Assembly: GCF_001687625.2 (NCBI RefSeq)
Contig: NZ_CP016538.2
Coordinates: 282,001 to 346,000 of the forward strand
Direction: 5' to 3'
Length of the DNA stretch: 64,000 nucleotides
Source: Planococcus maritimus
Lineage (GTDB): Bacteria; Bacillota; Bacilli; Bacillales_A; Planococcaceae
Part shown: positions 1-64,000 of the stretch, one piece after another
How positions within the stretch are numbered: position 1 is the stretch's first letter
Layout of the letters: the number at the start of each line of letters is the position of its first letter
Program-made: the position numbers and the translations under genes
The notes under the pieces: generated by a model
What the model was told of the DNA's origin: nothing
The model's input: the letters and a program-made list of their open reading frames with translations, nothing else
The model's database searches: none

Positions 1-181
1 GATTGCCTCGACGAAAGAATTCAATTTGATGCACGTTTGGGACATTTCTTATAAAACGTTTTCTGATAATGCCAATCTATTGTATTTGCATACGTATCGC
101 GGCGTCTTGACCTACAAAGTGCCAAGAGACCCTGATCGTTTCGTGAAGACTTTCAAAAAACTGAAAAACGCTAATTATTGA
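1..181 (+). CDS. C-terminal fragment of an unknown protein (partial)
   Basis: An open frame enters the window from the left and ends at a TGA at 179-181, giving the last 59 residues of a protein. The visible part is rich in aromatic and basic residues (a segment LYLHTYRGVLTYKV followed by FVKTFKKLK) and resembles the last strand and C-terminal helix of bacterial PH-like domains. That likeness is only an impression. A strong terminator begins at the stop codon, which supports this as a true gene end. The family cannot be named from the fragment. Confidence 0.6.
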   Translation, partial: IASTKEFNLMHVWDISYKTFSDNANLLYLHTYRGVLTYKVPRDPDRFVKTFKKLKNANY

Positions 182-213
182 GAAGCCGGAAGTTCGGGCT
201 TCTTTTTTTTTTT
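181..213 (+). terminator. Rho-independent terminator of the first partial gene
   Basis: Arms AGAAGCC and GGCTTCT enclose a 9-nt loop and are followed by a run of more than ten T. It directly follows the stop codon of the partial gene. Confidence 0.85.
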
Positions 214-368
214 GAGTAGAATGGCAGGGAAGGGGAAATGGATACGGGAAACGAATGCGCACCGGATAGGGAACGCTTACGCTGACTAATGCAGGCCTAG
301 ACACATATTTTGAAAGAGACGACTTGGAAGTTCCGAATGGAATTTACGGCAAGGATTTTTAGTTTTAA

Positions 369-383
369 TGATAATAATTATCG
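369..383 (+). promoter_or_regulatory. Fur box (14/15 match)
   Basis: TGATAATAATTATCG matches the Bacillus 7-1-7 Fur box TGATAATnATTATCA at all but the last base. It lies about 150 bp upstream of the fetAB coding region and about 70 bp upstream of the likely -35. This region from 214 to 533 has no gene and carries only regulatory sites. Binding by Fur is inferred from the motif. Confidence 0.6.
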
Positions 384-411
384 TTTAAAACCACTGTGAA
401 ATCAGCTTAAT

Positions 412-426
412 TGATATGTATTATCA
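412..426 (+). promoter_or_regulatory. Second, weaker Fur-like box
   Basis: TGATATGTATTATCA has a perfect right half-site (ATTATCA) and 5 of 7 matches in the left half. A third degenerate copy may follow near 436-450. Tandem weak sites next to a strong one are common at Fur-controlled promoters, but this one is less certain. Confidence 0.4.
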
Positions 427-451
427 ATTAAAAATAGTTATTCTCAATTAC

Positions 452-480
452 TTGGTTCGCTTATCAAGTTGTGCTATGAT
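452..480 (+). promoter_or_regulatory. SigA-type promoter of fetAB
   Basis: A weak -35 TTGGTT (452-457) is followed after 17 bp by TATGAT (475-480). The predicted start of transcription falls inside the PerR box at 488-502, so bound PerR would block initiation. Confidence 0.55.
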
Positions 481-487
481 AGCTACA

Positions 488-502
488 TTATAATAATTAT
501 AA
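488..502 (+). promoter_or_regulatory. PerR box (15/15 match) upstream of fetAB
   Basis: TTATAATAATTATAA is a perfect 7-1-7 palindrome and identical to the Bacillus PerR consensus TTATAATnATTATAA. It lies 31 bp upstream of the start codon, at the presumed transcription start, a classic repressor position. PerR releases DNA on peroxide stress, so the site predicts peroxide-induced expression of the iron exporter. Confidence 0.75.
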
Positions 503-533
503 ATAAGAAAATGAAGATTTAGGAGGTGTGGGC

Positions 534-1265
534 ATGAGCACCCAGTACAAACCAGCGCTCCATTTTCAGCATGTGGATTACCGCATCGGAGACACAGAGA
601 TTTTAAGCAATATTACCGGTTCATTTCCGCAAGGCCGCATCACGACTTTAGTAGGTCCTTCGGGGGCCGGGAAGTCGACTTTACTTAAATTGTGCAATAG
701 CCTGATTTCCCCGGAAAATGGCGAAATTTTTGTCAAAGACAAAGCGATTGGCGATTACGATCCCGTGGAATTGCGCCGAATGGTTGGGATGGCGCTGCAG
801 AGCGCACCGATGATCAGCGGCACGGTCTATGAAAACTTGAATTTGCCTTTGGACTTGCAAGGGCAGCGACTAGCGAAAGAAGATGCCCTAGAGCTGCTTG
901 AAGACGTGGGCTTAAAAGGTGACTTGCTGGACCGTAAAGTAAAAGAATTGTCAGGCGGGCAGCGCCAGAAAGTATCCATCGCAAGAACGCTCGTCAATAA
1001 GCCGGAGATTTTGTTGATGGATGAAATCACGTCGTCGCTTGACCGCGCCTCTAAGCATGAAGTGGAAGAGCTAATCAGCAAGATCAACCGAAAATACGGC
1101 ACGACGATCATTTGGATCACCCACAACCTTCAACAAGCGCTCGAAATCGGCGACTATACATGGGTCATGATGGATGGCCAGGTAGTGGAAACTGGCGAAA
1201 GTTCCTTGCTAGAAGATCCTAAAAACGACCGTGTGGAAGAGTTCGTGAAAGGGGTGGTGTCATGA
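534..1265 (+). CDS. fetA: Iron export ABC transporter ATP-binding protein FetA
   Basis: A 243-residue ABC ATPase that would power the FetB membrane partner. Walker A is GPSGAGKST at residues 41-49, the signature LSGGQ starts near residue 139, and Walker B ends in Asp163-Glu164 (LLMDE); an H-loop (WITHN) follows. In E. coli FetAB exports iron and raises peroxide resistance. The start at 534 was chosen over the in-frame GTG at 528 because AGGAGG (521-526) is then spaced 7 nt from an ATG. The stop overlaps the fetB start (ATGA), indicating translational coupling. A PerR box and Fur-like boxes lie upstream. Assignment as FetA rather than another small ABC ATPase rests mainly on the adjacent FetB. 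Confidence 0.85.
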   Translation: MSTQYKPALHFQHVDYRIGDTEILSNITGSFPQGRITTLVGPSGAGKSTLLKLCNSLISPENGEIFVKDKAIGDYDPVELRRMVGMALQSAPMISGTVYENLNLPLDLQGQRLAKEDALELLEDVGLKGDLLDRKVKELSGGQRQKVSIARTLVNKPEILLMDEITSSLDRASKHEVEELISKINRKYGTTIIWITHNLQQALEIGDYTWVMMDGQVVETGESSLLEDPKNDRVEEFVKGVVS

Positions 1266-2011
1266 GTTATTGGGCTTTATCACTGACGCTCATTTTTGTT
1301 CTCATTCCTTTGCTCTTATCGAAAACATTGAATTTAGGACTCGGACGGGACATGACCGTTGCGACGCTGCGTTCGATTGTTCAACTGCTCGCCGTCGGGT
1401 ATGTGCTGAAATTCGTCTTCGACTCCGAAAGTTTGCTATATATTTTCTTGATGGTTGCACTGATGATTGTAGCGGCCACCCATAACGCGCAGAAAAAAGG
1501 GGCGGCCATCCAAGGAATTACTTGGAAAATCGCCGTCACCCTGATTTTTGTGGAAGTATTGACGCAAGGGATTTTGGTCGGCTTTAATATTACACCGGCT
1601 ACCGCGCAATACATCATTCCGATCAGCGGCATGGTGATCGGTAACTCGATGGTGCTGTCGATCTTGTTCTTGAACCGTTTCACAGCGGAAGTTGAAGATC
1701 ATCAGGACCAGACCGAATTGATCTTGTCGCTTGGCGGAACGCCGAAACAAGCAATTCACCGCCAGTTGATCAATTCGATCAAAGCGAGTATGATCCCGAC
1801 GATTGAGAGCCAGAAAACCGTTGGACTCGTCCAGTTGCCCGGCATGATGAGCGGGCAAATCATCGCGGGCGCAGACCCGATCCAAGCGGTGCAGTTCCAG
1901 TTGCTAATCATGTTCTTATTGTTGACGACAGCGGCTGTCACAAGCGTTTTCCTCGGATATTTATCTTATCCAACCTTATTCAATAAACGCATGCAATTAC
2001 TAAAAGGCTGA
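1262..2011 (+). CDS. fetB: Iron export permease FetB (UPF0014 family)
   Basis: A 249-residue polytopic membrane protein with about seven hydrophobic segments. It carries the family hallmark around residues 115-185: a PISGMVIGNSM stretch, then a LSLGGTPKQA loop and a VGLVQLPGMMSGQI segment. It forms the membrane part of the exporter with FetA. The ATG overlaps the fetA stop by 4 nt, so the two are co-translated. Length is normal for the family. A terminator hairpin overlaps the stop codon. Confidence 0.9.
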   Translation: MSYWALSLTLIFVLIPLLLSKTLNLGLGRDMTVATLRSIVQLLAVGYVLKFVFDSESLLYIFLMVALMIVAATHNAQKKGAAIQGITWKIAVTLIFVEVLTQGILVGFNITPATAQYIIPISGMVIGNSMVLSILFLNRFTAEVEDHQDQTELILSLGGTPKQAIHRQLINSIKASMIPTIESQKTVGLVQLPGMMSGQIIAGADPIQAVQFQLLIMFLLLTTAAVTSVFLGYLSYPTLFNKRMQLLKG

Positions 2012-2029
2012 CGCATAGTCAGCCTTTTT
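2002..2029 (+). terminator. fetAB terminator (left copy of a duplicated hairpin)
   Basis: Arms AAAAGGCTGAC and GTCAGCCTTTT enclose GCATA and end in a T run. The same stem (GGCTGA, 7 nt, TCAGCC) recurs at 2341-2366 on the other side of the repeat element. Confidence 0.9.
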
Positions 2030-2030
2030 C

Positions 2031-2338
2031 AGAGTGTTGAAGAAGTCTATTAATCAGTTATGAATTAAATTGGAAGCATCTTTTCAACATTTAAAAATCA
2101 GTAACCTCTCTAAGTATTTGGAGAAGTGTCCGCTCGTAAGCCCTTCTGCTCAATAATGCTGCGCATTACTTTCGCAAAGATAAGGTCTCCCGTAGGTCAA
2201 CCTTATCTTTCCTGTGGATCAGCGAGACGACCGAGACCCCGCAAGCAGCGAAGCGGCTGAGGAGGCTTGGGCGCGAGCCCACGGAAAGCGAGCGATAAGC
2301 TTCGGAAAATACGATTTCTAAACATTCTTGACAATCTA
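2031..2338. repeat. Dispersed intergenic repeat, copy A
   Basis: A stretch of about 308 bp without a gene between the convergent fetB and the 2381-3451 gene. Its core (2214-2314) is nearly identical, in reverse orientation, to 52353-52452, and related to the shorter element at 6681-6789. Shared landmarks are the left end GAGTGTTGAAGAAGTCTAT, a segment AGTATTTGGAGAAG, the GATCAGCGAGACGACCGAG segment and the ACGGAAAGCGAGCGATAAGC segment. Copy A has an extra hairpin (AAGATAAGGT ... ACCTTATCTT, about 2177-2210) that copy C lacks. It is bounded on both sides by the same terminator stem. No ORF is convincing inside it. Confidence 0.8.
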
Positions 2339-2340
2339 TG

Positions 2341-2366
2341 AAAGGCTGATATTTCGTCAGCCTTTT
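2341..2366 (-). terminator. Terminator of the 2381-3451 gene (right copy of the hairpin)
   Basis: Stem AAAGGCTGA / TCAGCCTTT with a 7-nt loop, the same stem and loop length as the fetAB terminator at 2002-2029 but with a different loop sequence. Its T tract on the minus strand is short, so termination is probably weaker. Confidence 0.6.
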
Positions 2367-2380
2367 AATTTTGCTTAAAT

Positions 2381-3451
2381 TTAGTTGGCGTTGCCAGGGT
2401 AGAAGCTGTCGATTTCAAAGCGGCCGGATCCTGGCAAGCTTTCGAGCAAGTCCGGTCCAAACAAGGCAGCGGGCGTCCAGCTGCCACTTGCATAATCACC
2501 TGATAATAAGCGCTGTGTCACTTCGAGCGCTCCATATACGGTCAGGTCATAAACATTCGCAGTGCGGATCCGGCACGTTTTAACAACGCCATCTGCATTT
2601 TTGGCTTGGCCCCAAATATACGCGGCACTGCCAGCGCGTTCTTCCTGGTTTGGTCCCTCTACACCTTGTTCGACCCATCTCAATAAAGGCTGCTTCACTT
2701 TTTCGGAAGACAGCAAAGGACTCGCCACGTTCATGAGCCGTGCTGCATAAATAGCTGCTTTGGGTGTTGGAATCCATGCTGAAATATTCGGAATCGCGGT
2801 CGTGTAATAAGCGGTGGCCACGTCTCCCCAAGGGATCGCCATGGCAGATTTCTTTCCGCGCCCGAAATCGATCAGTCGCTGTTGTTTACCAATCGCAGTA
2901 TCCGTCAATTGGCCTTCTTTACGGACGGTATTGCCGCCACCTAGCCCTTCGACCATCGTTTTCATGGTACCGGGGGAGATGCCTGAGTCCGAATCAAATC
3001 CAAGTGCGAGCTCGATAGCATCAGGCAAAGCCTGCTTTAGCTTTAAAGCAGTGCAGTCGGTCGGGATAACGTCAAAGCCTACACCAGAACATAAAATGAT
3101 GTTTTTTTGCAGCGCTTCTTCGTGCAAGGAATGGGTGTGTTCGAAAACGCTGATTTCCCCCGTGATATCGAGGTAATGAGCGCCGGCTTTTAGGCAAGCG
3201 TGAATCATCGGTTTGCTGGTCTTCTCAAAAGGCCCTGCGCAATGAAGCACAAGGTCGATGCCTGCCAACTGCTCAGCTGTTTGGTCATTTAATTCGAAAA
3301 TCTGGAATTCCAAGTCGAGTTCTTCGGCGAGCGGCTGTACTTTTTCCTTGCTGCGTCCAGCCAACACGGGCCGCATTCCACGCTCAACAGCTTCTTGTGC
3401 AATTAATTTTCCTGTATAGCCTGTCGCTCCGTACAATAGCCAAGTTGTCAT
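2381..3451 (-). CDS. Saccharopine dehydrogenase-like NAD(P)-binding oxidoreductase
   Basis: A 356-residue protein with an N-terminal Rossmann fold (GATGYTGKL, residues 8-16), an AGRS motif after strand 2 and a LHCAGPF motif typical of the saccharopine dehydrogenase / trans-acting enoyl reductase group. The substrate is unknown. The start at 3451 is preferred over the ATG 18 nt upstream because AGGAG lies about 10 nt before it, inside the longer frame. The gene is transcribed away from the intracellular subtilisin gene and shares its upstream region, which contains a LexA box. Confidence 0.75.
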   Translation of the reverse strand: MTTWLLYGATGYTGKLIAQEAVERGMRPVLAGRSKEKVQPLAEELDLEFQIFELNDQTAEQLAGIDLVLHCAGPFEKTSKPMIHACLKAGAHYLDITGEISVFEHTHSLHEEALQKNIILCSGVGFDVIPTDCTALKLKQALPDAIELALGFDSDSGISPGTMKTMVEGLGGGNTVRKEGQLTDTAIGKQQRLIDFGRGKKSAMAIPWGDVATAYYTTAIPNISAWIPTPKAAIYAARLMNVASPLLSSEKVKQPLLRWVEQGVEGPNQEERAGSAAYIWGQAKNADGVVKTCRIRTANVYDLTVYGALEVTQRLLSGDYASGSWTPAALFGPDLLESLPGSGRFEIDSFYPGNAN

Positions 3452-3558
3452 TATTTTAGGTCTCCTCATCTTTTGGTGTCTTTCTTGTGTTCTTCAATAA
3501 GAAGGAAATTCCTGTCTCTTTCTCGAAATTAATAACAAGAACTTTCCAATTCAAAAAG

Positions 3559-3572
3559 CGAACAAATGTTTG
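3559..3572 (+). promoter_or_regulatory. LexA (SOS) box overlapping the subtilisin promoter
   Basis: CGAACAAATGTTTG agrees at every position with the Bacillus LexA (DinR) consensus CGAACRNRYGTTYG. Its last three bases form part of the predicted -35 of the downstream protease gene, so a bound repressor would block that promoter. Chance occurrence of a full match in 64 kb is low (nine fixed and four half-fixed positions). Confidence 0.7.
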
Positions 3573-3599
3573 ATTTTAACTGCGGCTATCAGGTAGAAT
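3570..3599 (+). promoter_or_regulatory. SigA-type promoter of the intracellular subtilisin gene
   Basis: TTGATT (3570-3575) and TAGAAT (3594-3599) are separated by 18 bp. The -10 is 30 bp upstream of the start codon, leaving room for the GAAGGAGGAA ribosome site. Confidence 0.6.
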
Positions 3600-3629
3600 G
3601 AACGAAACGAGCTGAAGGAGGAATTTTCG

Positions 3630-4619
3630 ATGAACAATATTCATTTGATTCCATACCGCGTTGAACAAGTGACGGCAGCCCCGCCACGCATTCCGGAGGG
3701 GGTGCGGATGATTCAGGCTCCTGAAGTGTGGGAAAGCGCCGAACACGGCAAAGGCAATGTTGTGGCTGTCTTGGATACCGGTTGCCAGAGCGACCACCCC
3801 GATCTGTCAGCGCGGATTGTGGGCGGCCGTAATTTCACACACGATGACGCTGGAGACCCTGAACAGTTTGAGGATTACAACGGCCACGGCACCCATGTAG
3901 CCGGGACGATTGCTGCTTCGCTTACGGATGAAGACGGTGTGGTCGGTGTCGCGCCGCTCGCCGATTTACTTGTCGTCAAAGTGCTCGATAAACAAGGCAG
4001 CGGCAGTTACGAAGGCATTATTGCGGGCATTCATTACGCCATCGATTGGCGCGGCCCGAACGGGGAAAAGACCACGATTATTTCGATGTCGCTCGGAGGC
4101 CCTGAAGACCATCCGGAGTTATACGAAGCGGTCAAGCGCGCAGTGGACGCCGGAATCCCGGTTATTTGCGCAGCCGGCAATGAAGGAGACGATGCATACG
4201 ATACGGATGAATTCGCTTATCCGGGTGCTTACGGCGAAGTCATTCAAGTGGGCGCTGTCGATTTCGACCGCCGCATCGCCCCGTTCAGCAATACCAATAA
4301 CGAAATCGATTTGGTCGCGCCGGGCATCAACATCTATTCGACGTATCTGGAAGGGAAATACGCCAGCTTATCCGGTACTTCGATGGCGACGCCGCATGTA
4401 TCGGGAGCTTTAGCATTGATCCGCAATATTTCCGAGCGTGAGTTTGACCGGGAGCTGACCGAGGCGGAATTGTATGCCCAGCTTGTCCGGCGCACGATTC
4501 CTCTTGGCTATCCGAAGACGGCGGAAGGCAATGGCCTGCTGGCGCTCGATATTCTGAATAAATTCGAGCAATTGTTCAAGATTCTCAGCAATTCCTATGG
4601 CAATGGCTCGGGCCGTTAA
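3630..4619 (+). CDS. isp: Intracellular subtilisin-type serine protease
   Basis: A 329-residue subtilase with no signal peptide. The N-terminus carries the LIPYRVE motif (residues 6-12), which in intracellular subtilisins forms an inhibitory extension cleaved on activation. The catalytic triad is complete: Asp49 (AVLDTG), His86 (NGHGTHVAG) and Ser251 (GTSMATPHVSG), with the oxyanion Asn184 in AAGNEGD. Family members degrade cytoplasmic proteins in stationary phase. The start follows GAAGGAGGAA by a normal spacing. It is monocistronic with its own terminator. A LexA box overlaps the promoter, which is unexpected for this family. Confidence 0.92.
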   Translation: MNNIHLIPYRVEQVTAAPPRIPEGVRMIQAPEVWESAEHGKGNVVAVLDTGCQSDHPDLSARIVGGRNFTHDDAGDPEQFEDYNGHGTHVAGTIAASLTDEDGVVGVAPLADLLVVKVLDKQGSGSYEGIIAGIHYAIDWRGPNGEKTTIISMSLGGPEDHPELYEAVKRAVDAGIPVICAAGNEGDDAYDTDEFAYPGAYGEVIQVGAVDFDRRIAPFSNTNNEIDLVAPGINIYSTYLEGKYASLSGTSMATPHVSGALALIRNISEREFDRELTEAELYAQLVRRTIPLGYPKTAEGNGLLALDILNKFEQLFKILSNSYGNGSGR

Positions 4620-4631
4620 CAGCAAACATTC

Positions 4632-4665
4632 AAAAACCCCCAGACACAAAGTCTGAGGGTTTTTT
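4632..4665 (+). terminator. isp terminator
   Basis: AAACCCCCAGAC ... GTCTGAGGGTTT with loop ACAAA and a T run. The A-rich left flank may let it serve the convergent 4670-4876 gene as well. Confidence 0.85.
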
Positions 4666-4669
4666 GCAT

Positions 4670-4876
4670 TTAATCCGTCACTAATTTATCCGTTTTCCGC
4701 TGCTCTTCAATCCACCATTCAATATGGTTTGTGTCGAACAGGATCATGTCGCCATAAGGGCGGGCATGCGGAATGGTTCGTTTCGACAGGAGTTGCTGAA
4801 TCTGCTCCTCTGTCATGGGGCAACTTCGCTGCTCTAAGTATTCAAGCAATTTCGGTATTCCCTGGATTTTCCCCAT
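4670..4876 (-). CDS. Small winged-helix/excisionase-like protein
   Basis: A 68-residue protein preceded by a near-perfect ribosome site (GGGAGGTGA, 5 nt from the ATG). Its middle (MTEEQIQQLLSKRTIPHARP) and end (GDMILFDTNHIEWWIEEQ) follow the layout of excisionase-type winged helices: a recognition-helix region, an IPxxR wing entry, then a final helix with a W-rich segment. A DNA-binding role is inferred from that layout only. It is convergent with isp and apparently monocistronic. I do not recognise a named homologue. Confidence 0.65.
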   Translation of the reverse strand: MGKIQGIPKLLEYLEQRSCPMTEEQIQQLLSKRTIPHARPYGDMILFDTNHIEWWIEEQRKTDKLVTD

Positions 4877-5125
4877 TTAATCACCTCCCACAAAATCTTC
4901 CTTGCAAAAGCAAAGAAAATTCAGTCCGAGTTATTAAACAGGCTGCTGAAAATACTATTCCCCTATTTTGAGTGTTCAATCCTAAAAAGCGAAAATTCAC
5001 AGACGGGCAAAGCGGAACTGGGCAAACTCCTCCCGCTTATAGCGCGAATATGTTAGAATTTCTCCATATGTTAAAAACTATTGTAAGGCAGTAAAAGTGC
5101 TTTTAAGAAGAGAAGGTGCAAATAG

Positions 5126-5950
5126 ATGAAAGTCGGAATAGATGCGGGCGGGACACTGATCAAAGTGGCATATACCGATGAGGGTGAGGTCCAGTTTGCG
5201 AAACACCCAATTGCTGACATCGGTTTAGTAGCAGAGTGGATTAATGGGCTGCCGGTTAGTGAAGTATGTGTGACTGGCGGAAAGTCAGGTGTGCTAGCCT
5301 CTTTGCTGGAACAGCCGGTCCAGGAAATGGTGGAATTTGAAGCGACTCACTTAGGTGTTCAAGTATTGCTCGAACGCATGGGACTTCACCATGAAGCTTA
5401 TTTGGTCACCAATGTCGGAACGGGCACATCGATTCATTGCGTGCAGGACAATTCACAGGAACGCCTAGGCGGCACAGGCATTGGAGGCGGGACGTTGATC
5501 GGCCTCAGCCATTTATTGACAGGCATCACCAGCTTTGATGAAATCGTTGAACACGCTAAGCGCGGCTCGCGCGAACGCATCGATTTGAAAGTGAAGCATA
5601 TCTATGAAGGCAAAGAGCCGCCCATTTCGGGTGAGTTGACGGCCAGTAATTTTGGCCAGGACTTGTTTGCCATTTCCCATGAATTGTCGAAAGAGGAATT
5701 GCTGGCGACAGTCATTGGTCTGGTCGGTGAAACAGTCAGTACGGTCAGTGTTCATGCAGCGCGCCAATGCCGCAGTTCGACGATTGTCTATATTGGCTCT
5801 TCCTTCAGCGACAATGCTTTGTTGAAAGAAGTCGTCACCAGCTACACCATACTGCGCGGCTCGACGCCACTATTCCCAGACAATGGCGAATATTCCGGTG
5901 CTGTCGGGGCTTTATCAGTCTTAGAACAGAAAAAAGAGCATCAAAGCTGA
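5126..5950 (+). CDS. coaW: Type II pantothenate kinase
   Basis: A 274-residue kinase for the first step of CoA synthesis (pantothenate to 4'-phosphopantothenate). The N-terminal GIDAGGTLIKVAY phosphate loop, the VTNVGTGTSIH motif and the GGTGIGGGTLIGLS motif are those of type II (CoaW) enzymes, the short form used by staphylococci and relatives. The start follows AAGAGAAGGTG. The gene is monocistronic, ends in a hairpin shared with the convergent nitroreductase gene, and has about 250 bp of AT-rich leader upstream in which I see no further gene. Confidence 0.92.
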   Translation: MKVGIDAGGTLIKVAYTDEGEVQFAKHPIADIGLVAEWINGLPVSEVCVTGGKSGVLASLLEQPVQEMVEFEATHLGVQVLLERMGLHHEAYLVTNVGTGTSIHCVQDNSQERLGGTGIGGGTLIGLSHLLTGITSFDEIVEHAKRGSRERIDLKVKHIYEGKEPPISGELTASNFGQDLFAISHELSKEELLATVIGLVGETVSTVSVHAARQCRSSTIVYIGSSFSDNALLKEVVTSYTILRGSTPLFPDNGEYSGAVGALSVLEQKKEHQS

Positions 5951-5960
5951 TGCTCTTTTT
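5931..5960. terminator. Bidirectional terminator between coaW and the nitroreductase gene
   Basis: AAAAAGAGCATCA and TGATGCTCTTTTT enclose AAGC. The hairpin overlaps the coaW stop and has an A tract on one side and a T tract on the other, so it works for both convergent genes. Confidence 0.85.
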
Positions 5961-5965
5961 CTTGA

Positions 5966-6526
5966 TTATTGATCGATGATTTCGAGCTTTTCGCGCACAT
6001 CGGTACGTGCTTGTTTTTCTGGTACGTGTGCAGGATAGCCCATCATCATGGTCGCAACGATTTTCTCGCCGGGTTCCACTCCGATTGCCTCACGGAAGAC
6101 GGGGTTGTAAATCCAGTCGTTTGAGCGCCAAATCATGCCGATGCCGCGCTGCCAAGCAGCCAATTGGAAATTTTGCAGCATGGAACTAAGCGCTCCGTAG
6201 TCTTCGTCGAAACGTCGTTGGCGAGGATCAACTGGCATAATGGCGACGAGATGGAGCGGAATGTCTCGGAAGTATTGGGCTTTCGTGAGCGCTTTTTGCG
6301 GGATATCGCCGTCCGGTGTTTTCATCGACTCGAGAAATGCCTGGACGAATTTTTCTTTTCCGGCACCAGCGTACAGCTGGAAGCGCCAAGGCTCGTTTAC
6401 TTTATGGTTAGGTGCCCATTTGGCGACATTGAGCAGCTCGATGATTTCTTCGACATCGACAGCGTCGGGTTTGAATTTTTTTATCGATCTTCTTTCCATG
6501 ATCAATTGGTCAATTGGATTCAGCAA
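5966..6526 (-). CDS. Nitroreductase family protein
   Basis: A 186-residue FMN-dependent nitroreductase-fold protein. It begins with the family pattern MERRSIKKF (residues 10-18, FMN phosphate contact) and continues with a WAPNHKVNEPWRF segment and a C-terminal MMMGYP motif. Such enzymes reduce nitro compounds or quinones with NAD(P)H. The start is a TTG at 6526, chosen because GGAGAGG sits 6 nt upstream; the first in-frame ATG would remove the N-terminal helix. The natural substrate cannot be inferred. Confidence 0.85.
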   Translation of the reverse strand: MLNPIDQLIMERRSIKKFKPDAVDVEEIIELLNVAKWAPNHKVNEPWRFQLYAGAGKEKFVQAFLESMKTPDGDIPQKALTKAQYFRDIPLHLVAIMPVDPRQRRFDEDYGALSSMLQNFQLAAWQRGIGMIWRSNDWIYNPVFREAIGVEPGEKIVATMMMGYPAHVPEKQARTDVREKLEIIDQ

Positions 6527-6680
6527 ATTGAACCTCTCCTATCCTTTTAATGCCTTCGGTTAAATCCTACCATGAATGGCTAAAATCGTGTTGAAAATGA
6601 CATATTGCCTTCTGTCGGAATACTGGTTTCTTGATAAAATAATTACTATATAAGTTGAAGTTAAGACTTCATAACATTCC

Positions 6681-6789
6681 GCAAAACCGCTACGCTTTCC
6701 TGCGGGCGAGCGCCAAGCCTCCTCAGTCGCTTTGCGCCTTGCGGGGTCTTGCCTGTCTCGCTTTCCCGCGGGAGTCTCCGCGGTTTTGC
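6681..6789. repeat. Dispersed intergenic repeat, short copy B
   Basis: A GC-rich 109-bp element ending in inverted GCAAAACCGC / GCGGTTTTGC. It shares the AAGCCTCCTCAGTCGC and CCTTGCGGGGTCT segments and a TGTCTCGCT segment with copies A and C, but lacks their AT-rich arms. It lies in the 345-bp gap between the divergent nitroreductase and hemY-type genes and can fold into one long hairpin. The rest of that gap is AT-rich with no gene. Confidence 0.75.
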
Positions 6790-6871
6790 TCCATTTAGAC
6801 ACCATTAACATAGTTCGTCTTTTGATAATTTAGATTTCTTTAGTTTGATATATAAGCAAGGAGTGATTCGG

Positions 6872-8266
6872 ATGAAGAAAGCCGTGGTCATCGGTGGAGG
6901 AATTACAGGCCTTTCCGCCATGCATTATTTAGAGCGGATGAAACAGCAGCACGGGCTCGAATTGGAACTCGAATTGATTGAAAAGGAAGAGCAACTGGGC
7001 GGGAAGATCCGTACGGTGAAAAAAGACGGTTTTGCGATGGAAGTGGGGGCGGATTCAATCGTCGCACGCCACGCCAGTGTACTGCCGCTTATTGAAGAGC
7101 TCGGTCTCGAAGAACAGATGGTTTACAACGGGACCGGCATTTCTTATCTGTATACCGATAACAAGCTACACGCCATTCCCAAAAACACCGTATTCGGTAT
7201 CCCGATGGACCGTGAAGCATTATTTAGCTCGACACTCGTGTCGCAACAAGGGAAAGAACGGGCGATGCAAGACTTTGAAACTGTCAACGACCGTTTTACC
7301 AAAGACAGCTCGATTGGGGAATTCCTGGAGGCGTTTCTTGGAAAAGAGTTGGTGGACCAACAAATTGCGCCTGTCTTATCCGGCGTTTATTCAGGTTCAT
7401 TGCGCGAGCTCACCTTAGCGTCGACCTTGCCCTATTTGATTGATTACAAAAATGACTACGGCAGTATCATCAAAGGATTCGAAGCGCATAAAGAGACATT
7501 CCAAGGGGCGGCGAATAAAAAATTCATTTCTTTCGATGGCGGCATGGTCGCATTGATCGACCGTCTCGAACAGCAAATGGAAACAGCAGTGATTCGAAAA
7601 GGAATCGAGACGAATTCTTTGGACAAACAAGATGGCCGTTACAAAATAGGCTTTTCAGACGGGACATCGAGCGAGGCGGATTTCGTTATTTTGGCGATTC
7701 CGCACCAGCACGCCCAAGCCTTGGTGAAAGATGAGACGCTTGATGAGGAATTTGGCCAATTGCTTAATTCGTCTTTGATCAGCGTGTACTTGGGATATGA
7801 TTTGCCAGATGACCAATTGCCGGCAGATGGCACCGGCTTTATCGTGTCGGAAGGCAGTGATTTGGTGTGCAATGCCTGCACATGGACGAGCCGTAAATGG
7901 CCGCATACCTCGGCGCAGCATAAATTATTGGTACGCTTGTTTTACAAGAGCATCAATCCGCTATTCGCTGAATTGCAAAACGCGACGGATGAACAACTTG
8001 CCGAAAAAGCCAAGGTAGATGTCCAGAAAAGTCTGGGCATCGAGCAAACGCCTTCGGTCGTCGAAGTAACGCCGTGGAACGAGCTCATGCCAAACTACCA
8101 TATGGGCCATAAAACGGCGGTCATGTCGCTTGAAGCGCGACTTTCGGGCGCTTACCCTGGCGTCTATCTGGCAGGTTCCTCCTATTACGGGGTCGGTATC
8201 GGCGCATGCATTCAAAACGGCAAAGATTTGGCCCAGCAAATCGTAACAGCGATTGAAGGAAAATAG
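6872..8266 (+). CDS. cgoX: Coproporphyrinogen III oxidase (HemY/CgoX type)
   Basis: A 464-residue FAD enzyme of haem synthesis. It has an N-terminal dinucleotide-binding GGGITGLSA (residues 8-16), an EKEEQLGGKIRT motif, an EVGADSI motif and a C-terminal AGSSYYGVGIGACIQNG FAD motif, all typical of the Gram-positive HemY group. That group oxidises coproporphyrinogen III to coproporphyrin III in the coproporphyrin-dependent pathway. The start at 6872 follows AAGGAGTG; an upstream in-frame ATG at 6845 has no ribosome site. It is unusual in standing alone rather than with hemE and hemH, so it could be a second copy. Confidence 0.88.
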   Translation: MKKAVVIGGGITGLSAMHYLERMKQQHGLELELELIEKEEQLGGKIRTVKKDGFAMEVGADSIVARHASVLPLIEELGLEEQMVYNGTGISYLYTDNKLHAIPKNTVFGIPMDREALFSSTLVSQQGKERAMQDFETVNDRFTKDSSIGEFLEAFLGKELVDQQIAPVLSGVYSGSLRELTLASTLPYLIDYKNDYGSIIKGFEAHKETFQGAANKKFISFDGGMVALIDRLEQQMETAVIRKGIETNSLDKQDGRYKIGFSDGTSSEADFVILAIPHQHAQALVKDETLDEEFGQLLNSSLISVYLGYDLPDDQLPADGTGFIVSEGSDLVCNACTWTSRKWPHTSAQHKLLVRLFYKSINPLFAELQNATDEQLAEKAKVDVQKSLGIEQTPSVVEVTPWNELMPNYHMGHKTAVMSLEARLSGAYPGVYLAGSSYYGVGIGACIQNGKDLAQQIVTAIEGK

Positions 8267-8295
8267 AAAAATAGGGATCTTGCTTCCCGAAACGC

Positions 8296-8327
8296 AAAAA
8301 AGCTCCGGAAAAATTCCGGAGCTTTTT
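8296..8327. terminator. Bidirectional terminator between cgoX and the wall hydrolase gene
   Basis: AAAAAGCTCCGGAA and TTCCGGAGCTTTTT enclose AAA, with A and T tracts on the two sides. The flanking genes converge. Confidence 0.88.
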
Positions 8328-8338
8328 CATATTCATAA

Positions 8339-9367
8339 TTATTTCATCGCATTAAGGCGTTTGTAGCTGTCGAAATGCTTGCCCCAGTAGCTGTCGTTGA
8401 GGCTCGTGATTTGGACGCGATCTCCGCCGGCATGGATAAAGCTATTGTTGCCGACATAGATGCCGACGTGGGAAATTCCCGGACGGTACGTATTTTTAAA
8501 GAATACCAAATCTCCTAGTTGAGGAGAGCTGACGGTAAAGGAACTTGCGTAATAGCCAATCGTGTTGGTGCGTGGAATCGTGATTCCCGCACGGTTATAA
8601 ACATAGTATAGATACCCGCTGCAATCGAAACCGCTCGAGGTCGCGCCGCCCCATGCATAAGGCACGCCAAGTTGTGTGCGTGCGATAGAAAGGACTTGGT
8701 CTACTTTCGAAGAAGAAGCCGGATTGGAAACTTGCACAGGTGAAGGAGCAGCAGTCGTGCTTCCTTGGATTTTCAATGTTTGGCCGACGTGGATCGTCGA
8801 GTTGCTCAAATTGTTCCAGCTCATCAATTGGGTAACGGATACATTATAGCTTCTGGAAATTTTGCTAAGCGTGTCGCCTGAGACAACACGGTATGTAGTC
8901 GTGTTTGTTTGTGCGGGTGGTGCGGCCGGAGCAGGTGTAGGCGATGCGACGACAACCGATGTCGTGCCGCTGACTTTGAGCTTCTGGCCGATATAGATTG
9001 TAGAAGTGCTCAAATTGTTCAATTGCTGAATTTTTGCCACAGATGTGGAATATGCATTCGCAACTTTATACAAGGTATCGCCGGCTTTGACGGTATAAGT
9101 GCTCGTCGAGGTGGCGGCTGGTGCGGCTGGTACTGGAGTGCTCACTGCAGATGGTGAAGTCAGACGCAAAACTTGGTTTGGATAGATAGAATCAGTACTG
9201 AGGCGATTCCATGTTTTTAAGTTACTTACAGAAACGTGGTTGCTTGAAGCCACTTTCCATAATGTGTCGCCTGGTTTAATTGTGTATGAACTTGCTTCTG
9301 TATCTGCAGCCCCAAGTGCTAAGGATAGGACTCCTGCCGTGATTGCCATGCCGATCAGCTTCTTCAT
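8339..9367 (-). CDS. Peptidoglycan endopeptidase with three LysM domains and NlpC/P60
   Basis: A 342-residue secreted wall hydrolase of the LytE/LytF/CwlS type. A signal peptide spans about residues 1-26, LysM domains cover about 28-71, 91-133 and 159-201 (each starting YT/YR and including a GDTL motif), joined by Ala/Pro/Ser/Thr-rich linkers. The NlpC/P60 domain covers about 225-342 with catalytic Cys249 (FDCSGY), His300 (ISHVGI) and His312. Such enzymes cut D-gamma-Glu-meso-DAP bonds during growth and separation. The start is the second of two ATGs because AGGGG lies only 1 nt before the first. A WalR-type site and a promoter lie upstream. Confidence 0.93.
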   Translation of the reverse strand: MKKLIGMAITAGVLSLALGAADTEASSYTIKPGDTLWKVASSNHVSVSNLKTWNRLSTDSIYPNQVLRLTSPSAVSTPVPAAPAATSTSTYTVKAGDTLYKVANAYSTSVAKIQQLNNLSTSTIYIGQKLKVSGTTSVVVASPTPAPAAPPAQTNTTTYRVVSGDTLSKISRSYNVSVTQLMSWNNLSNSTIHVGQTLKIQGSTTAAPSPVQVSNPASSSKVDQVLSIARTQLGVPYAWGGATSSGFDCSGYLYYVYNRAGITIPRTNTIGYYASSFTVSSPQLGDLVFFKNTYRPGISHVGIYVGNNSFIHAGGDRVQITSLNDSYWGKHFDSYKRLNAMK

Positions 9368-9420
9368 GCTCATTCCCCTTTTGATGTTCGCAACATAATT
9401 TGCGTACGCAATTTTCTTTA

Positions 9421-9449
9421 AGTGTATTCAGTTTCATAAATATAGGCAA
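9421..9449 (-). promoter_or_regulatory. SigA-type promoter of the LysM-NlpC/P60 gene
   Basis: On the minus strand TTGCCT (9449-9444) and TACACT (9426-9421) are 17 bp apart. The WalR-type site lies 10 bp upstream of this -35, a position expected for an activator. The 300-bp gap 9368-9667 holds only this promoter, the WalR site and the divergent promoter of the acyl-CoA ligase gene. Confidence 0.55.
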
Positions 9450-9459
9450 TAAGTTTTAT

Positions 9460-9476
9460 ATTACATTTGTGTTACA
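9460..9476 (-). promoter_or_regulatory. WalR (YycF) binding site
   Basis: Read on the minus strand, TGTAAC-ACAAA-TGTAAT is a perfect match to the WalR direct repeat TGTWAH-N5-TGTWAH. Wall hydrolases of this type are classical WalKR targets, so motif and gene agree. Confidence 0.7.
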
Positions 9477-9589
9477 AAACTCTAAAGTCATAATTTAGAG
9501 TTTTATTTTGACTATAAAAATATTAATGGTAAAAATTTCTTTTAGTCTATTAGATGTGACTCAAAACAAATTTGTACCTAAAACAATTG

Positions 9590-9618
9590 TTGAAATATTT
9601 ATGCAAATCTGACATTAT
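9590..9618 (+). promoter_or_regulatory. SigA-type promoter of the acyl-CoA ligase operon
   Basis: TTGAAA (9590-9595) and CATTAT (9613-9618) are 17 bp apart, 50 bp upstream of the start codon. Confidence 0.5.
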
Positions 9619-9667
9619 GGAAGTAGTTTGTTTGTGAATCACTATTCAGTAGAGGGAGGAAAAAATA

Positions 9668-11224
9668 ATGTATGCGACACTCGGCAGTATATTTGATCAT
9701 ACGGTTTCCTTGCACCCGGAACGTGAAGCGTTTGTCGACTTAAGAAGAAATCGGCGCTGGACTTATGCTCAGTGGCAAGAGGATGTCTATCGCTTGGCGA
9801 ATGCGCTGACGGCAGCTGGTGTTGCTAAAGGAGATCGTGTTTCTACGTATCTTTTCAATAACCAAGAGTTGGCGACTACATTATTTGCCTGCGCCAAAAT
9901 TGGCGCGATTTTCAACCCGATTAATTTCCGGCTTAAGGCCGAAGAACTGGCCTTTATCCTAGAAGACGCCAAGCCTGAAGTGGTGTTGTTCGAAGAAGTG
10001 CTTGAGGGGGTTGTAGAAGCGATTGCGCCGCAGTTTCCAGCCGTCCAGTTCTGGACGATCGATGGCAACACGCCATCCTTTGCCAGGAACTATCATGAAC
10101 AAGTCGCGGAGGCCCCGGCAGAAGACCCGGGTGTTGAAGTGGATGAATCGGATACCTACGCCATTATGTATACGAGTGGAACAACAGGCCGTCCAAAAGG
10201 TGTTATTCACCAGCACCGCAGCATGGCCGAACAGAGCATGACGTGCATTGCGATGCTCAAAACCACAAAGAACGATATTGGTTTGGTCGCGGCGCCGATG
10301 TTTCATTGTGCGGAATTGCATTGCAACATCATCCCGCGTGTCCAGGCGGGGGCATCGAGTGTCATCATGCACCAATTCGATCCGTTCTTGGCACTGGATA
10401 CCATTGAACAAGAACAGGTCACGGTGATGTTTGCAGTGCCAACGATGTGGAGCATGATCGCTGAAATCGATGGTGCCCAGCAGAAAGTGAAGACTCTAAC
10501 GCGTGGTTTGTACGGCGCTGCTCCAATGGCACCCGTGCTCGTTAAACGCGTCAAGGCAGTTCTTGGCATAGAGTTGATTCAAGCTTATGGGCAGACAGAA
10601 ATGGGCCCGGCCATCACCTTTTTGGCGGAAGAAGACCAATTGAAAAAAGCAGGATCTGCTGGGCAGCCTGCCTATAATCATGAAATCCGAGTCGTCCGGC
10701 CGAATGAAGACGGACCGTCGGAACCTGATGAAGTGCTTGCGCCGTTTGAAGTCGGTGAAATCATCGTACGCGGCCCGAGCATGATGGCGGGGTATTTCCA
10801 GCGTGAAGATGCGACAGAAAAAGCGCTTTATAAAGGCTGGTATCACTCAAGCGACCTTGGCTATCTGGATGAACAGGGCTATTTATATGTGGCCGACCGC
10901 GTCGATGATATGATTATCAGCGGCGGGGAAAACATTTATCCGCGCGAAGTGGAAGATGCGCTCCATGGGCACGACAAAGTCCAGGATGTGGCAGTGCTTG
11001 GCATACCGGATGAGAAATGGGGCGAATCTGTACTTGCTTTTGTCGTCTCGAAAGATCACTCGTTGACGGAACAGGAACTGGAAGAATACTGCGTCAATCA
11101 CGAGAATCTTGCGCGTTACAAACGGCCGCGTTCGTACCGTTTCGTCGACGAACTGCCACGCAACGCAAGCGGCAAGATCCAGAAATTTTTATTGCGCGAA
11201 CAATACAAAGAATTATCGTCTTAA
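9668..11224 (+). CDS. Fatty-acid (acyl)-CoA ligase, AMP-forming
   Basis: A 518-residue ANL-superfamily enzyme that activates a carboxylic acid as acyl-AMP and transfers it to CoA. The P-loop YTSGTTGRPKGV is at residues 168-179; YGQTEMGP (A5-type motif), a GWYHSSDLG motif and DDMIISGGENIYPREVE hinge region follow, and the C-terminal catalytic Lys lies in NASGKIQK. The start follows GAGGGAGGAAA. It is followed after 26 nt by a hotdog thioesterase gene, a pairing that suggests acyl-CoA turnover. Chain-length preference cannot be read from the sequence. Confidence 0.88.
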   Translation: MYATLGSIFDHTVSLHPEREAFVDLRRNRRWTYAQWQEDVYRLANALTAAGVAKGDRVSTYLFNNQELATTLFACAKIGAIFNPINFRLKAEELAFILEDAKPEVVLFEEVLEGVVEAIAPQFPAVQFWTIDGNTPSFARNYHEQVAEAPAEDPGVEVDESDTYAIMYTSGTTGRPKGVIHQHRSMAEQSMTCIAMLKTTKNDIGLVAAPMFHCAELHCNIIPRVQAGASSVIMHQFDPFLALDTIEQEQVTVMFAVPTMWSMIAEIDGAQQKVKTLTRGLYGAAPMAPVLVKRVKAVLGIELIQAYGQTEMGPAITFLAEEDQLKKAGSAGQPAYNHEIRVVRPNEDGPSEPDEVLAPFEVGEIIVRGPSMMAGYFQREDATEKALYKGWYHSSDLGYLDEQGYLYVADRVDDMIISGGENIYPREVEDALHGHDKVQDVAVLGIPDEKWGESVLAFVVSKDHSLTEQELEEYCVNHENLARYKRPRSYRFVDELPRNASGKIQKFLLREQYKELSS

Positions 11225-11250
11225 CAAGGCGGCAAGAAAAGAGGGCAAAC

Positions 11251-11652
11251 ATGGTAAAGATGAAACCAGTGGAAGAGACAATCATGGGAGCGCTCGGAAT
11301 CGAACTGACTGAGCAGTCCGGGGAGCGGATCGTCGCGACGATGCCTGTACATGCGGCGACGCACCAGCCGTTCGGTTTACTGCATGGCGGGGCATCGGTC
11401 GTACTCGCGGAAACGGTGGCCAGTTTTGGCACTTGGCACGCGATTGACCAGGAACGTGAAATCGCGGTCGGATTGGAGATCAATGCCAACCACATCCGCG
11501 GAAAACAAGACGGCGTCGTCACAGCGATTGGCACGCCGCTCCATAAAGGGCGCACGACGATGATTTGGGATATCAAAATCGTCGACGAAGAAGAACGACT
11601 AATTTGCGTGTCGCGCTGTACGGTAGCGATTGTTAAAAAACCAAGCGAATGA
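11251..11652 (+). CDS. PaaI/YuxO-type hotdog thioesterase
   Basis: A 133-residue hotdog-fold thioesterase. The active-site region is HQPFGLLHGGASVVLAETVAS, where the Gly-rich HGG turn and the Glu on the central helix are typical of PaaI and DHNA-CoA (MenI/YuxO) thioesterases. The start at 11251 is chosen because the frame extends upstream into the ligase gene without a ribosome site, whereas AAGAGGG lies before this ATG. Its place behind an acyl-CoA ligase favours a CoA-ester substrate. A DHNA-CoA role is possible but there are no menaquinone genes nearby. Confidence 0.8.
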   Translation: MVKMKPVEETIMGALGIELTEQSGERIVATMPVHAATHQPFGLLHGGASVVLAETVASFGTWHAIDQEREIAVGLEINANHIRGKQDGVVTAIGTPLHKGRTTMIWDIKIVDEEERLICVSRCTVAIVKKPSE

Positions 11653-11669
11653 TGGGGAGGAAATTTCCT

Positions 11670-11694
11670 GTTTGAGCTTATGAAGAACGGGAAT
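11670..11694 (+). promoter_or_regulatory. SigB promoter of the 47-residue protein gene
   Basis: GTTTGA (11670-11675), 13 bp, GGGAAT (11689-11694) matches the general-stress consensus GTTTAA-N13/14-GGGWAT at 11 of 12 positions. It lies 30 bp before the small gene. Confidence 0.55.
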
Positions 11695-11724
11695 ACGGGG
11701 GATAAGACATAAGGAGGGATCTAC

Positions 11725-11868
11725 ATGGCAAGAGACAAAAACAAAGAAAGACTGGAAGAAGAGCGCCGCGAGCAAGAGCTGCGTGAAGAACAACAGGCTT
11801 TTACAGATAGTGCCAGAAACCTCGACGAACAGAATCAACTAACCGATAAACAGAATCAGCAAAAATAA
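11725..11868 (+). CDS. Small highly charged protein (47 aa)
   Basis: An ATG 7 nt after AAGGAGGG opens a 47-residue frame ending at 11868, just before a strong terminator. The product is almost entirely charged and polar (MARDKNKERLEEERREQ at the start, then Q/N/D-rich), with no hydrophobic core, and is likely one helix or disordered. I know no function. A SigB-type promoter directly upstream and a private terminator suggest a self-standing general-stress gene, in line with other small charged stress proteins of Bacilli. Confidence 0.7.
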   Translation: MARDKNKERLEEERREQELREEQQAFTDSARNLDEQNQLTDKQNQQK

Positions 11869-11884
11869 GCCATGCGTCAATACT

Positions 11885-11922
11885 AGCCCGCCCACCGACA
11901 AAATCGGTGGGCGGGCTTTTTT
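11885..11922 (+). terminator. Terminator of the 47-aa protein gene
   Basis: A very stable 14-bp stem AGCCCGCCCACCGA / TCGGTGGGCGGGCT with loop CAAAA and a T run. Confidence 0.92.
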
Positions 11923-11982
11923 CACTATGGGGCTCAGCGTGTTAGTATGGTACATAATACTTTTCAGGAAAGAGTGGTAGTC

Positions 11983-12924
11983 ATGTATGAGACCCTAGAA
12001 CAGTTGATGGAAGAAAAAGGAATAGAGAGCAAGCGCTCAGTCGCATGGAAAAAAATCAGCGAAGAAGAACCGCTATCGGAACAATTTCTGGCTGACCAAG
12101 TACGTAATGTCCATTGGCAGGAAGTCTCCAAGCACCAGCAATTGTCTGAAGGGTTTATCCGTCAATACAGCGGTTTTCTTTACTGGGATGAAGTCCTGCT
12201 TCACCAGCAATTGTCGGAGCGCTTTTTGGAAGAGTTTTCTACTTCGGAAAAATGGCAGACTCAAGAAAATCAGTTGTCCGCTAAACAGCTGAAAGCTTTG
12301 AAAACGCACGGCCGTCCTTTTGATGAGCGGGAGTATTGGCACCTTGTCTCTACTAAACGCCTATCGCCAATGTTCATTGAGAAGCATCAGGACCGGTTGG
12401 ATTGGCAATTGCTCAGCGATCGTCAGAAATTGCCGATGAGCTTGATTGACCGCCATGCGGATAAAGTCGATTGGCTTGCAGTGACTCGCGGGCAAAAGCT
12501 AACAGAACGGTTTATTGAAAAGCATCGAGGCCAAGTGGAGTGGGAGACGCTAACGTTCCACCAGGACCTATCGGAGCGGTTTATCAACCGGCATAGCGAT
12601 AAAATGGCGGCCATCTCAGCGGAACAAACGCGTTCGGAAGCTTTTCTTTATATGCACCTCGATAAGATGGATCCGGAAACAGTATTGGCGTGCCAAGAGA
12701 TTGGCCAAGCGGTGGAATACGAAAGTTTTAAAGTCTACAGCATTGCCCGAAACAGCCGGAAAAAATACATTGTGGAGTTTTTCCATTACGACGAACCGGA
12801 GACCCCGCGGTTTTTAAAGCTGGAAGATGAAGGACTTTATGATTTGTTGGAAGAGTATGAACTGCAAGATCGCATCGAAGCAGATTTTCCAGAACTCTTG
12901 GTCATTGAAGAAATGCGCTTTTGA
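11983..12924 (+). CDS. Tandem 23-residue repeat protein of unknown function
   Basis: A 313-residue protein built on a repeat of the pattern LSExFIxxHxxxVxWxxLxxxQx. Repeat units start near residues 31, 54, 77, 98, 127, 150, 173 and 196; the spacing is exactly 23 for 31-54-77 and 127-150-173-196. Each unit probably forms a helical hairpin, so the whole is likely a solenoid. Repeats of this kind (LSEDFI...DW) are familiar from giant-virus proteins and some phages. The last 90 residues are a non-repeat tail rich in Glu and Tyr. The start at 11983 follows AGAGTGG; an upstream ATG at 11947 lacks a ribosome site. Monocistronic. Confidence 0.75.
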   Translation: MYETLEQLMEEKGIESKRSVAWKKISEEEPLSEQFLADQVRNVHWQEVSKHQQLSEGFIRQYSGFLYWDEVLLHQQLSERFLEEFSTSEKWQTQENQLSAKQLKALKTHGRPFDEREYWHLVSTKRLSPMFIEKHQDRLDWQLLSDRQKLPMSLIDRHADKVDWLAVTRGQKLTERFIEKHRGQVEWETLTFHQDLSERFINRHSDKMAAISAEQTRSEAFLYMHLDKMDPETVLACQEIGQAVEYESFKVYSIARNSRKKYIVEFFHYDEPETPRFLKLEDEGLYDLLEEYELQDRIEADFPELLVIEEMRF

Positions 12925-12926
12925 TG

Positions 12927-12957
12927 AAAACGCACCCGATTTTGGGTGCGTTTTTTT
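12927..12957 (+). terminator. Terminator of the repeat-protein gene
   Basis: AAAACGCACCC / GGGTGCGTTTT with a short loop and a T7 run. Confidence 0.9.
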
Positions 12958-13049
12958 AGTTGGCGGCGCAATTCTCTTGCGGAGGGCTGGCTTGTGTTTT
13001 CCGTCATGCCGTTTATAATGGGAAGAAAAATTGAAAGTTGGGACTATGC

Positions 13050-14714
13050 ATGGCGATGACCGATTTGACGATTGCAAAACAAGCGGCTATCCGGCCAATC
13101 CAGGAAATTGCGCAGCGCGCTGGGATTGCGGAAGAGGCTTTGGAATTATACGGAAAATACAAGGCGAAAATCGATGTGAACCAATTGCCGAAAACCACAA
13201 AAGATGGAAAAGTCGTGTTGGTGACGGCGATTAGCCCGACACCGGCTGGCGAAGGGAAATCGACGGTGACAGTTGGACTTGCGGACGCATTGAAACAAAG
13301 TGGAGAATCGGTCATGGTGGCGCTGCGTGAGCCTTCACTTGGACCCGTCATGGGCGTTAAAGGCGGTGCAACGGGCGGCGGCTTTGCTCAAGTATTGCCG
13401 ATGGAAGACATCAACCTTCATTTCACAGGCGATATTCACGCCATCACTTCGGCGAATAATGCGCTCGCCGCATTGATCGACAACCACTTGCATCAGGGCA
13501 ACACGCTCAAAATCGATCCGCGGCGCATCACTTGGAAACGCTCGCTGGACATGAATGACCGCGCACTGCGCCACGTGACGATCGGCCTCGGCGGCCCGGC
13601 GCAAGGCGTGCCGCGCGAAGATGGCTTCGATATCACAGTCGCCTCGGAAATTATGGCGGTGCTGTGCCTCGCTACATCGCGAGAAGACTTAAAGGAACGC
13701 TTGGCGCGCATGGTCATCGGCTATACGTATGACCGCGAGCCGGTAACGGTCAGGAATCTGGAAGCACAAGGCGCGCTTGCCTTATTATTGAAGGAAGCGT
13801 TCAAGCCGAATCTCGTACAGACGATTGAAGGAACGCCGGCGATTATTCACGGCGGCCCGTTCGCCAATATCGCTCATGGCTGCAATTCCTTGATGGCGAC
13901 GAATACGGCTAGGAACCTGGCGGATGTTGTCGTCACGGAAGCAGGATTCGGAGCAGACCTCGGCGCTGAGAAATTCATGCACATCAAATCACGCAAAGGC
14001 GGCTTTCATCCCGATGCGGTCGTTATCGTTGCGACGGTGCGCGCATTGAAAATGCACGGCGGCGTCGATAAAAAAGCCTTGAGCAATGAAGATGCAGACG
14101 CGGTGCGCCGGGGGATCGTTAATTTGGCGAAGCATGTGGAAACAATCCGCCAGTTCGGCATCGAGCCAGTCGTAGCGCTCAATCGATTTACTGGAGACAG
14201 TGATGCAGAACTCGCGCAAGTGATGGCATGGGCAGAAGCGGAAGAAGTTGCCATTGCGCTGACTGAAGTGTGGGCTAAAGGTGGAGCTGGCGGACTCGAA
14301 CTTGCGGAACTCGTCAAACGCCAGCTCGATCAAGGCGCAGATTTCACTTATCTATATGCAGAAGAAGACGCCGTCGAAGAAAAACTGCGGACCATTGTAC
14401 AAAAAGTTTACGGCGGGGCGGATGTTCAGTTGACCGATCAAGCGCAGAAGCAATTGGCCGAATTGAAGAAATACGGCTGGGACGCGCTGCCGATTTGTAT
14501 GGCGAAGACGCAGTACTCCTTATCCGACCAGCCAAAATTACTGGGCCGCCCAGAAGGCTTCACAGTGACGATCCGGGAGTTGATTCCGAAACTCGGCGCC
14601 GGCTTCATCGTCTGTTTGACCGGGGACATCATGACGATGCCAGGTCTTCCGAAATCTCCTGCGGCACTCAATATGGACGTGGCGGAAGACGGGCAAGCGC
14701 TCGGATTGTTCTAA
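13050..14714 (+). CDS. fhs: Formate-tetrahydrofolate ligase
   Basis: A 554-residue enzyme that makes 10-formyl-THF from formate, THF and ATP, feeding purine and formyl-methionine synthesis. The phosphate loop [10 protein letters not shown] is at residues 63-72, followed by [19 protein letters not shown] and a TGDIHAI motif, all signatures of the family, and length is normal. The ribosome site is weak (GGGA 6 nt before 13050); an ATG two codons later is also possible. The stop overlaps the start of the next small gene (TAATG), so the two are translationally coupled. Confidence 0.95.
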
Positions 14715-14935
14715 TGGCAGCGAGAGTGCAAATTATTGATTACGTAGAGCAAGGCCAATCTCTCTATATTCAATTGAAAATAATGGATACGGGAGCGGGA
14801 ATCGCTGTTGAAGGCGAGGTCCGTTTTCTCGGCGAATTGCTTTACGGCGAATTGGTCCACGAAAAGAAATCGCCGCTAACAGACGCGGCGCGCTTGGAAA
14901 CCATTGCGTATTTAAAAACCCATTTCGGAAGGTGA
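14714..14935 (+). CDS. Small protein coupled to fhs (73 aa)
   Basis: The ATG overlaps the fhs stop (TAATG), and the frame runs 73 residues to a stop inside the operon terminator. The product starts [20 protein letters not shown], is mixed alpha/beta in look, and has an acidic middle. No family is recognised and no ribosome site is visible, so translation probably depends on ribosomes finishing fhs. A role linked to one-carbon metabolism is inferred only from coupling. Confidence 0.6.
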   Translation: MAARVQIIDYVEQGQSLYIQLKIMDTGAGIAVEGEVRFLGELLYGELVHEKKSPLTDAARLETIAYLKTHFGR

Positions 14936-14953
14936 ATTCCGGAGTGGGTTTTT
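14914..14953 (+). terminator. fhs operon terminator
   Basis: AAAACCCATTTCGGAA / TTCCGGAGTGGGTTTT with two internal mismatches and a T run; it overlaps the end of the 73-aa frame. Confidence 0.75.
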
Positions 14954-15069
14954 CTTGCGAATTAATGACTGATTATTCAGTTAATAATGGTCGGTTGCCA
15001 TTCAGATGTGCTAAGGTGAGAGAAAGGTCTGGCCAGGGTGAATAATCGATTCAAAAAGGAGCGTGTGCC

Positions 15070-16362
15070 ATGAAACTGCAGTCTACACGAAGCCAGCAAA
15101 ACGGTCTGTCGATTTCGGTATACACGGGAGGATTTGCGCTTATCCAGGAAAGCCGTTATGTAAAATCGGACGGCTTGGTGGAGGAAGTGCAATTCCTGGA
15201 TGTTGCCGAGCGGATAGAGACGGATTCCATTATCGTGAATGGACTTGATGTCTTGGAGCAAAATTATGACTACGATTTAGTCAGTAAAGGCAAGTTGTTG
15301 GAACGTTATATCGATCGCAACGTCCATGTGCGGAACAGCGAAACCGGAGAAGCAGTGGAAATGCGTCTGCTCAGTGTAGCAGAATGCATCATCGGCGAGC
15401 GGGCCGATACGAAAGAGATCATCATCGACCCCGTCGGCGAATTGATCCTGCCAGCACTGCCTGAAGGCTTATTGCTAAAGCCGGCGCTCGTCTGGAAAAT
15501 AGCGCCGGCAGCTGTCGACCAGGACATTCAAGTTTCGTATGTCACCAAAAGCTTGGAATGGCACGCCCATTACACGATGGAAATCAACGACCGTGGATTC
15601 GAGTTCAAGGCTTGGGTGAAAATCCTGAACCGCAGCGGCGCGCATTACAAAGAGGCGGATCTGAGTTTAGTGGCTGGGGAGGTTCATCGGGAAGAAGAGA
15701 CGAATAATAATGATTCACCGCTTGTGTATTCGCGCATGCATGAACCGAATAAGCCGGCGCAAGCTTTGACCGATCGCTTCGTTTATGCCGTGAGTCGCCC
15801 GGTCACCATTATGAATGAACAGCTCAAGCAATTATCGCTGTTTTCGGTGCATGGAGCGGAGTTCAAAAGGGTGTACCAGATACATTCAGGTGTTACGCAT
15901 GCCGACATTCAACTGGAATTCTGTAACACGCAAGTCAACGGGTTGGGCATGCCGCTCCCTGAAGGCATTGTCAAAGTATACGAAAGCGGAGAATCGGGGG
16001 GAGTGCTTTTTACAGGGGAAGATCGAATCGCGCATACGGCCCCAGGAAAAAACTTGTGCATTCATATCGGGAAAGCGTTGGACATTACGAGCGATAGTTA
16101 TGAAAAGCTGCGCGAAAAGCATGGCGTCTATGAATACATCACTTATGTATATAAAATCGAAAACGGCAAGCAAGAAAGCATCCGTTTATTGGTCCAACAT
16201 ACGATCTACGGACAGTTTTGGGAAATGGAATCATCGAGCCATGATTATGAACGAAAAAATAGTACAGAAGTAGAATTTGTCGTCCGAATCCATCCACTGG
16301 TCAAAGTAGAACTGGAATTCACTTACAAAGTCGATATCCGGCGTGAAGGCCGGGCTTATTAG
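15070..16362 (+). CDS. DUF4139 domain protein
   Basis: A 430-residue protein matching the DUF4139 type: an N-terminal strand-rich part, then the hallmark VSYVTKSLEWHAHYTMEI segment near residues 155-175 and further beta strands to the end (VKVELEFTYKVDIRR). No signal peptide and no membrane segment are visible, so it is probably cytoplasmic. Biochemical function is unknown. The start follows AAAGGAGCG. It is followed after 18 nt by a broken tspO gene, probably in one transcript. Confidence 0.75.
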   Translation: MKLQSTRSQQNGLSISVYTGGFALIQESRYVKSDGLVEEVQFLDVAERIETDSIIVNGLDVLEQNYDYDLVSKGKLLERYIDRNVHVRNSETGEAVEMRLLSVAECIIGERADTKEIIIDPVGELILPALPEGLLLKPALVWKIAPAAVDQDIQVSYVTKSLEWHAHYTMEINDRGFEFKAWVKILNRSGAHYKEADLSLVAGEVHREEETNNNDSPLVYSRMHEPNKPAQALTDRFVYAVSRPVTIMNEQLKQLSLFSVHGAEFKRVYQIHSGVTHADIQLEFCNTQVNGLGMPLPEGIVKVYESGESGGVLFTGEDRIAHTAPGKNLCIHIGKALDITSDSYEKLREKHGVYEYITYVYKIENGKQESIRLLVQHTIYGQFWEMESSSHDYERKNSTEVEFVVRIHPLVKVELEFTYKVDIRREGRAY

Positions 16363-16380
16363 GAAAAGGAGGAGAACTTC

Positions 16381-16878
16381 ATGGAAGTGGCATCAGTGAA
16401 TGGCCGTATACATGTGAATAATTTGGCGGCAAGCATCTTGGTTCCAGTCGTTGGCGGCTCAATTGTCGGGGCGCTTGCCAATAGAAGTACCCGCGAACAA
16501 TACGACCGGCTAAAAAGGCCTTCATTCGCGCCGCCGGGGTGGGTATTTCCGGTCGTCTGGACGGCGCTTTACGAAATGATGGGCGTCGCGAAATACCGTG
16601 CCCAGGAAATAGCCAAACCACAGGGGCGGGAGCGGCAAGTGATGAACCCCTACGAACTTCAACTCGGCTTGAATTTCCTGTGGTCGTTTTTGTTCTTTAA
16701 ATGGGGGCAGCGTGGGACCGCGCTCATTGAAATGGCGGCTCTTCTCGGCGCCATCATCTGGGCAGCGTATGAGTTCTAACAAATCGACAAGCTGGCCGGC
16801 AGTTTGATGGTGCCTTATATCGTGTGGGTAGCGTTTGCGCTCGGCTTGAATTACTCCTTTTGGCAATTGAATAAATGA
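16381..16878 (+). pseudogene. tspO: TspO/MBR family protein interrupted by a stop codon
   Basis: The frame encodes a TspO (tryptophan-rich sensory protein / peripheral benzodiazepine receptor-like) membrane protein: RPSFAPPGWVFPVVWTALY near residues 41-59 is the family signature, followed by LGLNFLWSFLFF. At 16777-16779 a TAA follows YEF. In the same frame the sequence goes on QIDKLAGSLMVPYIVWVAFA and GLNYSFWQLNK to a TGA at 16876-16878, which is the normal fifth helix. A single substitution of a Tyr codon (TAC or TAT to TAA) explains the break. The shortened product of 132 residues lacks the last helix and is unlikely to fold. The start follows AAAGGAGGAG. Confidence 0.8.
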
Positions 16879-17094
16879 TGGTTCGAAGTGCCGAAATCCC
16901 CAGCGATTCCGGCACTTTTGTCTATATTTTGACCTGCTTTTAAAAAAGTATTTCAAACACTGCAAACTGTTAAAAAATTATGATGCATAGTGGTAGAAAA
17001 ACGACTACAATGAAGGAAGTTGACAACGTTCGAGGCATGGCCTTTTTGGGACTGTTGAAATCAACGCAGTTGAATGGTATCAGGAGGGAAATCA

Positions 17095-18066
17095 ATGTTA
17101 AAAGATGTGTTTATCGGCTTGTCTCAAAACCGTCTCCTTACGGCTGCGGCCAAAAAGTACGGCTTGAAATTGGGGGCCCAAACCGTAGTGGCAGGGACCA
17201 ATATCGAAGAGACCATTAAAAGTATCCGCAGTCTGAACGCGCAGGGAATCAGCGCAACGGTCGACAATTTGGGTGAATTCGTGTTCGAGAAAGAAGCCGC
17301 GCTCGAAGCGAAAGAGAACATCATGGATATGATCGAAGCGATCCATAAGAATAAAGTCGATGCCCATATTTCCTTAAAACCGACACAGCTCGGCTTGGAT
17401 ATCGATTATGATTTCTGCCTGGAAAACTTGAAAGACATTGTCGCACTTGCCCATAATTACCACATGCACATCAATATCGATATGGAAGATTTCGGGCATG
17501 TCCAGCCTTCGTACGACCTTTTGAATACGCTTTCGAAAGACTACGATAATGTTGGGACCGTCATTCAAGCCTACTTTTTCCGTGCCATGGACGATTTGCA
17601 GGAACATAAAGACTTCCGTCTGCGCATCGTTAAAGGCGCATACAAAGAGCCTGCGGATGTAGCTTACCAGACACGTGAGGAAATTGATGAGAACTTCATC
17701 AAACTGATTGAATACCATTTGCTGAACGGCAAATTCACGTCGATCGCGACACACGACCACCACATCATCAATCATGTCGAGGCTTTCATCAAAGAACATG
17801 ATATTTCATACGATAAATTTGAATTCCAGATGCTTTACGGATTCCGCAAAGAACTGCAGCGGGAACTTGCCAATAAAGGCTATAATTTCTGCACATACGT
17901 GCCATTCGGCGATGACTGGTATGCCTATTTCATGCGCCGCCTGGCAGAGCGCCCGCAAAACTTGAATTTGGTAGTCAAACAAGTTTTCACCAAAAAGAAC
18001 AATATCGCTATTGGAGCTTTGGCAGGGGCATTTATCCTCGGCCGCGCGACCAAAAAACGCAAGTAA
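17095..18066 (+). CDS. Proline dehydrogenase (paralogue 1, C-terminal hydrophobic tail)
   Basis: A 323-residue FAD-dependent enzyme oxidising proline to pyrroline-5-carboxylate, single-domain as in Bacilli (PutB/FadM type). Landmarks: HISLKPTQLGLDID, INIDMEDFGH, RIVKGAYKEP, TSIATHDHHIINHV, FEFQMLYGFR and YFMRRLAERPQN, which cover the FAD and substrate contacts. The last 20 residues, GALAGAFILGRATKKRK preceded by NNIAI, form a hydrophobic stretch with a basic end and look like a tail anchor, absent in paralogue 2. The start follows CAGGAGGG. Monocistronic with a good terminator. No P5C dehydrogenase gene is adjacent. Confidence 0.9.
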   Translation: MLKDVFIGLSQNRLLTAAAKKYGLKLGAQTVVAGTNIEETIKSIRSLNAQGISATVDNLGEFVFEKEAALEAKENIMDMIEAIHKNKVDAHISLKPTQLGLDIDYDFCLENLKDIVALAHNYHMHINIDMEDFGHVQPSYDLLNTLSKDYDNVGTVIQAYFFRAMDDLQEHKDFRLRIVKGAYKEPADVAYQTREEIDENFIKLIEYHLLNGKFTSIATHDHHIINHVEAFIKEHDISYDKFEFQMLYGFRKELQRELANKGYNFCTYVPFGDDWYAYFMRRLAERPQNLNLVVKQVFTKKNNIAIGALAGAFILGRATKKRK

Positions 18067-18067
18067 G

Positions 18068-18099
18068 AAAAAAGCGTCTCTTTAAGAGGCGCTTTTTTT
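18068..18099 (+). terminator. Terminator of proline dehydrogenase 1
   Basis: AAAAAGCGTCTCT / AGAGGCGCTTTTT with loop TTA and a T run. Confidence 0.88.
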
Positions 18100-18128
18100 C
18101 AATCCCTCAAACCTGAAGGAGTGTAGGC

Positions 18129-18539
18129 ATGTACAAAACCATCATTACCCCTCGTGTCTCGGAAACAGATGCGGTCGGCCATATCAATAATACAACTTTA
18201 CCGGTCTGGTTCGAGGCGGGGCGCAATCCGCTATTTGAACTGTTCACGCCGGACCATGATTTTGCCAAGTGGAAAATGGTCATCGTCAAAACAACACTCG
18301 AATTTACGGGGCAAGCGTTTTTCGGCAAAGACGCCGAAGTCCATACTTGGGTTGAGCGCATGGGCAACAGCAGCCTCGAGTTGTATGAAGAATTGTATCA
18401 AGAAGGCCGCCTGTGCGCTAAGAACCGTGCCGTCTACGTAAACTTCAACCTGACACAGCAGCAAAGCGAACCGATTCCGGACCGGATCCGCGCCGAACTG
18501 AACAAGCATATGCGTGAGGCGGACAAAAGAAACAACTGA
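18129..18539 (+). CDS. Acyl-CoA thioesterase, 4HBT/YbgC family
   Basis: A 136-residue hotdog thioesterase. The catalytic segment SETDAVGHINNTTLPVWFE (residues 11-29) has the Asp-x-x-Gly-His-x-Asn pattern of 4-hydroxybenzoyl-CoA thioesterase-like enzymes. Further on is KTTLEF, typical of strand 3. The start follows GAAGGAGTG. It lies alone between a terminator and the riboswitch promoter. Substrate unknown. Confidence 0.8.
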   Translation: MYKTIITPRVSETDAVGHINNTTLPVWFEAGRNPLFELFTPDHDFAKWKMVIVKTTLEFTGQAFFGKDAEVHTWVERMGNSSLELYEELYQEGRLCAKNRAVYVNFNLTQQQSEPIPDRIRAELNKHMREADKRNN

Positions 18540-18569
18540 TTCTGAATAGTTTTTTAATTAATGCGACTC

Positions 18570-18597
18570 TTGAATGGCCATTTGGGCATGCTATAAT
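18570..18597 (+). promoter_or_regulatory. SigA promoter of xpt-pbuX
   Basis: TTGAAT (18570-18575) and a perfect TATAAT (18592-18597) are 16 bp apart, directly upstream of the purine riboswitch. Confidence 0.8.
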
Positions 18598-18612
18598 AAA
18601 TGCATTCAAAAG

Positions 18613-18690
18613 AATATTCACTCATATAATAGCGGGAATATGGCCCGCAAGTTTCTACCGGTCCGCCGTAAACGGACTGACTATGGGAAG
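18613..18690 (+). ncRNA. Purine (guanine-type) riboswitch aptamer
   Basis: The conserved core is complete: CTCATATAAT (18621-18630), the P2 stem GCGGG/CCCGC around AATATGG, the junction GTTTCTACC (18651-18659), the P3 stem GTCCG...CGGAC and the closing GACTATGG. The C in ACTATG corresponds to C74, which pairs with guanine or hypoxanthine, so the aptamer should be guanine-specific rather than adenine-specific. It controls xpt-pbuX, as in B. subtilis. Confidence 0.95.
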
Positions 18691-18751
18691 CAATGGAACG
18701 AAAAGAAACCGCCTATTTTTAGTGCGGCTTCCTTTTGCGTTTCCTTTCGGG

Positions 18752-19428
<677 letters not shown>

Positions 19429-19429
<1 letters not shown>

Positions 19430-20748
19430 TGAAAAAAGCTTTCGGGGAAGCGGCACTCGGACTGCAACACGTGTTGGCGATGTACGCGGGAGCGATTCTC
19501 GTGCCCTTGATTGTCGGGGCAGCACTTGGATTGACGTCTGAACAATTGACTTATCTAGTGTCGATTGATATTTTATTATGCGGTGTCGCAACGCTGCTGC
19601 AAGTATTCAACTCGCGTTATTTTGGCATCGGCTTGCCGGTAGTGCTCGGTTGTACCTTTACGGCAGTGGGTCCGATGATTGCCATTGGCGGCCAATATGG
19701 CATCTCGGCAATTTACGGGTCGATCCTCGTTTCGGGCTTGTTTGTCATTGCCGTTTCCGGCTTTTTCGGCAGCCTCGTACGCTTTTTCCCGCCAGTCGTC
19801 ACAGGTTCAGTGGTCACCATTATCGGCATCACGCTCATCCCAGTCGCCATCAATAATATGGGCGGTGGGCAAGGCGCGGCAGATTTCGGTTCGCTGTCCA
19901 ATATTGCTTTGTCATTCGGGACTTTGGCCTTCATCATTCTCATTTATAAGTTTTCGCGCGGCTTTATGCGTGCCGTATCGATTCTTCTTGGCCTGATTGG
20001 CGGAACGGTAGCAGCCTGGTTTATGGGAAAAGTCGATTTCAGCCCAATTGCAGAAGCGTCTTACTTCCATATGCTGCAACCTTTCTATTTCGGCATGCCG
20101 ACGTTTGAATGGTCTGCTATTCTTACGATGATCCTAGTAGCGCTTGTATCGCTCGTCGAATCGACGGGGGTCTACTTCGCACTCAGCGACATCACGAAAA
20201 AAGAAATCAAAGAAAAAGATTTGGCGAAAGGCTACCGGTCAGAAGGTTTGGCCATCTTCCTTGGCGGAATATTCAACGCCTTTCCCTACACAGCTTACTC
20301 GCAAAATGTCGGTTTGATTCAAATGTCCGGTGTGAAATCACGCAAAATTATCTTTATCGCGGCGATCATGCTGATTGTGCTAGGGTTCGTTCCGAAAATC
20401 GGCGCCATGACCACGATCATTCCGACACCGGTCCTTGGTGGTGCGATGATCGCGATGTTCGGTATGGTCATTGCGCAAGGCATCAAAATGCTGAGCGGCG
20501 TCATTTCAGAGTCGCAGGAAAATTCCATGATCGTCGCTTGTTCTGTCGGCCTTGGCCTGGGCGTAACCGTGGTTCCTGAGTTGTTTGCGTTATTGCCGGC
20601 TGGTGTTCAGATCCTGACTAGCAATGGCATCGTTGCCGGAAGTTTGACGGCGATTGGTTTGAATGTGGTCTTTCATATGCTGCCGTCACGCAAAAGAAAG
20701 CGCGAGGCGCAAGCTGTCCAATCCAGCCAAACGGTCACGCCCCATTAA
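19429..20748 (+). CDS. pbuX: Xanthine permease (NCS2 family)
   Basis: A 439-residue polytopic transporter with about 12-14 membrane segments. It starts with the family pattern GLQHVLAMYAGAILVPLIVG, has the GLPVVLGCTFTAVGPM motif, and the substrate-region SLVESTGVYFALSD and NAFPYTAYSQNVG motifs. Together with xpt it salvages xanthine. The start at 19429 overlaps the xpt stop, with GGGGAGGTG upstream. The C-terminus ends with a basic, polar tail. Confidence 0.95.
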
Positions 20749-20755
20749 GCAATAG

Positions 20756-20794
20756 AAAAGCTGTCCCACTGCTTTATGCGGTAGGACAGCTTTT
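20756..20794. terminator. Terminator between pbuX and the esterase gene
   Basis: AAAAGCTGTCC ... GGACAGCTTTT with a short inner stem; A and T tracts on both sides fit the convergent genes. Confidence 0.85.
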
Positions 20795-21785
20795 ATTTTT
20801 GCACTTGGCTTTCTTCAAGCAGGAACTCTAAGGTTTTCTGGAGAGTTTCCTGGCCATCGTTCGTATCCAAGGCGTATTGATATTCGTGCTTCAGGTTTTT
20901 ATCAGTGCCACGGAAGAAGACCTCAGTGACATCGACACCTTTGATGCGCAGGCTGCCGGCCAGTGCTACCGATTGTGGCTCAAGCGGATCGGCGTCACCA
21001 GCTGATATAAACACGTCCGGATAAGCAGGTGTTACGTGCTGAATGGTAGACATCTCGTGGATGCTGCCAAAAGTCTCGAAACTTTCAGCTCCCGTATAGG
21101 CGTTCAAAAAAAAGTCGATATTCGGGAAGCCCGACTCGCGGACGGTGGCCATATCGTATAATCCACAGAACAACAAGGCCCCGCGCAATTGCTCGGCAGT
21201 GACAGCCGGCGTCAAATCCATTGTCTCTGCAAGAGCCGGATTAGATTGCAGGGCGGCCAGCTGACTGGCAATTTGCGCACCAGCAGAATCACCGCCGATA
21301 AAGATCCTTTCCATGTCCCCGCCATATTGTACGGCAGTCCCGTTCAAGAAACTCAAAGCTTCATTCGCTTGGATAACGGGGCCTGGATACAACTGGGTTG
21401 GTGCCAAGGCGTAATCGATATTGGCGACCAAATAGCCGGCGTTTGCGAGGGTCATGCCATAATCTTGACGGCTGTCTTTTGATCCGCCGATAAAACCGCC
21501 ACCGTGAATCCATAGGATGACAGGTAAGGGGCCAGTAGCGTCTTTTGGATAATAGAAGTCCAAAAAAGCATTATCGGATGTGTGATAACGAACGTCTTTG
21601 ACCACTTCCACGTGGGCAGCGATTTCCGCAATGTTCGGAGGCGGACTGTAAATAGCCGACCCGATGACCGGCGCCGCTGTCTCATCTTCTTTTAAATGGC
21701 TGGCGAGGACAAACCCTGCGCAGGCAAGAAAGGCCACTGCAAGAAGGGCGATTAGTTTTTTGGGAACTGGTTGTTTGCGTTTCAT
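20793..21785 (-). CDS. Membrane-anchored alpha/beta hydrolase (BD-FAE/esterase type)
   Basis: A 330-residue alpha/beta hydrolase. A basic N-terminus is followed by a hydrophobic segment at about residues 9-27, so it is exported and probably membrane-anchored. The oxyanion motif HGGG (in ILWIHGGGFIGG) and the nucleophile elbow GGDSAGAQ are those of the hormone-sensitive lipase-like esterases; the acid is likely the Asp of SAGDADPL and the His the one in LKHEYQ. The start was placed at 21785 behind CAGAGGATG, inside a frame that runs further upstream without a ribosome site. Substrate unknown. Confidence 0.8.
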   Translation of the reverse strand: MKRKQPVPKKLIALLAVAFLACAGFVLASHLKEDETAAPVIGSAIYSPPPNIAEIAAHVEVVKDVRYHTSDNAFLDFYYPKDATGPLPVILWIHGGGFIGGSKDSRQDYGMTLANAGYLVANIDYALAPTQLYPGPVIQANEALSFLNGTAVQYGGDMERIFIGGDSAGAQIASQLAALQSNPALAETMDLTPAVTAEQLRGALLFCGLYDMATVRESGFPNIDFFLNAYTGAESFETFGSIHEMSTIQHVTPAYPDVFISAGDADPLEPQSVALAGSLRIKGVDVTEVFFRGTDKNLKHEYQYALDTNDGQETLQKTLEFLLEESQVQK

Positions 21786-21915
21786 GGCGTTCATCCTCTG
21801 CCCGGTAGAATACACCGAAATTTCAATCAAGCTTATTGCCATCCTACCACGTGCCGGGTAGCTCCTCAAAAGATTAACTGTCATGAAATTGAAATGGTTC
21901 TGTAAGGTTTTGGGG

Positions 21916-21940
21916 GTTCACTGAGGTTCAAATCGGGTAT
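21916..21940 (+). promoter_or_regulatory. Possible SigB promoter of the M50-like gene
   Basis: GTTCAC, 13 bp, GGGTAT: perfect -10 and 4 of 6 in the -35 of the general-stress consensus. It lies 51 bp upstream of the start codon. Confidence 0.35.
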
Positions 21941-21990
21941 CTAAGTGACAGGCCGATAGGTCATTTTTTAAAGTTGAAGGAGAGGGTTTC

Positions 21991-22728
21991 ATGTTCGGAT
22001 TGAGCGATTTGATCGCATTGGTCATATCTGCGTTTATCATTTTACCGGTCGTTGTCTTTATCCGGGAAGCGGGATATTTAATCGTTAGCGCCTTGCTTGG
22101 CGCAAAGAATCCGCGTTTAACAATCGGTTCAGGTCCTCGTGCCTTCAAAATTGGTATGTTTGACGTGAGGAAGTATTATCACTTATATAGTTGGTTTGCC
22201 TATGATGATTTGAAAAGGCAAAGCAAATTCGCATATATAGTACTCTATGCCGGCCCGATTTTGGCAAATGTCATTGTGGCGATCGTTATTAATGCGCTGG
22301 TCGCTAATGGAGTTTTGGATCAATACGAGACATTCTGGAACCGGTTTGTGTTCTACGGTTTCTATTTCGTGCTGTTTGATGCCGTTCCGATGAAAACGGC
22401 AAACGGTATGCCAAACAACGGCATGATCATCTACGAAATGCTGCGCTACGGCAAACGGACGGACTTCAATGATGAACCATTCTTGCCATCAACCTCGGAA
22501 GTGGAAGAGCAGTATGAAGAAGAAATGGAGAAAGTAGAAGAGCTGAAGGAAAACCAAAAAGAGATCGTAGAAGATGACGAAGATTTCTCAGCAGAGCAGC
22601 AAGAAAAAGAACGCCGCGAGAAAGCAGACATTGAAGAAAGTAAAGAACAGGATATAGAAGAATTGAAAGAAGCTGAGAAACTCACCAAAAAACAACAGCG
22701 AGAACGAAAAAACCAGATGCCGGATTGA
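21991..22728 (+). CDS. M50 (site-2 protease)-like membrane protein lacking the zinc motif
   Basis: A 245-residue protein with the layout of small M50 proteases: helix 1 ending in a position where HExxH is expected (here R25-E26-A27-G28-Y29), then LLGAKNPRLTIGSGP, which mirrors the GxGP loop, a YAGPILANVIVAIVIN helix as in M50 GPxxN helices, and VPMKTANGMPNNG (residues 132-144) in place of NxxPxxxLDGG. Both zinc histidines are replaced (R25, Y29) and the Asp ligand is missing, so it should be inactive as a protease. The C-terminal 85 residues are a Glu/Lys-rich probable coiled coil. The start follows GAAGGAGAGG. A scaffold or regulatory role is inferred only. Confidence 0.65.
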   Translation: MFGLSDLIALVISAFIILPVVVFIREAGYLIVSALLGAKNPRLTIGSGPRAFKIGMFDVRKYYHLYSWFAYDDLKRQSKFAYIVLYAGPILANVIVAIVINALVANGVLDQYETFWNRFVFYGFYFVLFDAVPMKTANGMPNNGMIIYEMLRYGKRTDFNDEPFLPSTSEVEEQYEEEMEKVEELKENQKEIVEDDEDFSAEQQEKERREKADIEESKEQDIEELKEAEKLTKKQQRERKNQMPD

Positions 22729-22786
22729 ACTTGAACGCTTAGCATCCGCTTGATAGGATAAGGGTATCAAAAAGGAGAGAAGACAA

Positions 22787-23725
22787 ATGGGCGAAAGAAC
22801 AAAAGGCATTCATCACATTACAGCGATTGTTGGAGAAGCGCAGGAGAACACCGATTTTTACGCGGGAGTGCTCGGCATGCGTCTCGTCAAGAAGACGGTG
22901 AATTTCGACGATCCGGGTACTTACCATTTGTATTTCGGAAACGATCAGGGAGCACCTGGCACAATCATGACCTTTTTCCCGTGGGGCAAAGCTTATCAAG
23001 GGAAAATAGGCGATGGGCAAGTCGGTGTTACGGCTTTTGCAGTCCCAGAAGGCGCATTGTCTTTCTGGCGCAATCGGCTCGAAAGCTATCGTGTAAGCTT
23101 TGAAGAACATGTCCGCTTTGGTGAGACTTATTTGAAATTTGCAGATCCCCATGGCCTTCAGCTGGAGTTGGTTGAACGTGGAACCGGCCAAGCAAGCGAA
23201 TGGACGGGTGGCGGGATTACAGAAGCCAATGCCATCAAAGGCTTTGCCGGGGCTGTTTTGTACACGGCCAATGCCGCCAAAACCAAAGAGTTATTAGAAA
23301 ACGTAATTGGCTTTTCCCGTCAAGAAGAGCAAGGCGATTACGTCCGCTTAGTATCGGATGGGACGCTTGGCAATACATTGGACATCAAGCAGACGCGTGT
23401 TGGTGCGGGGCAAATGGGTGTCGGCACGGTCCATCACATTGCCTTCCGGGCAGATGACGACGTGGATCAATTGGAATGGAAAAACCGCATCGAAGCATAT
23501 GGACTCGGTGTCACACCAATACAGGACCGCAATTACTTCCGTTCCATTTATTTCCGTGAATATGGCGACCTGTTATTTGAAATGGCCACTGACCCACCCG
23601 GCTTCGCAGTTGACGAAAGCCCACATGCGCTCGGTGAGGAACTACAATTGCCTAAGCAATACGAGCAGTACCGGAAGCGCTTATTGGCAGAATTACCGCC
23701 AGTTTACGCGCGCCCGCTTAAATAG
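22787..23725 (+). CDS. mhqO: Ring-cleaving dioxygenase, MhqO-type glyoxalase-fold protein
   Basis: A 312-residue protein with two vicinal-oxygen-chelate (glyoxalase) modules. Metal ligands are visible: His9 or His10 in KGIHHITAI, the His in TVHHIAFR, and the Glu in DLLFEMATDPPGF. The TDPPGF end with the PxYEQYR tail is typical of the MhqA/MhqE/MhqO family, induced by quinones and catechols in Bacillus. The start follows AAAGGAGAG. Whether this one belongs to an MhqR regulon cannot be seen; I found no clear operator. Confidence 0.82.
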   Translation: MGERTKGIHHITAIVGEAQENTDFYAGVLGMRLVKKTVNFDDPGTYHLYFGNDQGAPGTIMTFFPWGKAYQGKIGDGQVGVTAFAVPEGALSFWRNRLESYRVSFEEHVRFGETYLKFADPHGLQLELVERGTGQASEWTGGGITEANAIKGFAGAVLYTANAAKTKELLENVIGFSRQEEQGDYVRLVSDGTLGNTLDIKQTRVGAGQMGVGTVHHIAFRADDDVDQLEWKNRIEAYGLGVTPIQDRNYFRSIYFREYGDLLFEMATDPPGFAVDESPHALGEELQLPKQYEQYRKRLLAELPPVYARPLK

Positions 23726-23735
23726 CGAACCAAAA

Positions 23736-23767
23736 AAAGCAGCCCGGACATATGTCCGGGCTGCTTT
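23736..23767. terminator. Bidirectional terminator between mhqO and proline dehydrogenase 2
   Basis: A 15-bp perfect inverted repeat AAAGCAGCCCGGACA / TGTCCGGGCTGCTTT with a 2-base centre. The T tract is longer on the minus strand (A7 before the hairpin on the plus strand). Confidence 0.88.
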
Positions 23768-23773
23768 CGGGTT

Positions 23774-24685
23774 TTAAGAAGATTTGGAAAGAGCACCTTT
23801 TAAAACCAATTGGATGTTCTGCGGCCTTTCGGCAAGGCGTCTCATGAAATAGCCATACCAGTCTTGGCCAAACGGCACATAAGATGTCACTTGGTAATCT
23901 TCCGACAGCTCTTTTAATAAATCTGTCCGGAAGCCGTAGAGCATTTGGAATTCGAAGCGGTCTTTTGGAATATCTTGTTCGTTAATATAGTCAATTGCTG
24001 CGTTGATAATATGATGATCATGTGTGGCGATCGATGTGAACACCGGCTGGTCGAGCCGCAGCTTGATGAGCTTGAGAAAATTGGCGTCGACTTCCTCTGC
24101 AGATTGGAACGCCACTTGTTCACTTTCCTGATAAGCGCCTTTCACTAGCCGTAGCCGGACGTGTTGAAGCGCTTCCAAATCTTGTTCAGAACGGAATAGA
24201 TATGATTGTATAACCGTTCCTACACTGTCGAACTCCTTTTTTAAAGTATGCAATATATCGAGTGTGGGTTGAAGATGTTCGTAGTTTTCCATATCTAAGT
24301 TCACGTAAATTCCGCGCTTCTCAGCTTCGGCCGCTATTTCACGGATGTTTTCTAAACAGAACTGGTTGTCGATATCGAGCCCAATCTGGGTCAATTTAAC
24401 GGACAAGTGTGCATCCACTCCAGCTTCTGTGATCGCTTCAGCTGTTTGAATAATTTCCTCTTTAGCCTGTGTGGCTTCTTTGCGGCTGGTGACAAATTCC
24501 CCGAGCCGGTCGATCGTGGCAGAGATCCCATCCTCATTCAATGCGCGGACGGACGCCATCATATTCGGAATATCGGTTCCAGCAACGACCTTTGCGGCAC
24601 CCAACTGAAATCCCCATTTTTTGGCTCCGCTATTCAATAGCCGATTATTGGACAATGCGATAAAAAAACTCCTTGTGATTCCCAT
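23774..24685 (-). CDS. Proline dehydrogenase (paralogue 2)
   Basis: A 303-residue single-domain proline dehydrogenase, closely parallel to the enzyme at 17095-18066: HLSVKLTQIGLDID, VNLDMENYEH, RLVKGAYQES, TSIATHDHHIINAA, FEFQMLYGFR and YFMRRLAERPQN. It ends shortly after that last motif and lacks the hydrophobic tail of paralogue 1. The start at 24685 follows CTGGAGGG; an ATG 36 nt upstream has no ribosome site. It may be the standard soluble/peripheral form while paralogue 1 is membrane-anchored (inference). Confidence 0.9.
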   Translation of the reverse strand: MGITRSFFIALSNNRLLNSGAKKWGFQLGAAKVVAGTDIPNMMASVRALNEDGISATIDRLGEFVTSRKEATQAKEEIIQTAEAITEAGVDAHLSVKLTQIGLDIDNQFCLENIREIAAEAEKRGIYVNLDMENYEHLQPTLDILHTLKKEFDSVGTVIQSYLFRSEQDLEALQHVRLRLVKGAYQESEQVAFQSAEEVDANFLKLIKLRLDQPVFTSIATHDHHIINAAIDYINEQDIPKDRFEFQMLYGFRTDLLKELSEDYQVTSYVPFGQDWYGYFMRRLAERPQNIQLVLKGALSKSS

Positions 24686-25055
24686 TACTAGCCCTCCAGT
24701 AAAATAAAATATCAATGGCAATCCAGCCTGGTGGAAATAGCGGATCTAAGCGTCAAATACCCCGTAGAATAAGCGAATGCCGAGTTCTGGCAAAGCGGGT
24801 GTTCTTCGTGTGGCTAGAGCATATCATACAAATGACTGAAAATAAAAACAACTCTTAAAATTATTTTTTTCTTATTCTTTGTCTTCCACTTATTGGCTAT
24901 TGTAAACAAATTAGTTGAAAAAAATTTCAGAACAATGAAAATGTGGCCTTTCTCAGAAAAAGCAAGCCTCTATTCCCGCAGCGACAAAGCAAAACGTGTA
25001 AAATGGTCGGTATGTGTTTTAAACAATTTACCAACTACGGAAGGAGGGCTTGCAG
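24686..25055. other. 370-bp intergenic region, no gene seen
   Basis: It lies between the divergent proline dehydrogenase 2 and a membrane-protein gene. The part nearest proline dehydrogenase 2 has mixed composition; the centre (about 24835-24940) is AT-rich with T and A tracts. I see no convincing promoter, ORF or hairpin. Confidence 0.5.
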
Positions 25056-26471
25056 ATGAAGGCATTAGCGAAACAAGGATTTACTTTATCTGTACTGATA
25101 TACGCCGTTCTTCATTTTCTTCATTATTTTCTGGCTGATCCGTGGACGGAGACCTTGTTGCCGATTGCTGGATTTTTCAGTTTGGCGTTTGCTTTCGGCG
25201 TACTGCCGCTTCGCAAACTGCAGCTTCAGACGTTTCTGACCATTACAGCGCTCGCGGTGTTGTGGTCGACGAGCGCTGATTTTTGGCAAAATTTCCAGTT
25301 GGCGCTCGTCCAGATGGAAAGTCTCATCGCGCTTTTGTTGATCGTTCCGATGATCAGCTGGGTGCTCCGGGAAGAGCCATATATCGAGGAGATTATGAGC
25401 TTCGGCAATAAATGGCTGAACAAAAGCCAGACCTTTTATGGCGGGTTGATGGGCATGACGCAGATCATTTCGCATTTCCTGTTGTTCGGGGTTGTGCCGA
25501 TGATGTACAAGTTCATCGATTCCTTCCTCAAAGATCATAAAGACGAAGCGTGGGAAAATTACAAAGGCACGGCAATCCTTCGCGGTTTCGCGTTATCGAC
25601 GATGTGGGTCATTAGCATTCCAAGTTTTATCTTTGCGGTCGGCGCGATGGATGCGGTGCTATGGAAGTCGATGCTGCTCGGACTCGGCGCAGCCATTGCC
25701 GGCACTTTGCTGTCGGTTGCCTTTGCAACGGCCGATGAGAAACGCTACGGCAAAGACTTCTCGGCCGTGCTGACGAATGAAATCGATAAAGCGGTGGCGA
25801 ACTCTCGCAACGCTGGCAAGTGGAACAAAGACGTCGCCGAATTTTGTTTTCTATTCATCTCGTTGTTCGGCACGATTTTCATCATTCACGAATGGACAGG
25901 TGCTGACTTTCTCGTCGTCATTCCGCTAGTCATTCTTGTCTGGACCTTCCTGTACTTCCTGATCAAAAAACGACCAGGGAATTATGCACGCGAAGCAGCG
26001 ATTTATTATCGGGAAGGCGTCTCGAGGCAAGCCCAGCAGTTCAGTATCTTGCTTGCTGCCGGCTTGCTTATCTATGCGCTCAACCAATCTGCAGTCGGTG
26101 ACTATGTCATCGGTGCGATGAATTATTTGACCGGTCATGTGCCATTTTTGAACTTGCTATTTCTGATTCCGTTCATCGTCATCTTCCTGGGTTTTATCGG
26201 GCTTGGGCCGCTGCCGGTCATCGTCCTTGTGACAGGGGTATTGGAATCGGCCGTGCTGCCGTTTCCACCGGAGTTGGTCGTGCTGGCGGTGACCTCGGGC
26301 AGTGTCATTTCGATTATCTTGTCACCTTTTGTTATGCCGGTGATCATCTTGAGCAGCGTGAATGGCTTGAGCGGCATTCGCAATGGCTTACGCTTTAATT
26401 TGAAATTCGCGATTGCTTTTTATGTGATGATGCAACTATTCGTACAGACCTTATTGTATTTCTGGAGTTGA
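25056..26471 (+). CDS. Polytopic membrane protein, permease-like
   Basis: A 471-residue membrane protein with about 10-12 hydrophobic segments. Two regions look like the re-entrant or broken helices of nucleoside/organic-anion carriers: FYGGLMGMTQIISHFLLFG around residues 129-147 and the GFIGLGPLPVIVLVTGVLE region around 384-402. The start at 25056 follows AAGGAGGG at 7 nt spacing; a TTG 6 nt upstream is less well placed. It has its own terminator. It lies upstream of a formamidase gene, but with a terminator and a new promoter between. Substrate and family are not recognised. Confidence 0.65.
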   Translation: MKALAKQGFTLSVLIYAVLHFLHYFLADPWTETLLPIAGFFSLAFAFGVLPLRKLQLQTFLTITALAVLWSTSADFWQNFQLALVQMESLIALLLIVPMISWVLREEPYIEEIMSFGNKWLNKSQTFYGGLMGMTQIISHFLLFGVVPMMYKFIDSFLKDHKDEAWENYKGTAILRGFALSTMWVISIPSFIFAVGAMDAVLWKSMLLGLGAAIAGTLLSVAFATADEKRYGKDFSAVLTNEIDKAVANSRNAGKWNKDVAEFCFLFISLFGTIFIIHEWTGADFLVVIPLVILVWTFLYFLIKKRPGNYAREAAIYYREGVSRQAQQFSILLAAGLLIYALNQSAVGDYVIGAMNYLTGHVPFLNLLFLIPFIVIFLGFIGLGPLPVIVLVTGVLESAVLPFPPELVVLAVTSGSVISIILSPFVMPVIILSSVNGLSGIRNGLRFNLKFAIAFYVMMQLFVQTLLYFWS

Positions 26472-26511
26472 AAAAATGCCCGAAGAACTTAATTGTTCTT
26501 CGGGCATTTTT
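26472..26511 (+). terminator. Terminator of the permease-like gene
   Basis: AAAAATGCCCGAAGAAC / GTTCTTCGGGCATTTTT with loop TTAATT, a 17-bp stem. Confidence 0.92.
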
Positions 26512-26579
26512 GAATCTTCATTGAATATAAAGTCCTTTTGTCATATAATTTAGAAAATATAGAAAAGGGAGGCTGTCGA

Positions 26580-27881
26580 ATGTCTGAGAATGCTGTCGAT
26601 ACTTTATTGGTCAACCGTTATGTCAACGGGGTGCTCGACCCTGATAAAGAAATGCTTGGCCCGGTGAAAGACGGCGGGCATATCATTGCCCATACTGCAC
26701 CGGGATGCTGGGGCCCGATGATCACGCCGTGCATCCGGGGCGGCCATGAAGTGACGCAGCCGGTTCACGTTGAAGGAGCAGAACCGGGAGATGCGATCGT
26801 CATCCGCATCAAGTCGGTGGAAGTGACATCGCTTGCGACGGCTTCTGGCAATGACAAGCCAATCGAAGGACGCTTCCTAGGCGATCCGTTTGTAGCTGTG
26901 AAGTGCCCGGGATGTGGAACCTTGTATCCCGAAACCATTATCCAAGGCGTCGGCAGCGGGGCAATTCGCTGTGCCAATTGCGGAGAAGATGTCAGCCCGT
27001 TCGAATTTACGCACGGTTACACCATGACGTTCAGCGACAAAGGCGATGTGGGCATTACGGTGTCGAAACAAGCGGCCGAAACCATTGCACAAGATGGCAA
27101 GGAATACATGAAAACGCCCGAACATTCGGTGCAAAATCCCGTAGTCACCTTTGCGCCACACGATTTGGTCGGCACAATCGCACGCATGCGCCCGTTTCTT
27201 GGCCAACTCGGTACGACGCCTTCCCGACCAACACCCGATTCACATAATGCGGGCGATTTCGGCTCGTTTCTTGTTGGCGCACCCCATGAATACACGAGCA
27301 CGCAAGAAGAACTTGAAACTCACCGGACAGATGGCCATATGGATATCAGCCGCGTGCGGGCTGGGGCAGTGCTTGTATGTCCCGTCAAAGTGAAAGGTGG
27401 CGGCGTCTATTTGGGGGATATGCACGCCATGCAAGGCGACGGCGAAATTGCGGGGCATACTTCCGATGTGTCGGGCATCAGCCATTTGCAAGTACATGTG
27501 TTAAAGGGGCTTGGGAATGCCGGGCCGATTCTGTTCCCGAATGTTGAAGATTTGCCCTATACGGCAAAGCCGTTCACAGAAGCTGAAAAAGCCTCCGCCC
27601 AAAAACTGGCTGAACGTTTTGGGTTGGAACAGCTGGAAGATTCATGGCCGATTTCCTTTGTCGGTTCGGGGCCGACCTTAAACGATGCGACAGAAAATGG
27701 CCTGCAACGCGCTGCGGATTTGTTTGGCGTTACCGTGCCAGAAATCATGAACCGCGCCACGGTAACAGGGTCGATCGAAATCGGCCGCCACCCAGGCGTC
27801 GTCACCGTGACGTTCTTGGCACCGGAAAGTTATTTGAAAGCAGCGGGCTTATTCGACCTTGCGAAAGCGCAATATGGATAA
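26580..27881 (+). CDS. fmdA: Acetamidase/formamidase
   Basis: A 433-residue FmdA/AmdA-family amidase hydrolysing formamide or short amides to ammonia and acid. Family landmarks are HIIAHTAPGCWGPMI near the start, PGDAIVIRI, GDFGSFLVG, GGGVYLGDMHAMQGDGE and GRHPGVVTV. A CPGC...CANC pair around residues 107-140 would form a small zinc ribbon. The start at 26580 follows GGGAGG, and TATAAT at 26544-26549 is a likely -10. It could be involved in nitrogen supply. No regulator is adjacent. Confidence 0.88.
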   Translation: MSENAVDTLLVNRYVNGVLDPDKEMLGPVKDGGHIIAHTAPGCWGPMITPCIRGGHEVTQPVHVEGAEPGDAIVIRIKSVEVTSLATASGNDKPIEGRFLGDPFVAVKCPGCGTLYPETIIQGVGSGAIRCANCGEDVSPFEFTHGYTMTFSDKGDVGITVSKQAAETIAQDGKEYMKTPEHSVQNPVVTFAPHDLVGTIARMRPFLGQLGTTPSRPTPDSHNAGDFGSFLVGAPHEYTSTQEELETHRTDGHMDISRVRAGAVLVCPVKVKGGGVYLGDMHAMQGDGEIAGHTSDVSGISHLQVHVLKGLGNAGPILFPNVEDLPYTAKPFTEAEKASAQKLAERFGLEQLEDSWPISFVGSGPTLNDATENGLQRAADLFGVTVPEIMNRATVTGSIEIGRHPGVVTVTFLAPESYLKAAGLFDLAKAQYG

Positions 27882-27883
27882 TA

Positions 27884-27920
27884 AAAAACCCGCCATTCAA
27901 AAGTTGAATGGCGGGTTTTT
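27884..27920. terminator. Bidirectional terminator between fmdA and aroK
   Basis: A 17-bp stem AAAAACCCGCCATTCAA / TTGAATGGCGGGTTTTT with loop AAG between convergent genes. Confidence 0.92.
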
Positions 27921-27929
27921 GCACACCTG

Positions 27930-28484
27930 TCATGGCTGTGGCGCGTGGATATCCCAGGACATTTTCAATGAGTCAGCCAAATAATCAGCAGCGTCCATCG
28001 CTTCAAAATCGTCGACTCGGAATTCGGAGTGGTTGGCTGCATAAATCGATTGACGCTCGCGGAAAAGCTGTTCCATCTCCTGAAGGGTTTTATCTTTCAA
28101 CAGCGGCCGTGTTTCCGTCAGGATGTGAATGCGTTCTTTCCAGGAATCCCAGGAAATATCGAAATATAGGACGGTGCAATTGGCTAGGCAATTACGGCGG
28201 TTTTCTTCTTGAAGAAACGCGCCTCCCCCAACAGAAATCACAAGCAGAGGTTGGCTGCCAAAAGCTTTGATCAATTCCCGTTCTTTGTCGCGAAATGTCT
28301 GTTCACCGTAAATGTTAAAAATTTCTGGTATCGGCATGCCGAATACCTTTTCAATTTCTTCATCGATGTCGATGAAATCGCGGTAAAGGCGGCGGGCCAA
28401 AAGCTTGCCGACTGTCGTTTTTCCAGCTCCCATAAACCCTGTGCAGACGATGCTTTTCTCGCGGACGGACAAAGGAAAATTCAA
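27930..28484 (-). CDS. aroK: Shikimate kinase
   Basis: A 184-residue kinase of the aromatic amino acid pathway (shikimate to shikimate-3-phosphate). Walker A is GFMGAGKT at residues 16-23, the DID motif lies at 38-40, the FRDKERE motif binds shikimate, and VGGGAFL is the Walker B-like Gly loop. The frame runs far upstream, but AGAGAGTGG lies 5 nt before the TTG at 28484 and gives the normal family length, so I place the start there. The gene stands alone, away from other aro genes. Confidence 0.88.
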   Translation of the reverse strand: MNFPLSVREKSIVCTGFMGAGKTTVGKLLARRLYRDFIDIDEEIEKVFGMPIPEIFNIYGEQTFRDKERELIKAFGSQPLLVISVGGGAFLQEENRRNCLANCTVLYFDISWDSWKERIHILTETRPLLKDKTLQEMEQLFRERQSIYAANHSEFRVDDFEAMDAADYLADSLKMSWDIHAPQP

Positions 28485-28647
28485 CGCAACCACTCTCTTT
28501 CTAATTAAAATATCTAATTCACTCCACCACTTTACCGCACTGCATGGATGAATTGAAGAGGGAAAGTGAAAATCTAGCGAAACTTTACATTGCAGGCGGA
28601 TGAATGATTGATGCGAGAGCGACGGCAAAACCAAAAGGAGGGATAGG

Positions 28648-29682
28648 ATGAGCAGTACATACATAGTTAGTGGGTCTTATGCATCCGCCGAACAGGCAGG
28701 CATCACGCTTTGGGAATTAGAGCCTGTTACGGGGAAGTTGGCGAAAAAAGCTGAAATTCCTGGAGTGGAACGCCCTTCATTTCTCGCGGTTCATCCGAAC
28801 GGCACGAGTTTTACAGCCGTCAGCGAAACGGGAGACGGGGAGGTCGTAGCCTATTGGCTAAACCCTCAAAAAGGCCTGATCCAAGAGCTGAATCGCCAGC
28901 CTGCTGGGGGCGACCATCCTGCCCACATTACAATCGATGAAGATGGGCAATGGGTGGTTTCCGTCACGTATTCCGGAGCGAACGTTACGGTTCATCCCCT
29001 GCGGTCAGATGGGTCGATCGGTGAAATGGCCGATTCGAAACACCATGAAGGGAGTGGGGCAGTTGCAGACCGGCAAGACGCCGCCCATCCGCATTCAGCG
29101 CTTCAACTGCCAGGAACGAATCGTTTTTTTGTTTCCGACCTCGGAATGGATGCAATTGTCCGCTACCGTCTCGATTTGCATTCCGGAAAACTGGAGCAAG
29201 AAGCTGTGACCAAGACAGCACCCGGCGCAGGGCCGAGGCATCTGGCGGTTCATCCGTCCGAAGCCTATGTATACGGCGTCAATGAACTCAATTCGACGGT
29301 TTCGGTATATGCGCTCGAAGGTCGTAACCTGAAAGAAAGGCAGAATATCTCGGCGTTGCCAGAACAGTTCACAGGAGACAATACGGCTGCTGAAATCGCT
29401 GTATCGACAGATGGGCGATTCGTCTATGTGTCAAACCGGGGCCATGACAGCATAGCGGTGTTCCGGGTCGCACAAGGCTTACTCGAAGCGGTTGGCCATG
29501 CGGATGCCGGCGGAGCGGGGCCAAGGCATTTTACGCTGGTGCCAAATAGCCCATGGATCGTCATCGCCCATGAAGGCTCGGGGACGATCGCCGTCAAACG
29601 CATCGGCGAAGACGGCATGCCAGGCGAAACAGTCGATAGTGTCGAGACGGTTACGCCTGTCTGCGTGCGCTTGCTGAAATAG
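28648..29682 (+). CDS. 6-phosphogluconolactonase-like beta-propeller lactonase
   Basis: A 344-residue seven-bladed propeller protein of the lactonase family (Pgl/YkgB type). Repeated blade motifs include HPNG, GDHPAHI, GAGPRHLAVHP and GAGPRHFTLVPN; the HPxxxxxY and the GPRH motifs contain the residues typical of cytoplasmic 6-phosphogluconolactonases. It would act in the oxidative pentose phosphate pathway, though related propellers have other lactone substrates. The start follows AAAGGAGGG. Monocistronic; only a weak hairpin (about 29685-29709) follows. Confidence 0.82.
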   Translation: MSSTYIVSGSYASAEQAGITLWELEPVTGKLAKKAEIPGVERPSFLAVHPNGTSFTAVSETGDGEVVAYWLNPQKGLIQELNRQPAGGDHPAHITIDEDGQWVVSVTYSGANVTVHPLRSDGSIGEMADSKHHEGSGAVADRQDAAHPHSALQLPGTNRFFVSDLGMDAIVRYRLDLHSGKLEQEAVTKTAPGAGPRHLAVHPSEAYVYGVNELNSTVSVYALEGRNLKERQNISALPEQFTGDNTAAEIAVSTDGRFVYVSNRGHDSIAVFRVAQGLLEAVGHADAGGAGPRHFTLVPNSPWIVIAHEGSGTIAVKRIGEDGMPGETVDSVETVTPVCVRLLK

Positions 29683-29710
29683 CAAAAGGCAGAGCCGCAG
29701 CCCTGCCTTG

Positions 29711-30040
29711 TCACCAATCGGTTTGTGTTTTTTCCATCAGCCCTAGTTCTTTCAATAGCCGGATGGCCGGGCTGTCCTGATTGCTTTGGAATGCTTTTTC
29801 CGTACATTCGGAATGCGGGGGGTAATTCAATTCCTGTGCTTGGCCGAGCGTCGATTCTTCCAAGAAATTTGTTGGATCGGATTGTTCAAAACAAGACGGC
29901 GCAATAAACGTACGATGCGTATGTTCAAGCACAATGCGGCTTTGTGCGGAAGGCTCATTTTCCTGAGGTATGAAAAACCAGGTAGCCGCAGCAACCAAGA
30001 GCAAGAGTACGGCAGCTATGACCAGCGGCTTTCGTTTCAT
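29711..30040 (-). CDS. Small anchored protein downstream of sco
   Basis: A 109-residue protein: basic MKRKP, a hydrophobic segment at residues 5-23, then an extracytoplasmic region with two Cys (in APSCFEQ and HSECTEK) about 30 residues apart. The ATG overlaps the stop of the upstream Sco-like gene by 4 nt, so the two are co-translated. The paired cysteines and histidines (HTHRTF) would suit a metal or redox role next to Sco, but this is inference. I recognise no named family. Confidence 0.65.
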   Translation of the reverse strand: MKRKPLVIAAVLLLLVAAATWFFIPQENEPSAQSRIVLEHTHRTFIAPSCFEQSDPTNFLEESTLGQAQELNYPPHSECTEKAFQSNQDSPAIRLLKELGLMEKTQTDW

Positions 30041-30624
30041 CCTTCTGCCTCCTCGACGAGGATCTCCGCATCGCGCACGATGTCTTCAACCGGCGGGTTC
30101 AGTCCATCGTAGTCTTTCATGATGACGCCTTCGTGATTCACCAAGTAAAAAGAAGTGCCGTGGATTACTTGCGTATCATCTTGAGGCTTCTGGGCAATGG
30201 CCTTGAAGTTCTCGAGTGCAAAGTCAGCAATTTGCTCTTGGGAATAGCCGGTCAGTAAATGCCAGCTGGTCAAATCGACATCGTAGTTTTCCGCATATGA
30301 TTTCAAGATTTCCGGTGTGTCGACAGTCGGGTCTACGCTGAATGACACGATCTCGACATCAAGTCCTTGCGCCTGAAGTTCTTCCTGGACGCCTTTCATA
30401 TTCGCCATCATTGGTAGGCAGACCGTTGTGCAGCTAGTGAAGACAAAATCGGCCAGCCAGACTTTTCCTTCGAGGTCGCTGGATCCGAAGTCTTCATCAT
30501 TATGGTCGGTGAATGTGAATTCTTCTGTTTCCCAATTCAATGGGTTATCAATGCCTTGGCCGCAGGCAGTCAAAAACAACATGCCAATCAGCATACAGCT
30601 CAGTAAATAAGTTTGGGCTCGCAA
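30037..30624 (-). CDS. Sco1/SenC-family lipoprotein (copper chaperone for cytochrome oxidase)
   Basis: A 195-residue lipoprotein: lipobox LTAC with Cys21, then a thioredoxin fold. The copper-binding CxxxC is TSCTTVCLP, and the conserved His is in VIHGTSFYLV. Family members deliver copper to the CuA site of cytochrome c oxidase on the outer face of the membrane. The start is a TTG at 30624, behind AAAGGA; an ATG ten codons later would cut the basic N-terminus. It overlaps the next small gene by 4 nt. No cytochrome oxidase genes are in this window. Confidence 0.87.
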   Translation of the reverse strand: MRAQTYLLSCMLIGMLFLTACGQGIDNPLNWETEEFTFTDHNDEDFGSSDLEGKVWLADFVFTSCTTVCLPMMANMKGVQEELQAQGLDVEIVSFSVDPTVDTPEILKSYAENYDVDLTSWHLLTGYSQEQIADFALENFKAIAQKPQDDTQVIHGTSFYLVNHEGVIMKDYDGLNPPVEDIVRDAEILVEEAEG

Positions 30625-30840
30625 TTATTTCGCGTCCTTTCTGTATTGAAGCTAGTCTTTCTTTAGCCTATTCCAAACCAGACCTGACGACAAGCCGGTT
30701 ATCACGTAAAAATATGAAGACATTGCGACATTCCCACTATTTATGGAAAATTTTAGCACATAACGGCATCTTAACAAGGACTTTACATTCCAAATGTAGA
30801 ATAGAAACTAAACTTGGTTTCGGCCAAAAGGAGGCGCTGC

Positions 30841-32724
30841 ATGGAATTTTTGTTGAATACATGGACGACAGAACGGCTACAAGCTTTTCATGAAGGGCAA
30901 ATGGTTGATGGCTATTTGTATTTCGGAGCGCATGCACTTGGGAAAGAAACCACCTTTTCGGTTTGGGCCCCTGAAATCGACGGCATTGATGTCGTCTGTG
31001 TCGATCCCGAGACAGAACGCGTCTCCACTTACGCGCTGGAGCGGCATCCGCATGATTCAAGCATATGGGGAGTGAGTATCCCTGAAAACCTGGAAGGCCA
31101 GCTCTATGAATATGCGCTTCGGACACCGAGTGGCGAAGTGCTATGGAAATCGGATCCGTATGCGAGGCAAAGCGAGAAGCGCCCGTTCACCAAATCGATT
31201 GTTTCCGGTTCTAGCGAATACACGTGGCCATTGGATGTGCTCAAGCATAAGCAAACGATCAACGACCGGCATCTGGAACGCCCGATGGCTATTTACGAAG
31301 TGCATATCGGCACTTGGCGGCGCAAGGCAGACGGCGAGTTTTACACGTATCGCGAAATTGCGGACCAGCTGATCCCCTACGTCATCGATATGGGCTTCAC
31401 ACATATCGAGATTCTGCCGATTACCGAGCATCCGCTCGATGAATCTTGGGGCTACCAGACAACTGGGTATTTTTCACCGACTGGCCGCTATGGCACGGCT
31501 GATGAATTGAAGTATTTCGTTACAGCTTGCGCAGAACATGGACTAGGTTTGATCTTGGACTGGGTCCCGGGCCATTTTTGCGTGGACCAGCACGGGTTGG
31601 CGAATTTCAATGGCCAATTGCTTTACGAAGAAGCGCGGGAAGAACGCCGCATGAACCCGGATTGGGGAACCTTGAACTTTGATATCAATAAAGGCGAAGT
31701 GGTGAGCTTTATCTTATCGAGTGCCCATTACTGGCTCGAGGAATTTAAGTTTGACGGTTACCGGATGGATGCGCTCGTCAATCTCTTGTTCATCCCGAAC
31801 ATTAAGGAACGACCCCATAACGAAGAAGGGGCGGAGTTTCTCAGGAAGTTGACCGCTAGCCTGAAACGCCATTATCCGGAGAAATTACTGATTGCCGAAG
31901 ATGCCTGGCATTACCCGAAAGTGACGCATCCGGTCGAATTCGGCGGTGTTGGCTTTGATTACAAATGGAATTTCGGCTGGATGCATGACACGCTCGAGTA
32001 TATGAAAACGCCGCCGGCAGAGCGCTCAAAAGCGCATGGGAAAATGAATTTCTCAATGGTGTATCAATACGAAGAGCGTTACCAGGTGATTTTTTCCCAC
32101 GACACTGTAGCGGATGGCCGGAAATCCTTGCTCAACAAACTGCCGGGCACGAGGGAAGAACGCTTCCTTCAATTGCGGTTGCTGTTTGGGTTTTGGATGG
32201 CGCATCCGGGTAAGAAACTATTGTTCATGGGACAGGAGTTCGGCCATTTCGAGGAATGGGAATTCCAGCCGGAACTCGACTGGGCGTCGCTCGAAGATCC
32301 ACAGCATAAGAGAATCCATGAATTCATGAAAGAATTGCTGGCGTTCTACCGAAGCGAAAAAGCGTTTTTTGAACTCGATGATGAGCGCGATGGCTTTTTG
32401 TGGCTCGATGCCGATAACCATGAACAAAGCGTAGCGAGCTTTATCCGCAGAGGGTTTTTGCCAGAAGACGAATGCCTTGTGTTATGCAATTTCTCTGAAC
32501 ATCGTTATGAAGAGTTTCAAGTGGGCGCACCACAAAAAGGGCTTTACGAAGAGATATTTTCCACCAACGCAGCACAATTTGGTGGTTCTGCAGCAGAGTT
32601 GCAGCAGGCGGTGGAAACACTTGATATCATGTGCGACGATCAGCCTTTTTCATTAACACTTGATTTGCCGCCGTTCACGGTGAGTATTTGGAAAAAAAGA
32701 CAGGATGGGAGTGGTTTGTTGTGA
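30841..32724 (+). CDS. glgB: 1,4-alpha-glucan branching enzyme
   Basis: A 627-residue GH13 enzyme that adds alpha-1,6 branches to glycogen. An N-terminal CBM48 domain ([20 protein letters not shown]) precedes the catalytic barrel. The nucleophile Asp310 (YRMDAL), acid/base Glu353 (IAEDA) and Asp421 (SHDTV) are present; the usual SHDEV is SHDTV here. It is the first gene of glgBCDAP. The start follows AAAGGAGG at 30841. The stop overlaps the GTG of glgC. The 216 bp upstream hold an inverted repeat ACATTCCAAATGT (30784-30796) but no convincing promoter. Confidence 0.95.
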
Positions 32725-33869
32725 ATGAAAAAGTAGTTGCGATGCTTCTCGCGGGTGGCCAAGGGAGCCGCTTGAAATCATTAACATATGATATTGCGAA
32801 ACCAGCCATTCCTTATGGCGGGAAATACCGGATCATTGATTTTCCTTTATCGAATTGCACCAATTCCGGCATCACGACAGTCGGCGTCTTAACGCAGTAT
32901 CAGCCGCATGCGCTCCATCGCTATATCGGGCTTGGTACGCCTTGGGATTTGGATCGCCATAAAGGCGGGGTGACCATGTTGCCGCCATATGCTGAAATCG
33001 ATGGCATTAAATGGTATGCGGGAACGGCCAGTGCCATTTACCAGAACATCAATTACCTGACCAGTTGCGAGCCAGAATATGTATTGATTTTATCAGGAGA
33101 TCATATTTACAAAATGGATTATGAAAAACTCGTAGAATACCACAAAGAAAAACAAGCCGACGTCACGGTTTCTGTTTTAGAAGTGCCGTGGGAAGAGGCA
33201 AGCCGCTTCGGTATCGTCAACACTGACGACGATATGCACATTGTAGAATTTGACGAAAAACCGGAAAAGCCGAAAAGTAATCTCGCTTCTATGGGCGTTT
33301 ATGTATTCGATTGGAAAAAGTTAGAGCATTACTTGGAAGAAGATAATAGCAATGAACAATCCAGCCATGATTTCGGGAAAGACATTCTGCCGAAAATGCT
33401 GGCAGAGCAAAAGAAAATGGTAGCCTACCCGTTCAAGGGGTATTGGAAAGATGTCGGAACGGTCGACAGCCTATGGGAAGCGAATATGGATTTGCTTGAC
33501 CCGTCAGAAGGGCTCGTCTTGCACGATCCTGCGTGGCGAATTTACTCATCGAACCCCCAATTGCCGCCACAAGTGATTACCGATACTGGTCGCGTGCAAG
33601 GTTCCATGGTCAACGAAGGCTGCGTCATTAGCGGAACAGTCAATCATTCAGTCATTTTCCAAAATGTCCTGGTTGAGCAGGAAGCGGTCGTAGAAGACAG
33701 TGTCGTCATGAGCGGAACAAAAATCGGGCGTGGAGCCCAGTTGAGCCGCGTCATCGTTCCGCCAGATGTCACGGTTCCGGAAAATTATCAATTGCTTGAA
33801 CCGGCAGCAGGCATCACGCTATTGACGCAAGACTTAATCGATTCATGGAAGGAGAGTGGACAGCAATGA
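32721..33869 (+). CDS. glgC: Glucose-1-phosphate adenylyltransferase
   Basis: A 382-residue enzyme making ADP-glucose from glucose-1-P and ATP. The signature [14 protein letters not shown] is at residues 9-22, with [15 protein letters not shown], the [10 protein letters not shown] active site, EFDEKPEKP and a C-terminal left-handed beta-helix. The start is a GTG at 32721 overlapping the glgB stop (GTGA), with GGGAGTGG upstream; this gives the expected short N-terminus. The stop overlaps the glgD start. Confidence 0.95.
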
Positions 33870-34888
33870 CTTTGATGGCTGCAGTGGACGCTTCTGTAAA
33901 AGTAGCAGGGCTCCAAGACCTGACCATTCATCGATCGGTTTCTTCGATTCCGTTCGCGGGGAGATACCGCCTGATCGATTTCGCTTTATCGAATTTAGTG
34001 AATGCAGATGTCAATTCAGTCGGCATTTTCGCTTCGCAACCCTTTGGTTCGCTGATTGATCATATCGGAGTTGGGAAAAGCTGGGATTTAGACCGACGCA
34101 AAGAAGGCTTGTTCTTTCTCCCAACCACTCATCAAAACGGAGGCATCGCCACAGTTGGATCCTTCCGCGACTTTGAAGAAAATCTTCAGTTTTTTGAAAA
34201 AAGCCGTCAAACGCATGTCGTGGTGACAAGCAGTTTTGTCGCGGGGCAATTGGATTATAAAGAAATGCTTGCCAGTCATTTAGCGTCTGGCAATGACATT
34301 ACGGAAGCCATCGGCGCAAGCGGCTCCTTAAAATCATACATTCTATCGCGCAGGTTGATTCTTGAATTGATTCACTCTTATCGGGAAAAGCGCATTCTCA
34401 GTGTCGAAGACTTAGTAAACTTGAAAAAAGCTCCGTATACATACGGAGTATATGAATACAAAGGGTATTTCGCAATCATCGATTCGATTCAGCAGTATTT
34501 TAAAGAGTCGCTTGGGCTATTGGACGAGAACAACCGCCGATTGCTGTTTTTGCCTCAAGCTCCCATCTATACAAAAGTGAAAGACGAGCCGCCGACGCGT
34601 TACTTGGATGGATCAGACGTATCGAATTCGATGATGGCCAATGGCAGCACCATTATGGGCAATGTCAAGAACAGTATCATCAGCCGTGCAGTCACAATCG
34701 GCCGCAACGCAAATCTTGACAGCTGCATCATCATGCAAAAATGCACCATCGAAGAAAATTGCGAACTTGCTTATGTAGTTGCCGATAAAGACGTCTATAT
34801 TGAAAAAGGTGTCAAGCTGACCGGCACAGCTGACCGGCCAATTGTCCTTCGAAAAGGCGAGCGGGTCACAAAGGAGGATGCCCAATGA
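33866..34888 (+). CDS. glgD: GlgD subunit of ADP-glucose pyrophosphorylase
   Basis: A 340-residue paralogue of GlgC. The nucleotide-binding GGxGxRL loop is absent at the N-terminus, while the [19 protein letters not shown] region and the beta-helix repeats are kept. In Bacilli GlgD is a non-catalytic partner that raises GlgC activity. The ATG at 33866 overlaps the glgC stop (ATGA), with AAGGAGAG upstream, and its stop overlaps the glgA start. Confidence 0.92.
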
Positions 34889-36309
34889 AGATTGTCATGG
34901 CCGCTGCGGAATGCGCGCCTTTTGCGAAAGCGGGGGGGTTGGCCGATGTCATCGGTGCGCTGCCGCTGGAATTGGTCAAGCTTGGACATGAGGTACAAGT
35001 CATTATCCCGAAATACAGTTTGATTCACGAACGCTACCAGGAGCAGTTTCGCAAAGTGGAAGTACATTCTTTTGAATTTAAAGAAGAAACGGCCCATTAC
35101 GCCATACACGAACTCGCCAAGCATGGTGTCCAGTTCTTGTTTTTGGAAAACGATTCTTATTTTGAACGCGACAGCATTTACGGGCCAGACGATGCCGAGC
35201 GCTATGCTTTTTTCACCAGAGCGGTACTGGATTTCCTGGCGCGTTCCGAGACGGCACCGGATGTTGTCCATGTCCATGATTGGCACACGGCAGTATTGCC
35301 GTTCCTCTTGAAAGAAGATCCGCAATATCAGCAATTGTCCAGCCGTGTAAAAACGGTACTGACGATTCACAATATCCAGTTCCAAGGGAATTTTTCGAAA
35401 TCCGTATTCTTGGAGCAATACCGAATGGATGAAAGTTTTTATGATAACGGGCAAGTCGAATGGCACGGAAACTTCAATTCTTTGAAAACCGGTATCTTGT
35501 ATGCCGATAAATTAACAACTGTCAGCCCGAATTACCGAGATGAGATTTTGACGGAGGCTTATGGGGAGGGCTTGCAACACTTGCTTGGCGAAAGAGAAAC
35601 CGATTTACAAGGCATATTGAACGGCATCGACACCGACGCCTACGACCCGCAAGGTGATGAACACATCGCGCAGACTTTCAGTGCAGAGGATTTACAAGGG
35701 AAACAGGCGAATAAACGCGCCATCCAAAAACGCTGCGGGCTGCCGGAACAGCCGGATGTGCCTTTGTTGACGATGGTATCGCGTTTGTCGGGACAAAAAG
35801 GAATCGATGTGCTCGAACAAACCCTCCTTGAATTTCTAGAAGGCGACGTCCAGTTTGTGCTGCTCGGTTCAGGAGAAGCGCGTTTTGAAGAATTTTTCCA
35901 GCGCCTTGAAGTGGACTATGCCGGAAAGGTCTCGGTCCATCTTGGGTTTGATGAGTCATTTGCCCACCAATTATACGCAGGCGCGGATATTTTCCTGATG
36001 CCCTCACATTTTGAACCGTGCGGCTTGAGCCAATTAATTTCGATGCGCTACGGGACGATCCCTGTAGCGAACCGGACGGGCGGTTTGCGCGATACGGTGG
36101 AAGAGTATAACGAAGTACAAACTACGGGAACAGGGTTCTTGAGCGATTTTAAAGCTGGCGTTCATTTTGATGAAGCCTTGTCGCGCGCATTGTCGTTTTA
36201 TCATCAGCCGGAACATTGGAAGGCGTTGATCCGTAACGGCATGAAAAGAGATTCGTCCTGGTCGCGTTCGGCAAAAGACTACGAACAGTTATATGCGAGC
36301 TTAAACTGA
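34885..36309 (+). CDS. glgA: Glycogen synthase
   Basis: A 474-residue GT5 glycosyltransferase adding glucose from ADP-glucose to glycogen. The ADP-glucose-binding KAGGLADV is at residues 15-22, VHVHDWHTA and LTIHNIQFQG follow, and the C-terminal half has SRLSGQKG and the PSHFEPCGLSQLISMRYG motif. Length is normal. The start overlaps the glgD stop, with AAAGGAGG just upstream. Confidence 0.95.
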   Translation: MKIVMAAAECAPFAKAGGLADVIGALPLELVKLGHEVQVIIPKYSLIHERYQEQFRKVEVHSFEFKEETAHYAIHELAKHGVQFLFLENDSYFERDSIYGPDDAERYAFFTRAVLDFLARSETAPDVVHVHDWHTAVLPFLLKEDPQYQQLSSRVKTVLTIHNIQFQGNFSKSVFLEQYRMDESFYDNGQVEWHGNFNSLKTGILYADKLTTVSPNYRDEILTEAYGEGLQHLLGERETDLQGILNGIDTDAYDPQGDEHIAQTFSAEDLQGKQANKRAIQKRCGLPEQPDVPLLTMVSRLSGQKGIDVLEQTLLEFLEGDVQFVLLGSGEARFEEFFQRLEVDYAGKVSVHLGFDESFAHQLYAGADIFLMPSHFEPCGLSQLISMRYGTIPVANRTGGLRDTVEEYNEVQTTGTGFLSDFKAGVHFDEALSRALSFYHQPEHWKALIRNGMKRDSSWSRSAKDYEQLYASLN

Positions 36310-36323
36310 AGGGTGTGTTGAAA

Positions 36324-38708
36324 ATGTTTTACTCCAAAGAACAATTCAAAGAAGAATTCAACAGGCGATTGGCAGTGGAAAATGGGGATAAAACAGAAAG
36401 CACAGCCTATCATGTGTTAGGAAAAATGGTTTGTGAAGAAGTCATGCTGGAATGGGATAAACAACAGATTGCCAACCAGAACAGCGGCGATAAGCAATTG
36501 TATTATCTATCGATTGAGTTCCTGCTGGGCCGTTTGCTCGGACAGAACCTGCATAATCTAGGCGCCTATAATCTGGTAGAAGAAGCGCTTGGGGAACTCG
36601 GCTATAAACTAGCAGAAATCGAAGAGCTCGAGCAAGAACCAGGACTAGGAAACGGCGGGCTGGGCCGTTTGGCGGCGTGTTTCTTGGATTCACTCGCTTC
36701 ACTCGGCTTGCCTGGCCATGGTTGTGGAATCCGTTACCGCGGGGGGTTGTTCACCCAGCATTTTGTCAAAGGCTTCCAAGTGGAGACACCGACGGATTGG
36801 ATTAAGGAAGGACAAAGCCTCGAAGTGCGTCGTGATGACCTGGCGCTCGACATCCCGTTTTTTGGGGAAACTCATATGACTGTCGAGGAAGAAGGCGTCC
36901 GCACCGAACTGAAAAAAGCAGTATGGGTCAAAGCTGTGCCGTACGATATGCCGATTGTGGGGGCACAGGGCGGCACGATTAATACGCTCAGGCTATGGCA
37001 GGCGGAAATGTCTGAACAGCCGCAGCCTGCTGAACTGGGGCATTTGATGAACGAACTCGAGACAGCGAAAATTTCTGACCGGCTGTACCCAGATGATGCA
37101 CTCGATAGCGGCAAATTACTGCGTTTGAAACAACAATACTTTTTATGCAGCGCCTCCATTCGCACCATCCTGGCGACGCGTAATTTTGATATTGAGGAAT
37201 TGCCTGAAAAAGTAGCCATCCAGATCAACGATACGCATCCGGCTTTATCGGTGCCGGAGTTGATGCGGATATTGATGGACGACTATGAGCTGGATTGGGA
37301 TAAGGCATGGTCGCTGACAACGCGGACTATTTCTTATACGAACCATACGATTTTGGAAGAAGCGATGGAAAAATGGGAGAGCCGGCTGCTGCGACAGCTA
37401 TTGCCGCGCGTCTACCAAATCATCGAAGAAATTGACCGACGCTTCAGAGCGGAATGGGAATCGAAAGAATTGGACGAACAAGCTGTCCACAAACTATCGA
37501 TCATCGACGAAGGCGTCGTGAAGATGGCTGTATTGGCGGTCGTGGGCAGCTACAAAGTGAACGGAGTGGCAAAACTCCATACCGAAATTCTCAAAAAACG
37601 GGAGATGAAAGAACTGAATGAATACTTCCCGCATAAATTCCATAACAAGACCAACGGCATTACCCATCGCCGTTGGTTGCTGGGGGCCAATCCGGAATTG
37701 AGTACGCTCATTACGGAAAACATTGGGAAGGAATGGATTCAGCAGCCTGCCCAATTAAGTGAACTCGGTTATTTGGCGGACAGCCGGCCGTTTCTGGAAT
37801 CTTTTCAAGCCATTAAAAAGCTGAAAAAAGAGCAGCTGATTCATCACCTCGAAAGAGCGCATAATACCATTGTTGACCCCGATTCGATTTTTGATATCCA
37901 CATCAAACGAATCCACGGTTATAAACGCCAGCTGATGAACATCCTGCATGTCCAGCAATTATACAAGCGCATCAAAAGCGATGCGAACTACCGGCCGTAT
38001 CCACGGACTTTCTTGTTCGGCGGGAAATCCGCGCCTAGCTATCATTTCGCTAAACAAGTCATTAAGCTGATCAACACGGTTGCCGAACGCGTCAATAACG
38101 ATCCAGTCGCAAGGCGCCATCTCCACGTCGTTTTCGTCGAAGACTATAACGTCAGCCATGCGGAGTATATGATTCCAGCGGCGGATATCAGCGAACAGAT
38201 CTCCACTGCCTCGAAAGAAGCGTCAGGAACCGGCAACATGAAATTCATGATGAACGGCGCACTGACACTCGGCACATATGACGGAGCGAACGTCGAGATT
38301 TTCGATGCCGTGGGCGAAGAAAATGCCTTTGTTTTCGGTATGAGTTCGGAGGAAGTCATGCGCTTTGAGCATGATGGCAGCTATAATCCGAAAGACATTA
38401 TCGACCGGGACCCACATATTCGTGAAGCAATTGAAGAACTGTCGAGCGGAGAATGGTCGGACGGCCCGCATCATGCCGATTTTATCGTGCGTCAATTGAC
38501 AGAAGGGGGAGACCCGTTTTTTGTCTTGAAAGACTTGGGGGATTACGCAAGAACGCATGAGCGTGTACTGGCGGCATATGAGCACCCTGTTGAATGGGCG
38601 GGCATGTGCGTGAGGAATATCGCCGCTTCCGGCATTTTCTCAAGCGACCGAACGATCCAGCAATATTCGGAGGATGTCTGGGGATTATCGAAAGTTCCGA
38701 CTAACTGA
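36324..38708 (+). CDS. glgP: Glycogen phosphorylase
   Basis: A 794-residue PLP-dependent enzyme releasing glucose-1-phosphate from glycogen. GNGGLGRLAACFLDS is near the N-terminus, and the PLP lysine is Lys640 in the GTGNMKFMMNG motif. The start at 36324 is 10 nt after GAAGGGTG; in-frame GTG (36315) and TTG (36318) codons lie too near that site. Last gene of the glg operon, making it both synthetic and degradative. An SDR gene follows after 20 nt without a terminator and may be co-transcribed. Confidence 0.95.
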   Translation: MFYSKEQFKEEFNRRLAVENGDKTESTAYHVLGKMVCEEVMLEWDKQQIANQNSGDKQLYYLSIEFLLGRLLGQNLHNLGAYNLVEEALGELGYKLAEIEELEQEPGLGNGGLGRLAACFLDSLASLGLPGHGCGIRYRGGLFTQHFVKGFQVETPTDWIKEGQSLEVRRDDLALDIPFFGETHMTVEEEGVRTELKKAVWVKAVPYDMPIVGAQGGTINTLRLWQAEMSEQPQPAELGHLMNELETAKISDRLYPDDALDSGKLLRLKQQYFLCSASIRTILATRNFDIEELPEKVAIQINDTHPALSVPELMRILMDDYELDWDKAWSLTTRTISYTNHTILEEAMEKWESRLLRQLLPRVYQIIEEIDRRFRAEWESKELDEQAVHKLSIIDEGVVKMAVLAVVGSYKVNGVAKLHTEILKKREMKELNEYFPHKFHNKTNGITHRRWLLGANPELSTLITENIGKEWIQQPAQLSELGYLADSRPFLESFQAIKKLKKEQLIHHLERAHNTIVDPDSIFDIHIKRIHGYKRQLMNILHVQQLYKRIKSDANYRPYPRTFLFGGKSAPSYHFAKQVIKLINTVAERVNNDPVARRHLHVVFVEDYNVSHAEYMIPAADISEQISTASKEASGTGNMKFMMNGALTLGTYDGANVEIFDAVGEENAFVFGMSSEEVMRFEHDGSYNPKDIIDRDPHIREAIEELSSGEWSDGPHHADFIVRQLTEGGDPFFVLKDLGDYARTHERVLAAYEHPVEWAGMCVRNIAASGIFSSDRTIQQYSEDVWGLSKVPTN

Positions 38709-38728
38709 AACCGGCGGGAGGCATAGCC

Positions 38729-39538
38729 ATGGGACAAGCAAGTTTTGACAATACTGATTTGGTTGATTATAAAGCGAGCGGTGCTCTAGAAGGCAAAGTG
38801 GCGATCGTCACCGGTGCAAGCAGCGGGATTGGCCAAGCAGTCGCCATCGCTTATGCAAAAGAAGGAGCACGTGTCGTCATTGGTTATCTCGATGACGAGG
38901 AAGGCGCAGAAAAAACCTTGAGCATCATCCAATCTTACGGGGGCGAGGCACGGGCTCTTGCTGGCGACCTTGGCCAGTCCAAGAATTGCGATGCGCTCGT
39001 GAAGTATGCGCTTGAGGAGTTTGGTGCGGTGGATATTGTCGTCAACAATGCGGGGTTTCAATACCCGCAGACTTCGCCGCTCGATATCAGTGATGAACAA
39101 ATGCTGAAAACTTTCGAGATCAAAGCCTTCGCCATGTTTTATTTAGTACGTGCGGCTTTGCCGCATTTGAAAAAGGGATCACGTATCATCAATACCGCTT
39201 CCATCAATGCTTACCGGGGCCATTCCGATTTGATCGATTATTCCGGAGCTAACGGGGCGATGGTGGCGATGACCCGTTCTTTGGCCAGACGTCTCGTCCG
39301 GGAAGAAATTGCGGTCAATGGCATTGCGCCAGGCCCGATCTGGACGCCGCTCATCACGAAAACTTTCGGGGATTTAAACCCGGACGTCGAAAGTGATTTT
39401 GGAGAAGATGTACCGGCAGGGCGACCGGGGCAGCCATATGAACTTGTGAAGGCTTATGTGTTTTTAGCCGATCCTCAGAATTCCTATATGACCGGGCAAT
39501 TTTTGCATATGAACGGCGGCGACTATATGTCGACTTAA
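38729..39538 (+). CDS. SDR-family oxidoreductase lacking the catalytic lysine
   Basis: A 269-residue classical-type SDR with the cofactor motif TGASSGIG (residues 29-36), NNAG and the C-terminal GxxxxMxGG pattern. The catalytic Ser158 and Tyr171 are present, but the YxxxK motif reads Y171-S-G-A-N175, so the lysine that lowers the Tyr pKa is Asn (codon AAC). It could be a poor or non-catalytic SDR, or use another residue. It has an N-terminal extension of about 20 residues as in YhdF/YhxC-like proteins. The start follows GGCGGGAGG. Its position 20 nt after glgP suggests read-through. Confidence 0.82.
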   Translation: MGQASFDNTDLVDYKASGALEGKVAIVTGASSGIGQAVAIAYAKEGARVVIGYLDDEEGAEKTLSIIQSYGGEARALAGDLGQSKNCDALVKYALEEFGAVDIVVNNAGFQYPQTSPLDISDEQMLKTFEIKAFAMFYLVRAALPHLKKGSRIINTASINAYRGHSDLIDYSGANGAMVAMTRSLARRLVREEIAVNGIAPGPIWTPLITKTFGDLNPDVESDFGEDVPAGRPGQPYELVKAYVFLADPQNSYMTGQFLHMNGGDYMST

Positions 39539-39565
39539 AAGCACGGGGAACTCCCGTGCTTTTTT
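39537..39565 (+). terminator. Terminator after the SDR gene (end of glg transcript)
   Basis: AAAAGCACGGG / CCCGTGCTTTT with loop GAACT and a T run. Confidence 0.88.
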
Positions 39566-39624
39566 GTGTGGAATTTCCGCGTTTTTTCAAGGCTGTGGTA
39601 AAATTCGGGTAAGAGGTGGAAAAC

Positions 39625-40719
39625 ATGAAAAAGATACTGGGACTCGCCGTTTTGTTGATGGGGCTAACGGGGTGCGTGCCGCTCGGTGAACCGGCCAACC
39701 CGAAACCACAAGATCCAGTGCAGCCGGAACAGGGCGCCGATATCGATGCGATGAGTGGCCTTGCTGTCCATTACATCGATGTCGGACAAGGTTCTGCTGC
39801 ATATTTGGAATGGGACGGCTATTCCATGCTGATGGATGCCGGAGATTGGAATGCGAGTGACACGCTGGCGTATTTGGATAAGCTGGAAGTGGAAACGATC
39901 GATATCGCTGTTGGAACCCACCCAGACGCTGACCATATCGGCCAATTGTCGCGAGTCATCGAGAATTACGAAGTCGGAGAAGTGTGGATGTCAGGGAACC
40001 TGAGTTCTTCCAATACGTTTATCCGAACACTAGAAGCAGTAGAAGAAGCGGGAATTCCATATGAAGAGCCGCGTCGTGGCGATGAATACGAGATCGGTTC
40101 GTTGAAAATCACCGTGCTTCATCCAGAACAACTGAGCGGCGACACAAACGGTGATTCACTATCGTTTCATATCCGTTACGGAGAAACCGCGTTCATTTTC
40201 ACAGGGGATGCGGATATCCAGGCAGAACAGGAAATGGTCGCGAGCGGCTTGCCGCTTGAAGCGGATGTCTTGTTAATGGGCCATCACGGCTCGAATACAT
40301 CGACAAGCCGTGAATTTTTGCAGGCTGTGGCACCTGATGTGGCCATTTACAGTGCCGGACTTGATAATCCTTATGGCCATCCATATGCAGAAGTACTGGC
40401 AACTGTGGAAAATGAAGGCGCGGACGTCTATGGTACAGACGTCAATGGCACCATCATCGTTGAGACAGATGGCCAGGAATACAATGTGGAAACGGAACGC
40501 GAAGGCGTCGCTAAAGAAGGCGGCAATCGGTGTGTAGACATCAACGGGGCGTCCACTGCAGAACTCTCGGAACTGCGTGGTATCGGAGAAGCACTGGCCA
40601 AAGTAATCGTCGACGAGCGGCCTTTTGACACGCTGGATGAGCTCACGCGTGTTAATGGCATCGGGGCAGGAAAGCTCGCTGGATTGAAAGAACAAGGATT
40701 AGCTTGTATAGGGGAGTGA
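39625..40719 (+). CDS. Secreted ComEC-like MBL-fold lipoprotein with C-terminal HhH domain
   Basis: A 364-residue lipoprotein: signal peptide with lipobox LTGC (Cys17), a metallo-beta-lactamase domain like the C-terminal part of ComEC (VHYIDVGQGSAAYLEW, the metal motif THPDADHIG at 98-106, FTGDAD, MGHHGSNTSTS) and, from about residue 305, a helix-hairpin-helix pair (DINGASTAELSELRGIGEALA, then NGIGAGKLAGL) as in ComEA. So one exported protein combines ComEC-type hydrolase and ComEA-type DNA binding; an extracellular nuclease role is inferred. The start follows GAGGTGG. A DUF3006 gene follows after 4 nt. Confidence 0.85.
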   Translation: MKKILGLAVLLMGLTGCVPLGEPANPKPQDPVQPEQGADIDAMSGLAVHYIDVGQGSAAYLEWDGYSMLMDAGDWNASDTLAYLDKLEVETIDIAVGTHPDADHIGQLSRVIENYEVGEVWMSGNLSSSNTFIRTLEAVEEAGIPYEEPRRGDEYEIGSLKITVLHPEQLSGDTNGDSLSFHIRYGETAFIFTGDADIQAEQEMVASGLPLEADVLLMGHHGSNTSTSREFLQAVAPDVAIYSAGLDNPYGHPYAEVLATVENEGADVYGTDVNGTIIVETDGQEYNVETEREGVAKEGGNRCVDINGASTAELSELRGIGEALAKVIVDERPFDTLDELTRVNGIGAGKLAGLKEQGLACIGE

Positions 40720-40723
40720 GCAG

Positions 40724-40987
40724 ATGAGAGGGGTATTGGATCGTTTTGAAGATGGCGGTGTGGCCGTCATTATCGCAGAACAAGCCGGACGCGAATTTCG
40801 TGTGCCGCTTCGCTATTTGCCGGAAGGTAGCAGGCAGGGCATGTGGTTTACGCTGAGTATCGAAGCGGGACAAGTTGTAGACATCGAAGCAGATCTTACG
40901 CAGACAGCTGAACGCACCGATAAAGCCGAACAGCTGATGGCACGATTGCGCAGTAAAAGCACAGGAAGCCGGTTTAAACGTAAATGA
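40724..40987 (+). CDS. DUF3006 domain protein
   Basis: An 87-residue protein matching DUF3006: MRGVLDRFEDGGVAVI at the start, then a short beta-rich core and a basic Arg/Lys tail. DUF3006 genes are often found beside ComEC-like MBL genes, as here; the gap is 4 nt, with GGGGAGTGAG as ribosome site inside the upstream gene's end. Function unknown; probably a partner or modulator of the hydrolase, although it has no signal peptide. Confidence 0.78.
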   Translation: MRGVLDRFEDGGVAVIIAEQAGREFRVPLRYLPEGSRQGMWFTLSIEAGQVVDIEADLTQTAERTDKAEQLMARLRSKSTGSRFKRK

Positions 40988-41021
40988 AAAGCGTAGGGAG
41001 TTCGTTCTCCCTACGCTTTTT
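40987..41021. terminator. Terminator after the DUF3006 gene
   Basis: AAAAGCGTAGGGAG / CTCCCTACGCTTTT with a short loop and T run; convergent with ykvR. Confidence 0.88.
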
Positions 41022-41033
41022 CTGTGGTTGTTT

Positions 41034-41324
41034 TTAAGTTGAAACGACTTCAGTCAGCTCCAGGTGATAATCTGCGACTTTATTGCCTTCATAAAGATTG
41101 GTTGTGTCGGTGAAGTAATTGGAGATAGCAGCGTCGAATTCCTGGCCGTTCGCCGGTATGTTCACACGGAAATTCATCTCATAAAGCAAGACGGCAATGT
41201 CGTGATAAGCGTCGCTTGTCACTTTGAAGTCGCAGGAGATCTGTCTGCGGCCATCTTCTAAAGATTGCAGTTCAAGCCGCTCTGTTTTGATTGGGCGTCC
41301 GTTCAATTGAATAATTTCACTCAT
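41034..41324 (-). CDS. ykvR: YkvR-family protein (DUF3219)
   Basis: A 96-residue protein that parallels B. subtilis YkvR: FKVTSDAYHDIAVLLYEMNF in the centre and YFTDTTNLYEGNKVADYHLE near the end. It is cytoplasmic and probably a small beta-rich fold. Function unknown. The start follows GGAGGAATAG on the minus strand. It is followed on the left by the terminator it shares with the convergent DUF3006 gene. Confidence 0.8.
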   Translation of the reverse strand: MSEIIQLNGRPIKTERLELQSLEDGRRQISCDFKVTSDAYHDIAVLLYEMNFRVNIPANGQEFDAAISNYFTDTTNLYEGNKVADYHLELTEVVST

Positions 41325-41405
41325 CGTCTATTCCTCCGTTCCGTTTGTAGCAAGTTTGCGAGCATCCTGATGCGCCTATTTTAACAATACCGCAACGTTA
41401 CCACG

Positions 41406-41440
41406 AAAAAACACCAAAGCACATTTATGTGCTTTGGTGT
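41406..41440 (-). terminator. ykvI terminator
   Basis: A 13-bp inverted repeat ACACCAAAGCACA / TGTGCTTTGGTGT overlaps the ykvI stop; on the minus strand it is followed by a T6 tract. Confidence 0.85.
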
Positions 41441-42510
41441 GGGATGTTTTCAGTACGGACCACTTCTTTTTTGGATTTCCGGAGATTATTGTAAATCAAG
41501 GCGCCGACTAGGAACAATCCGAGATAGCCAACAACCGGGTAGAACCAGCTGACGAGTTCCGTGAAGCCGACAAAGCTCAGGATGTAAGCAACGACTCCGA
41601 CAATGATAACGAACAGGCGGAATTTCGCGGTTCCCATTTCGACAAAACGTGCGGAAAACGAAAACAGCATGCTGACGCCAGTGTTGTAGATCATGCCGAA
41701 TAAAATGACGGACATGAAAACGCCGAGTACAGGCGATAAGTCGTCTGCAATTTGCAACATCGGCATTTCGGCGGTGCCGACCACATCGACTTTGGAGAAA
41801 ATAGCCAAATGGCTCAAAATAATCAAGACCCCAAGCCCCAGCCCGCCGATCAATCCACCGCGTGCGGCAATTTTTTCATCTTTTTCCGTACCGCCCATAA
41901 CGATCGCCATCGACGCGCCGACCGCGATGTTGAAGGATACGTAGTTGATAGCCGACAGCCACCAATTGGCGACCGCAGACTCTTGCTCCTTAGCGATGGA
42001 TTCAAGCGCTGAAAACGAACTGTCCATAGTGATCAAACTATAGGCAGCTAGTGCGATTACCGAAAGAATTAAGAATGGCGTGATGCTACCAATGATGTTG
42101 ATGACTTTTTGAACGTTCAGCATGATCGTCAAGATGATCAAAACTGCCATAACGGTGCTGCCAAGAGTCGCTGACCATCCGAATTGCTGGGAAAAAATCG
42201 AACCGGCACCGGCGATCATGACGACCCCAACACCGAATAAAGTCAAGATGATGATCCAATCGACAATGGTGCCAATCAACCGGCCGCTAATGCCGAAAAT
42301 CGCTTCTTTATGGGAAGTAGTCCGCATGCGGCTGCCGAGACGCGTTAAGCTCATGCCGAGATAGGCAAACAGGACGGTGGCGATAAAGGCTGCGACAGTG
42401 CCCATGATGCCAAAGCTAGTGAAATATTGGAGAATCTCCTGGCCGGAAGCGAAACCGGCACCGACGATGATCCCGATAAAGGCGCTCCCCATTTTAATAC
42501 TTTTAAACAT
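41425..42510 (-). CDS. ykvI: YkvI-like membrane transporter
   Basis: A 361-residue membrane protein with about ten hydrophobic helices. The first helix, GSAFIGIIVGAGFASGQEIL, has a broken-helix motif typical of LeuT-fold carriers and of B. subtilis YkvI. Substrate unknown. The start at 42510 follows GAGGGGGAG; the frame extends upstream without a ribosome site. Note that ykvR lies just downstream, in the same direction but beyond the ykvI terminator. Confidence 0.8.
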   Translation of the reverse strand: MFKSIKMGSAFIGIIVGAGFASGQEILQYFTSFGIMGTVAAFIATVLFAYLGMSLTRLGSRMRTTSHKEAIFGISGRLIGTIVDWIIILTLFGVGVVMIAGAGSIFSQQFGWSATLGSTVMAVLIILTIMLNVQKVINIIGSITPFLILSVIALAAYSLITMDSSFSALESIAKEQESAVANWWLSAINYVSFNIAVGASMAIVMGGTEKDEKIAARGGLIGGLGLGVLIILSHLAIFSKVDVVGTAEMPMLQIADDLSPVLGVFMSVILFGMIYNTGVSMLFSFSARFVEMGTAKFRLFVIIVGVVAYILSFVGFTELVSWFYPVVGYLGLFLVGALIYNNLRKSKKEVVRTENIPHQST

Positions 42511-42705
42511 CTTGCTCCCCCTCGTTAAGCGTGCAAATTTACTTATTTGAAAATTAACCTTTTTCAAATATAGCAAAATTAAAGCGTTTTCACAAACCGC
42601 ATTCAAAAAACAAGAGTATTTTACTAGTATTCATAGAAGGTTTATATACCTAAATAGTATTCGTTGCATAGTATTAGGCAGAGTTTGCTAGCTAAAAGTC
42701 GACAC

Positions 42706-42741
42706 GAAAAAACCCCTCGCAGTGGGTAGCTGCAAGGGGTT
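42706..42741 (-). terminator. yflT terminator
   Basis: On the minus strand AACCCCTTGCAG ... CTGCGAGGGGTT is followed by T6. Confidence 0.85.
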
Positions 42742-42746
42742 GATGA

Positions 42747-43073
42747 TCAATGGTCTTTATTGGCGACGATGACTAATTTCCCGGTATCGAGCACTTCTTC
42801 GTACTCATCCGCTTCTTCCTTAGTGAGGCCAGCTGCATGAAGTTTCGCGCGCAATTCATCGCCTCGTGAAGACGTCATGTTTTTCATGCTGTCGAGGAAG
42901 CCTTGTTCTTTCATGCCGACTGCTTCTGTGTCGAGTGCTTTCGTAATGTCTTTTGTCCGTTTTGGGTCATGGGCGAAAATGTAGATATCGTCATGTGTGA
43001 ACCCTTGCGACTCAAGTTTTTCGATTTCTGCTTTTGCCTGTACTGCGTTTTCAACTGATAATTTAATTACCAA
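42747..43073 (-). CDS. yflT: General stress protein, YflT family
   Basis: A 108-residue protein with the YflT layout: VENAVQAKAEIEKLESQGFTHDDIYIFAHD, with a loop of RTKDITKAL, then a helical half ending EEVLDTGKLVIVAN. YflT proteins are SigB-regulated heat and salt stress proteins. The start is a TTG at 43073 behind GGAGGG (7 nt). A SigB promoter lies 37-61 bp upstream. Function unknown. Confidence 0.87.
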   Translation of the reverse strand: MVIKLSVENAVQAKAEIEKLESQGFTHDDIYIFAHDPKRTKDITKALDTEAVGMKEQGFLDSMKNMTSSRGDELRAKLHAAGLTKEEADEYEEVLDTGKLVIVANKDH

Positions 43074-43109
43074 AACGAATCCCTCCAATATTTTCTTCTT
43101 GCTTCCTAT

Positions 43110-43134
43110 ATACCACATGAAAAAACTCTTAAAC
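43110..43134 (-). promoter_or_regulatory. SigB promoter of yflT
   Basis: On the minus strand GTTTAA (43134-43129), 13 bp, TGGTAT (43115-43110): perfect -35 and 5 of 6 in the -10 of the general-stress consensus. Confidence 0.7.
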
Positions 43135-43188
43135 TTTGTGACATGGGTTGAGATGATATACTGGAGAAAAACTGGAAGGGTGAAGAGC

Positions 43189-43923
43189 ATGAAGATTACA
43201 CCAATCGGGATTTGGGGCGGCTACCCAAATAAAAATGAAGCCACTTGCGCTTATCTGATCGAACAAGACGGCTATCGTTGCCTTCTTGACTGCGGCAGTG
43301 GGGTGGTCGCGGCGGTTCAGAATTACACAGAGTTGAAAGATATCGATGCCGTCATCATCAGCCATTACCATCCGGACCACGTGGCGGACATCGGCGTTCT
43401 GCAGCATGCTGCGATGGTCGGGATGCAATTGAAAGAATGGGAGGTGCCCTTGCCGATCTATGCGCATGACCGAGACGAGCAAGGCTTCGCTCAGTTGTCG
43501 TATAAAGGCGTGACGGAAGGGCGGGCTATTCATGTAGATGACAGCTTAGCGTTGGGTCCGTTTCAAGTGACATTCTGCGAAACGGATCATCCGGTTTACT
43601 GCCTGGCAATGCGTTTTACAAACGGAGAACAATCAGCAGTCTTTACGGCGGATACGGCGTGGAAAGACGAACTCGTGCCATTCGCTGAATCAGCGGATCT
43701 GCTTGTTGCAGAGTCGAACCTGTACGAAAAATACCTCGGCATCATCCAAGGGCATATGAGTGGCAGCCAAGCTGGAAAACTCGCAGCACAATCTTCAGCC
43801 AAACGGCTCTTGTTGACTCATTTGCCGCAGTACGGGGAGTTATCCGAAATTCTCGAGGAAGCGAAAAAAACCTATAGCGGCAATGTCTCATTCGCTGAAA
43901 TCGGCAAAAGCTATCAATTATAG
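43189..43923 (+). CDS. yhfI: MBL-fold metallo-hydrolase, YhfI-like
   Basis: A 244-residue metallo-beta-lactamase-fold protein with the metal motif ISHYHPDHVADI, LLDCGSGV before it, the FTADTAW Asp and the LLTHLP His. The GIWGGYPNKNEATCAYL start is typical of YhfI-like tRNase Z-related hydrolases. The substrate is unknown. The start at 43189 follows GGAAGGGTG. Its upstream region overlaps the divergent yflT promoter region. Confidence 0.8.
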   Translation: MKITPIGIWGGYPNKNEATCAYLIEQDGYRCLLDCGSGVVAAVQNYTELKDIDAVIISHYHPDHVADIGVLQHAAMVGMQLKEWEVPLPIYAHDRDEQGFAQLSYKGVTEGRAIHVDDSLALGPFQVTFCETDHPVYCLAMRFTNGEQSAVFTADTAWKDELVPFAESADLLVAESNLYEKYLGIIQGHMSGSQAGKLAAQSSAKRLLLTHLPQYGELSEILEEAKKTYSGNVSFAEIGKSYQL

Positions 43924-44000
43924 CTAAGGCAGATAGTTTGAGTTTGAAGGAATTTCCTCCTATCCTTATATCATCCGATTGGATGAAAGGAAGTTGACAG

Positions 44001-45020
44001 ATGACACAACAAACACAAGAGCTTGCGGTTTCCATCTTGGACCTTGTACCAGTACGCCAAGGCTATCCGATGGGGCAAGCATTCGAAGATATGAAAAATC
44101 TCGCACGCCATGCCGAGCAGTTCGGCTATAAACGGTTCTGGTTGTCCGAGCATCACAATACACCAACGCTCGCAAGTTCTGCGACGTCAATTCTCATTTC
44201 CAAAGTGCTTGAAGCGACACAAACGATCGAAGTCGGTTCCGGTGGCATCATGCTGCCAAACCATACGCCGCTCGTCGTCGCTGAACAATTTGGCACACTC
44301 GAAACGATGCATCCAGGACGCGTCAACTTAGGACTTGGCCGCGCGCCGGGCACCGATATGCAAACAGCCCGGGCGCTTCGCCGGACGACACAAGAAACTG
44401 CGTTTCAATTTCCTGAAGATGTCGAAGAGCTGCAGCGTTATTTAGGTCCGCTTGAAGCGCAGGAATCTGTGAAAGCTTATCCGGGCGTCGACACGGAAGT
44501 TCCGCTATTCATCCTTGGCTCGAGTACTTCGAGCGCGGTGCTCGCGGCAAAACTCGGCTTGCCTTATGCATTTGCGGCGCATTTCGCACCGCAACAGCTG
44601 GAGTCGGCAGTGGCCATCTACCGCAGTCGCTTCGAGCCTTCTGAATCATTGGCCGAGCCGTATGTTATTGCTTGCGTCAATGTGGTCGGCGCCGACAGTG
44701 CAGAAGAAGCGGAGCGGCTTTCGACATCGAGTGACCAGTTTTACTTGAACGTTGTCCGCGGTACGAAAAATCCATTGATGCCGCCTGTCGAGACGATGGA
44801 TGGCCGCTGGAGTTATGCGGAAGAAGCGATGGTCAGATCGATGGGACGCTATACCTTCAAAGGGAATGCTGAGCAATTGGGCGAACAAATCGGCCGCTTT
44901 GCCGGTTCGCTGCCGATCGATGAATTGATGGCTGTCTCCTATATTTATGACCAAGACAAGCGAGTGCGTTCATACGAAATCCTGAAAGATGCGGTCTCGC
45001 ACGCTGTCCGATTGCCATGA
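44001..45020 (+). CDS. LLM-class flavin-dependent oxidoreductase
   Basis: A 339-residue bacterial-luciferase-like monooxygenase. The pattern [21 protein letters not shown] at the start, [24 protein letters not shown] and [14 protein letters not shown] are diagnostic of the YvbT/YwcH group. It would use FMNH2 to oxygenate an unknown substrate. The start follows GAAAGGAAG. Monocistronic by position; the next small gene has its own -10 (TATAAT at 45062-45067). Confidence 0.85.
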
Positions 45021-45104
45021 AATGTTCACCTTACAAGCGTCAATAACCGCTTCACTTCGTGTATAATACAATGGAAACTTGAAGTTTAAAGGTGGTAGTC
45101 ATTT

Positions 45105-45383
45105 ATGGATTTTCTCTATTTTCCTGAAGATAAATCAGAATATATTCCGGGAATCATCTCGGTCGTCATCATTTTTATCTTGTCGATCCTGATCGTCCGT
45201 TTGTTGACGAAAGCGTCGCGCAAGCAAGTCAAGAAGTTGAATGAGCAAGGATACCCGGTGATTTATGACCGCGGCGAGATGCAGAAAGATTCCGATGAAT
45301 CAGCACCGACAAAACAACAAGCAAATCCGGATGCATCGGAGGAGCCACAAAATACAAATGGCTCGCCAACGAAAAAGCCCTGA
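45105..45383 (+). CDS. Small single-span membrane protein
   Basis: A 92-residue protein: an acidic N-terminus, one strong membrane helix (residues 14-34, IPGIISVVIIFILSILIVRL), a basic stretch KASRKQVKKLNEQGYPV, and a polar tail rich in Ser, Pro, Gln and Asn. No family is recognised. AAAGGTGG lies 8 nt before the ATG. The gene ends in its own terminator. Confidence 0.7.
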   Translation: MDFLYFPEDKSEYIPGIISVVIIFILSILIVRLLTKASRKQVKKLNEQGYPVIYDRGEMQKDSDESAPTKQQANPDASEEPQNTNGSPTKKP

Positions 45384-45402
45384 CGTTTCAGGGCCTTTTT
45401 CT
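45374..45402 (+). terminator. Terminator of the small membrane protein gene
   Basis: AAAAAGCCCTGA / TCAGGGCCTTTTT with loop CGTT overlaps the stop codon. Confidence 0.85.
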
Positions 45403-45455
45403 ATTTTGTAGGACGTGTATACTGGAACAATACTTTAAATGAAAAGAGTTGCCTC

Positions 45456-46745
45456 ATGACAAAAAATTTAGCGGGCGGCTTTCAATGGGCGATTTTCCTG
45501 ATCGCATCCTCCATTGCAGCCCCCATCGCCATCGCAAACATTTTCGGCATGGACACAGCCGATACTGCGCTATTCTTGCAGCGCACCATCTTCGTCCTCG
45601 GCATCGCCTGCCTAATCCAGGCCTTTGTCGGTCACCGCTTACCCATCAATGAAGGGCCCGCCGGATTATGGTGGGGCGTGTTTATCGTCTATGCCGGACT
45701 TGTCGGCGTGTTGTATTCAACTGCTGAGGAATCCTTGCAAGTGTTGCAAAGCGGCTTGTTCTACAGCGGTATTTTATTTATTGTTTTTGCTGTGACAGGC
45801 ATAGTGGACAAGCTAAAACAGTTTTTCACTCCAACCGTCACCTTTATCTATTTGCTGTTGCTGGTATTGCAAATCAGTGAATCGATCATGAAAGGCTTGT
45901 TCGGCATTTCGTCGGAAGGGGAGTTAATGGACGTCAAGGTACTGCTGGCAGCAGTTGCCGTCATTTTGATCACGTTCTACTTCATGTTCCATCGCTCCGC
46001 GTTCATCAGCCGTTATTCCGTGCTCTTGTCCATCGCTTTTGGTTGGCTATTGTTTTGGGCAATCGGCAAAGCGCCAAGTATTCCAAAGGCTGAGGGGGCA
46101 TTGTTGACGTTCCCGGATATGTTGGTCTTTGGCCCGCTCGTCTTTGACGGGGGAATGCTTGTCACGACCTTATTCCTGACTGTCTTGCTCATCGCCAATA
46201 TGATGGCTTCGGTGCGCGTCATGGAAAGCTTGCTGAAAAACGCCTTTTCCATCCACGCAGAAGACCGCATGAAACAGGCATCGGTCGCTTCAGGATTGAA
46301 CCATTTGCTCGCGGGGCTGTTTTCTTCTGTTGGCCCTGTGCCGATTTCTGGTGCTGCTGGATTTGTTAGTGCGACCAGAACACCAGGCATCCGCCCGTTC
46401 ATCTTCGGTGGGGTTATTGTGGCCGGCATCAGTTTGTTTCCACAATTAATGGCCGTGCTCGCTTCTTTACCAGCACCGGTCGCGTATGCTGTCATTTTTG
46501 CGATTTTCTCTAAAATGGTCGAGATGGCGTTTAACGAATTGGAAGAAGAGCCTAACCGCAAGCGATCTTATAAAGTGGCCGCATTTGGCCTTATGACAGG
46601 TGTGGGCTTAATGTTCATCCCGACAGAAAGTATGGCTGGCTTGCCATCCGCTGTTGCTGCCATTTTATCGAATGGCTTGATTTCAGGGACCATTATCGCT
46701 ATTATTCTCGAACAATTAATGATGCGCGTCGTACGTGTAAAATAA
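45456..46745 (+). CDS. NCS2-family purine/xanthine permease
   Basis: A 429-residue polytopic carrier related to the uracil/xanthine (NCS2) family and most like B. subtilis YwdJ. Motifs include IQAFVGHRLPINEGPAGLWWG near residue 50, ANMMASVRVMESLL and SSVGPVPISGAAGFVSATRT in the substrate region. It differs from PbuX in the same window and has no riboswitch. The ribosome site is weak (GAAAAGAG). Substrate cannot be inferred beyond a nucleobase. Confidence 0.8.
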   Translation: MTKNLAGGFQWAIFLIASSIAAPIAIANIFGMDTADTALFLQRTIFVLGIACLIQAFVGHRLPINEGPAGLWWGVFIVYAGLVGVLYSTAEESLQVLQSGLFYSGILFIVFAVTGIVDKLKQFFTPTVTFIYLLLLVLQISESIMKGLFGISSEGELMDVKVLLAAVAVILITFYFMFHRSAFISRYSVLLSIAFGWLLFWAIGKAPSIPKAEGALLTFPDMLVFGPLVFDGGMLVTTLFLTVLLIANMMASVRVMESLLKNAFSIHAEDRMKQASVASGLNHLLAGLFSSVGPVPISGAAGFVSATRTPGIRPFIFGGVIVAGISLFPQLMAVLASLPAPVAYAVIFAIFSKMVEMAFNELEEEPNRKRSYKVAAFGLMTGVGLMFIPTESMAGLPSAVAAILSNGLISGTIIAIILEQLMMRVVRVK

Positions 46746-46749
46746 AAAC

Positions 46750-46789
46750 AGGCGGCATAAAGGAGTTTCCTTTATGCCGCCTATTTTTT
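46750..46789. terminator. Bidirectional terminator between the NCS2 permease gene and pepF
   Basis: A 15-bp stem AGGCGGCATAAAGGA / TCCTTTATGCCGCCT with A and T tracts; the last bases touch the pepF stop. Confidence 0.9.
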
Positions 46790-48605
46790 ATACTTTTTGT
46801 TGTTCGATTTCTTCGGTCAAACGTTCCATTTCGTCGATCAGTTCACCGATATAAGCGATGGTATCGCGCAGTGGCTGTTCGGTCGTGATGTCGACGCCTG
46901 CCATTTTGGATAATTCCACAGGGGTTTTTGTGCCGCCTGCGTTCAAGACGTCGATCCATTCGTCGACGGCAGGCTGGCCTTCTGACAAGATCCGCTTTGA
47001 TACTTGCGTGGAGATCGTCAGCCCAGCGCTATAAGTATACGGGTAAAGCCCCATATAATAATGCGGCTGGCGCATCCACGTCAATTCCGCGCCTTCTGTA
47101 ACTTCTACATCGTCGCCCCAGAATTCTTCGAGCACGCCGCGTTTCAGCGCATTGAGCACGCCGGCATTGACGTTTTCTCCCGAATCAACTTTTTTATACA
47201 CTTCGCGCTGATAAGCTGCTTCGAGCAAATGAGTGACAAAGTTATGGTAATAAGTTCTGGCGACGATCGATGAAATGACCCAGCGTTTGAATTTCGGGTC
47301 TTCGGAATTCTTCAGCAAATGATTGGCTACCAGCATTTCATTCATTGTTGAGGGCGCTTCGATAAAGTAGAGAGACGGGCGCGCATTGAAGAGGTTCTGT
47401 TCACGGTTGGCGTGATAGAAATGCCCCGCGTGGCCCAGTTCATGCGCTAGCACAAACACTTCGTTCATGCGGCCGGTCCAGGAAATAAGGATATATGGAT
47501 GGTCGCCGTAAGGGCTTGCGCAAAATGCGCCTGTCGATTTGCCTTTGTTTTGGGCAAAATCGATCCAGCGTTCATTGTACGAGCGCTCCACCATATCCAA
47601 ATAATCCGTTCCCATGATGCCGAGTGCTTCGTTGATGTATTGTTTAGATTCCTCGACAGTAATTTCTGGATCATATTCCGGGTCCAAAGAAATCTTCAAA
47701 TCGGCAAAGGTCATTTTATCCAAGCCGTGCGTTTTTTGCAGCAAACGCGCGTATTTGCGCATATGCGGCGCGAGTTCCGTTTGAATCAAATCGATTTGGC
47801 GGTCGTACAGCGTCCGGTCGACTTCTTGATTAGATAACAGGTACTCGAAGATATCGCTATAACCGCGCAGATCGGCTGTTGTTTTTTCCGTCTGCAATTG
47901 CATGTCATATGTTTTAGCAGTCGTGTGTTGATAGTCGCGGAGTTTGTCGGAAAACGCTTTGAACGCAGCGCGCCGCAGTTCGGTATCGGTTTCCGCTTCC
48001 CAATCGCCTTCGAACGAGACGTAGCTAAGGGGATGGGATTTGCCGCCAGCTTCGAAATCAGGAAAGTCCATATCGACCATTTTCGTTGTATTGTACAATC
48101 CATAAGGGGACTGAAAGACAGAAGAGTAGGAAGCCAATGCTTTCTCTGCAGCTGGGTGCAATTGATGCGGTTTTTTCCGCAGCAATTTCTTCAAATAGCC
48201 TTCGAACTCTTGCGATTGCGACATCGCTTGTTTTAAGACGGGTTCGGGCAATTCCAATAACTCACTTGCTACAAAAGCGAGTCGGCTGCTAATTTTAGCT
48301 GAAAATGCGCTGAATTTCCCGGCGCGCATCTGGGCTGCCGTATCGGTTTGGTCGGTGCTGTAGGAGAGGCTGGCGTAAGTGCCCGGTGCTACCAATTTCT
48401 CAGCAATTTCAAGATACGCTTCAAGGGCTTGGAGGGCTGACTCGGCGTCAGTGATACGGCCTTGGAATTTCTCCGCATAGGCGGCCGTTTCTTGATCAAG
48501 TTCCTCTAAGGCAGTGTCGAATGCTTCAGGACTTGCCATAAGACTCTCTAAATTCCATGTTTCTTCTATTGATACTTCTGAACGTGTCGGTAAACTTTTA
48601 ACCAA
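46788..48605 (-). CDS. pepF: Oligoendopeptidase F (M3 metallopeptidase)
   Basis: A 605-residue cytoplasmic zinc endopeptidase degrading oligopeptides. The zinc motif HELGH is at residues 388-392, followed by FIEAPSTMNEML, which supplies the third ligand Glu, and the PHYYMGLYPYTYSAGL segment near the C-terminus. The frame extends 162 nt further upstream, but GGGAGAG is placed before the TTG at 48605, which gives the normal length, and the promoter at 48649-48677 falls within that extension. Monocistronic. Confidence 0.9.
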   Translation of the reverse strand: MVKSLPTRSEVSIEETWNLESLMASPEAFDTALEELDQETAAYAEKFQGRITDAESALQALEAYLEIAEKLVAPGTYASLSYSTDQTDTAAQMRAGKFSAFSAKISSRLAFVASELLELPEPVLKQAMSQSQEFEGYLKKLLRKKPHQLHPAAEKALASYSSVFQSPYGLYNTTKMVDMDFPDFEAGGKSHPLSYVSFEGDWEAETDTELRRAAFKAFSDKLRDYQHTTAKTYDMQLQTEKTTADLRGYSDIFEYLLSNQEVDRTLYDRQIDLIQTELAPHMRKYARLLQKTHGLDKMTFADLKISLDPEYDPEITVEESKQYINEALGIMGTDYLDMVERSYNERWIDFAQNKGKSTGAFCASPYGDHPYILISWTGRMNEVFVLAHELGHAGHFYHANREQNLFNARPSLYFIEAPSTMNEMLVANHLLKNSEDPKFKRWVISSIVARTYYHNFVTHLLEAAYQREVYKKVDSGENVNAGVLNALKRGVLEEFWGDDVEVTEGAELTWMRQPHYYMGLYPYTYSAGLTISTQVSKRILSEGQPAVDEWIDVLNAGGTKTPVELSKMAGVDITTEQPLRDTIAYIGELIDEMERLTEEIEQQKV

Positions 48606-48648
48606 TGATTTTCTCTCCCTTTGTATTCCGGATGTCGAACTAATTCTA

Positions 48649-48677
48649 AGTATACGGTCCAAACCTAGAAAAGTAAA
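48649..48677 (-). promoter_or_regulatory. SigA-type promoter of pepF
   Basis: On the minus strand TTTACT (48677-48672), 17 bp, TATACT (48654-48649), about 45 bp upstream of the TTG start. Confidence 0.6.
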
Positions 48678-48715
48678 AAAAGTTTTAAAATTAATTAGAA
48701 AATTACGAAAAATAG

Positions 48716-48740
48716 GTTTAATCCTGAAATGACGGGGTAT
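48716..48740 (+). promoter_or_regulatory. Perfect SigB promoter facing a gene-free region
   Basis: GTTTAA (48716-48721), 13 bp, GGGTAT (48735-48740) matches the general-stress consensus in all 12 bases at standard spacing. It points away from pepF, into the 530 bp before the thioesterase gene. Confidence 0.75.
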
Positions 48741-48746
48741 CCACTT

Positions 48747-49173
48747 AGTACAAGGCGGAATGACCATCAGAAGACACGAGCGGTTTTTACCGGAATCGCC
48801 TTTTGATGAGAATATGCACAGCCTTGGCGGAAAATTTGCTTTACTGGCGATATAGCTCTTGTCGGGAACCAGATGAAAATGGTTCAGCCTAAAGAAATTT
48901 CGTTTTAACAGTAACAGGTAGGTTTTTTGTGTAAGTGCAACTGAACGCCTGGCTGCAAAGTCTATTGATCACTGAGAAGTATATGTGAAAAATCCAAAGA
49001 CGGCCAGCGCCATTAAACTGCATAGGCGGGAGTTTTGTTTCACATCGCCAACATGTACGTTTGTAGAAGAATCGAATTGAATAGAATTTTCCGCGTGCGA
49101 AAATCCTCCAGGGACGAATCGGAGGATAAGGTAAGGAAGAGCATGATCCGAGTTTATCGGGTCATGCTTTTTC
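48747..49173 (+). ncRNA. Candidate SigB-dependent transcript of about 430 nt (sRNA or leader)
   Basis: Between the SigB promoter and a terminator at 49140-49173 lies about 430 bp without a credible gene. Short frames exist (for example 31 codons from the ATG at 48760), but their ribosome sites are badly spaced and their products have no known likeness. Before the terminator is another hairpin, ATCCTCC / GGAGGAT (49103-49127); its GGAGGAT arm resembles a ribosome site and its partner ATCCTCC an anti-Shine-Dalgarno sequence. The RNA could be a regulator or an attenuated leader of the 49270 gene. This is inferred from signals only. Confidence 0.45.
49140..49173 (+). terminator. Terminator upstream of the 49270 thioesterase gene
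   Basis: AGCATGATCCGA / TCGGGTCATGCT (one G-T pair) with loop GTTTA and T5. No annotated gene on this strand lies directly upstream of it. Confidence 0.8.
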
Positions 49174-49269
49174 TATGTCTGCACTTTTTCTGGCATTCAA
49201 TTGGCAGGCATCTCTCAAACCGATGTGGAATAGAGCAGAGGAAGACTTTTGCAAAGGGAGTGGGAGAGA

Positions 49270-49749
49270 TTGAGTCAAACAGTTGTACATGCAATTCAAG
49301 ATGAATACGGAAAAGAGTTCGCCTGGTGCTACGGATGTGGTCGTTTGAATGAACATGGGCTGCATCTCCGGACGGGATGGGACGGAGAAGAAACTATCAC
49401 TTTTTATGAACCGCGAAAAGAACATACGGCCATACCGGGTTTTGTCTACGGCGGCTTACTGGCATCGCTGGTAGATTGCCACGGAACGGGTTCGGCGTCG
49501 CTCGCTCTTCACCGAAAAAATGGCCATGAGCCTGGCAGCGGGGAAGAGCCGCCGCGCTTTGTAACAGGGTCTTTGCACGTCGATTACTTGAAGCCGACGC
49601 CTCAAGGAAAAACCTTGAAAGCGGTAGGGAAAGTTGAAGAAATCCATCCCAAAAAATTTAAAGTGAATGTAGAAGTATTTGCAGGAGAAGTAAAAGTCGC
49701 AAACGGCGAAGTAGTGGCCGTGCTGATGCCGTCAACTTTCACTTCGTAA
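49270..49749 (+). CDS. PaaI-like hotdog thioesterase
   Basis: A 159-residue hotdog-fold protein. An N-terminal FAWCYGCGRLNEHGLHL segment with two Cys precedes the catalytic region PGFVYGGLLASLVDCHGTGSA, where the usual HGG is replaced by YGG and Asp lies on the central helix. VTGSLHVDYLKPTP is typical of the family. It probably hydrolyses an acyl-CoA. The start is the TTG at 49270 behind AGGGAGTGGG; the frame extends 21 nt upstream without a site. Confidence 0.75.
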   Translation: MSQTVVHAIQDEYGKEFAWCYGCGRLNEHGLHLRTGWDGEETITFYEPRKEHTAIPGFVYGGLLASLVDCHGTGSASLALHRKNGHEPGSGEEPPRFVTGSLHVDYLKPTPQGKTLKAVGKVEEIHPKKFKVNVEVFAGEVKVANGEVVAVLMPSTFTS

Positions 49750-49754
49750 ACTGG

Positions 49755-49780
49755 GCGCCGGAGCAATCCGGCGTTTTTTT
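49755..49780 (+). terminator. Terminator of the 49270 thioesterase gene
   Basis: CGCCGGA / TCCGGCG with loop GCAA and T7. Confidence 0.9.
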
Positions 49781-49878
49781 ATGGCTATAGATCTTTAAAG
49801 CCTATAAGACTTGTAGGGATTAGGGTGTATGCGGTATGCTCAATGTATTCAAAGCTCTATTTCTGAGGAGGAACCCGA

Positions 49879-50832
49879 ATGACGGAGAAAGTGTATGTGA
49901 TTCATGAAAATGAAGAATGGACGGTGCATTTATTGCGGCGCTTAGAAGAGCTCGAGGTGCCGTATGAAGACTGGTTTACCAACACCGGATCGGTCGATTT
50001 GACGAAAGAACCGCCGCATGGAGTGTTTTATAACCGCATGAGCGCATCTTCTCATACGAGAGGGCACCGTTTTGCGCCCGAAATGGCTGAAGCGACCATC
50101 GCCTGGCTCGAACGCCACGGTCGGCGTGTCGTCAATGGCAGCCGCGCATTACGGCTCGAAGTCAGCAAAGTGAACCAGTACATGGCGCTTGATGCAGCTG
50201 GCATCCAGACGCCGAAAACGATAGCTGTCAATGGAAAAGAGCAGCTCCTTGCAGCAGCATCCGCTTTCGATGGCGAGTCGTTCATCACAAAGCATAACCG
50301 TGCCGGCAAGGGACTAGGCGTCCGCTTGTTTCATTCGCTAGAAGCACTGGAGGAATATGTGAGTGGTGATGAGTTCGATGAATCGGTGGATGGCATTACC
50401 TTATTGCAACAATACATCCAAGCCCCTGAACCATTTATCACGCGCTGTGAATTTGTCGGCGGAAAGTTCGTCTACGCAGTCCGTGTGGATACATCGGAAG
50501 GCTTCGAATTATGCCCAGCGGATGCGTGCCGTCTTGAAGACATTTCATGCCCGGCAGACGGGGCAACAGAGACGCGGCCAAAATTTCAGGTCGTCGAAGG
50601 CTTCGATGATCCGATCATCGCCAAATACGAACGCTTTCTTAAGGACAACGGCATCGAAGTGGCGGGTATTGAATTTATCCAAAATGCTAGCGGCGAGCTG
50701 TTTACTTACGACGTCAACACCAACACGAACTACAATGCCGATGCAGAAGCCCAAAGCGGCACTTATGGCATGCTGGAACTGGCAAAGTATCTGGAACGGC
50801 AACGGCAAGCCATTACCACTGTCACAAAATAA
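49879..50832 (+). CDS. ATP-grasp family protein, RimK-like
   Basis: A 317-residue ATP-grasp protein. Visible features: an N-terminal Rossmann-like part with FYNRMSASSHTRGHRFAPEM, a Lys in ITKHNRAGKGLGVRLF that binds ATP, LQQYIQAPEPFITRCEFVGG, and the metal-binding end IEFIQNASGELFTYDVNTNTN. This is the build of RimK/glutathione-synthetase-like ligases, which couple a carboxylate to an amine through an acyl phosphate. Substrates are unknown. The start follows GAGGAGGAA. Own terminator. Confidence 0.8.
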   Translation: MTEKVYVIHENEEWTVHLLRRLEELEVPYEDWFTNTGSVDLTKEPPHGVFYNRMSASSHTRGHRFAPEMAEATIAWLERHGRRVVNGSRALRLEVSKVNQYMALDAAGIQTPKTIAVNGKEQLLAAASAFDGESFITKHNRAGKGLGVRLFHSLEALEEYVSGDEFDESVDGITLLQQYIQAPEPFITRCEFVGGKFVYAVRVDTSEGFELCPADACRLEDISCPADGATETRPKFQVVEGFDDPIIAKYERFLKDNGIEVAGIEFIQNASGELFTYDVNTNTNYNADAEAQSGTYGMLELAKYLERQRQAITTVTK

Positions 50833-50846
50833 AAGAAGAACAGTAT

Positions 50847-50879
50847 AAAAGAACGGCCAAATATCCGGCCGTTCTTTTT
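50847..50879 (+). terminator. Terminator of the ATP-grasp gene
   Basis: AAAAGAACGGCC / GGCCGTTCTTTT with an 8-nt loop and T run. Confidence 0.9.
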
Positions 50880-50899
50880 GTCGGTCTTATGGGCTAGAC

Positions 50900-50925
50900 G
50901 TTTACCTCCCCTCATTCAAGGGAAC
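50900..50925 (+). promoter_or_regulatory. Possible SigB promoter of the 66-aa protein gene
   Basis: GTTTAC (50900-50905), 14 bp, GGGAAC (50920-50925): 10 of 12 matches to GTTTAA-N13/14-GGGWAT, 43 bp before the start codon. Confidence 0.4.
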
Positions 50926-50968
50926 GGTTGAAAAAAGGGTTTTGTTTGCGGAAGGGAGTGAACTCGCG

Positions 50969-51169
50969 ATGGATAAGGAAACTCAGGAAGTGGAAGAGCG
51001 GACGCCTTCAGAACCGGAAGACGTGGCGGACGTGGACAGCAAGGAATTAAAAACAGCGTCGAAATTCGATGGCATCTATAGCCGCGTCTCTTCGAACCGT
51101 ATTGAAAACTTGCGCACGACCCATATTGAAAACAGGGCCAAAGAACTGGCGCGCAAAGGACGCCGCTAA
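50969..51169 (+). CDS. Small charged protein (66 aa)
   Basis: A 66-residue hydrophilic protein: an acidic first half (EVEERTPSEPEDVADVDSKE) and a basic second half (IENLRTTHIENRAKELARKG). GGAAGGGAGTG lies 9 nt before the ATG. No domain is recognised; the split charge pattern suggests a disordered head and a C-terminal helix. It converges with the 51173-51472 gene with only 3 nt between, without a terminator I can see. Confidence 0.65.
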   Translation: MDKETQEVEERTPSEPEDVADVDSKELKTASKFDGIYSRVSSNRIENLRTTHIENRAKELARKGRR

Positions 51170-51172
51170 GAG

Positions 51173-51472
51173 CTACTCCTCGCGCGGCAATTTTTCCATG
51201 GCGCTTGCGACTTCAAAGGCCAAATCGTCGTTGCCGAATGATTGCAGTACTTCGAGCAGGACGTCGCCCTCAATATCGTATTCGAAGGCTTCGGTTTCTT
51301 CCATTGCGGTTTTCAGCAACTGGTTTTCAGCCTGTGTCGGATAGGCCGCTGTATAAAGTGCAAGTGGATCGATTTTATGGTTGACGCACCATTGCACAAA
51401 CACGCGGACCATTGTTTCTTCGTCTTGCTGATATTTTTTGATGATGAAATCTTCACGGCTTTCGTATTCCAT
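51173..51472 (-). CDS. Small conserved-looking protein (99 aa), unknown
   Basis: A 99-residue acidic helical protein starting MEYESREDFIIKKYQQDEE and containing VRVFVQWCVNHKIDPLALY. The start at 51472 follows AAAGGAGTGA, a strong site; the frame extends upstream without one. No family is recognised. Its leader region lies opposite the upstream part of the 51601 gene, so the two are divergent. Confidence 0.7.
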   Translation of the reverse strand: MEYESREDFIIKKYQQDEETMVRVFVQWCVNHKIDPLALYTAAYPTQAENQLLKTAMEETEAFEYDIEGDVLLEVLQSFGNDDLAFEVASAMEKLPREE

Positions 51473-51600
51473 GCGAGTCACTCCTTTTACAGAATCTTGG
51501 GATGTTTTCACAATAGCAGATAAATCGTTCGGTTGCATGGACTTCCTGCATGGTTTGCTCTAAAATGGTCCATAGCACTGATAGTATCGGAGGGGAAAGA

Positions 51601-52278
51601 ATGAAATTACTTCAAGTTCGAAAAGGCCAATTTGTTTACTACAAAAACGAATTGCACAAAGTTTATTCCGTCAAGCCACTCGCTAAAAAATCGGTTTTGA
51701 TGTTCCGTGTCAAGGACATGGAACAAGTGGCAAGCCGCGCTGATGAAGTGTCGCTTTACAAACCGAAACATATGGATTCGTTCATGTTTTTCGGAGAGCG
51801 TTACACCTTGCGTGAAGACGTATCCGCTGAAGAAGGCGGCTACATTCTGATCGCTAAGCCGGACCCAGATTATATGGACCATTATTCCTTGAACGAGTTT
51901 GAGAAAATCGAAACAGTTGAAGGCAAGAATGTCATCACGAGCCGACAGAATACGGTCAAATCAAGAGAATTCTTAGTGATGGTTCCAGGACAAGAGCAAG
52001 GCAGCAACGATATCGCTTATTACGACAAAGGGAAAGTATCGGAAGAGCAGCTTCAGCAAGACGCCCAACTGGCGGAAGACCTGCGCGACAGAAGCTCGAT
52101 CCGTCCATCGATCGGTGACGTTTACTTGAACCTGGACAACACAGGAACGGCAATGGTTGTCGCAATTATGGGAGAAGAAGTGACGCTTGGCACAGGCGAT
52201 AAGCTCACATTCCACGATTTGCATAAAGCGGACAACTGGAGCTATCTCTACAACGTAGCAGACGGCGATTTCCGTTAA
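51601..52278 (+). CDS. Uncharacterised 225-aa protein with an SH3/KOW-like start
   Basis: A 225-residue cytoplasmic protein. The first 40 residues (LLQVRKGQFVYYKNELHKVY) look like the small beta-barrel at the start of EF-P and similar KOW-type proteins; the rest is mixed alpha/beta and ends in a second beta-rich part (DVYLNLDNTGTAMVVAIMGE). I recognise no family. The start at 51601 follows GGAGGGGAAAG; the frame runs 51 nt further upstream without a site. It is followed by the left copy of a duplicated terminator. Confidence 0.65.
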   Translation: MKLLQVRKGQFVYYKNELHKVYSVKPLAKKSVLMFRVKDMEQVASRADEVSLYKPKHMDSFMFFGERYTLREDVSAEEGGYILIAKPDPDYMDHYSLNEFEKIETVEGKNVITSRQNTVKSREFLVMVPGQEQGSNDIAYYDKGKVSEEQLQQDAQLAEDLRDRSSIRPSIGDVYLNLDNTGTAMVVAIMGEEVTLGTGDKLTFHDLHKADNWSYLYNVADGDFR

Positions 52279-52295
52279 TAAAACCTGCTTCTCGC

Positions 52296-52328
52296 AAAAA
52301 AAGACAACTTCATAGTTGTCTTTTTTTT
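52296..52328 (+). terminator. Terminator, left copy of a 30-bp duplication
   Basis: A7, stem GACAACT / AGTTGTC with loop TCAT, then T8. The 30 bp from A6 through T6 are identical to 52568-52597 on the other side of the repeat element. Confidence 0.92.
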
Positions 52329-52567
52329 CAGGCTATCGAGAAAGGTAGGAAGTCGTATTTTCCGAAGCTTATCGCTCGCTTTCCGTGGGCTCGCGCCCAA
52401 GCCACCTCAGTCGCCCTGCTCCTTGCGGGGTCTCGGTCGTCTCGCTGATCCACTGGAGTCGAGCGAACGCTTCTCCAAATACTAAGACATTTCGTTAATT
52501 TGTTCATTGTGGAATAGTGTCACATTCTTTTTATTAATAGATGATTATAGACTTCTTCAACACTCAT
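52329..52567. repeat. Dispersed intergenic repeat, copy C
   Basis: About 239 bp without a gene, inverted relative to copy A. The core 52353-52452 is nearly identical to the complement of 2214-2314, and the right end (GACTTCTTCAACACTC, complement of the left end of copy A) matches as well. It lies between two identical terminator hairpins and between convergent genes. Together with those hairpins it fills the 334-bp gap 52279-52612. Confidence 0.85.
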
Positions 52568-52597
52568 AAAAAAGACAACTTCATAGTTGTCTTTTTT
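52568..52597 (-). terminator. Terminator, right copy of the 30-bp duplication
   Basis: A6, stem GACAACT / AGTTGTC with loop TCAT, T6; the palindrome works on the minus strand for the acetyltransferase gene. Identical over 30 bp to 52297-52326. Confidence 0.9.
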
Positions 52598-52612
52598 ATT
52601 TTGCTTATTCTT

Positions 52613-52882
52613 TTATTTCACCAGCACATCCTGAAATTCTTCGGTGTCGTCGATGACTTTTTTGGCGTATGGGCATTGGGGATCTATTGATTTGCCTTCG
52701 TTTCGTGCATGCTCTACCATTTTACCGACCAATTCTTTGCCCATGCCTTGCCCACTAATTTCCGGGGATACTTCAGTATGGTCAACGGTCAGCACATCGC
52801 CGTTTTCGACATAGCTGATAAACCCAGCTTCTTCAGAGCCATCGAACATGGCAATCCGGTTGTCTTGATGTTGAAAGTCCAT
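52613..52882 (-). CDS. Small GNAT acetyltransferase (YjdJ/GNAT-CG type)
   Basis: An 89-residue minimal GNAT-like protein. LTVDHTEVSPEISGQGMGKELV contains the acetyl-CoA-binding QGxGxx loop, and DPQCPYAKKVI the Cys-Pro-Tyr motif of the short YjdJ-like subfamily. The acceptor is unknown. The start follows AAGGAGGAAA on the minus strand. Confidence 0.85.
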   Translation of the reverse strand: MDFQHQDNRIAMFDGSEEAGFISYVENGDVLTVDHTEVSPEISGQGMGKELVGKMVEHARNEGKSIDPQCPYAKKVIDDTEEFQDVLVK

Positions 52883-52935
52883 TCCAATTTCCTCCTTTTT
52901 GAAAAAGCAATTTATCTAAAAGGTATTCCCGTTCT

Positions 52936-52960
52936 GTTCAATAATATGCACAGCGGGTAT
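52936..52960 (+). promoter_or_regulatory. SigB promoter of the catalase-like gene
   Basis: GTTCAA (52936-52941), 13 bp, GGGTAT (52955-52960): 11 of 12 matches to the general-stress consensus. The leader would be short (about 16 nt) but still contains AAAGGAGGG. Confidence 0.6.
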
Positions 52961-52982
52961 AAAAGAAAAAAGGAGGGATGGC

Positions 52983-53915
52983 ATGGAGACCAGTTCAAAA
53001 GAACAACAGGCGGTCAATCAAATAGAAGAAATCTTTGGCGAGTATGAAGGCTATCGGCGTGCACATGCCAGAGGAGCGGCTTATAAAGGGCTGTTCGAGG
53101 GGAGCGGAGAGGCGAGTGAATTGACCGATGCGGCGCATTTTCAAAAAACAGAAGTGCCAGTACTGGTGCGCTTTTCGCATTTTTCGCCAGACCCCACGTG
53201 GGCGGATGCCATGTCGCCAGTCAAAGGCATGGCGGTTCAATTCCAACTAGGACCGGAAGAGGTAACGAATATTGTGTCGGTGACATCCCCAGTGTTCTTT
53301 ACCCGTTCGCCGGAACGCTTCGTCGAGATGCTTAGGGTATCTCGCTCATTTCAAAAAGGGCGACCGAAATTGGCAGAGCTGGCAGAGTTGCTGACGGTTT
53401 TTCCCGAAGTGAGGGCGATGTTCTCAAGTATGAAAAAAATGACGGTGCCTGAAAGTTTCGCGACAGGCGTTTATCATTCTATCCACGCGTTTTATTTTGA
53501 AAAGGAAGGCAACAAACAAGCCGTCAAATACGTATTCGAGCCGGATGCAGGGGAAGACCGTCGTGCCTTGAAGGATATGAAGGATTTGCCTTTTGGCTAT
53601 TACGAAGGAGAATTGGCTGAACGAACCTCGCGCAGCCCTGTATCTTTTCGGTTGTATGCTGTCATCGGCGAAGCGGACGACCCAACAGATGACCCGACGC
53701 GCGATTGGCCAAAAGACCGTGAACGCGTTTTTCTCGGACGATTGGCAATCGAAACGCCTGCTGCTGAAGCCGAACAGGCTCTATACGATCCAACCGTCAT
53801 GACAAAAGGGATAATTTGTTCGGAAGACCCGATTCTGAGGTTTCGCCGAGAAGCTTACCGCACTTCCCATGAGAGACGCACAACAGAACAGCAAAAAAGC
53901 GGCCCATCAACTTGA
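52983..53915 (+). CDS. Catalase-family peroxidase (mini-catalase)
   Basis: A 310-residue haem protein of the small SrpA-like catalase branch. The distal His28 is in YRRAHARGAAY, the PVLVRFSHFSPDP and KGMAVQF segments follow, and the proximal Tyr is in RFRREAY near residue 291. The full-length NADPH domain and dimer arm of large catalases are absent, which is normal for the branch; such proteins work as organic peroxidases. The start follows AAAGGAGGG. A SigB promoter lies upstream. Confidence 0.87.
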   Translation: METSSKEQQAVNQIEEIFGEYEGYRRAHARGAAYKGLFEGSGEASELTDAAHFQKTEVPVLVRFSHFSPDPTWADAMSPVKGMAVQFQLGPEEVTNIVSVTSPVFFTRSPERFVEMLRVSRSFQKGRPKLAELAELLTVFPEVRAMFSSMKKMTVPESFATGVYHSIHAFYFEKEGNKQAVKYVFEPDAGEDRRALKDMKDLPFGYYEGELAERTSRSPVSFRLYAVIGEADDPTDDPTRDWPKDRERVFLGRLAIETPAAEAEQALYDPTVMTKGIICSEDPILRFRREAYRTSHERRTTEQQKSGPST

Positions 53916-53932
53916 GGGCCGCCTTTTTTATG
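53902..53932 (+). terminator. Terminator of the catalase-like gene
   Basis: GCGGCCC / GGGCCGC with a 10-nt loop and T6, overlapping the stop codon. Confidence 0.85.
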
Positions 53933-53956
53933 GTTCTTCTAGATACCCAAAAGCGT

Positions 53957-53982
53957 AAAAAACCCCGCCTAATATGGCGGGG
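53957..53982 (-). terminator. Terminator of the BCCT transporter gene
   Basis: On the minus strand CCCCGCC / GGCGGGG with loop ATATTA and T6. Confidence 0.9.
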
Positions 53983-53988
53983 AGAAGA

Positions 53989-55479
53989 TTATTTTTTGCG
54001 CTGCATCAATTGATGTTCCGTATTCAACGCTTTGAACAGTGCAATGACCATCAGGATCATGACAAACGAGAACGGCAAAGCCGCGATAATGATGGTGTTC
54101 TGGACAGCCGTCAAGCCACCGACAGAAAGCAAGATCGCGGCGACGAGCGACTGGGCGATACCCCAAAGAATTTTGATCTGGTTGCTTGGAAGCAGCGAGC
54201 CTTTGGTCGATTGCATGCCGAGCACGAATGTCGCTGAGTCAGCGGATGTGATGAAGAACGTGCTGACAAGCAAAATGGCGATGATCGACATAACGATGCC
54301 AAGCGGCAATTGGCTGAACGTCGCAAACAAAGTTTGTTCCGTTGGGAAAGCGGTCAAGTCGATGCCGCTTTTTTGGATATCGATGGCAGTGGTACCGAAC
54401 GCACCGAACCATAACGAACCGAAAATGGTCGGAGCCAGGACGACACCAATCAGAAATTCGCGGATCGTTCGGCCTTTAGAGACACGGGCGATGAACATGC
54501 TGACAAACGGTGCCCAGGAAATCCACCATGCCCAGTAAAAGATTGTCCAGCCATCGAGCCAGCTGCGGTTTTCTGCATCAAGCGGCGCAGATTGGAAGCT
54601 TAAGCTGATCAGATTTTGAACATAAGCTCCGAAGGTTTCTGTGAACAAATTCAAAATCAAGATGGTTGGCCCTAAAATGAGAATCAACACAAGCAAAACG
54701 ATAGCCAGAACCATATTGGTATTGGACAAATACTTAATTCCTTTGTTCAAGCCCGACCATGCCGAAATGATGAACAATAGCGTGACGACACCAATGATGA
54801 CCATCTGCACCCAATATTCCTGAGGAGCGCCGAAGAGGTAAGCAAGTCCGCCGTTAATTTGAGCAGCACCGAAGCCGAGCGATGTGGCGACGCCGAACAC
54901 AGTAGCAAACACAGCCAGTACGTCGACCAATGTGCCAAGCGGGCCATTCATACGGTCTCCGAACAAAGGTCTCAAGGTCGTCGAAATCAAAGCCGGCTGT
55001 CCTTTACGGAATTGGAAAAATGCGAGGGACAGAGCGACCATGCCGTACATAGCCCAGACGTGAATGCCCCAGTGGTAATAAGTGCGCTGCAAAGATTCCT
55101 TGAACGCTTCATCGGTGCCAGGTTCAGCTGTTGCTGGCTGGATGGCGAAATGCGATAGTGGTTCGGAAGCGCCGTAGAACACGAGCCCGATGCCCATCCC
55201 GGCTGAAAACAGCATAGCGAGCCAGGTGAACGTGGAAAATTCCGGACGGTCCGAGTCGCGGCCGAGACGGATTTTGCCGTAAGGGCTCACCACGATGACG
55301 ATGACGAAGATTAAGAGAAGCGCCATGATCATCAAGTAATACCAGCCGAAAGCTGCATTGATATAAGTGCGGATCGTGCCGGTTGCTTGTTCGAAAGCTT
55401 CCGGTGCGATAACCCCGAAACCGACAGTTAAAATGACGAGTGCGAATGCGATATAGAAAACTTTGGTTGCTTTATTCAT
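53989..55479 (-). CDS. BCCT-family glycine betaine/choline transporter
   Basis: A 496-residue carrier with about 12 membrane helices. The sodium/substrate region FSAGMGIGLVFYGASEPL and the family signature TIFYWAWWISWAPFVSMF (Trp box) are present, so uptake of betaine, choline or carnitine as compatible solute is likely; OpuD-like. The start follows TAGGAGGAA on the minus strand. A TTGACT box 60-70 bp upstream may be its -35. Substrate is not resolved. Confidence 0.92.
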   Translation of the reverse strand: MNKATKVFYIAFALVILTVGFGVIAPEAFEQATGTIRTYINAAFGWYYLMIMALLLIFVIVIVVSPYGKIRLGRDSDRPEFSTFTWLAMLFSAGMGIGLVFYGASEPLSHFAIQPATAEPGTDEAFKESLQRTYYHWGIHVWAMYGMVALSLAFFQFRKGQPALISTTLRPLFGDRMNGPLGTLVDVLAVFATVFGVATSLGFGAAQINGGLAYLFGAPQEYWVQMVIIGVVTLLFIISAWSGLNKGIKYLSNTNMVLAIVLLVLILILGPTILILNLFTETFGAYVQNLISLSFQSAPLDAENRSWLDGWTIFYWAWWISWAPFVSMFIARVSKGRTIREFLIGVVLAPTIFGSLWFGAFGTTAIDIQKSGIDLTAFPTEQTLFATFSQLPLGIVMSIIAILLVSTFFITSADSATFVLGMQSTKGSLLPSNQIKILWGIAQSLVAAILLSVGGLTAVQNTIIIAALPFSFVMILMVIALFKALNTEHQLMQRKK

Positions 55480-55600
55480 GATTCCTCCTATGATGTCTTT
55501 TTAGCATAACTATTAAAGGTATACGAGTGCCGCAGAATAGTCAAATACTTAGCTGATATTAAAAAGCTGCTGTTTAAGATAAAAAATACCAGGATCATAG

Positions 55601-55634
55601 AAAAATGCTCCGCCTATTCTGCGCGGAGCATCTA
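55601..55634 (-). terminator. ypsA terminator
   Basis: On the minus strand GATGCTCCGC / GCGGAGCATT with a 9-nt loop and T5. Confidence 0.88.
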
Positions 55635-55635
55635 T

Positions 55636-56199
55636 TCACCAGCCGTTCCATTCGTTTTGCTGTTCTTCTTCGGCCACAATACGCAAGTCATCGGCGGAGA
55701 TGAGCAAGATTTCATACTCCTGCTTGTCGGCATAGCGCTCGGCTTCTTGCTTGATGAATTTTGGTGAGCCTTCTGTTTCCTCGTCGTAAATCAGCAGGAT
55801 GCCATCGGAATTTCTGAGGAAGAATTTGTTTTTCTCGACAAATTGCCAGGGCGCTTCATAAGGCTTATTCGTCAAGCTGCGGTGGAAATCGGCTTGCGAT
55901 AACAGGAATTCGTATTTTTCCTGTTTTGCTTCGTTCCAGTTTTTCTCCTGGTCCTCGAAAGGCGTAAGAATGGCGAAATGCAGCTGGGGAAATTCTTCCT
56001 GCAAATCGATGACCACTTCGGCGGCCCAAGTTTCGACGCCGAGCTGGCCGCTCAGGATAATCCATTCGAGCCCTTCGTCGACTAGGGCGCGCAGGCGGTT
56101 TTCGAGCGCTTTCTTGATAAAGCGGACGCCTTCGTGCTTGTCGTCAAATATGCCAAGCTCATGCGGTTTATAGCCGGTGATGACTAAGCGTTTGAGCAT
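55636..56199 (-). CDS. ypsA: YpsA-family (DUF1273, SLOG superfamily) protein
   Basis: A 187-residue cytoplasmic protein starting LVITGYKPHELGIF, with WIILSGQLGVETWAAEVV and the FEDQEKNWNEAKQEKY stretch, all diagnostic of YpsA. The family has a SLOG nucleotide-binding fold and affects cell division and stress tolerance in Bacillus and Staphylococcus. In Bacillus it neighbours gpsB; that gene is not here. The start at 56199 follows AAAGGAGGAG. Confidence 0.9.
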   Translation of the reverse strand: MLKRLVITGYKPHELGIFDDKHEGVRFIKKALENRLRALVDEGLEWIILSGQLGVETWAAEVVIDLQEEFPQLHFAILTPFEDQEKNWNEAKQEKYEFLLSQADFHRSLTNKPYEAPWQFVEKNKFFLRNSDGILLIYDEETEGSPKFIKQEAERYADKQEYEILLISADDLRIVAEEEQQNEWNGW

Positions 56200-56380
56200 A
56201 ATGTCTCCTCCTTTATGCAAATCGGTGTTACCAGTTTAACGCATTTCCTTCCATCATGGAGAAAACGCGTTATTTCTTGTCGTTGTCATGAACCGGGAAT
56301 TCTCCAGTGAAACGCCGATGACCCGCGCATTTCCTGATGGATGAATGCTAATGAAACCTAATAAAAGTGAGTCAATTTGA

Positions 56381-56413
56381 CCCGGGACCTGAGGCAATCG
56401 GTCCGGGGTTTTT
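56381..56413 (+). terminator. Orphan terminator-like hairpin
   Basis: CCCGGGACC / GGTCCGGGG (8 of 9 pairs) with a 10-nt loop and T5. It lies on the plus strand between divergent genes, 100 bp before the SDR operon, with no gene reading into it. The 316-bp gap 56200-56515 otherwise holds only the CRE site. Confidence 0.55.
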
Positions 56414-56441
56414 GGATAGGAAGGCAATTGCAAATTATGGA

Positions 56442-56455
56442 TGAAAACGGTAACA
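56442..56455 (+). promoter_or_regulatory. CcpA binding site (CRE), perfect match
   Basis: TGAAAACGGTAACA fits the CRE consensus TGWAANCGNTNWCA at all positions. It lies 61 bp before the first gene of the SDR/acyl-CoA dehydrogenase operon, which fits carbon catabolite repression of lipid breakdown. Confidence 0.6.
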
Positions 56456-56515
56456 TGAAGTTCAAGTATTCTGAACATACAGACTAGCGTGCATATAAGC
56501 GGAGGGGGAACTGAT

Positions 56516-57288
56516 ATGTCAGTGATGGATTTATTCGATTTAACAGGCAAGACGGCAATCGTAACGGGGGCGGTCGAGGTCTTGGGGCGCAAATTGCGGA
56601 AGGGTTCGCAGAAGCGGGCGCCAACGTGGTGCTGTGTTCGCGCAAAGTGGAAGCTTGCGAGGAAGTGGCAAATAAACTGGCGGCGAAGGGCGTGAAAACC
56701 TTGGCGCTGGCATGTGACGTTACCAATCCACAAGATGTCAAAAACGTCGTTGAAAAAACGCTGGAGGCTTTCGGAACGATCGATATTCTCGTGAATAATT
56801 CCGGAGCTTCGTGGGGAGCCACAGTGTCCGAGATGCCGCTGGAAGCATGGAATAAGGTGATGGCGGTCAATGTTACTGGCACGTTCCTCATGAGTCAGGC
56901 GGTGGGAGAAGTGATGATTCAAAAAAACAGCGGCAAGATCATTAATATCGCTTCCGTCGCAGGACTCGGAGGAATTGATCCGAAGCTGATGGATGCCATC
57001 GGCTACAATACGAGCAAAGGAGCAGTTATCACATTCACGAAAGATTTGGCGGCGAAATGGGGGAGTCATCATATCAACGTCAACGCCATCGCACCTGGCT
57101 TTTTCCCGACAAAAATGTCGAAAGACGTCATGAAGAACGGCGAAGAAGGCTTGCTTGCGAGAACGCCGTTAAAGCGTTTTGGGACAGACGAAGACTTGAA
57201 AGGCGCTGCGTTATTCCTGGCAGCAAAAGCATCGGATTATGTCACGGGCGACGTCATCATGGTCGACGGTGGCATGCACGCCATGTAA
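56516..57288 (+). pseudogene. SDR-family oxidoreductase with a one-base frameshift
   Basis: Two overlapping frames together encode a complete SDR of 257 residues. The first reads MSVMDLFDLTGKTAIVTG and then leaves the family; the second picks up with GRGLGAQIAEGFAEAGANVV, then NNSG, SVAGLGG, catalytic YNTSK and VDGGMHAM. The break is in the cofactor loop, where a run of five G (56565-56569) should be six to read TGGGRGLG. It is a true frameshift, an assembly error or a variable tract. The start follows GGAGGGGG. First gene of the operon. Confidence 0.8.
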
Positions 57289-57337
57289 AGGCTATAGGAT
57301 GTCTATACATATTGAACAAGCAAAGGGGACAGAGACG

Positions 57338-59100
57338 ATGAAAGCTGAAGCCAATGTATACCGTGGTGCTGATTTTTTGATGAAAGCCTCGGGTCCAATC
57401 TTTTCACCTGAACAGTTTACCGATGAACACAAGATGATTGCAAAAACAGCCAAGCAATTTCTCGAAAAAGAAGTGCATCCGAACAATAGACGATTGGAAA
57501 AGCAGGAATTCGAACTCGTTCGAGAACTTTTTCATAAAGCGGGTGAACTTGGCCTTCTTGCGCACAGCATTCCAGAAGCTTATGGCGGGCTTGGCCTCGA
57601 TAAAATCAGCAAAGGACTAGTCGGAGAATCGCTCGGCCCAGCCGGCGGATACGGCGTAGCGCATTCCAACCATACGTGCATCGCCACTTTGCCGATCACA
57701 TATTTCGGAACGCCTGAACAGAAGGCGTATTATTTGCCCAAACTCGCAAGCGGCGAATTTATCGGGGCGTATTGCCTGACAGAACCAGGAGCGGGGTCGG
57801 ATGCCTTGGCTGCCCAAACGACAGCGGTGCTGAATGAGCAAGGAACGCATTATCTATTGAATGGGACCAAAATGTACATCACCAATGCGGCTTTCTCCGA
57901 TACCTTCATTACATATGCAAAAGTTGATGGCAAAGCGTTCACGGCATTTATCGTTGAAAAAAACCATCCCGGCTTATCGCTTGGACCTGAAGAAAAGAAA
58001 ATGGGCATCAAAGGCTCATCGACACGTCCGGTCATATTCGAAGATTGTGAAGTGCCAATTGAAAATGTGCTTGGCGAAGTGGGAAAAGGCCATCTTGTGG
58101 CGCTCAATGTCTTGAATCTTGGCCGCTTCAATTTGGGGTCCGCCTGCATGGGTGCTGCTAAATTTAGCTTATCGCTGGCGCTTGGCTACACACAGGAGCG
58201 CCAGCAATTTGGGCGCGCCATCTCCGAGTTTGCGGCGACGAAAGAAAAAGTTGCATCGATGGCTGTGCGCATTTTTGCGTTGGAATCGCTGCAATACCGG
58301 ACTGCCGGTTACTTAGAAGATGCGCTCGGGGATTGTATGATTCACAGGATCACGGATTGATTGCCAAACGAATGATGGAATATGCCACCGAATGTGCCAT
58401 CTGCAAAGTTTATGGTTCTGAGACATTGGATATTGTCGCGGATGAAAGCCTGCAGTTGTTCGGCGGCTATGGCTATATCGAAGAGTACAAAATTGAGCAA
58501 ATATATAGGGATTCACGCATCAACCGTATTTTTGAAGGAACAAATGAAGTAAATCGCCTGCTCATCCCTGGAAATGCATTAAAAGCTGCGGCAAAAGGCG
58601 CCTTTGATTTGGAAGCTGCAGCCACTCAAGCCGTTGAAGAAATGCAGACGCCAGAAGTGCCATATATCGGGACGCTTGCACGCGAAACGGAAGCGGTGCG
58701 GGCGATGCGCCGCGTATTCCTCAGTACGCTCGGGCTTGCGGCAAAATCCTGCGGAGCTGGAATCGGCGAGGAGCAAGAGGCGCTCTTGAAGCTCGCAGAT
58801 CTCGCCATTGCTTTGTACGCCGCTGAATCCGTAGTCTCGCGGGCACAGCAAATGCTCGAACAGGACGAGGCAAAAGCGCAGCATAAAGTGGGAATGGCGC
58901 AAGTATTCATTGACGATGCGTTGCTCGAAACCGAAATGATCGCGCGTAAGCTCATTCAAGGCTTTACAGAAGGAGAAGAGTTGGCACGCTTTACCCAAAT
59001 GGTGACTGCAGAACTTAGCCGCCTGCAGCGCGGCGGCACAGCAACAGCGAAACGCCGAGTGGCCGAAACAATTTATCAGGCAGGGCAATACATCAGTTGA
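57338..59100 (+). pseudogene. Acyl-CoA dehydrogenase with a one-base frameshift
   Basis: The two frames add up to about 587 residues, the length of the large Bacillus FadE (YusJ)-type acyl-CoA dehydrogenase. Frame one (57338-58360) covers the N-terminal and middle domains (CLTEPGAGSDA, YITNAAFSDTF, YTQERQQFGRAISEF) and leaves the family after AGYLEDALGD. Frame two (from about 58333) continues DSQDHGLIAKRMMEYATECA, then GGYGYIEEYKIEQIYRDSRI and the C-terminal extension. One base is missing near 58330-58334. The start follows AAAGGGGAC. It follows the frameshifted SDR gene in the same operon. Confidence 0.82.
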
Positions 59101-59112
59101 GGGGGAAAAGAC

Positions 59113-60087
59113 ATGAAAGTAGTTAAATTCGAGGAGTACGGCGGACCGGAAGTGCTTCAGTATACAGAATCAGAGCAACCGAAACCAAAAGCCCATGAAG
59201 TGTTGATCGAAGTGAAGGCAGTAGGCGTCAATTACGCGGATACGGCAAGGCGCGAAGGGAAATACGTCGTCCCGACTGAATTGCCTTATATCCCGGGTTC
59301 TGAAGCAGCGGGTGTAGTCGTGGAAACAGGATCTGAGGTCACGCGTTTCAAAGCAGGCGACCGCGTCGTTGCCTTGATCGAATCAGCTGCATACGCCGAA
59401 TATGCCGCCATTCCTGAACAGGTGCTGACGCCGGTGCCAGAAGGTGTCAGCTTTGAAGAAGCCGTCGCCTTGCCGCTGCAAGGATTGAGCGCTTACCATA
59501 TTTTAAAAACAATGGGGCGTTTGGAGCCAGGGGAAACAGTGTTGATCCATGCGGCTGCCGGGGGCGTCGGCACAATTGCCGTGCAGCTCGCAAAACTATT
59601 CGGGGCCGGCAAAATCATTGCGACAGCGAGCACGGAAGAAAAATTATTCCATGCCGAGAAAATGGGCGCGACTCATTTAGTGAATTACAGTGAAGAAGGC
59701 TGGGTACAGCGCGTTAAAGAAATCACCGAAGGCAAAGGCGTTGATGTCGCACTTGAAATGGTTGGCGGCAGTGTCTTCAATGAAACCTTGAAAACCTTGG
59801 CGCCATTCGGACGCTTGGTTATTTTTGGTGCGGCAAGTGGGGAGCAAGCCGTTTTTGCTCCCGGCCAATTGATGAAGCGCAATCAGTCGGTTATCGGCTT
59901 TTTCCTGCCTCAGATTATGCGCAATCAAGAATTATTCCAAAAAAGTTTTCAGGAACTGCTCGAATATATGAACAATGGCCAATTAAAATTGACGATCGGC
60001 GGTGCTTATCCGCTCGAACAAGCGGCGGACGTGCATAAATTGCTGCAAAGCCGCAAAACGATCGGCAAGCTGGTGCTGAAGCCATGA
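59113..60087 (+). CDS. Quinone oxidoreductase / zinc-independent alcohol dehydrogenase-like
   Basis: A 324-residue NADPH-dependent MDR enzyme of the quinone oxidoreductase type. NYADTARREGKY and PYIPGSEAAGVVVETG in the N-terminal domain lack the zinc Cys ligands; the cofactor motif HAAAGGVGTIAVQLAK follows. Enzymes of this kind reduce quinones or enoyl groups. The start follows TGAGGGGG, 12 nt after the acyl-CoA dehydrogenase stop; its own stop overlaps the next start (ATGA). Confidence 0.87.
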   Translation: MKVVKFEEYGGPEVLQYTESEQPKPKAHEVLIEVKAVGVNYADTARREGKYVVPTELPYIPGSEAAGVVVETGSEVTRFKAGDRVVALIESAAYAEYAAIPEQVLTPVPEGVSFEEAVALPLQGLSAYHILKTMGRLEPGETVLIHAAAGGVGTIAVQLAKLFGAGKIIATASTEEKLFHAEKMGATHLVNYSEEGWVQRVKEITEGKGVDVALEMVGGSVFNETLKTLAPFGRLVIFGAASGEQAVFAPGQLMKRNQSVIGFFLPQIMRNQELFQKSFQELLEYMNNGQLKLTIGGAYPLEQAADVHKLLQSRKTIGKLVLKP

Positions 60088-61058
60088 ATGAAGTCGAACA
60101 AACCGAATCCCAAGCGGTGCTGGACAAACTCGGATTGATCGCCGTAAGACATCCCTTGCCGTTCAGGTTAAATCACGTCAATTGCTTTATGGCGAAAGGC
60201 GAGGAGACTTGGACGATTATCGATGCTGGATTGAACAATGAGGTGTCGAGAACGTTGTGGGACAAGGTGATCGGCGATAAACCAGTGGGGCAGATTTTTT
60301 TGACGCATTATCATCCCGATCATTTCGGCTATGCGGGCGGCTTGCAGCAAAAGACGGGTGCGCAGTTATCGATGAGCAAGATTGATGCAGATGCTGGAAT
60401 GAAATCCTGGAATGATGCATTTTTAGAGGCGTTGCCTGGTTACTACAAGGCAGCGGGGATCCCGCAGGAAGCGGCGCAGGAAATGGTCGACAATACGCGG
60501 GCCTTTCAACCGCTTGTTACCCCGTTTCCCCAAGTGGGCCATTATTTCGAAGAAGGTGAGATCATCCACATCGGCTGCTTGAAATACGAAGTGCTGTTCG
60601 TGCCAGGACATTCGGATGGCATGGTGTGTTTTTATCAACGCGAGCACAATGTGCTCTTGTCAGCGGATCACATTTTGCCGCGCATTTCGCCGAATATTTC
60701 CTATTGGTTCCACGGCGATCCCAATCCGCTTCAAACCTATATGAATTCATTGGAGAAAATCCGCAAGCTCGATGTGGACTGGGTGATCCCATCGCATGGC
60801 GAGCCGTTTCAAGGCGCCAACAAACGCATCGATGAATTACTGGCCCATCATGACGAGCGCCTGGATGCGACGTGGCAAATGCTGGATCGGCCATTGACCA
60901 TCTTTGAAGTGCGCGAGCGCCTATTCGACCGGGCGCTAACGGTTCACGAAATGCGCTTTGCGGTTGGGGAAACCTTGGCGCATCTTGAATATTTACGGGC
61001 AAATGGCAGATGCGAGCGAACGATGGAAGCAGATCGCTGGGTCTATAAACAAACTTAA
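60084..61058 (+). CDS. MBL-fold metallo-hydrolase
   Basis: A 324-residue metallo-beta-lactamase-fold enzyme with the metal motif LTHYHPDHFGYA, GHSDGMVCFY, SADHILPRISPN and PSHGEPF, plus a C-terminal helical domain of about 80 residues. This build is that of glyoxalase II-like or LACTB2-like hydrolases that in catabolic operons may act on CoA thioesters. The ATG overlaps the previous stop by 4 nt, so translation is coupled. Confidence 0.82.
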   Translation: MNEVEQTESQAVLDKLGLIAVRHPLPFRLNHVNCFMAKGEETWTIIDAGLNNEVSRTLWDKVIGDKPVGQIFLTHYHPDHFGYAGGLQQKTGAQLSMSKIDADAGMKSWNDAFLEALPGYYKAAGIPQEAAQEMVDNTRAFQPLVTPFPQVGHYFEEGEIIHIGCLKYEVLFVPGHSDGMVCFYQREHNVLLSADHILPRISPNISYWFHGDPNPLQTYMNSLEKIRKLDVDWVIPSHGEPFQGANKRIDELLAHHDERLDATWQMLDRPLTIFEVRERLFDRALTVHEMRFAVGETLAHLEYLRANGRCERTMEADRWVYKQT

Positions 61059-61073
61059 AAAGGACGTGTCACA

Positions 61074-62000
61074 ATGAGAATGTTAATGGTAGGAGCAGGG
61101 GGCATCGGAGGTTATTTCGGTGCGCGTTTACTGGAAAAAGGAGAAGACGTCACCTTTCTGGTTAGGGAAGGACGCAAACAAAAGATTGAAGAAGAAGGTT
61201 TGCGCGTCAATAGCCGGCACGGAGATCTCCATCTCCAGCCGGCTCTATTAACGAAAACGATGCAAGCCGAGCCGTTCGACCTGATTCTTTTATCAACCAA
61301 AGCGTATCAGCTGGAACAAGCCATCGAAGACATCCGCCCATTTGTCGGCGAGCAGACAATGGTGTTGCCGCTATTAAATGGCATCGCGCATATTGAACAA
61401 CTCGTTTCTGCATTCGGCGAAGAAGCAGTGATCGGCGGCTTATGCTTTATTGAAACGACCATCGGGGAAGACGGGTCGATTGTCCAGACGAGCCCGATTC
61501 ACCAATTGGTCTACGGGGAACGCAGCGGCGAGCGGACAGCGCGCATCGACAAACTTAAGTCGCATTTTGACGGCACGAAAGCGGAATTTGTCTTGAGCGA
61601 TAACATTGATCAAGACATGTGGCATAAATACATGTTCATCACGGCGATGTCTGGCATCACTTCTCTTATGGAATCGCCAATCGGCCCGATCCGTAAGCTT
61701 TCATCGGGGCAAATGGCGATCCGGTCGCTGCTCGACGAACTCGAAGCGGTGATGACCGCGATTGATGCTCCTATCAAAACAGGCATCTCGTCTATCCAGT
61801 TCGACAAAATGAACAGCATGGACGATAGCATGAAATCATCGATGCAGCGAGATATGGAAAAAGGCCAGGGCATCGAAGCAGACCATCTGCAAGGACATCT
61901 CATCGACAAAGCACAGCAAGTCGAAATCCCAGTACCCGTGCTGGAGACGGTATATACAAAATTGAAGTTATATGAAGCAAATAAAGACAAGCAAGAATAA
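61074..62000 (+). CDS. panE: Ketopantoate (2-dehydropantoate) reductase family protein
   Basis: A 308-residue PanE/ApbA-type NADPH reductase: VGAGGIGGYFGARL at residues 5-18 is the cofactor motif, LLSTKAYQLEQA and PLLNGIAHIEQL follow, and the catalytic Lys is in DMWHKYMFITAMSG. PanE makes pantoate for CoA synthesis; in a catabolic operon a paralogue may reduce another 2-keto acid. The start follows AAAAGGACG. 15 nt after the MBL gene; end of the operon, with no clear terminator before cstA. Confidence 0.82.
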   Translation: MRMLMVGAGGIGGYFGARLLEKGEDVTFLVREGRKQKIEEEGLRVNSRHGDLHLQPALLTKTMQAEPFDLILLSTKAYQLEQAIEDIRPFVGEQTMVLPLLNGIAHIEQLVSAFGEEAVIGGLCFIETTIGEDGSIVQTSPIHQLVYGERSGERTARIDKLKSHFDGTKAEFVLSDNIDQDMWHKYMFITAMSGITSLMESPIGPIRKLSSGQMAIRSLLDELEAVMTAIDAPIKTGISSIQFDKMNSMDDSMKSSMQRDMEKGQGIEADHLQGHLIDKAQQVEIPVPVLETVYTKLKLYEANKDKQE

Positions 62001-62087
62001 AAAAACAGGACATTTGCAATAGCGTGGCAAAATCTTTTGTTCAACAAGATATGCAGGATTTTCAAAAAACAAAGGGAGTTGGGGAAT

Positions 62088-63830
62088 GTGAATGCAATTG
62101 CTTTAGCTGCTATCGGGTTGTTTATATTCGTTCTCGGATACCGCTTTTATTCCAAGTACATAGCAGAAAAAATTTTCAAGCTGGACCCGAATTACGTCAC
62201 GCCGGCCCACCGTTACAAAGATGGTGTCGACTTTGTCCCGACCAATAAGTTCGTCCTGTGGGGACATCATTTCACATCCGTTGCAGGAGCTGCGCCGATT
62301 CTAGGCCCGGCCATCGCTGTTTATTGGGGCTGGCTGCCGGCCGTCCTGTGGGTTGTTTTCGGTACAGTTTTTGCAGCGGGCGTCCATGATTTCGGAACAC
62401 TGGCACTGTCAGTCCGTAACAAAGGGCAATCTGTCGGTACGCTTGCTCACCGTTTGATCGGCCAGCGCGGGAAGGTTTTGTTCTTATTCATCATCTTAAT
62501 CCTAGTGCTCATGGTCAATGCGGTATTTGCCTGGGTCATTGCGAATTTGTTCATCTCGTACCCTGCAAGCGTCATTCCGGTGTTCATCCAGATTCCATTG
62601 GCGATTTGGATCGGCTATGCAGCTTATAAACGAAACATGAAAATGTTGATCCCTTCTGTGATAGCGCTTGCAATCATGTACGGGACAGCGGTTATTTCCA
62701 GCCAAGTGAATTTCCTGCAAATTGACCTGGTCCGCTATATGGGCGGGGAAGAAGGCGCTGGGCTGTTCGGTCTTGGGGCGATTTCCAGCGCATTCTTCAT
62801 CTGGATCGTCGTATTGATGATTTATGTCTATATCGCTTCTACCTTGCCGGTTTGGAAACTTCTCCAGCCGCGTGATTTCATCAACTCGCACCAATTGATC
62901 GTCGGTCTGGCGATCTTGTATTTGGGTCTCTTGTTCACCAATCCTGAAATTACCGCACCGGCGACCAACCCGGGGGCGGATGTTTCCTGGTTCCCACTGC
63001 TTTTCATCACCATTGCTTGTGGGGCAATTTCCGGTTTCCATGGCCTCGTGTCATCAGGTACGTCTTCGAAGCAATTGGATAAAGAAACCGATGCCCGCTT
63101 TGTCGGGTACTTGGGAGCGGTTGGTGAAGGCGTGCTCGCCTTGATTTCGATCATCGCCGTCATCACTTTGTTCCCTGACCGTGCAGCATTCAGTGCTTCT
63201 TACAGCAGTTTTGCCGACGCAAGCGGCGCTGGCCTCGGAAACTTTATCGAAGGAGCAACGGTTCTTGCATCCGGATTGATGATTCCGGGATCGGTCGCTT
63301 CGACGATCGTGTCGATCATCGTCGTTTCTTTCGCTGCTACGACTCTTGATACTTCGGTTCGCCTTATGCGCTACATCATTTCGGAGCTCGGTGTCGAATA
63401 CAAAGTGCCGCAGCTCGAGAAAAAGCATGTCGCGACTTCGATTGCGGTGCTTTCAAGTATGGCGCTCGTTATTTTGCCGGAAGGGCCGAACGGATTCGGA
63501 TCGGGTGGCTACCTCTTATGGCCACTGTTCGGGACCTCGAACCAGTTATTAGCTGGCATCAGCTTGCTGCTGATTTCGATCTGGCTGCGCAAGCTCGGAA
63601 GAAATTACATGATTACCATTATTCCAATGGTGTTCTTGATGTTCATGACCTTATGGGCGATGTTCCAGCAAGTGTTCTTGCAATGGGCTTGGTACAACGA
63701 AGGATCGAATACCTTGCTGTTCGTCTTCGGGGCCATTATTTTCGTCTTTACCTTGTGGATCATCTTGACCGCTGCACAGGCGCTCATGAGCAAATCAAAT
63801 CCTGGATTTTCAGACGAAGATTTGAAATAA
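62088..63830 (+). CDS. cstA: Carbon starvation protein CstA (peptide/pyruvate transporter)
   Basis: A 580-residue polytopic membrane protein with about 15-16 helices. It carries the CstA signatures: the RYKDGVDFVPTNKFVLWGHHF segment, split here by KDG, then VHDFGTLALSVRN and GFHGLVSSGTSSKQL. Family members import peptides or pyruvate under carbon shortage. The start is a GTG at 62088 behind AAGGGAG; the frame extends upstream without a better site. The next gene starts 120 nt on after a terminator. Confidence 0.92.
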   Translation: MNAIALAAIGLFIFVLGYRFYSKYIAEKIFKLDPNYVTPAHRYKDGVDFVPTNKFVLWGHHFTSVAGAAPILGPAIAVYWGWLPAVLWVVFGTVFAAGVHDFGTLALSVRNKGQSVGTLAHRLIGQRGKVLFLFIILILVLMVNAVFAWVIANLFISYPASVIPVFIQIPLAIWIGYAAYKRNMKMLIPSVIALAIMYGTAVISSQVNFLQIDLVRYMGGEEGAGLFGLGAISSAFFIWIVVLMIYVYIASTLPVWKLLQPRDFINSHQLIVGLAILYLGLLFTNPEITAPATNPGADVSWFPLLFITIACGAISGFHGLVSSGTSSKQLDKETDARFVGYLGAVGEGVLALISIIAVITLFPDRAAFSASYSSFADASGAGLGNFIEGATVLASGLMIPGSVASTIVSIIVVSFAATTLDTSVRLMRYIISELGVEYKVPQLEKKHVATSIAVLSSMALVILPEGPNGFGSGGYLLWPLFGTSNQLLAGISLLLISIWLRKLGRNYMITIIPMVFLMFMTLWAMFQQVFLQWAWYNEGSNTLLFVFGAIIFVFTLWIILTAAQALMSKSNPGFSDEDLK

Positions 63831-63898
63831 TGAATTGACAGAAAGTTTCATGAAATTTGCTGCTAATGAAACGTTTATTGCTCATAGTAGGAAATGCC

Positions 63899-63932
63899 AA
63901 GGGATCATCTCGATGATCCCTTGTACTTTTTT
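63899..63932 (+). terminator. cstA terminator
   Basis: AAGGGATCAT / ATGATCCCTT with loop CTCG, then GTAC and T6. Confidence 0.82.
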
Positions 63933-63949
63933 CAGGAAGAGGTGTCACT

Positions 63950-64000
63950 ATGCCGATCGGCGACAAACTGAAAAAACTAATCGACTGGTACGAGGCTGTC
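63950..64000 (+). CDS. Start of an unknown gene downstream of cstA (partial)
   Basis: An ATG behind GGAAGAGGTG opens a frame that runs off the window after 17 residues (MPIGDKLKKLIDWYEAV). In many bacteria cstA is followed by a small YbdD-like gene, but these few residues do not show it. Confidence 0.5.
   Translation, partial: MPIGDKLKKLIDWYEAV

What the first reader, a model, noticed from the sequence alone, without database searches (positions are those of the whole stretch)
52296..52597. Repeat element flanked by an exact 30-bp duplication of a transcription terminator
The 30 bp A6-GACAACTTCATAGTTGTC-T6 occur twice (52297-52326 and 52568-52597) and bracket a 239-bp non-coding element between two convergent genes. 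A simple reading is that the element inserted into a bidirectional terminator and duplicated it, leaving each gene with its own terminator. That would be a long, hairpin-shaped target duplication and a neat way for an element to be harmless. The element ends show only weak inverted similarity, and no protein is encoded, so mobilisation would be in trans.
Basis: partly seen in the sequence, partly recalled or inferred. Interest (0 to 1): 0.75.

Follow-up and report, generated by a model that had tools for sequence, protein, structure and literature searches.

The report
Mobile element that duplicates transcription terminators
A 239-base non-coding mobile element in a Planococcus genome inserts into the hairpin "stop signals" at the ends of genes and copies the whole hairpin, so a terminator can remain on both sides, and a matching parent insertion sequence was found in related species.

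Summary
The element (52329-52567) is one of 62 complete or partial copies found in this Planococcus genome. Of 47 copies with both ends, 41 have left and right flanks more alike than any of 600 control pairs: a duplicated terminator hairpin, different at each locus. In other Planococcus genomes it is 51 of 55. The focal site in P. maritimus has one hairpin and no element. Of 17 other loci located in a close relative, 12 are empty, each with one hairpin. The element is best read as a MITE of an IS1182-family insertion sequence: an IS in the genus has near-identical ends and the same GC-rich leader module, and once shares a terminator with a MITE, leaving three hairpins. Duplications (20-52 bp) are centred on the hairpin dyad in 19 of 19 IS and, within 1.5 nt, in 27 of 27 scorable MITEs. 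Hairpin structure therefore seems to set duplication length. Hairpin targeting by IS1182 elements is known, but IS1272 deletes the hairpin; whole-hairpin duplication I saw in print only as a hypothetical pathway. A new variant of a known kind.

The parts
52329..52567 (+). MITE, 239 bp (orientation chosen so that the GC-rich module follows the left end)
   Evidence: Ends resolved as CAG...CTG by comparing copies; 3' terminal CTG is CAT in this copy
52297..52328 (.). left target duplication: bidirectional terminator-like hairpin A6-GACAACT-TCAT-AGTTGTC-T8
   Evidence: single copy at the orthologous empty site L139
52568..52597 (.). right target duplication: the same hairpin
52329..52344 (+). left terminal inverted repeat CAGGCTATCGAGAAAG
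   Evidence: 10.6 bits with a weight matrix of IS1182 ends; the Planococcus IS end CAGGCTGTCGAGAAAC agrees at 14 of 16
52550..52567 (-). right terminal inverted repeat, ATGAGTGTTGAAGAAGTC (family consensus CAGAGTGTTGAAGAAGTC)
   Evidence: this decayed copy scores only 4.1 bits, the consensus 12.9; Planococcus IS end CAGAGTGTTGAGAAACCC
52372..52461 (+). GC-rich inner module (consensus positions about 44-133), also in the leader of related IS1182 elements and elsewhere in the family without hairpin duplication
   Evidence: coordinates approximate
51550..52278 (+). upstream ORF (start uncertain, 51601 possible), ends 18 bp before the left hairpin; no NCBIfam match
52613..52882 (-). downstream convergent ORF, 89 aa; no NCBIfam match
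2030..2340 (-). second copy of the family in the window, 311 bp, longer inner part
   Evidence: (L071)
2341..2366 (.). hairpin on the left-end side of the second copy (AAAAGGCTGA...TCAGCCTTT)
   Evidence: stems agree, loops differ; score 11, below the control maximum of 16
2002..2029 (.). hairpin on the right-end side of the second copy (AAAAAGGCTGA...TCAGCCTTTT)

Best explanation
The element is a MITE (non-autonomous derivative) of an IS1182-family insertion sequence of Planococcus. A transposase acting in trans bound its imperfect CAG...CTG ends and inserted it at an intrinsic-terminator hairpin. The two strand transfers were at the 5' feet of the hairpin on the two strands, symmetrically about its dyad. 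Gap repair then left a complete copy of the hairpin on each side, so the duplication length is set by the hairpin (20-52 bp). The result is an element between two intact-looking terminators. Shown here: the insertion, the duplication, the empty sites, the dyad symmetry, and the match of ends and leader module with an IS that also sits at hairpins. Inferred: the transposase acting in trans, strand transfer at the feet of an extruded or single-stranded hairpin, and that both hairpins terminate transcription.
For: Duplicated hairpin in 41 of 47 complete copies and in 51 of 55 in other Planococcus genomes. One hairpin at the focal empty site and at 12 of 12 empty sites among 17 mapped complete loci. 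Duplication centred on the dyad: 19 of 19 IS at offset 0; 27 of 27 scorable MITEs within 1.5 nt, 20 of them at 0. IS of the genus: left end identical over 15 bases to that of MITE copies with CAGGCTGTCGAGAAA, right end identical over the first 11 bases; hairpin stem of 8 or more beside 29 of 31 end rows printed; IS plus MITE in one terminator with three hairpin copies, the third with two differences. In the taxonomic family, 19 of 21 short IS1182 elements with both ends resolved have whole-hairpin duplications; their clade has support 94/93. GC-rich module in the leader of 12 of 19 of these at E < 0.01 and of the G001 and G036 IS (77 and 76% to the MITE consensus over 87 bp, E 2e-8 and 2e-7). 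MITE consensus ends against the IS1182 end matrix: only 1 and 4 of 127,970 window positions score as high.
Against: No transposase of this group was found in the own genome, so movement today is not shown. Six of 47 complete copies fall below the control maximum; by eye four (L011, L063, L071, L077) are decayed duplications and two (L023, L115) have a damaged right side. Two of 21 short IS (L209, L230) have unlike hairpins on the two sides. The G021 IS lacks the module. The IS has its transposase in two frames in the three near-complete copies, so its activity is unproven. An IS1182 member of similar transposase length (ISCaa15, 457 aa) is reported with 4-bp repeats (PMC3196728, table passage), so length of the protein alone does not predict the outcome. 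Some empty sites could be precise deletions between the repeats: G015 is empty at the focal locus although it is as close to the window genome as occupied G043 (96.4 and 95.5% in the neighbouring gene).
Confidence: 0.9

Rival explanations
1. Tandem terminators existed first and the element merely landed between them, or the hairpins belong to the element.
For: Most complete copies lie between two hairpins, so one copy alone could be read this way.
Against: The hairpin differs from locus to locus but matches its partner, and 13 of 13 empty sites examined for complete copies (focal in G015 plus 12 in G043) have one hairpin.
Confidence: 0.02
2. Hairpin replacement as in IS1272: the hairpin is cut out and at most its halves flank the element.
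For: The transposase family is the same, and IS1182 elements with long transposases here show no duplication (25 of 25 with direct-repeat score of 8 or less; anchored inverted stems of 8 or more in 3).
Against: MITE and short-clade IS copies have complete hairpins on both sides.
Confidence: 0.02
3. The element is moved by an enzyme outside the IS1182 family that happens to produce hairpin duplications; similarity of ends is convergence.
For: No IS1182 transposase of this group in the own genome; mobilisation is not tested. The shared module is also a dispersed repeat, so it could have been captured twice.
Against: Shared ends, shared leader module, shared outcome, and adjacent insertion into one terminator in G001.
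Confidence: 0.06
4. The inner GC-rich part is a functional structured RNA and the repeat is kept for that role rather than as a mobile element.
For: Very stable predicted fold of 52297-52597 (z -6.7 on the + strand and -5.2 on the - strand, flanking hairpins included) and a strongly conserved core.
Against: Only 3 of 32 consensus pairs show two Watson-Crick types in 37 copies; the only Rfam match at gathering score in the window is a riboswitch elsewhere; copies are polymorphic between species.
Confidence: 0.05

Closest known systems
IS1272 / TnSha1 (IS1182 family), Staphylococcus (PMC4923244, passages seen; PMC5678879, abstract, passages and discussion part 1 of 2 read)
   Same: Transposase family; targets are hairpins without sequence consensus, several of them terminators
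   Different: IS1272 deletes part or all of the hairpin and gives no target duplication; here the whole hairpin is duplicated
Pathway b in Fig. 13 of Wan et al. 2017 (PMC5678879, legend and discussion text read)
   Same: Predicts that joining at the 5' feet of the stem-loop duplicates the whole stem-loop at both ends of the IS
   Different: Given there as a possibility, no example in the text I read; here there are many, with empty sites
MITEPye1 of Paracoccus yeei (PMC11578231, passages seen)
   Same: Short non-coding element with IS1182-like ends, intergenic
   Different: 159 bp, 1-3 copies in the chromosomes, 4-bp direct repeats
IS1182 family in general (ISfinder; direct repeats of 0-60 bp recalled, source paper not held; palindromic targets of some members cited in PMC4923244 and PMC5678879)
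   Same: Long and variable direct repeats at palindromes would cover the present case
   Different: I could not check whether any listed member has a whole-terminator duplication; ISCaa15 has 4-bp repeats (PMC3196728, passage)
Group IIC introns (recalled)
   Same: Insert at terminator hairpins
   Different: Ribozyme-based retrotransposition without such a target duplication; no such RNA or protein found here

Membership tests
MITE | Short, no transposase gene | tested here: met
   239 bp, no ORF of 80 aa or more in the focal element; the 47 own copies with both ends are 221-384 bp
MITE | Terminal inverted repeats | tested here: met
   Imperfect, 12 of 17 in the consensus
MITE | Target duplication with empty sites | tested here: met
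MITE | Ends match those of an autonomous IS | tested here: met
   IS in G001, G021, G036; whether those IS are active is not known
IS1182 family (mobilising IS) | Transposase matches NCBIfam NF033551 | tested here: met
   Related short-clade transposase P0001: 478 bits, cut-off 270. The Planococcus IS matches in two pieces of 204-250 bits each, no single piece over the whole-protein cut-off
IS1182 family (mobilising IS) | Transposase moves this MITE | not testable with these tools
   Needs an experiment
IS1272-type hairpin replacement | Hairpin deleted, no target duplication | tested here: not met
   Whole hairpins on both sides
Group IIC intron | Group II intron RNA or reverse transcriptase | tested here: not met
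   Rfam at gathering score: only a purine riboswitch in the window; no large ORF in the element

The most novel reading that the evidence does not exclude
One DDE transposase family measures its target by DNA secondary structure: the two strand-transfer points are the two feet of a hairpin or cruciform, so duplication length follows the hairpin. Sub-clades of the family differ in which points they use, giving whole-hairpin duplication, loop-only duplication, or hairpin loss. High-copy MITEs of the first kind spread through a genome by doubling terminators, which spares the neighbouring genes.
Probability: 0.65. Interest if true: 0.75.

Novelty: new variant of a known kind. Interest (0 to 1): 0.62.

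Why it matters
A target duplication whose ends coincide with the feet of a hairpin, with lengths from 20 to 52 bp, points to a transposase that reads structure rather than sequence and has no fixed stagger. That makes a published hypothetical pathway (Wan et al. 2017, pathway b) directly testable. It also gives a simple reason why dozens of copies are tolerated: each insertion can leave a terminator on both sides. For annotation, duplicated terminators around a short repeat become a signature for finding such elements.

Tried and rejected
Plasmid and phage collections: no match to the element. A DDE_Tnp_1 (PF01609) search in 12 element-rich genomes: matches in 5 of 12, none in G000, G043 or G015. 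The related IS became clear only from a protein search with a family transposase and reading of its loci. Eight more loci found by the 3'-end pattern leave no room for a transposase: in 7 of 8 the 5' end lies 200-348 bp away, in L122 it was found later by eye. RNA-level covariation is weak. Divergence between the two hairpin copies is lower in stems (26 of 910 sites) than in loops (10 of 144), with 8 of 25 changed pairs still paired; suggestive only, because low-scoring and gapped pairs were left out. First tree: rows L209 and L090 were misread because their genes hold a stop, and were dropped; L230 stays in the whole-hairpin clade though its two hairpins differ. Long-group rows L235 and L253 were not scored (no boundary found; masked bases). 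One search uses complete copies only; one search also mapped partial copies, which I left out of the count. In one search the weakest empty site is L061 (hairpin match 10, second best 6). L120's duplication of 20 bp is probably cut short by a misplaced end. The one search count removes repeats by left-flank sequence, but orthologous copies in different species may count more than once. My gene caller labelled the focal locus co-directional; it is convergent.

Literature: 10 searches. In their listings and in passages of six papers (PMC4923244, PMC5678879, PMC10969869, PMC11578231, PMC2267715, PMC3196728) I saw no report of whole-terminator duplication by an IS1182 element or MITE. Only open-licence PMC papers were searched.

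Full report
Observation. They sit between a + strand ORF ending at 52278 and a - strand ORF with its stop at 52613. Comparison of copies gives element ends CAG...CTG, so the focal element is 52329-52567, and its last three bases have drifted to CAT.

Copies in the own genome. A DNA search and two pattern searches gave 62 loci, complete or partial (sequences). This is a lower bound, since the DNA search scored 40 of 84 candidates. I compared about 75 bp on the left with 75 bp on the right of each copy. Of 62 copies, 42 score above the best of 600 mismatched pairs. Of the 47 with both end repeats recognisable, 41 do. The six others are L011, L063, L071 and L077, where a decayed duplication can be seen by eye, and L023 and L115, where the right side is damaged. 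The hairpin differs from locus to locus. In 46 of 47 cases at least one neighbouring gene ends towards the element (23 convergent, 23 co-directional, 1 divergent, simple ORF caller).

Other genomes. All 46 genomes of the genus searched, the own one included, have a match, but in many of them the match covers the core only. An exact-pattern scan returned Planococcus records only (90 stretches). Among 55 complete copies found in loci held from other Planococcus genomes, different in left flank, 51 have the duplicated hairpin.

Empty sites. The gene upstream of the focal site was found in 46 of 46 genomes; 30 loci were fetched and read. G043 has the element and both hairpins. G015 has no element and exactly one copy of the same 30 bp, with the flanks otherwise continuous. 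Loci L141-L150 hold other terminators and other repeat remnants; the more distant loci L151-L167 mostly show a single, different terminator and no copy of this element there. Of the 47 complete own copies, 17 had both flanks in the 800 kb of G043 that I fetched. Five are occupied there and 12 are empty. Each empty site has one hairpin: best match 10-36, second best 4-7.

What moves it. In the same taxonomic family, IS1182 elements with a transposase of about 450-460 residues start with CAG..TGT.GACAAA. I examined 28 loci, taken from the best-scoring matches and three from the genus; 21 had both ends resolved, and 19 of these 21 are flanked by a whole-hairpin duplication. The MITE consensus ends fit a matrix of these ends: 14.0 and 12.9 bits, reached by 1 and 4 of 127,970 window positions, which include the window's own two copies. 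The focal copy itself scores 10.6 and 4.1. Ends of two other IS1182 groups score below 0. In Planococcus a related IS was found near-complete in G001, G036 and G021, and it or pieces of it in 9 of 46 genomes. Its ends in G001 are CAGGCTGTCGAGAAACC and CAGAGTGTTGAGAAACCC. Of 31 end rows printed (some of them repeats of one end, and one the left end of a MITE), 29 have a hairpin stem of 8 or more beside the end; L389 and L396 do not. In G021 the IS is flanked by two copies of one hairpin; in G036 the two hairpins differ. In G001 the IS (L376 670-2329) and a complete MITE sit side by side with three copies of one terminator hairpin, the third with two differences. The own genome has no match to this IS and none to the related transposase; a general IS1182 search found one 24-bit remnant with a stop. 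Its MITEs may now be immobile.

Shared inner part. The MITE's GC-rich core (consensus 44-133) is also found between the end and the start of the transposase gene in 12 of 19 family IS at E < 0.01 and in the G001 and G036 IS, but not in the G021 IS. Matches to the MITE consensus occur in 55 of 121 genomes and 15 of 19 genera of the family, the own genus included; those listed outside the genus are matches to the core or part of it, and the loci read show no hairpin duplication around it. So the shared core supports common descent, but independent capture of a common repeat is not excluded.

Mechanism. In 19 of 19 IS the duplication is centred exactly on the hairpin dyad, with lengths 21-52 bp. 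In 27 MITE copies whose duplication could be set without gaps (of 47), the offset is at most 1.5 nt and is 0 in 20; lengths 20-41. A fixed stagger cannot give this. It fits strand transfer at the two 5' feet of a hairpin, as in pathway b of Wan et al. 2017 (PMC5678879, legend and discussion). Other IS1182 groups differ. Loci L087-L089, and less clearly L090, show duplication of the loop only, read by eye. In 25 scored copies of the long-transposase group no duplication is seen, and an anchored inverted stem of 8 or more in only 3. In a tree of 37 transposases each group is one side of a branch: whole-hairpin 94/93, long group 100/100, loop group (3 rows) 100/100 (the joins between groups are long branches and unsure).

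Place among known things. Hairpin targeting by IS1182 elements and an IS1182-type MITE (MITEPye1) are published. IS1272 removes the hairpin; MITEPye1 has 4-bp repeats (PMC4923244, PMC5678879, PMC11578231). ISCaa15, an IS1182 member with a 457-aa transposase, is listed with 4-bp repeats (PMC3196728, passage). I recall that ISfinder lists direct repeats of 0-60 bp for the family, which I could not check. What I did not see in print is the whole-terminator duplication documented with empty sites, its dyad symmetry, the high-copy MITE, and the link between outcome and transposase clade.

Noticed in passing
window 2002-2366: Second, longer copy of the family on the - strand, flanked by hairpins with agreeing stems and different loops (L071).
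   Followed up: yes
window 52372-52461; L351-L373: The GC-rich inner core is a repeat matched in 15 of 19 genera of the family, in the read loci of other genera with its own short arms and without hairpin duplication. Its nature is unexplained.
   Followed up: partly
L376, L377, L375: The transposase of the Planococcus IS is split into two frames at the same CATGGAAAAAAGC in all three copies (72-91% identical DNA), which looks like a programmed -1 frameshift site.
   Followed up: partly
L376 636-2640: IS and MITE inserted in one terminator, leaving three hairpin copies.
   Followed up: yes
L240 1226-3145: A long-group IS1182 element whose two flanks are inverted copies of each other over 59 bases.
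   Followed up: no
window 18602-18703: Purine riboswitch, 83.5 bits.
   Followed up: no
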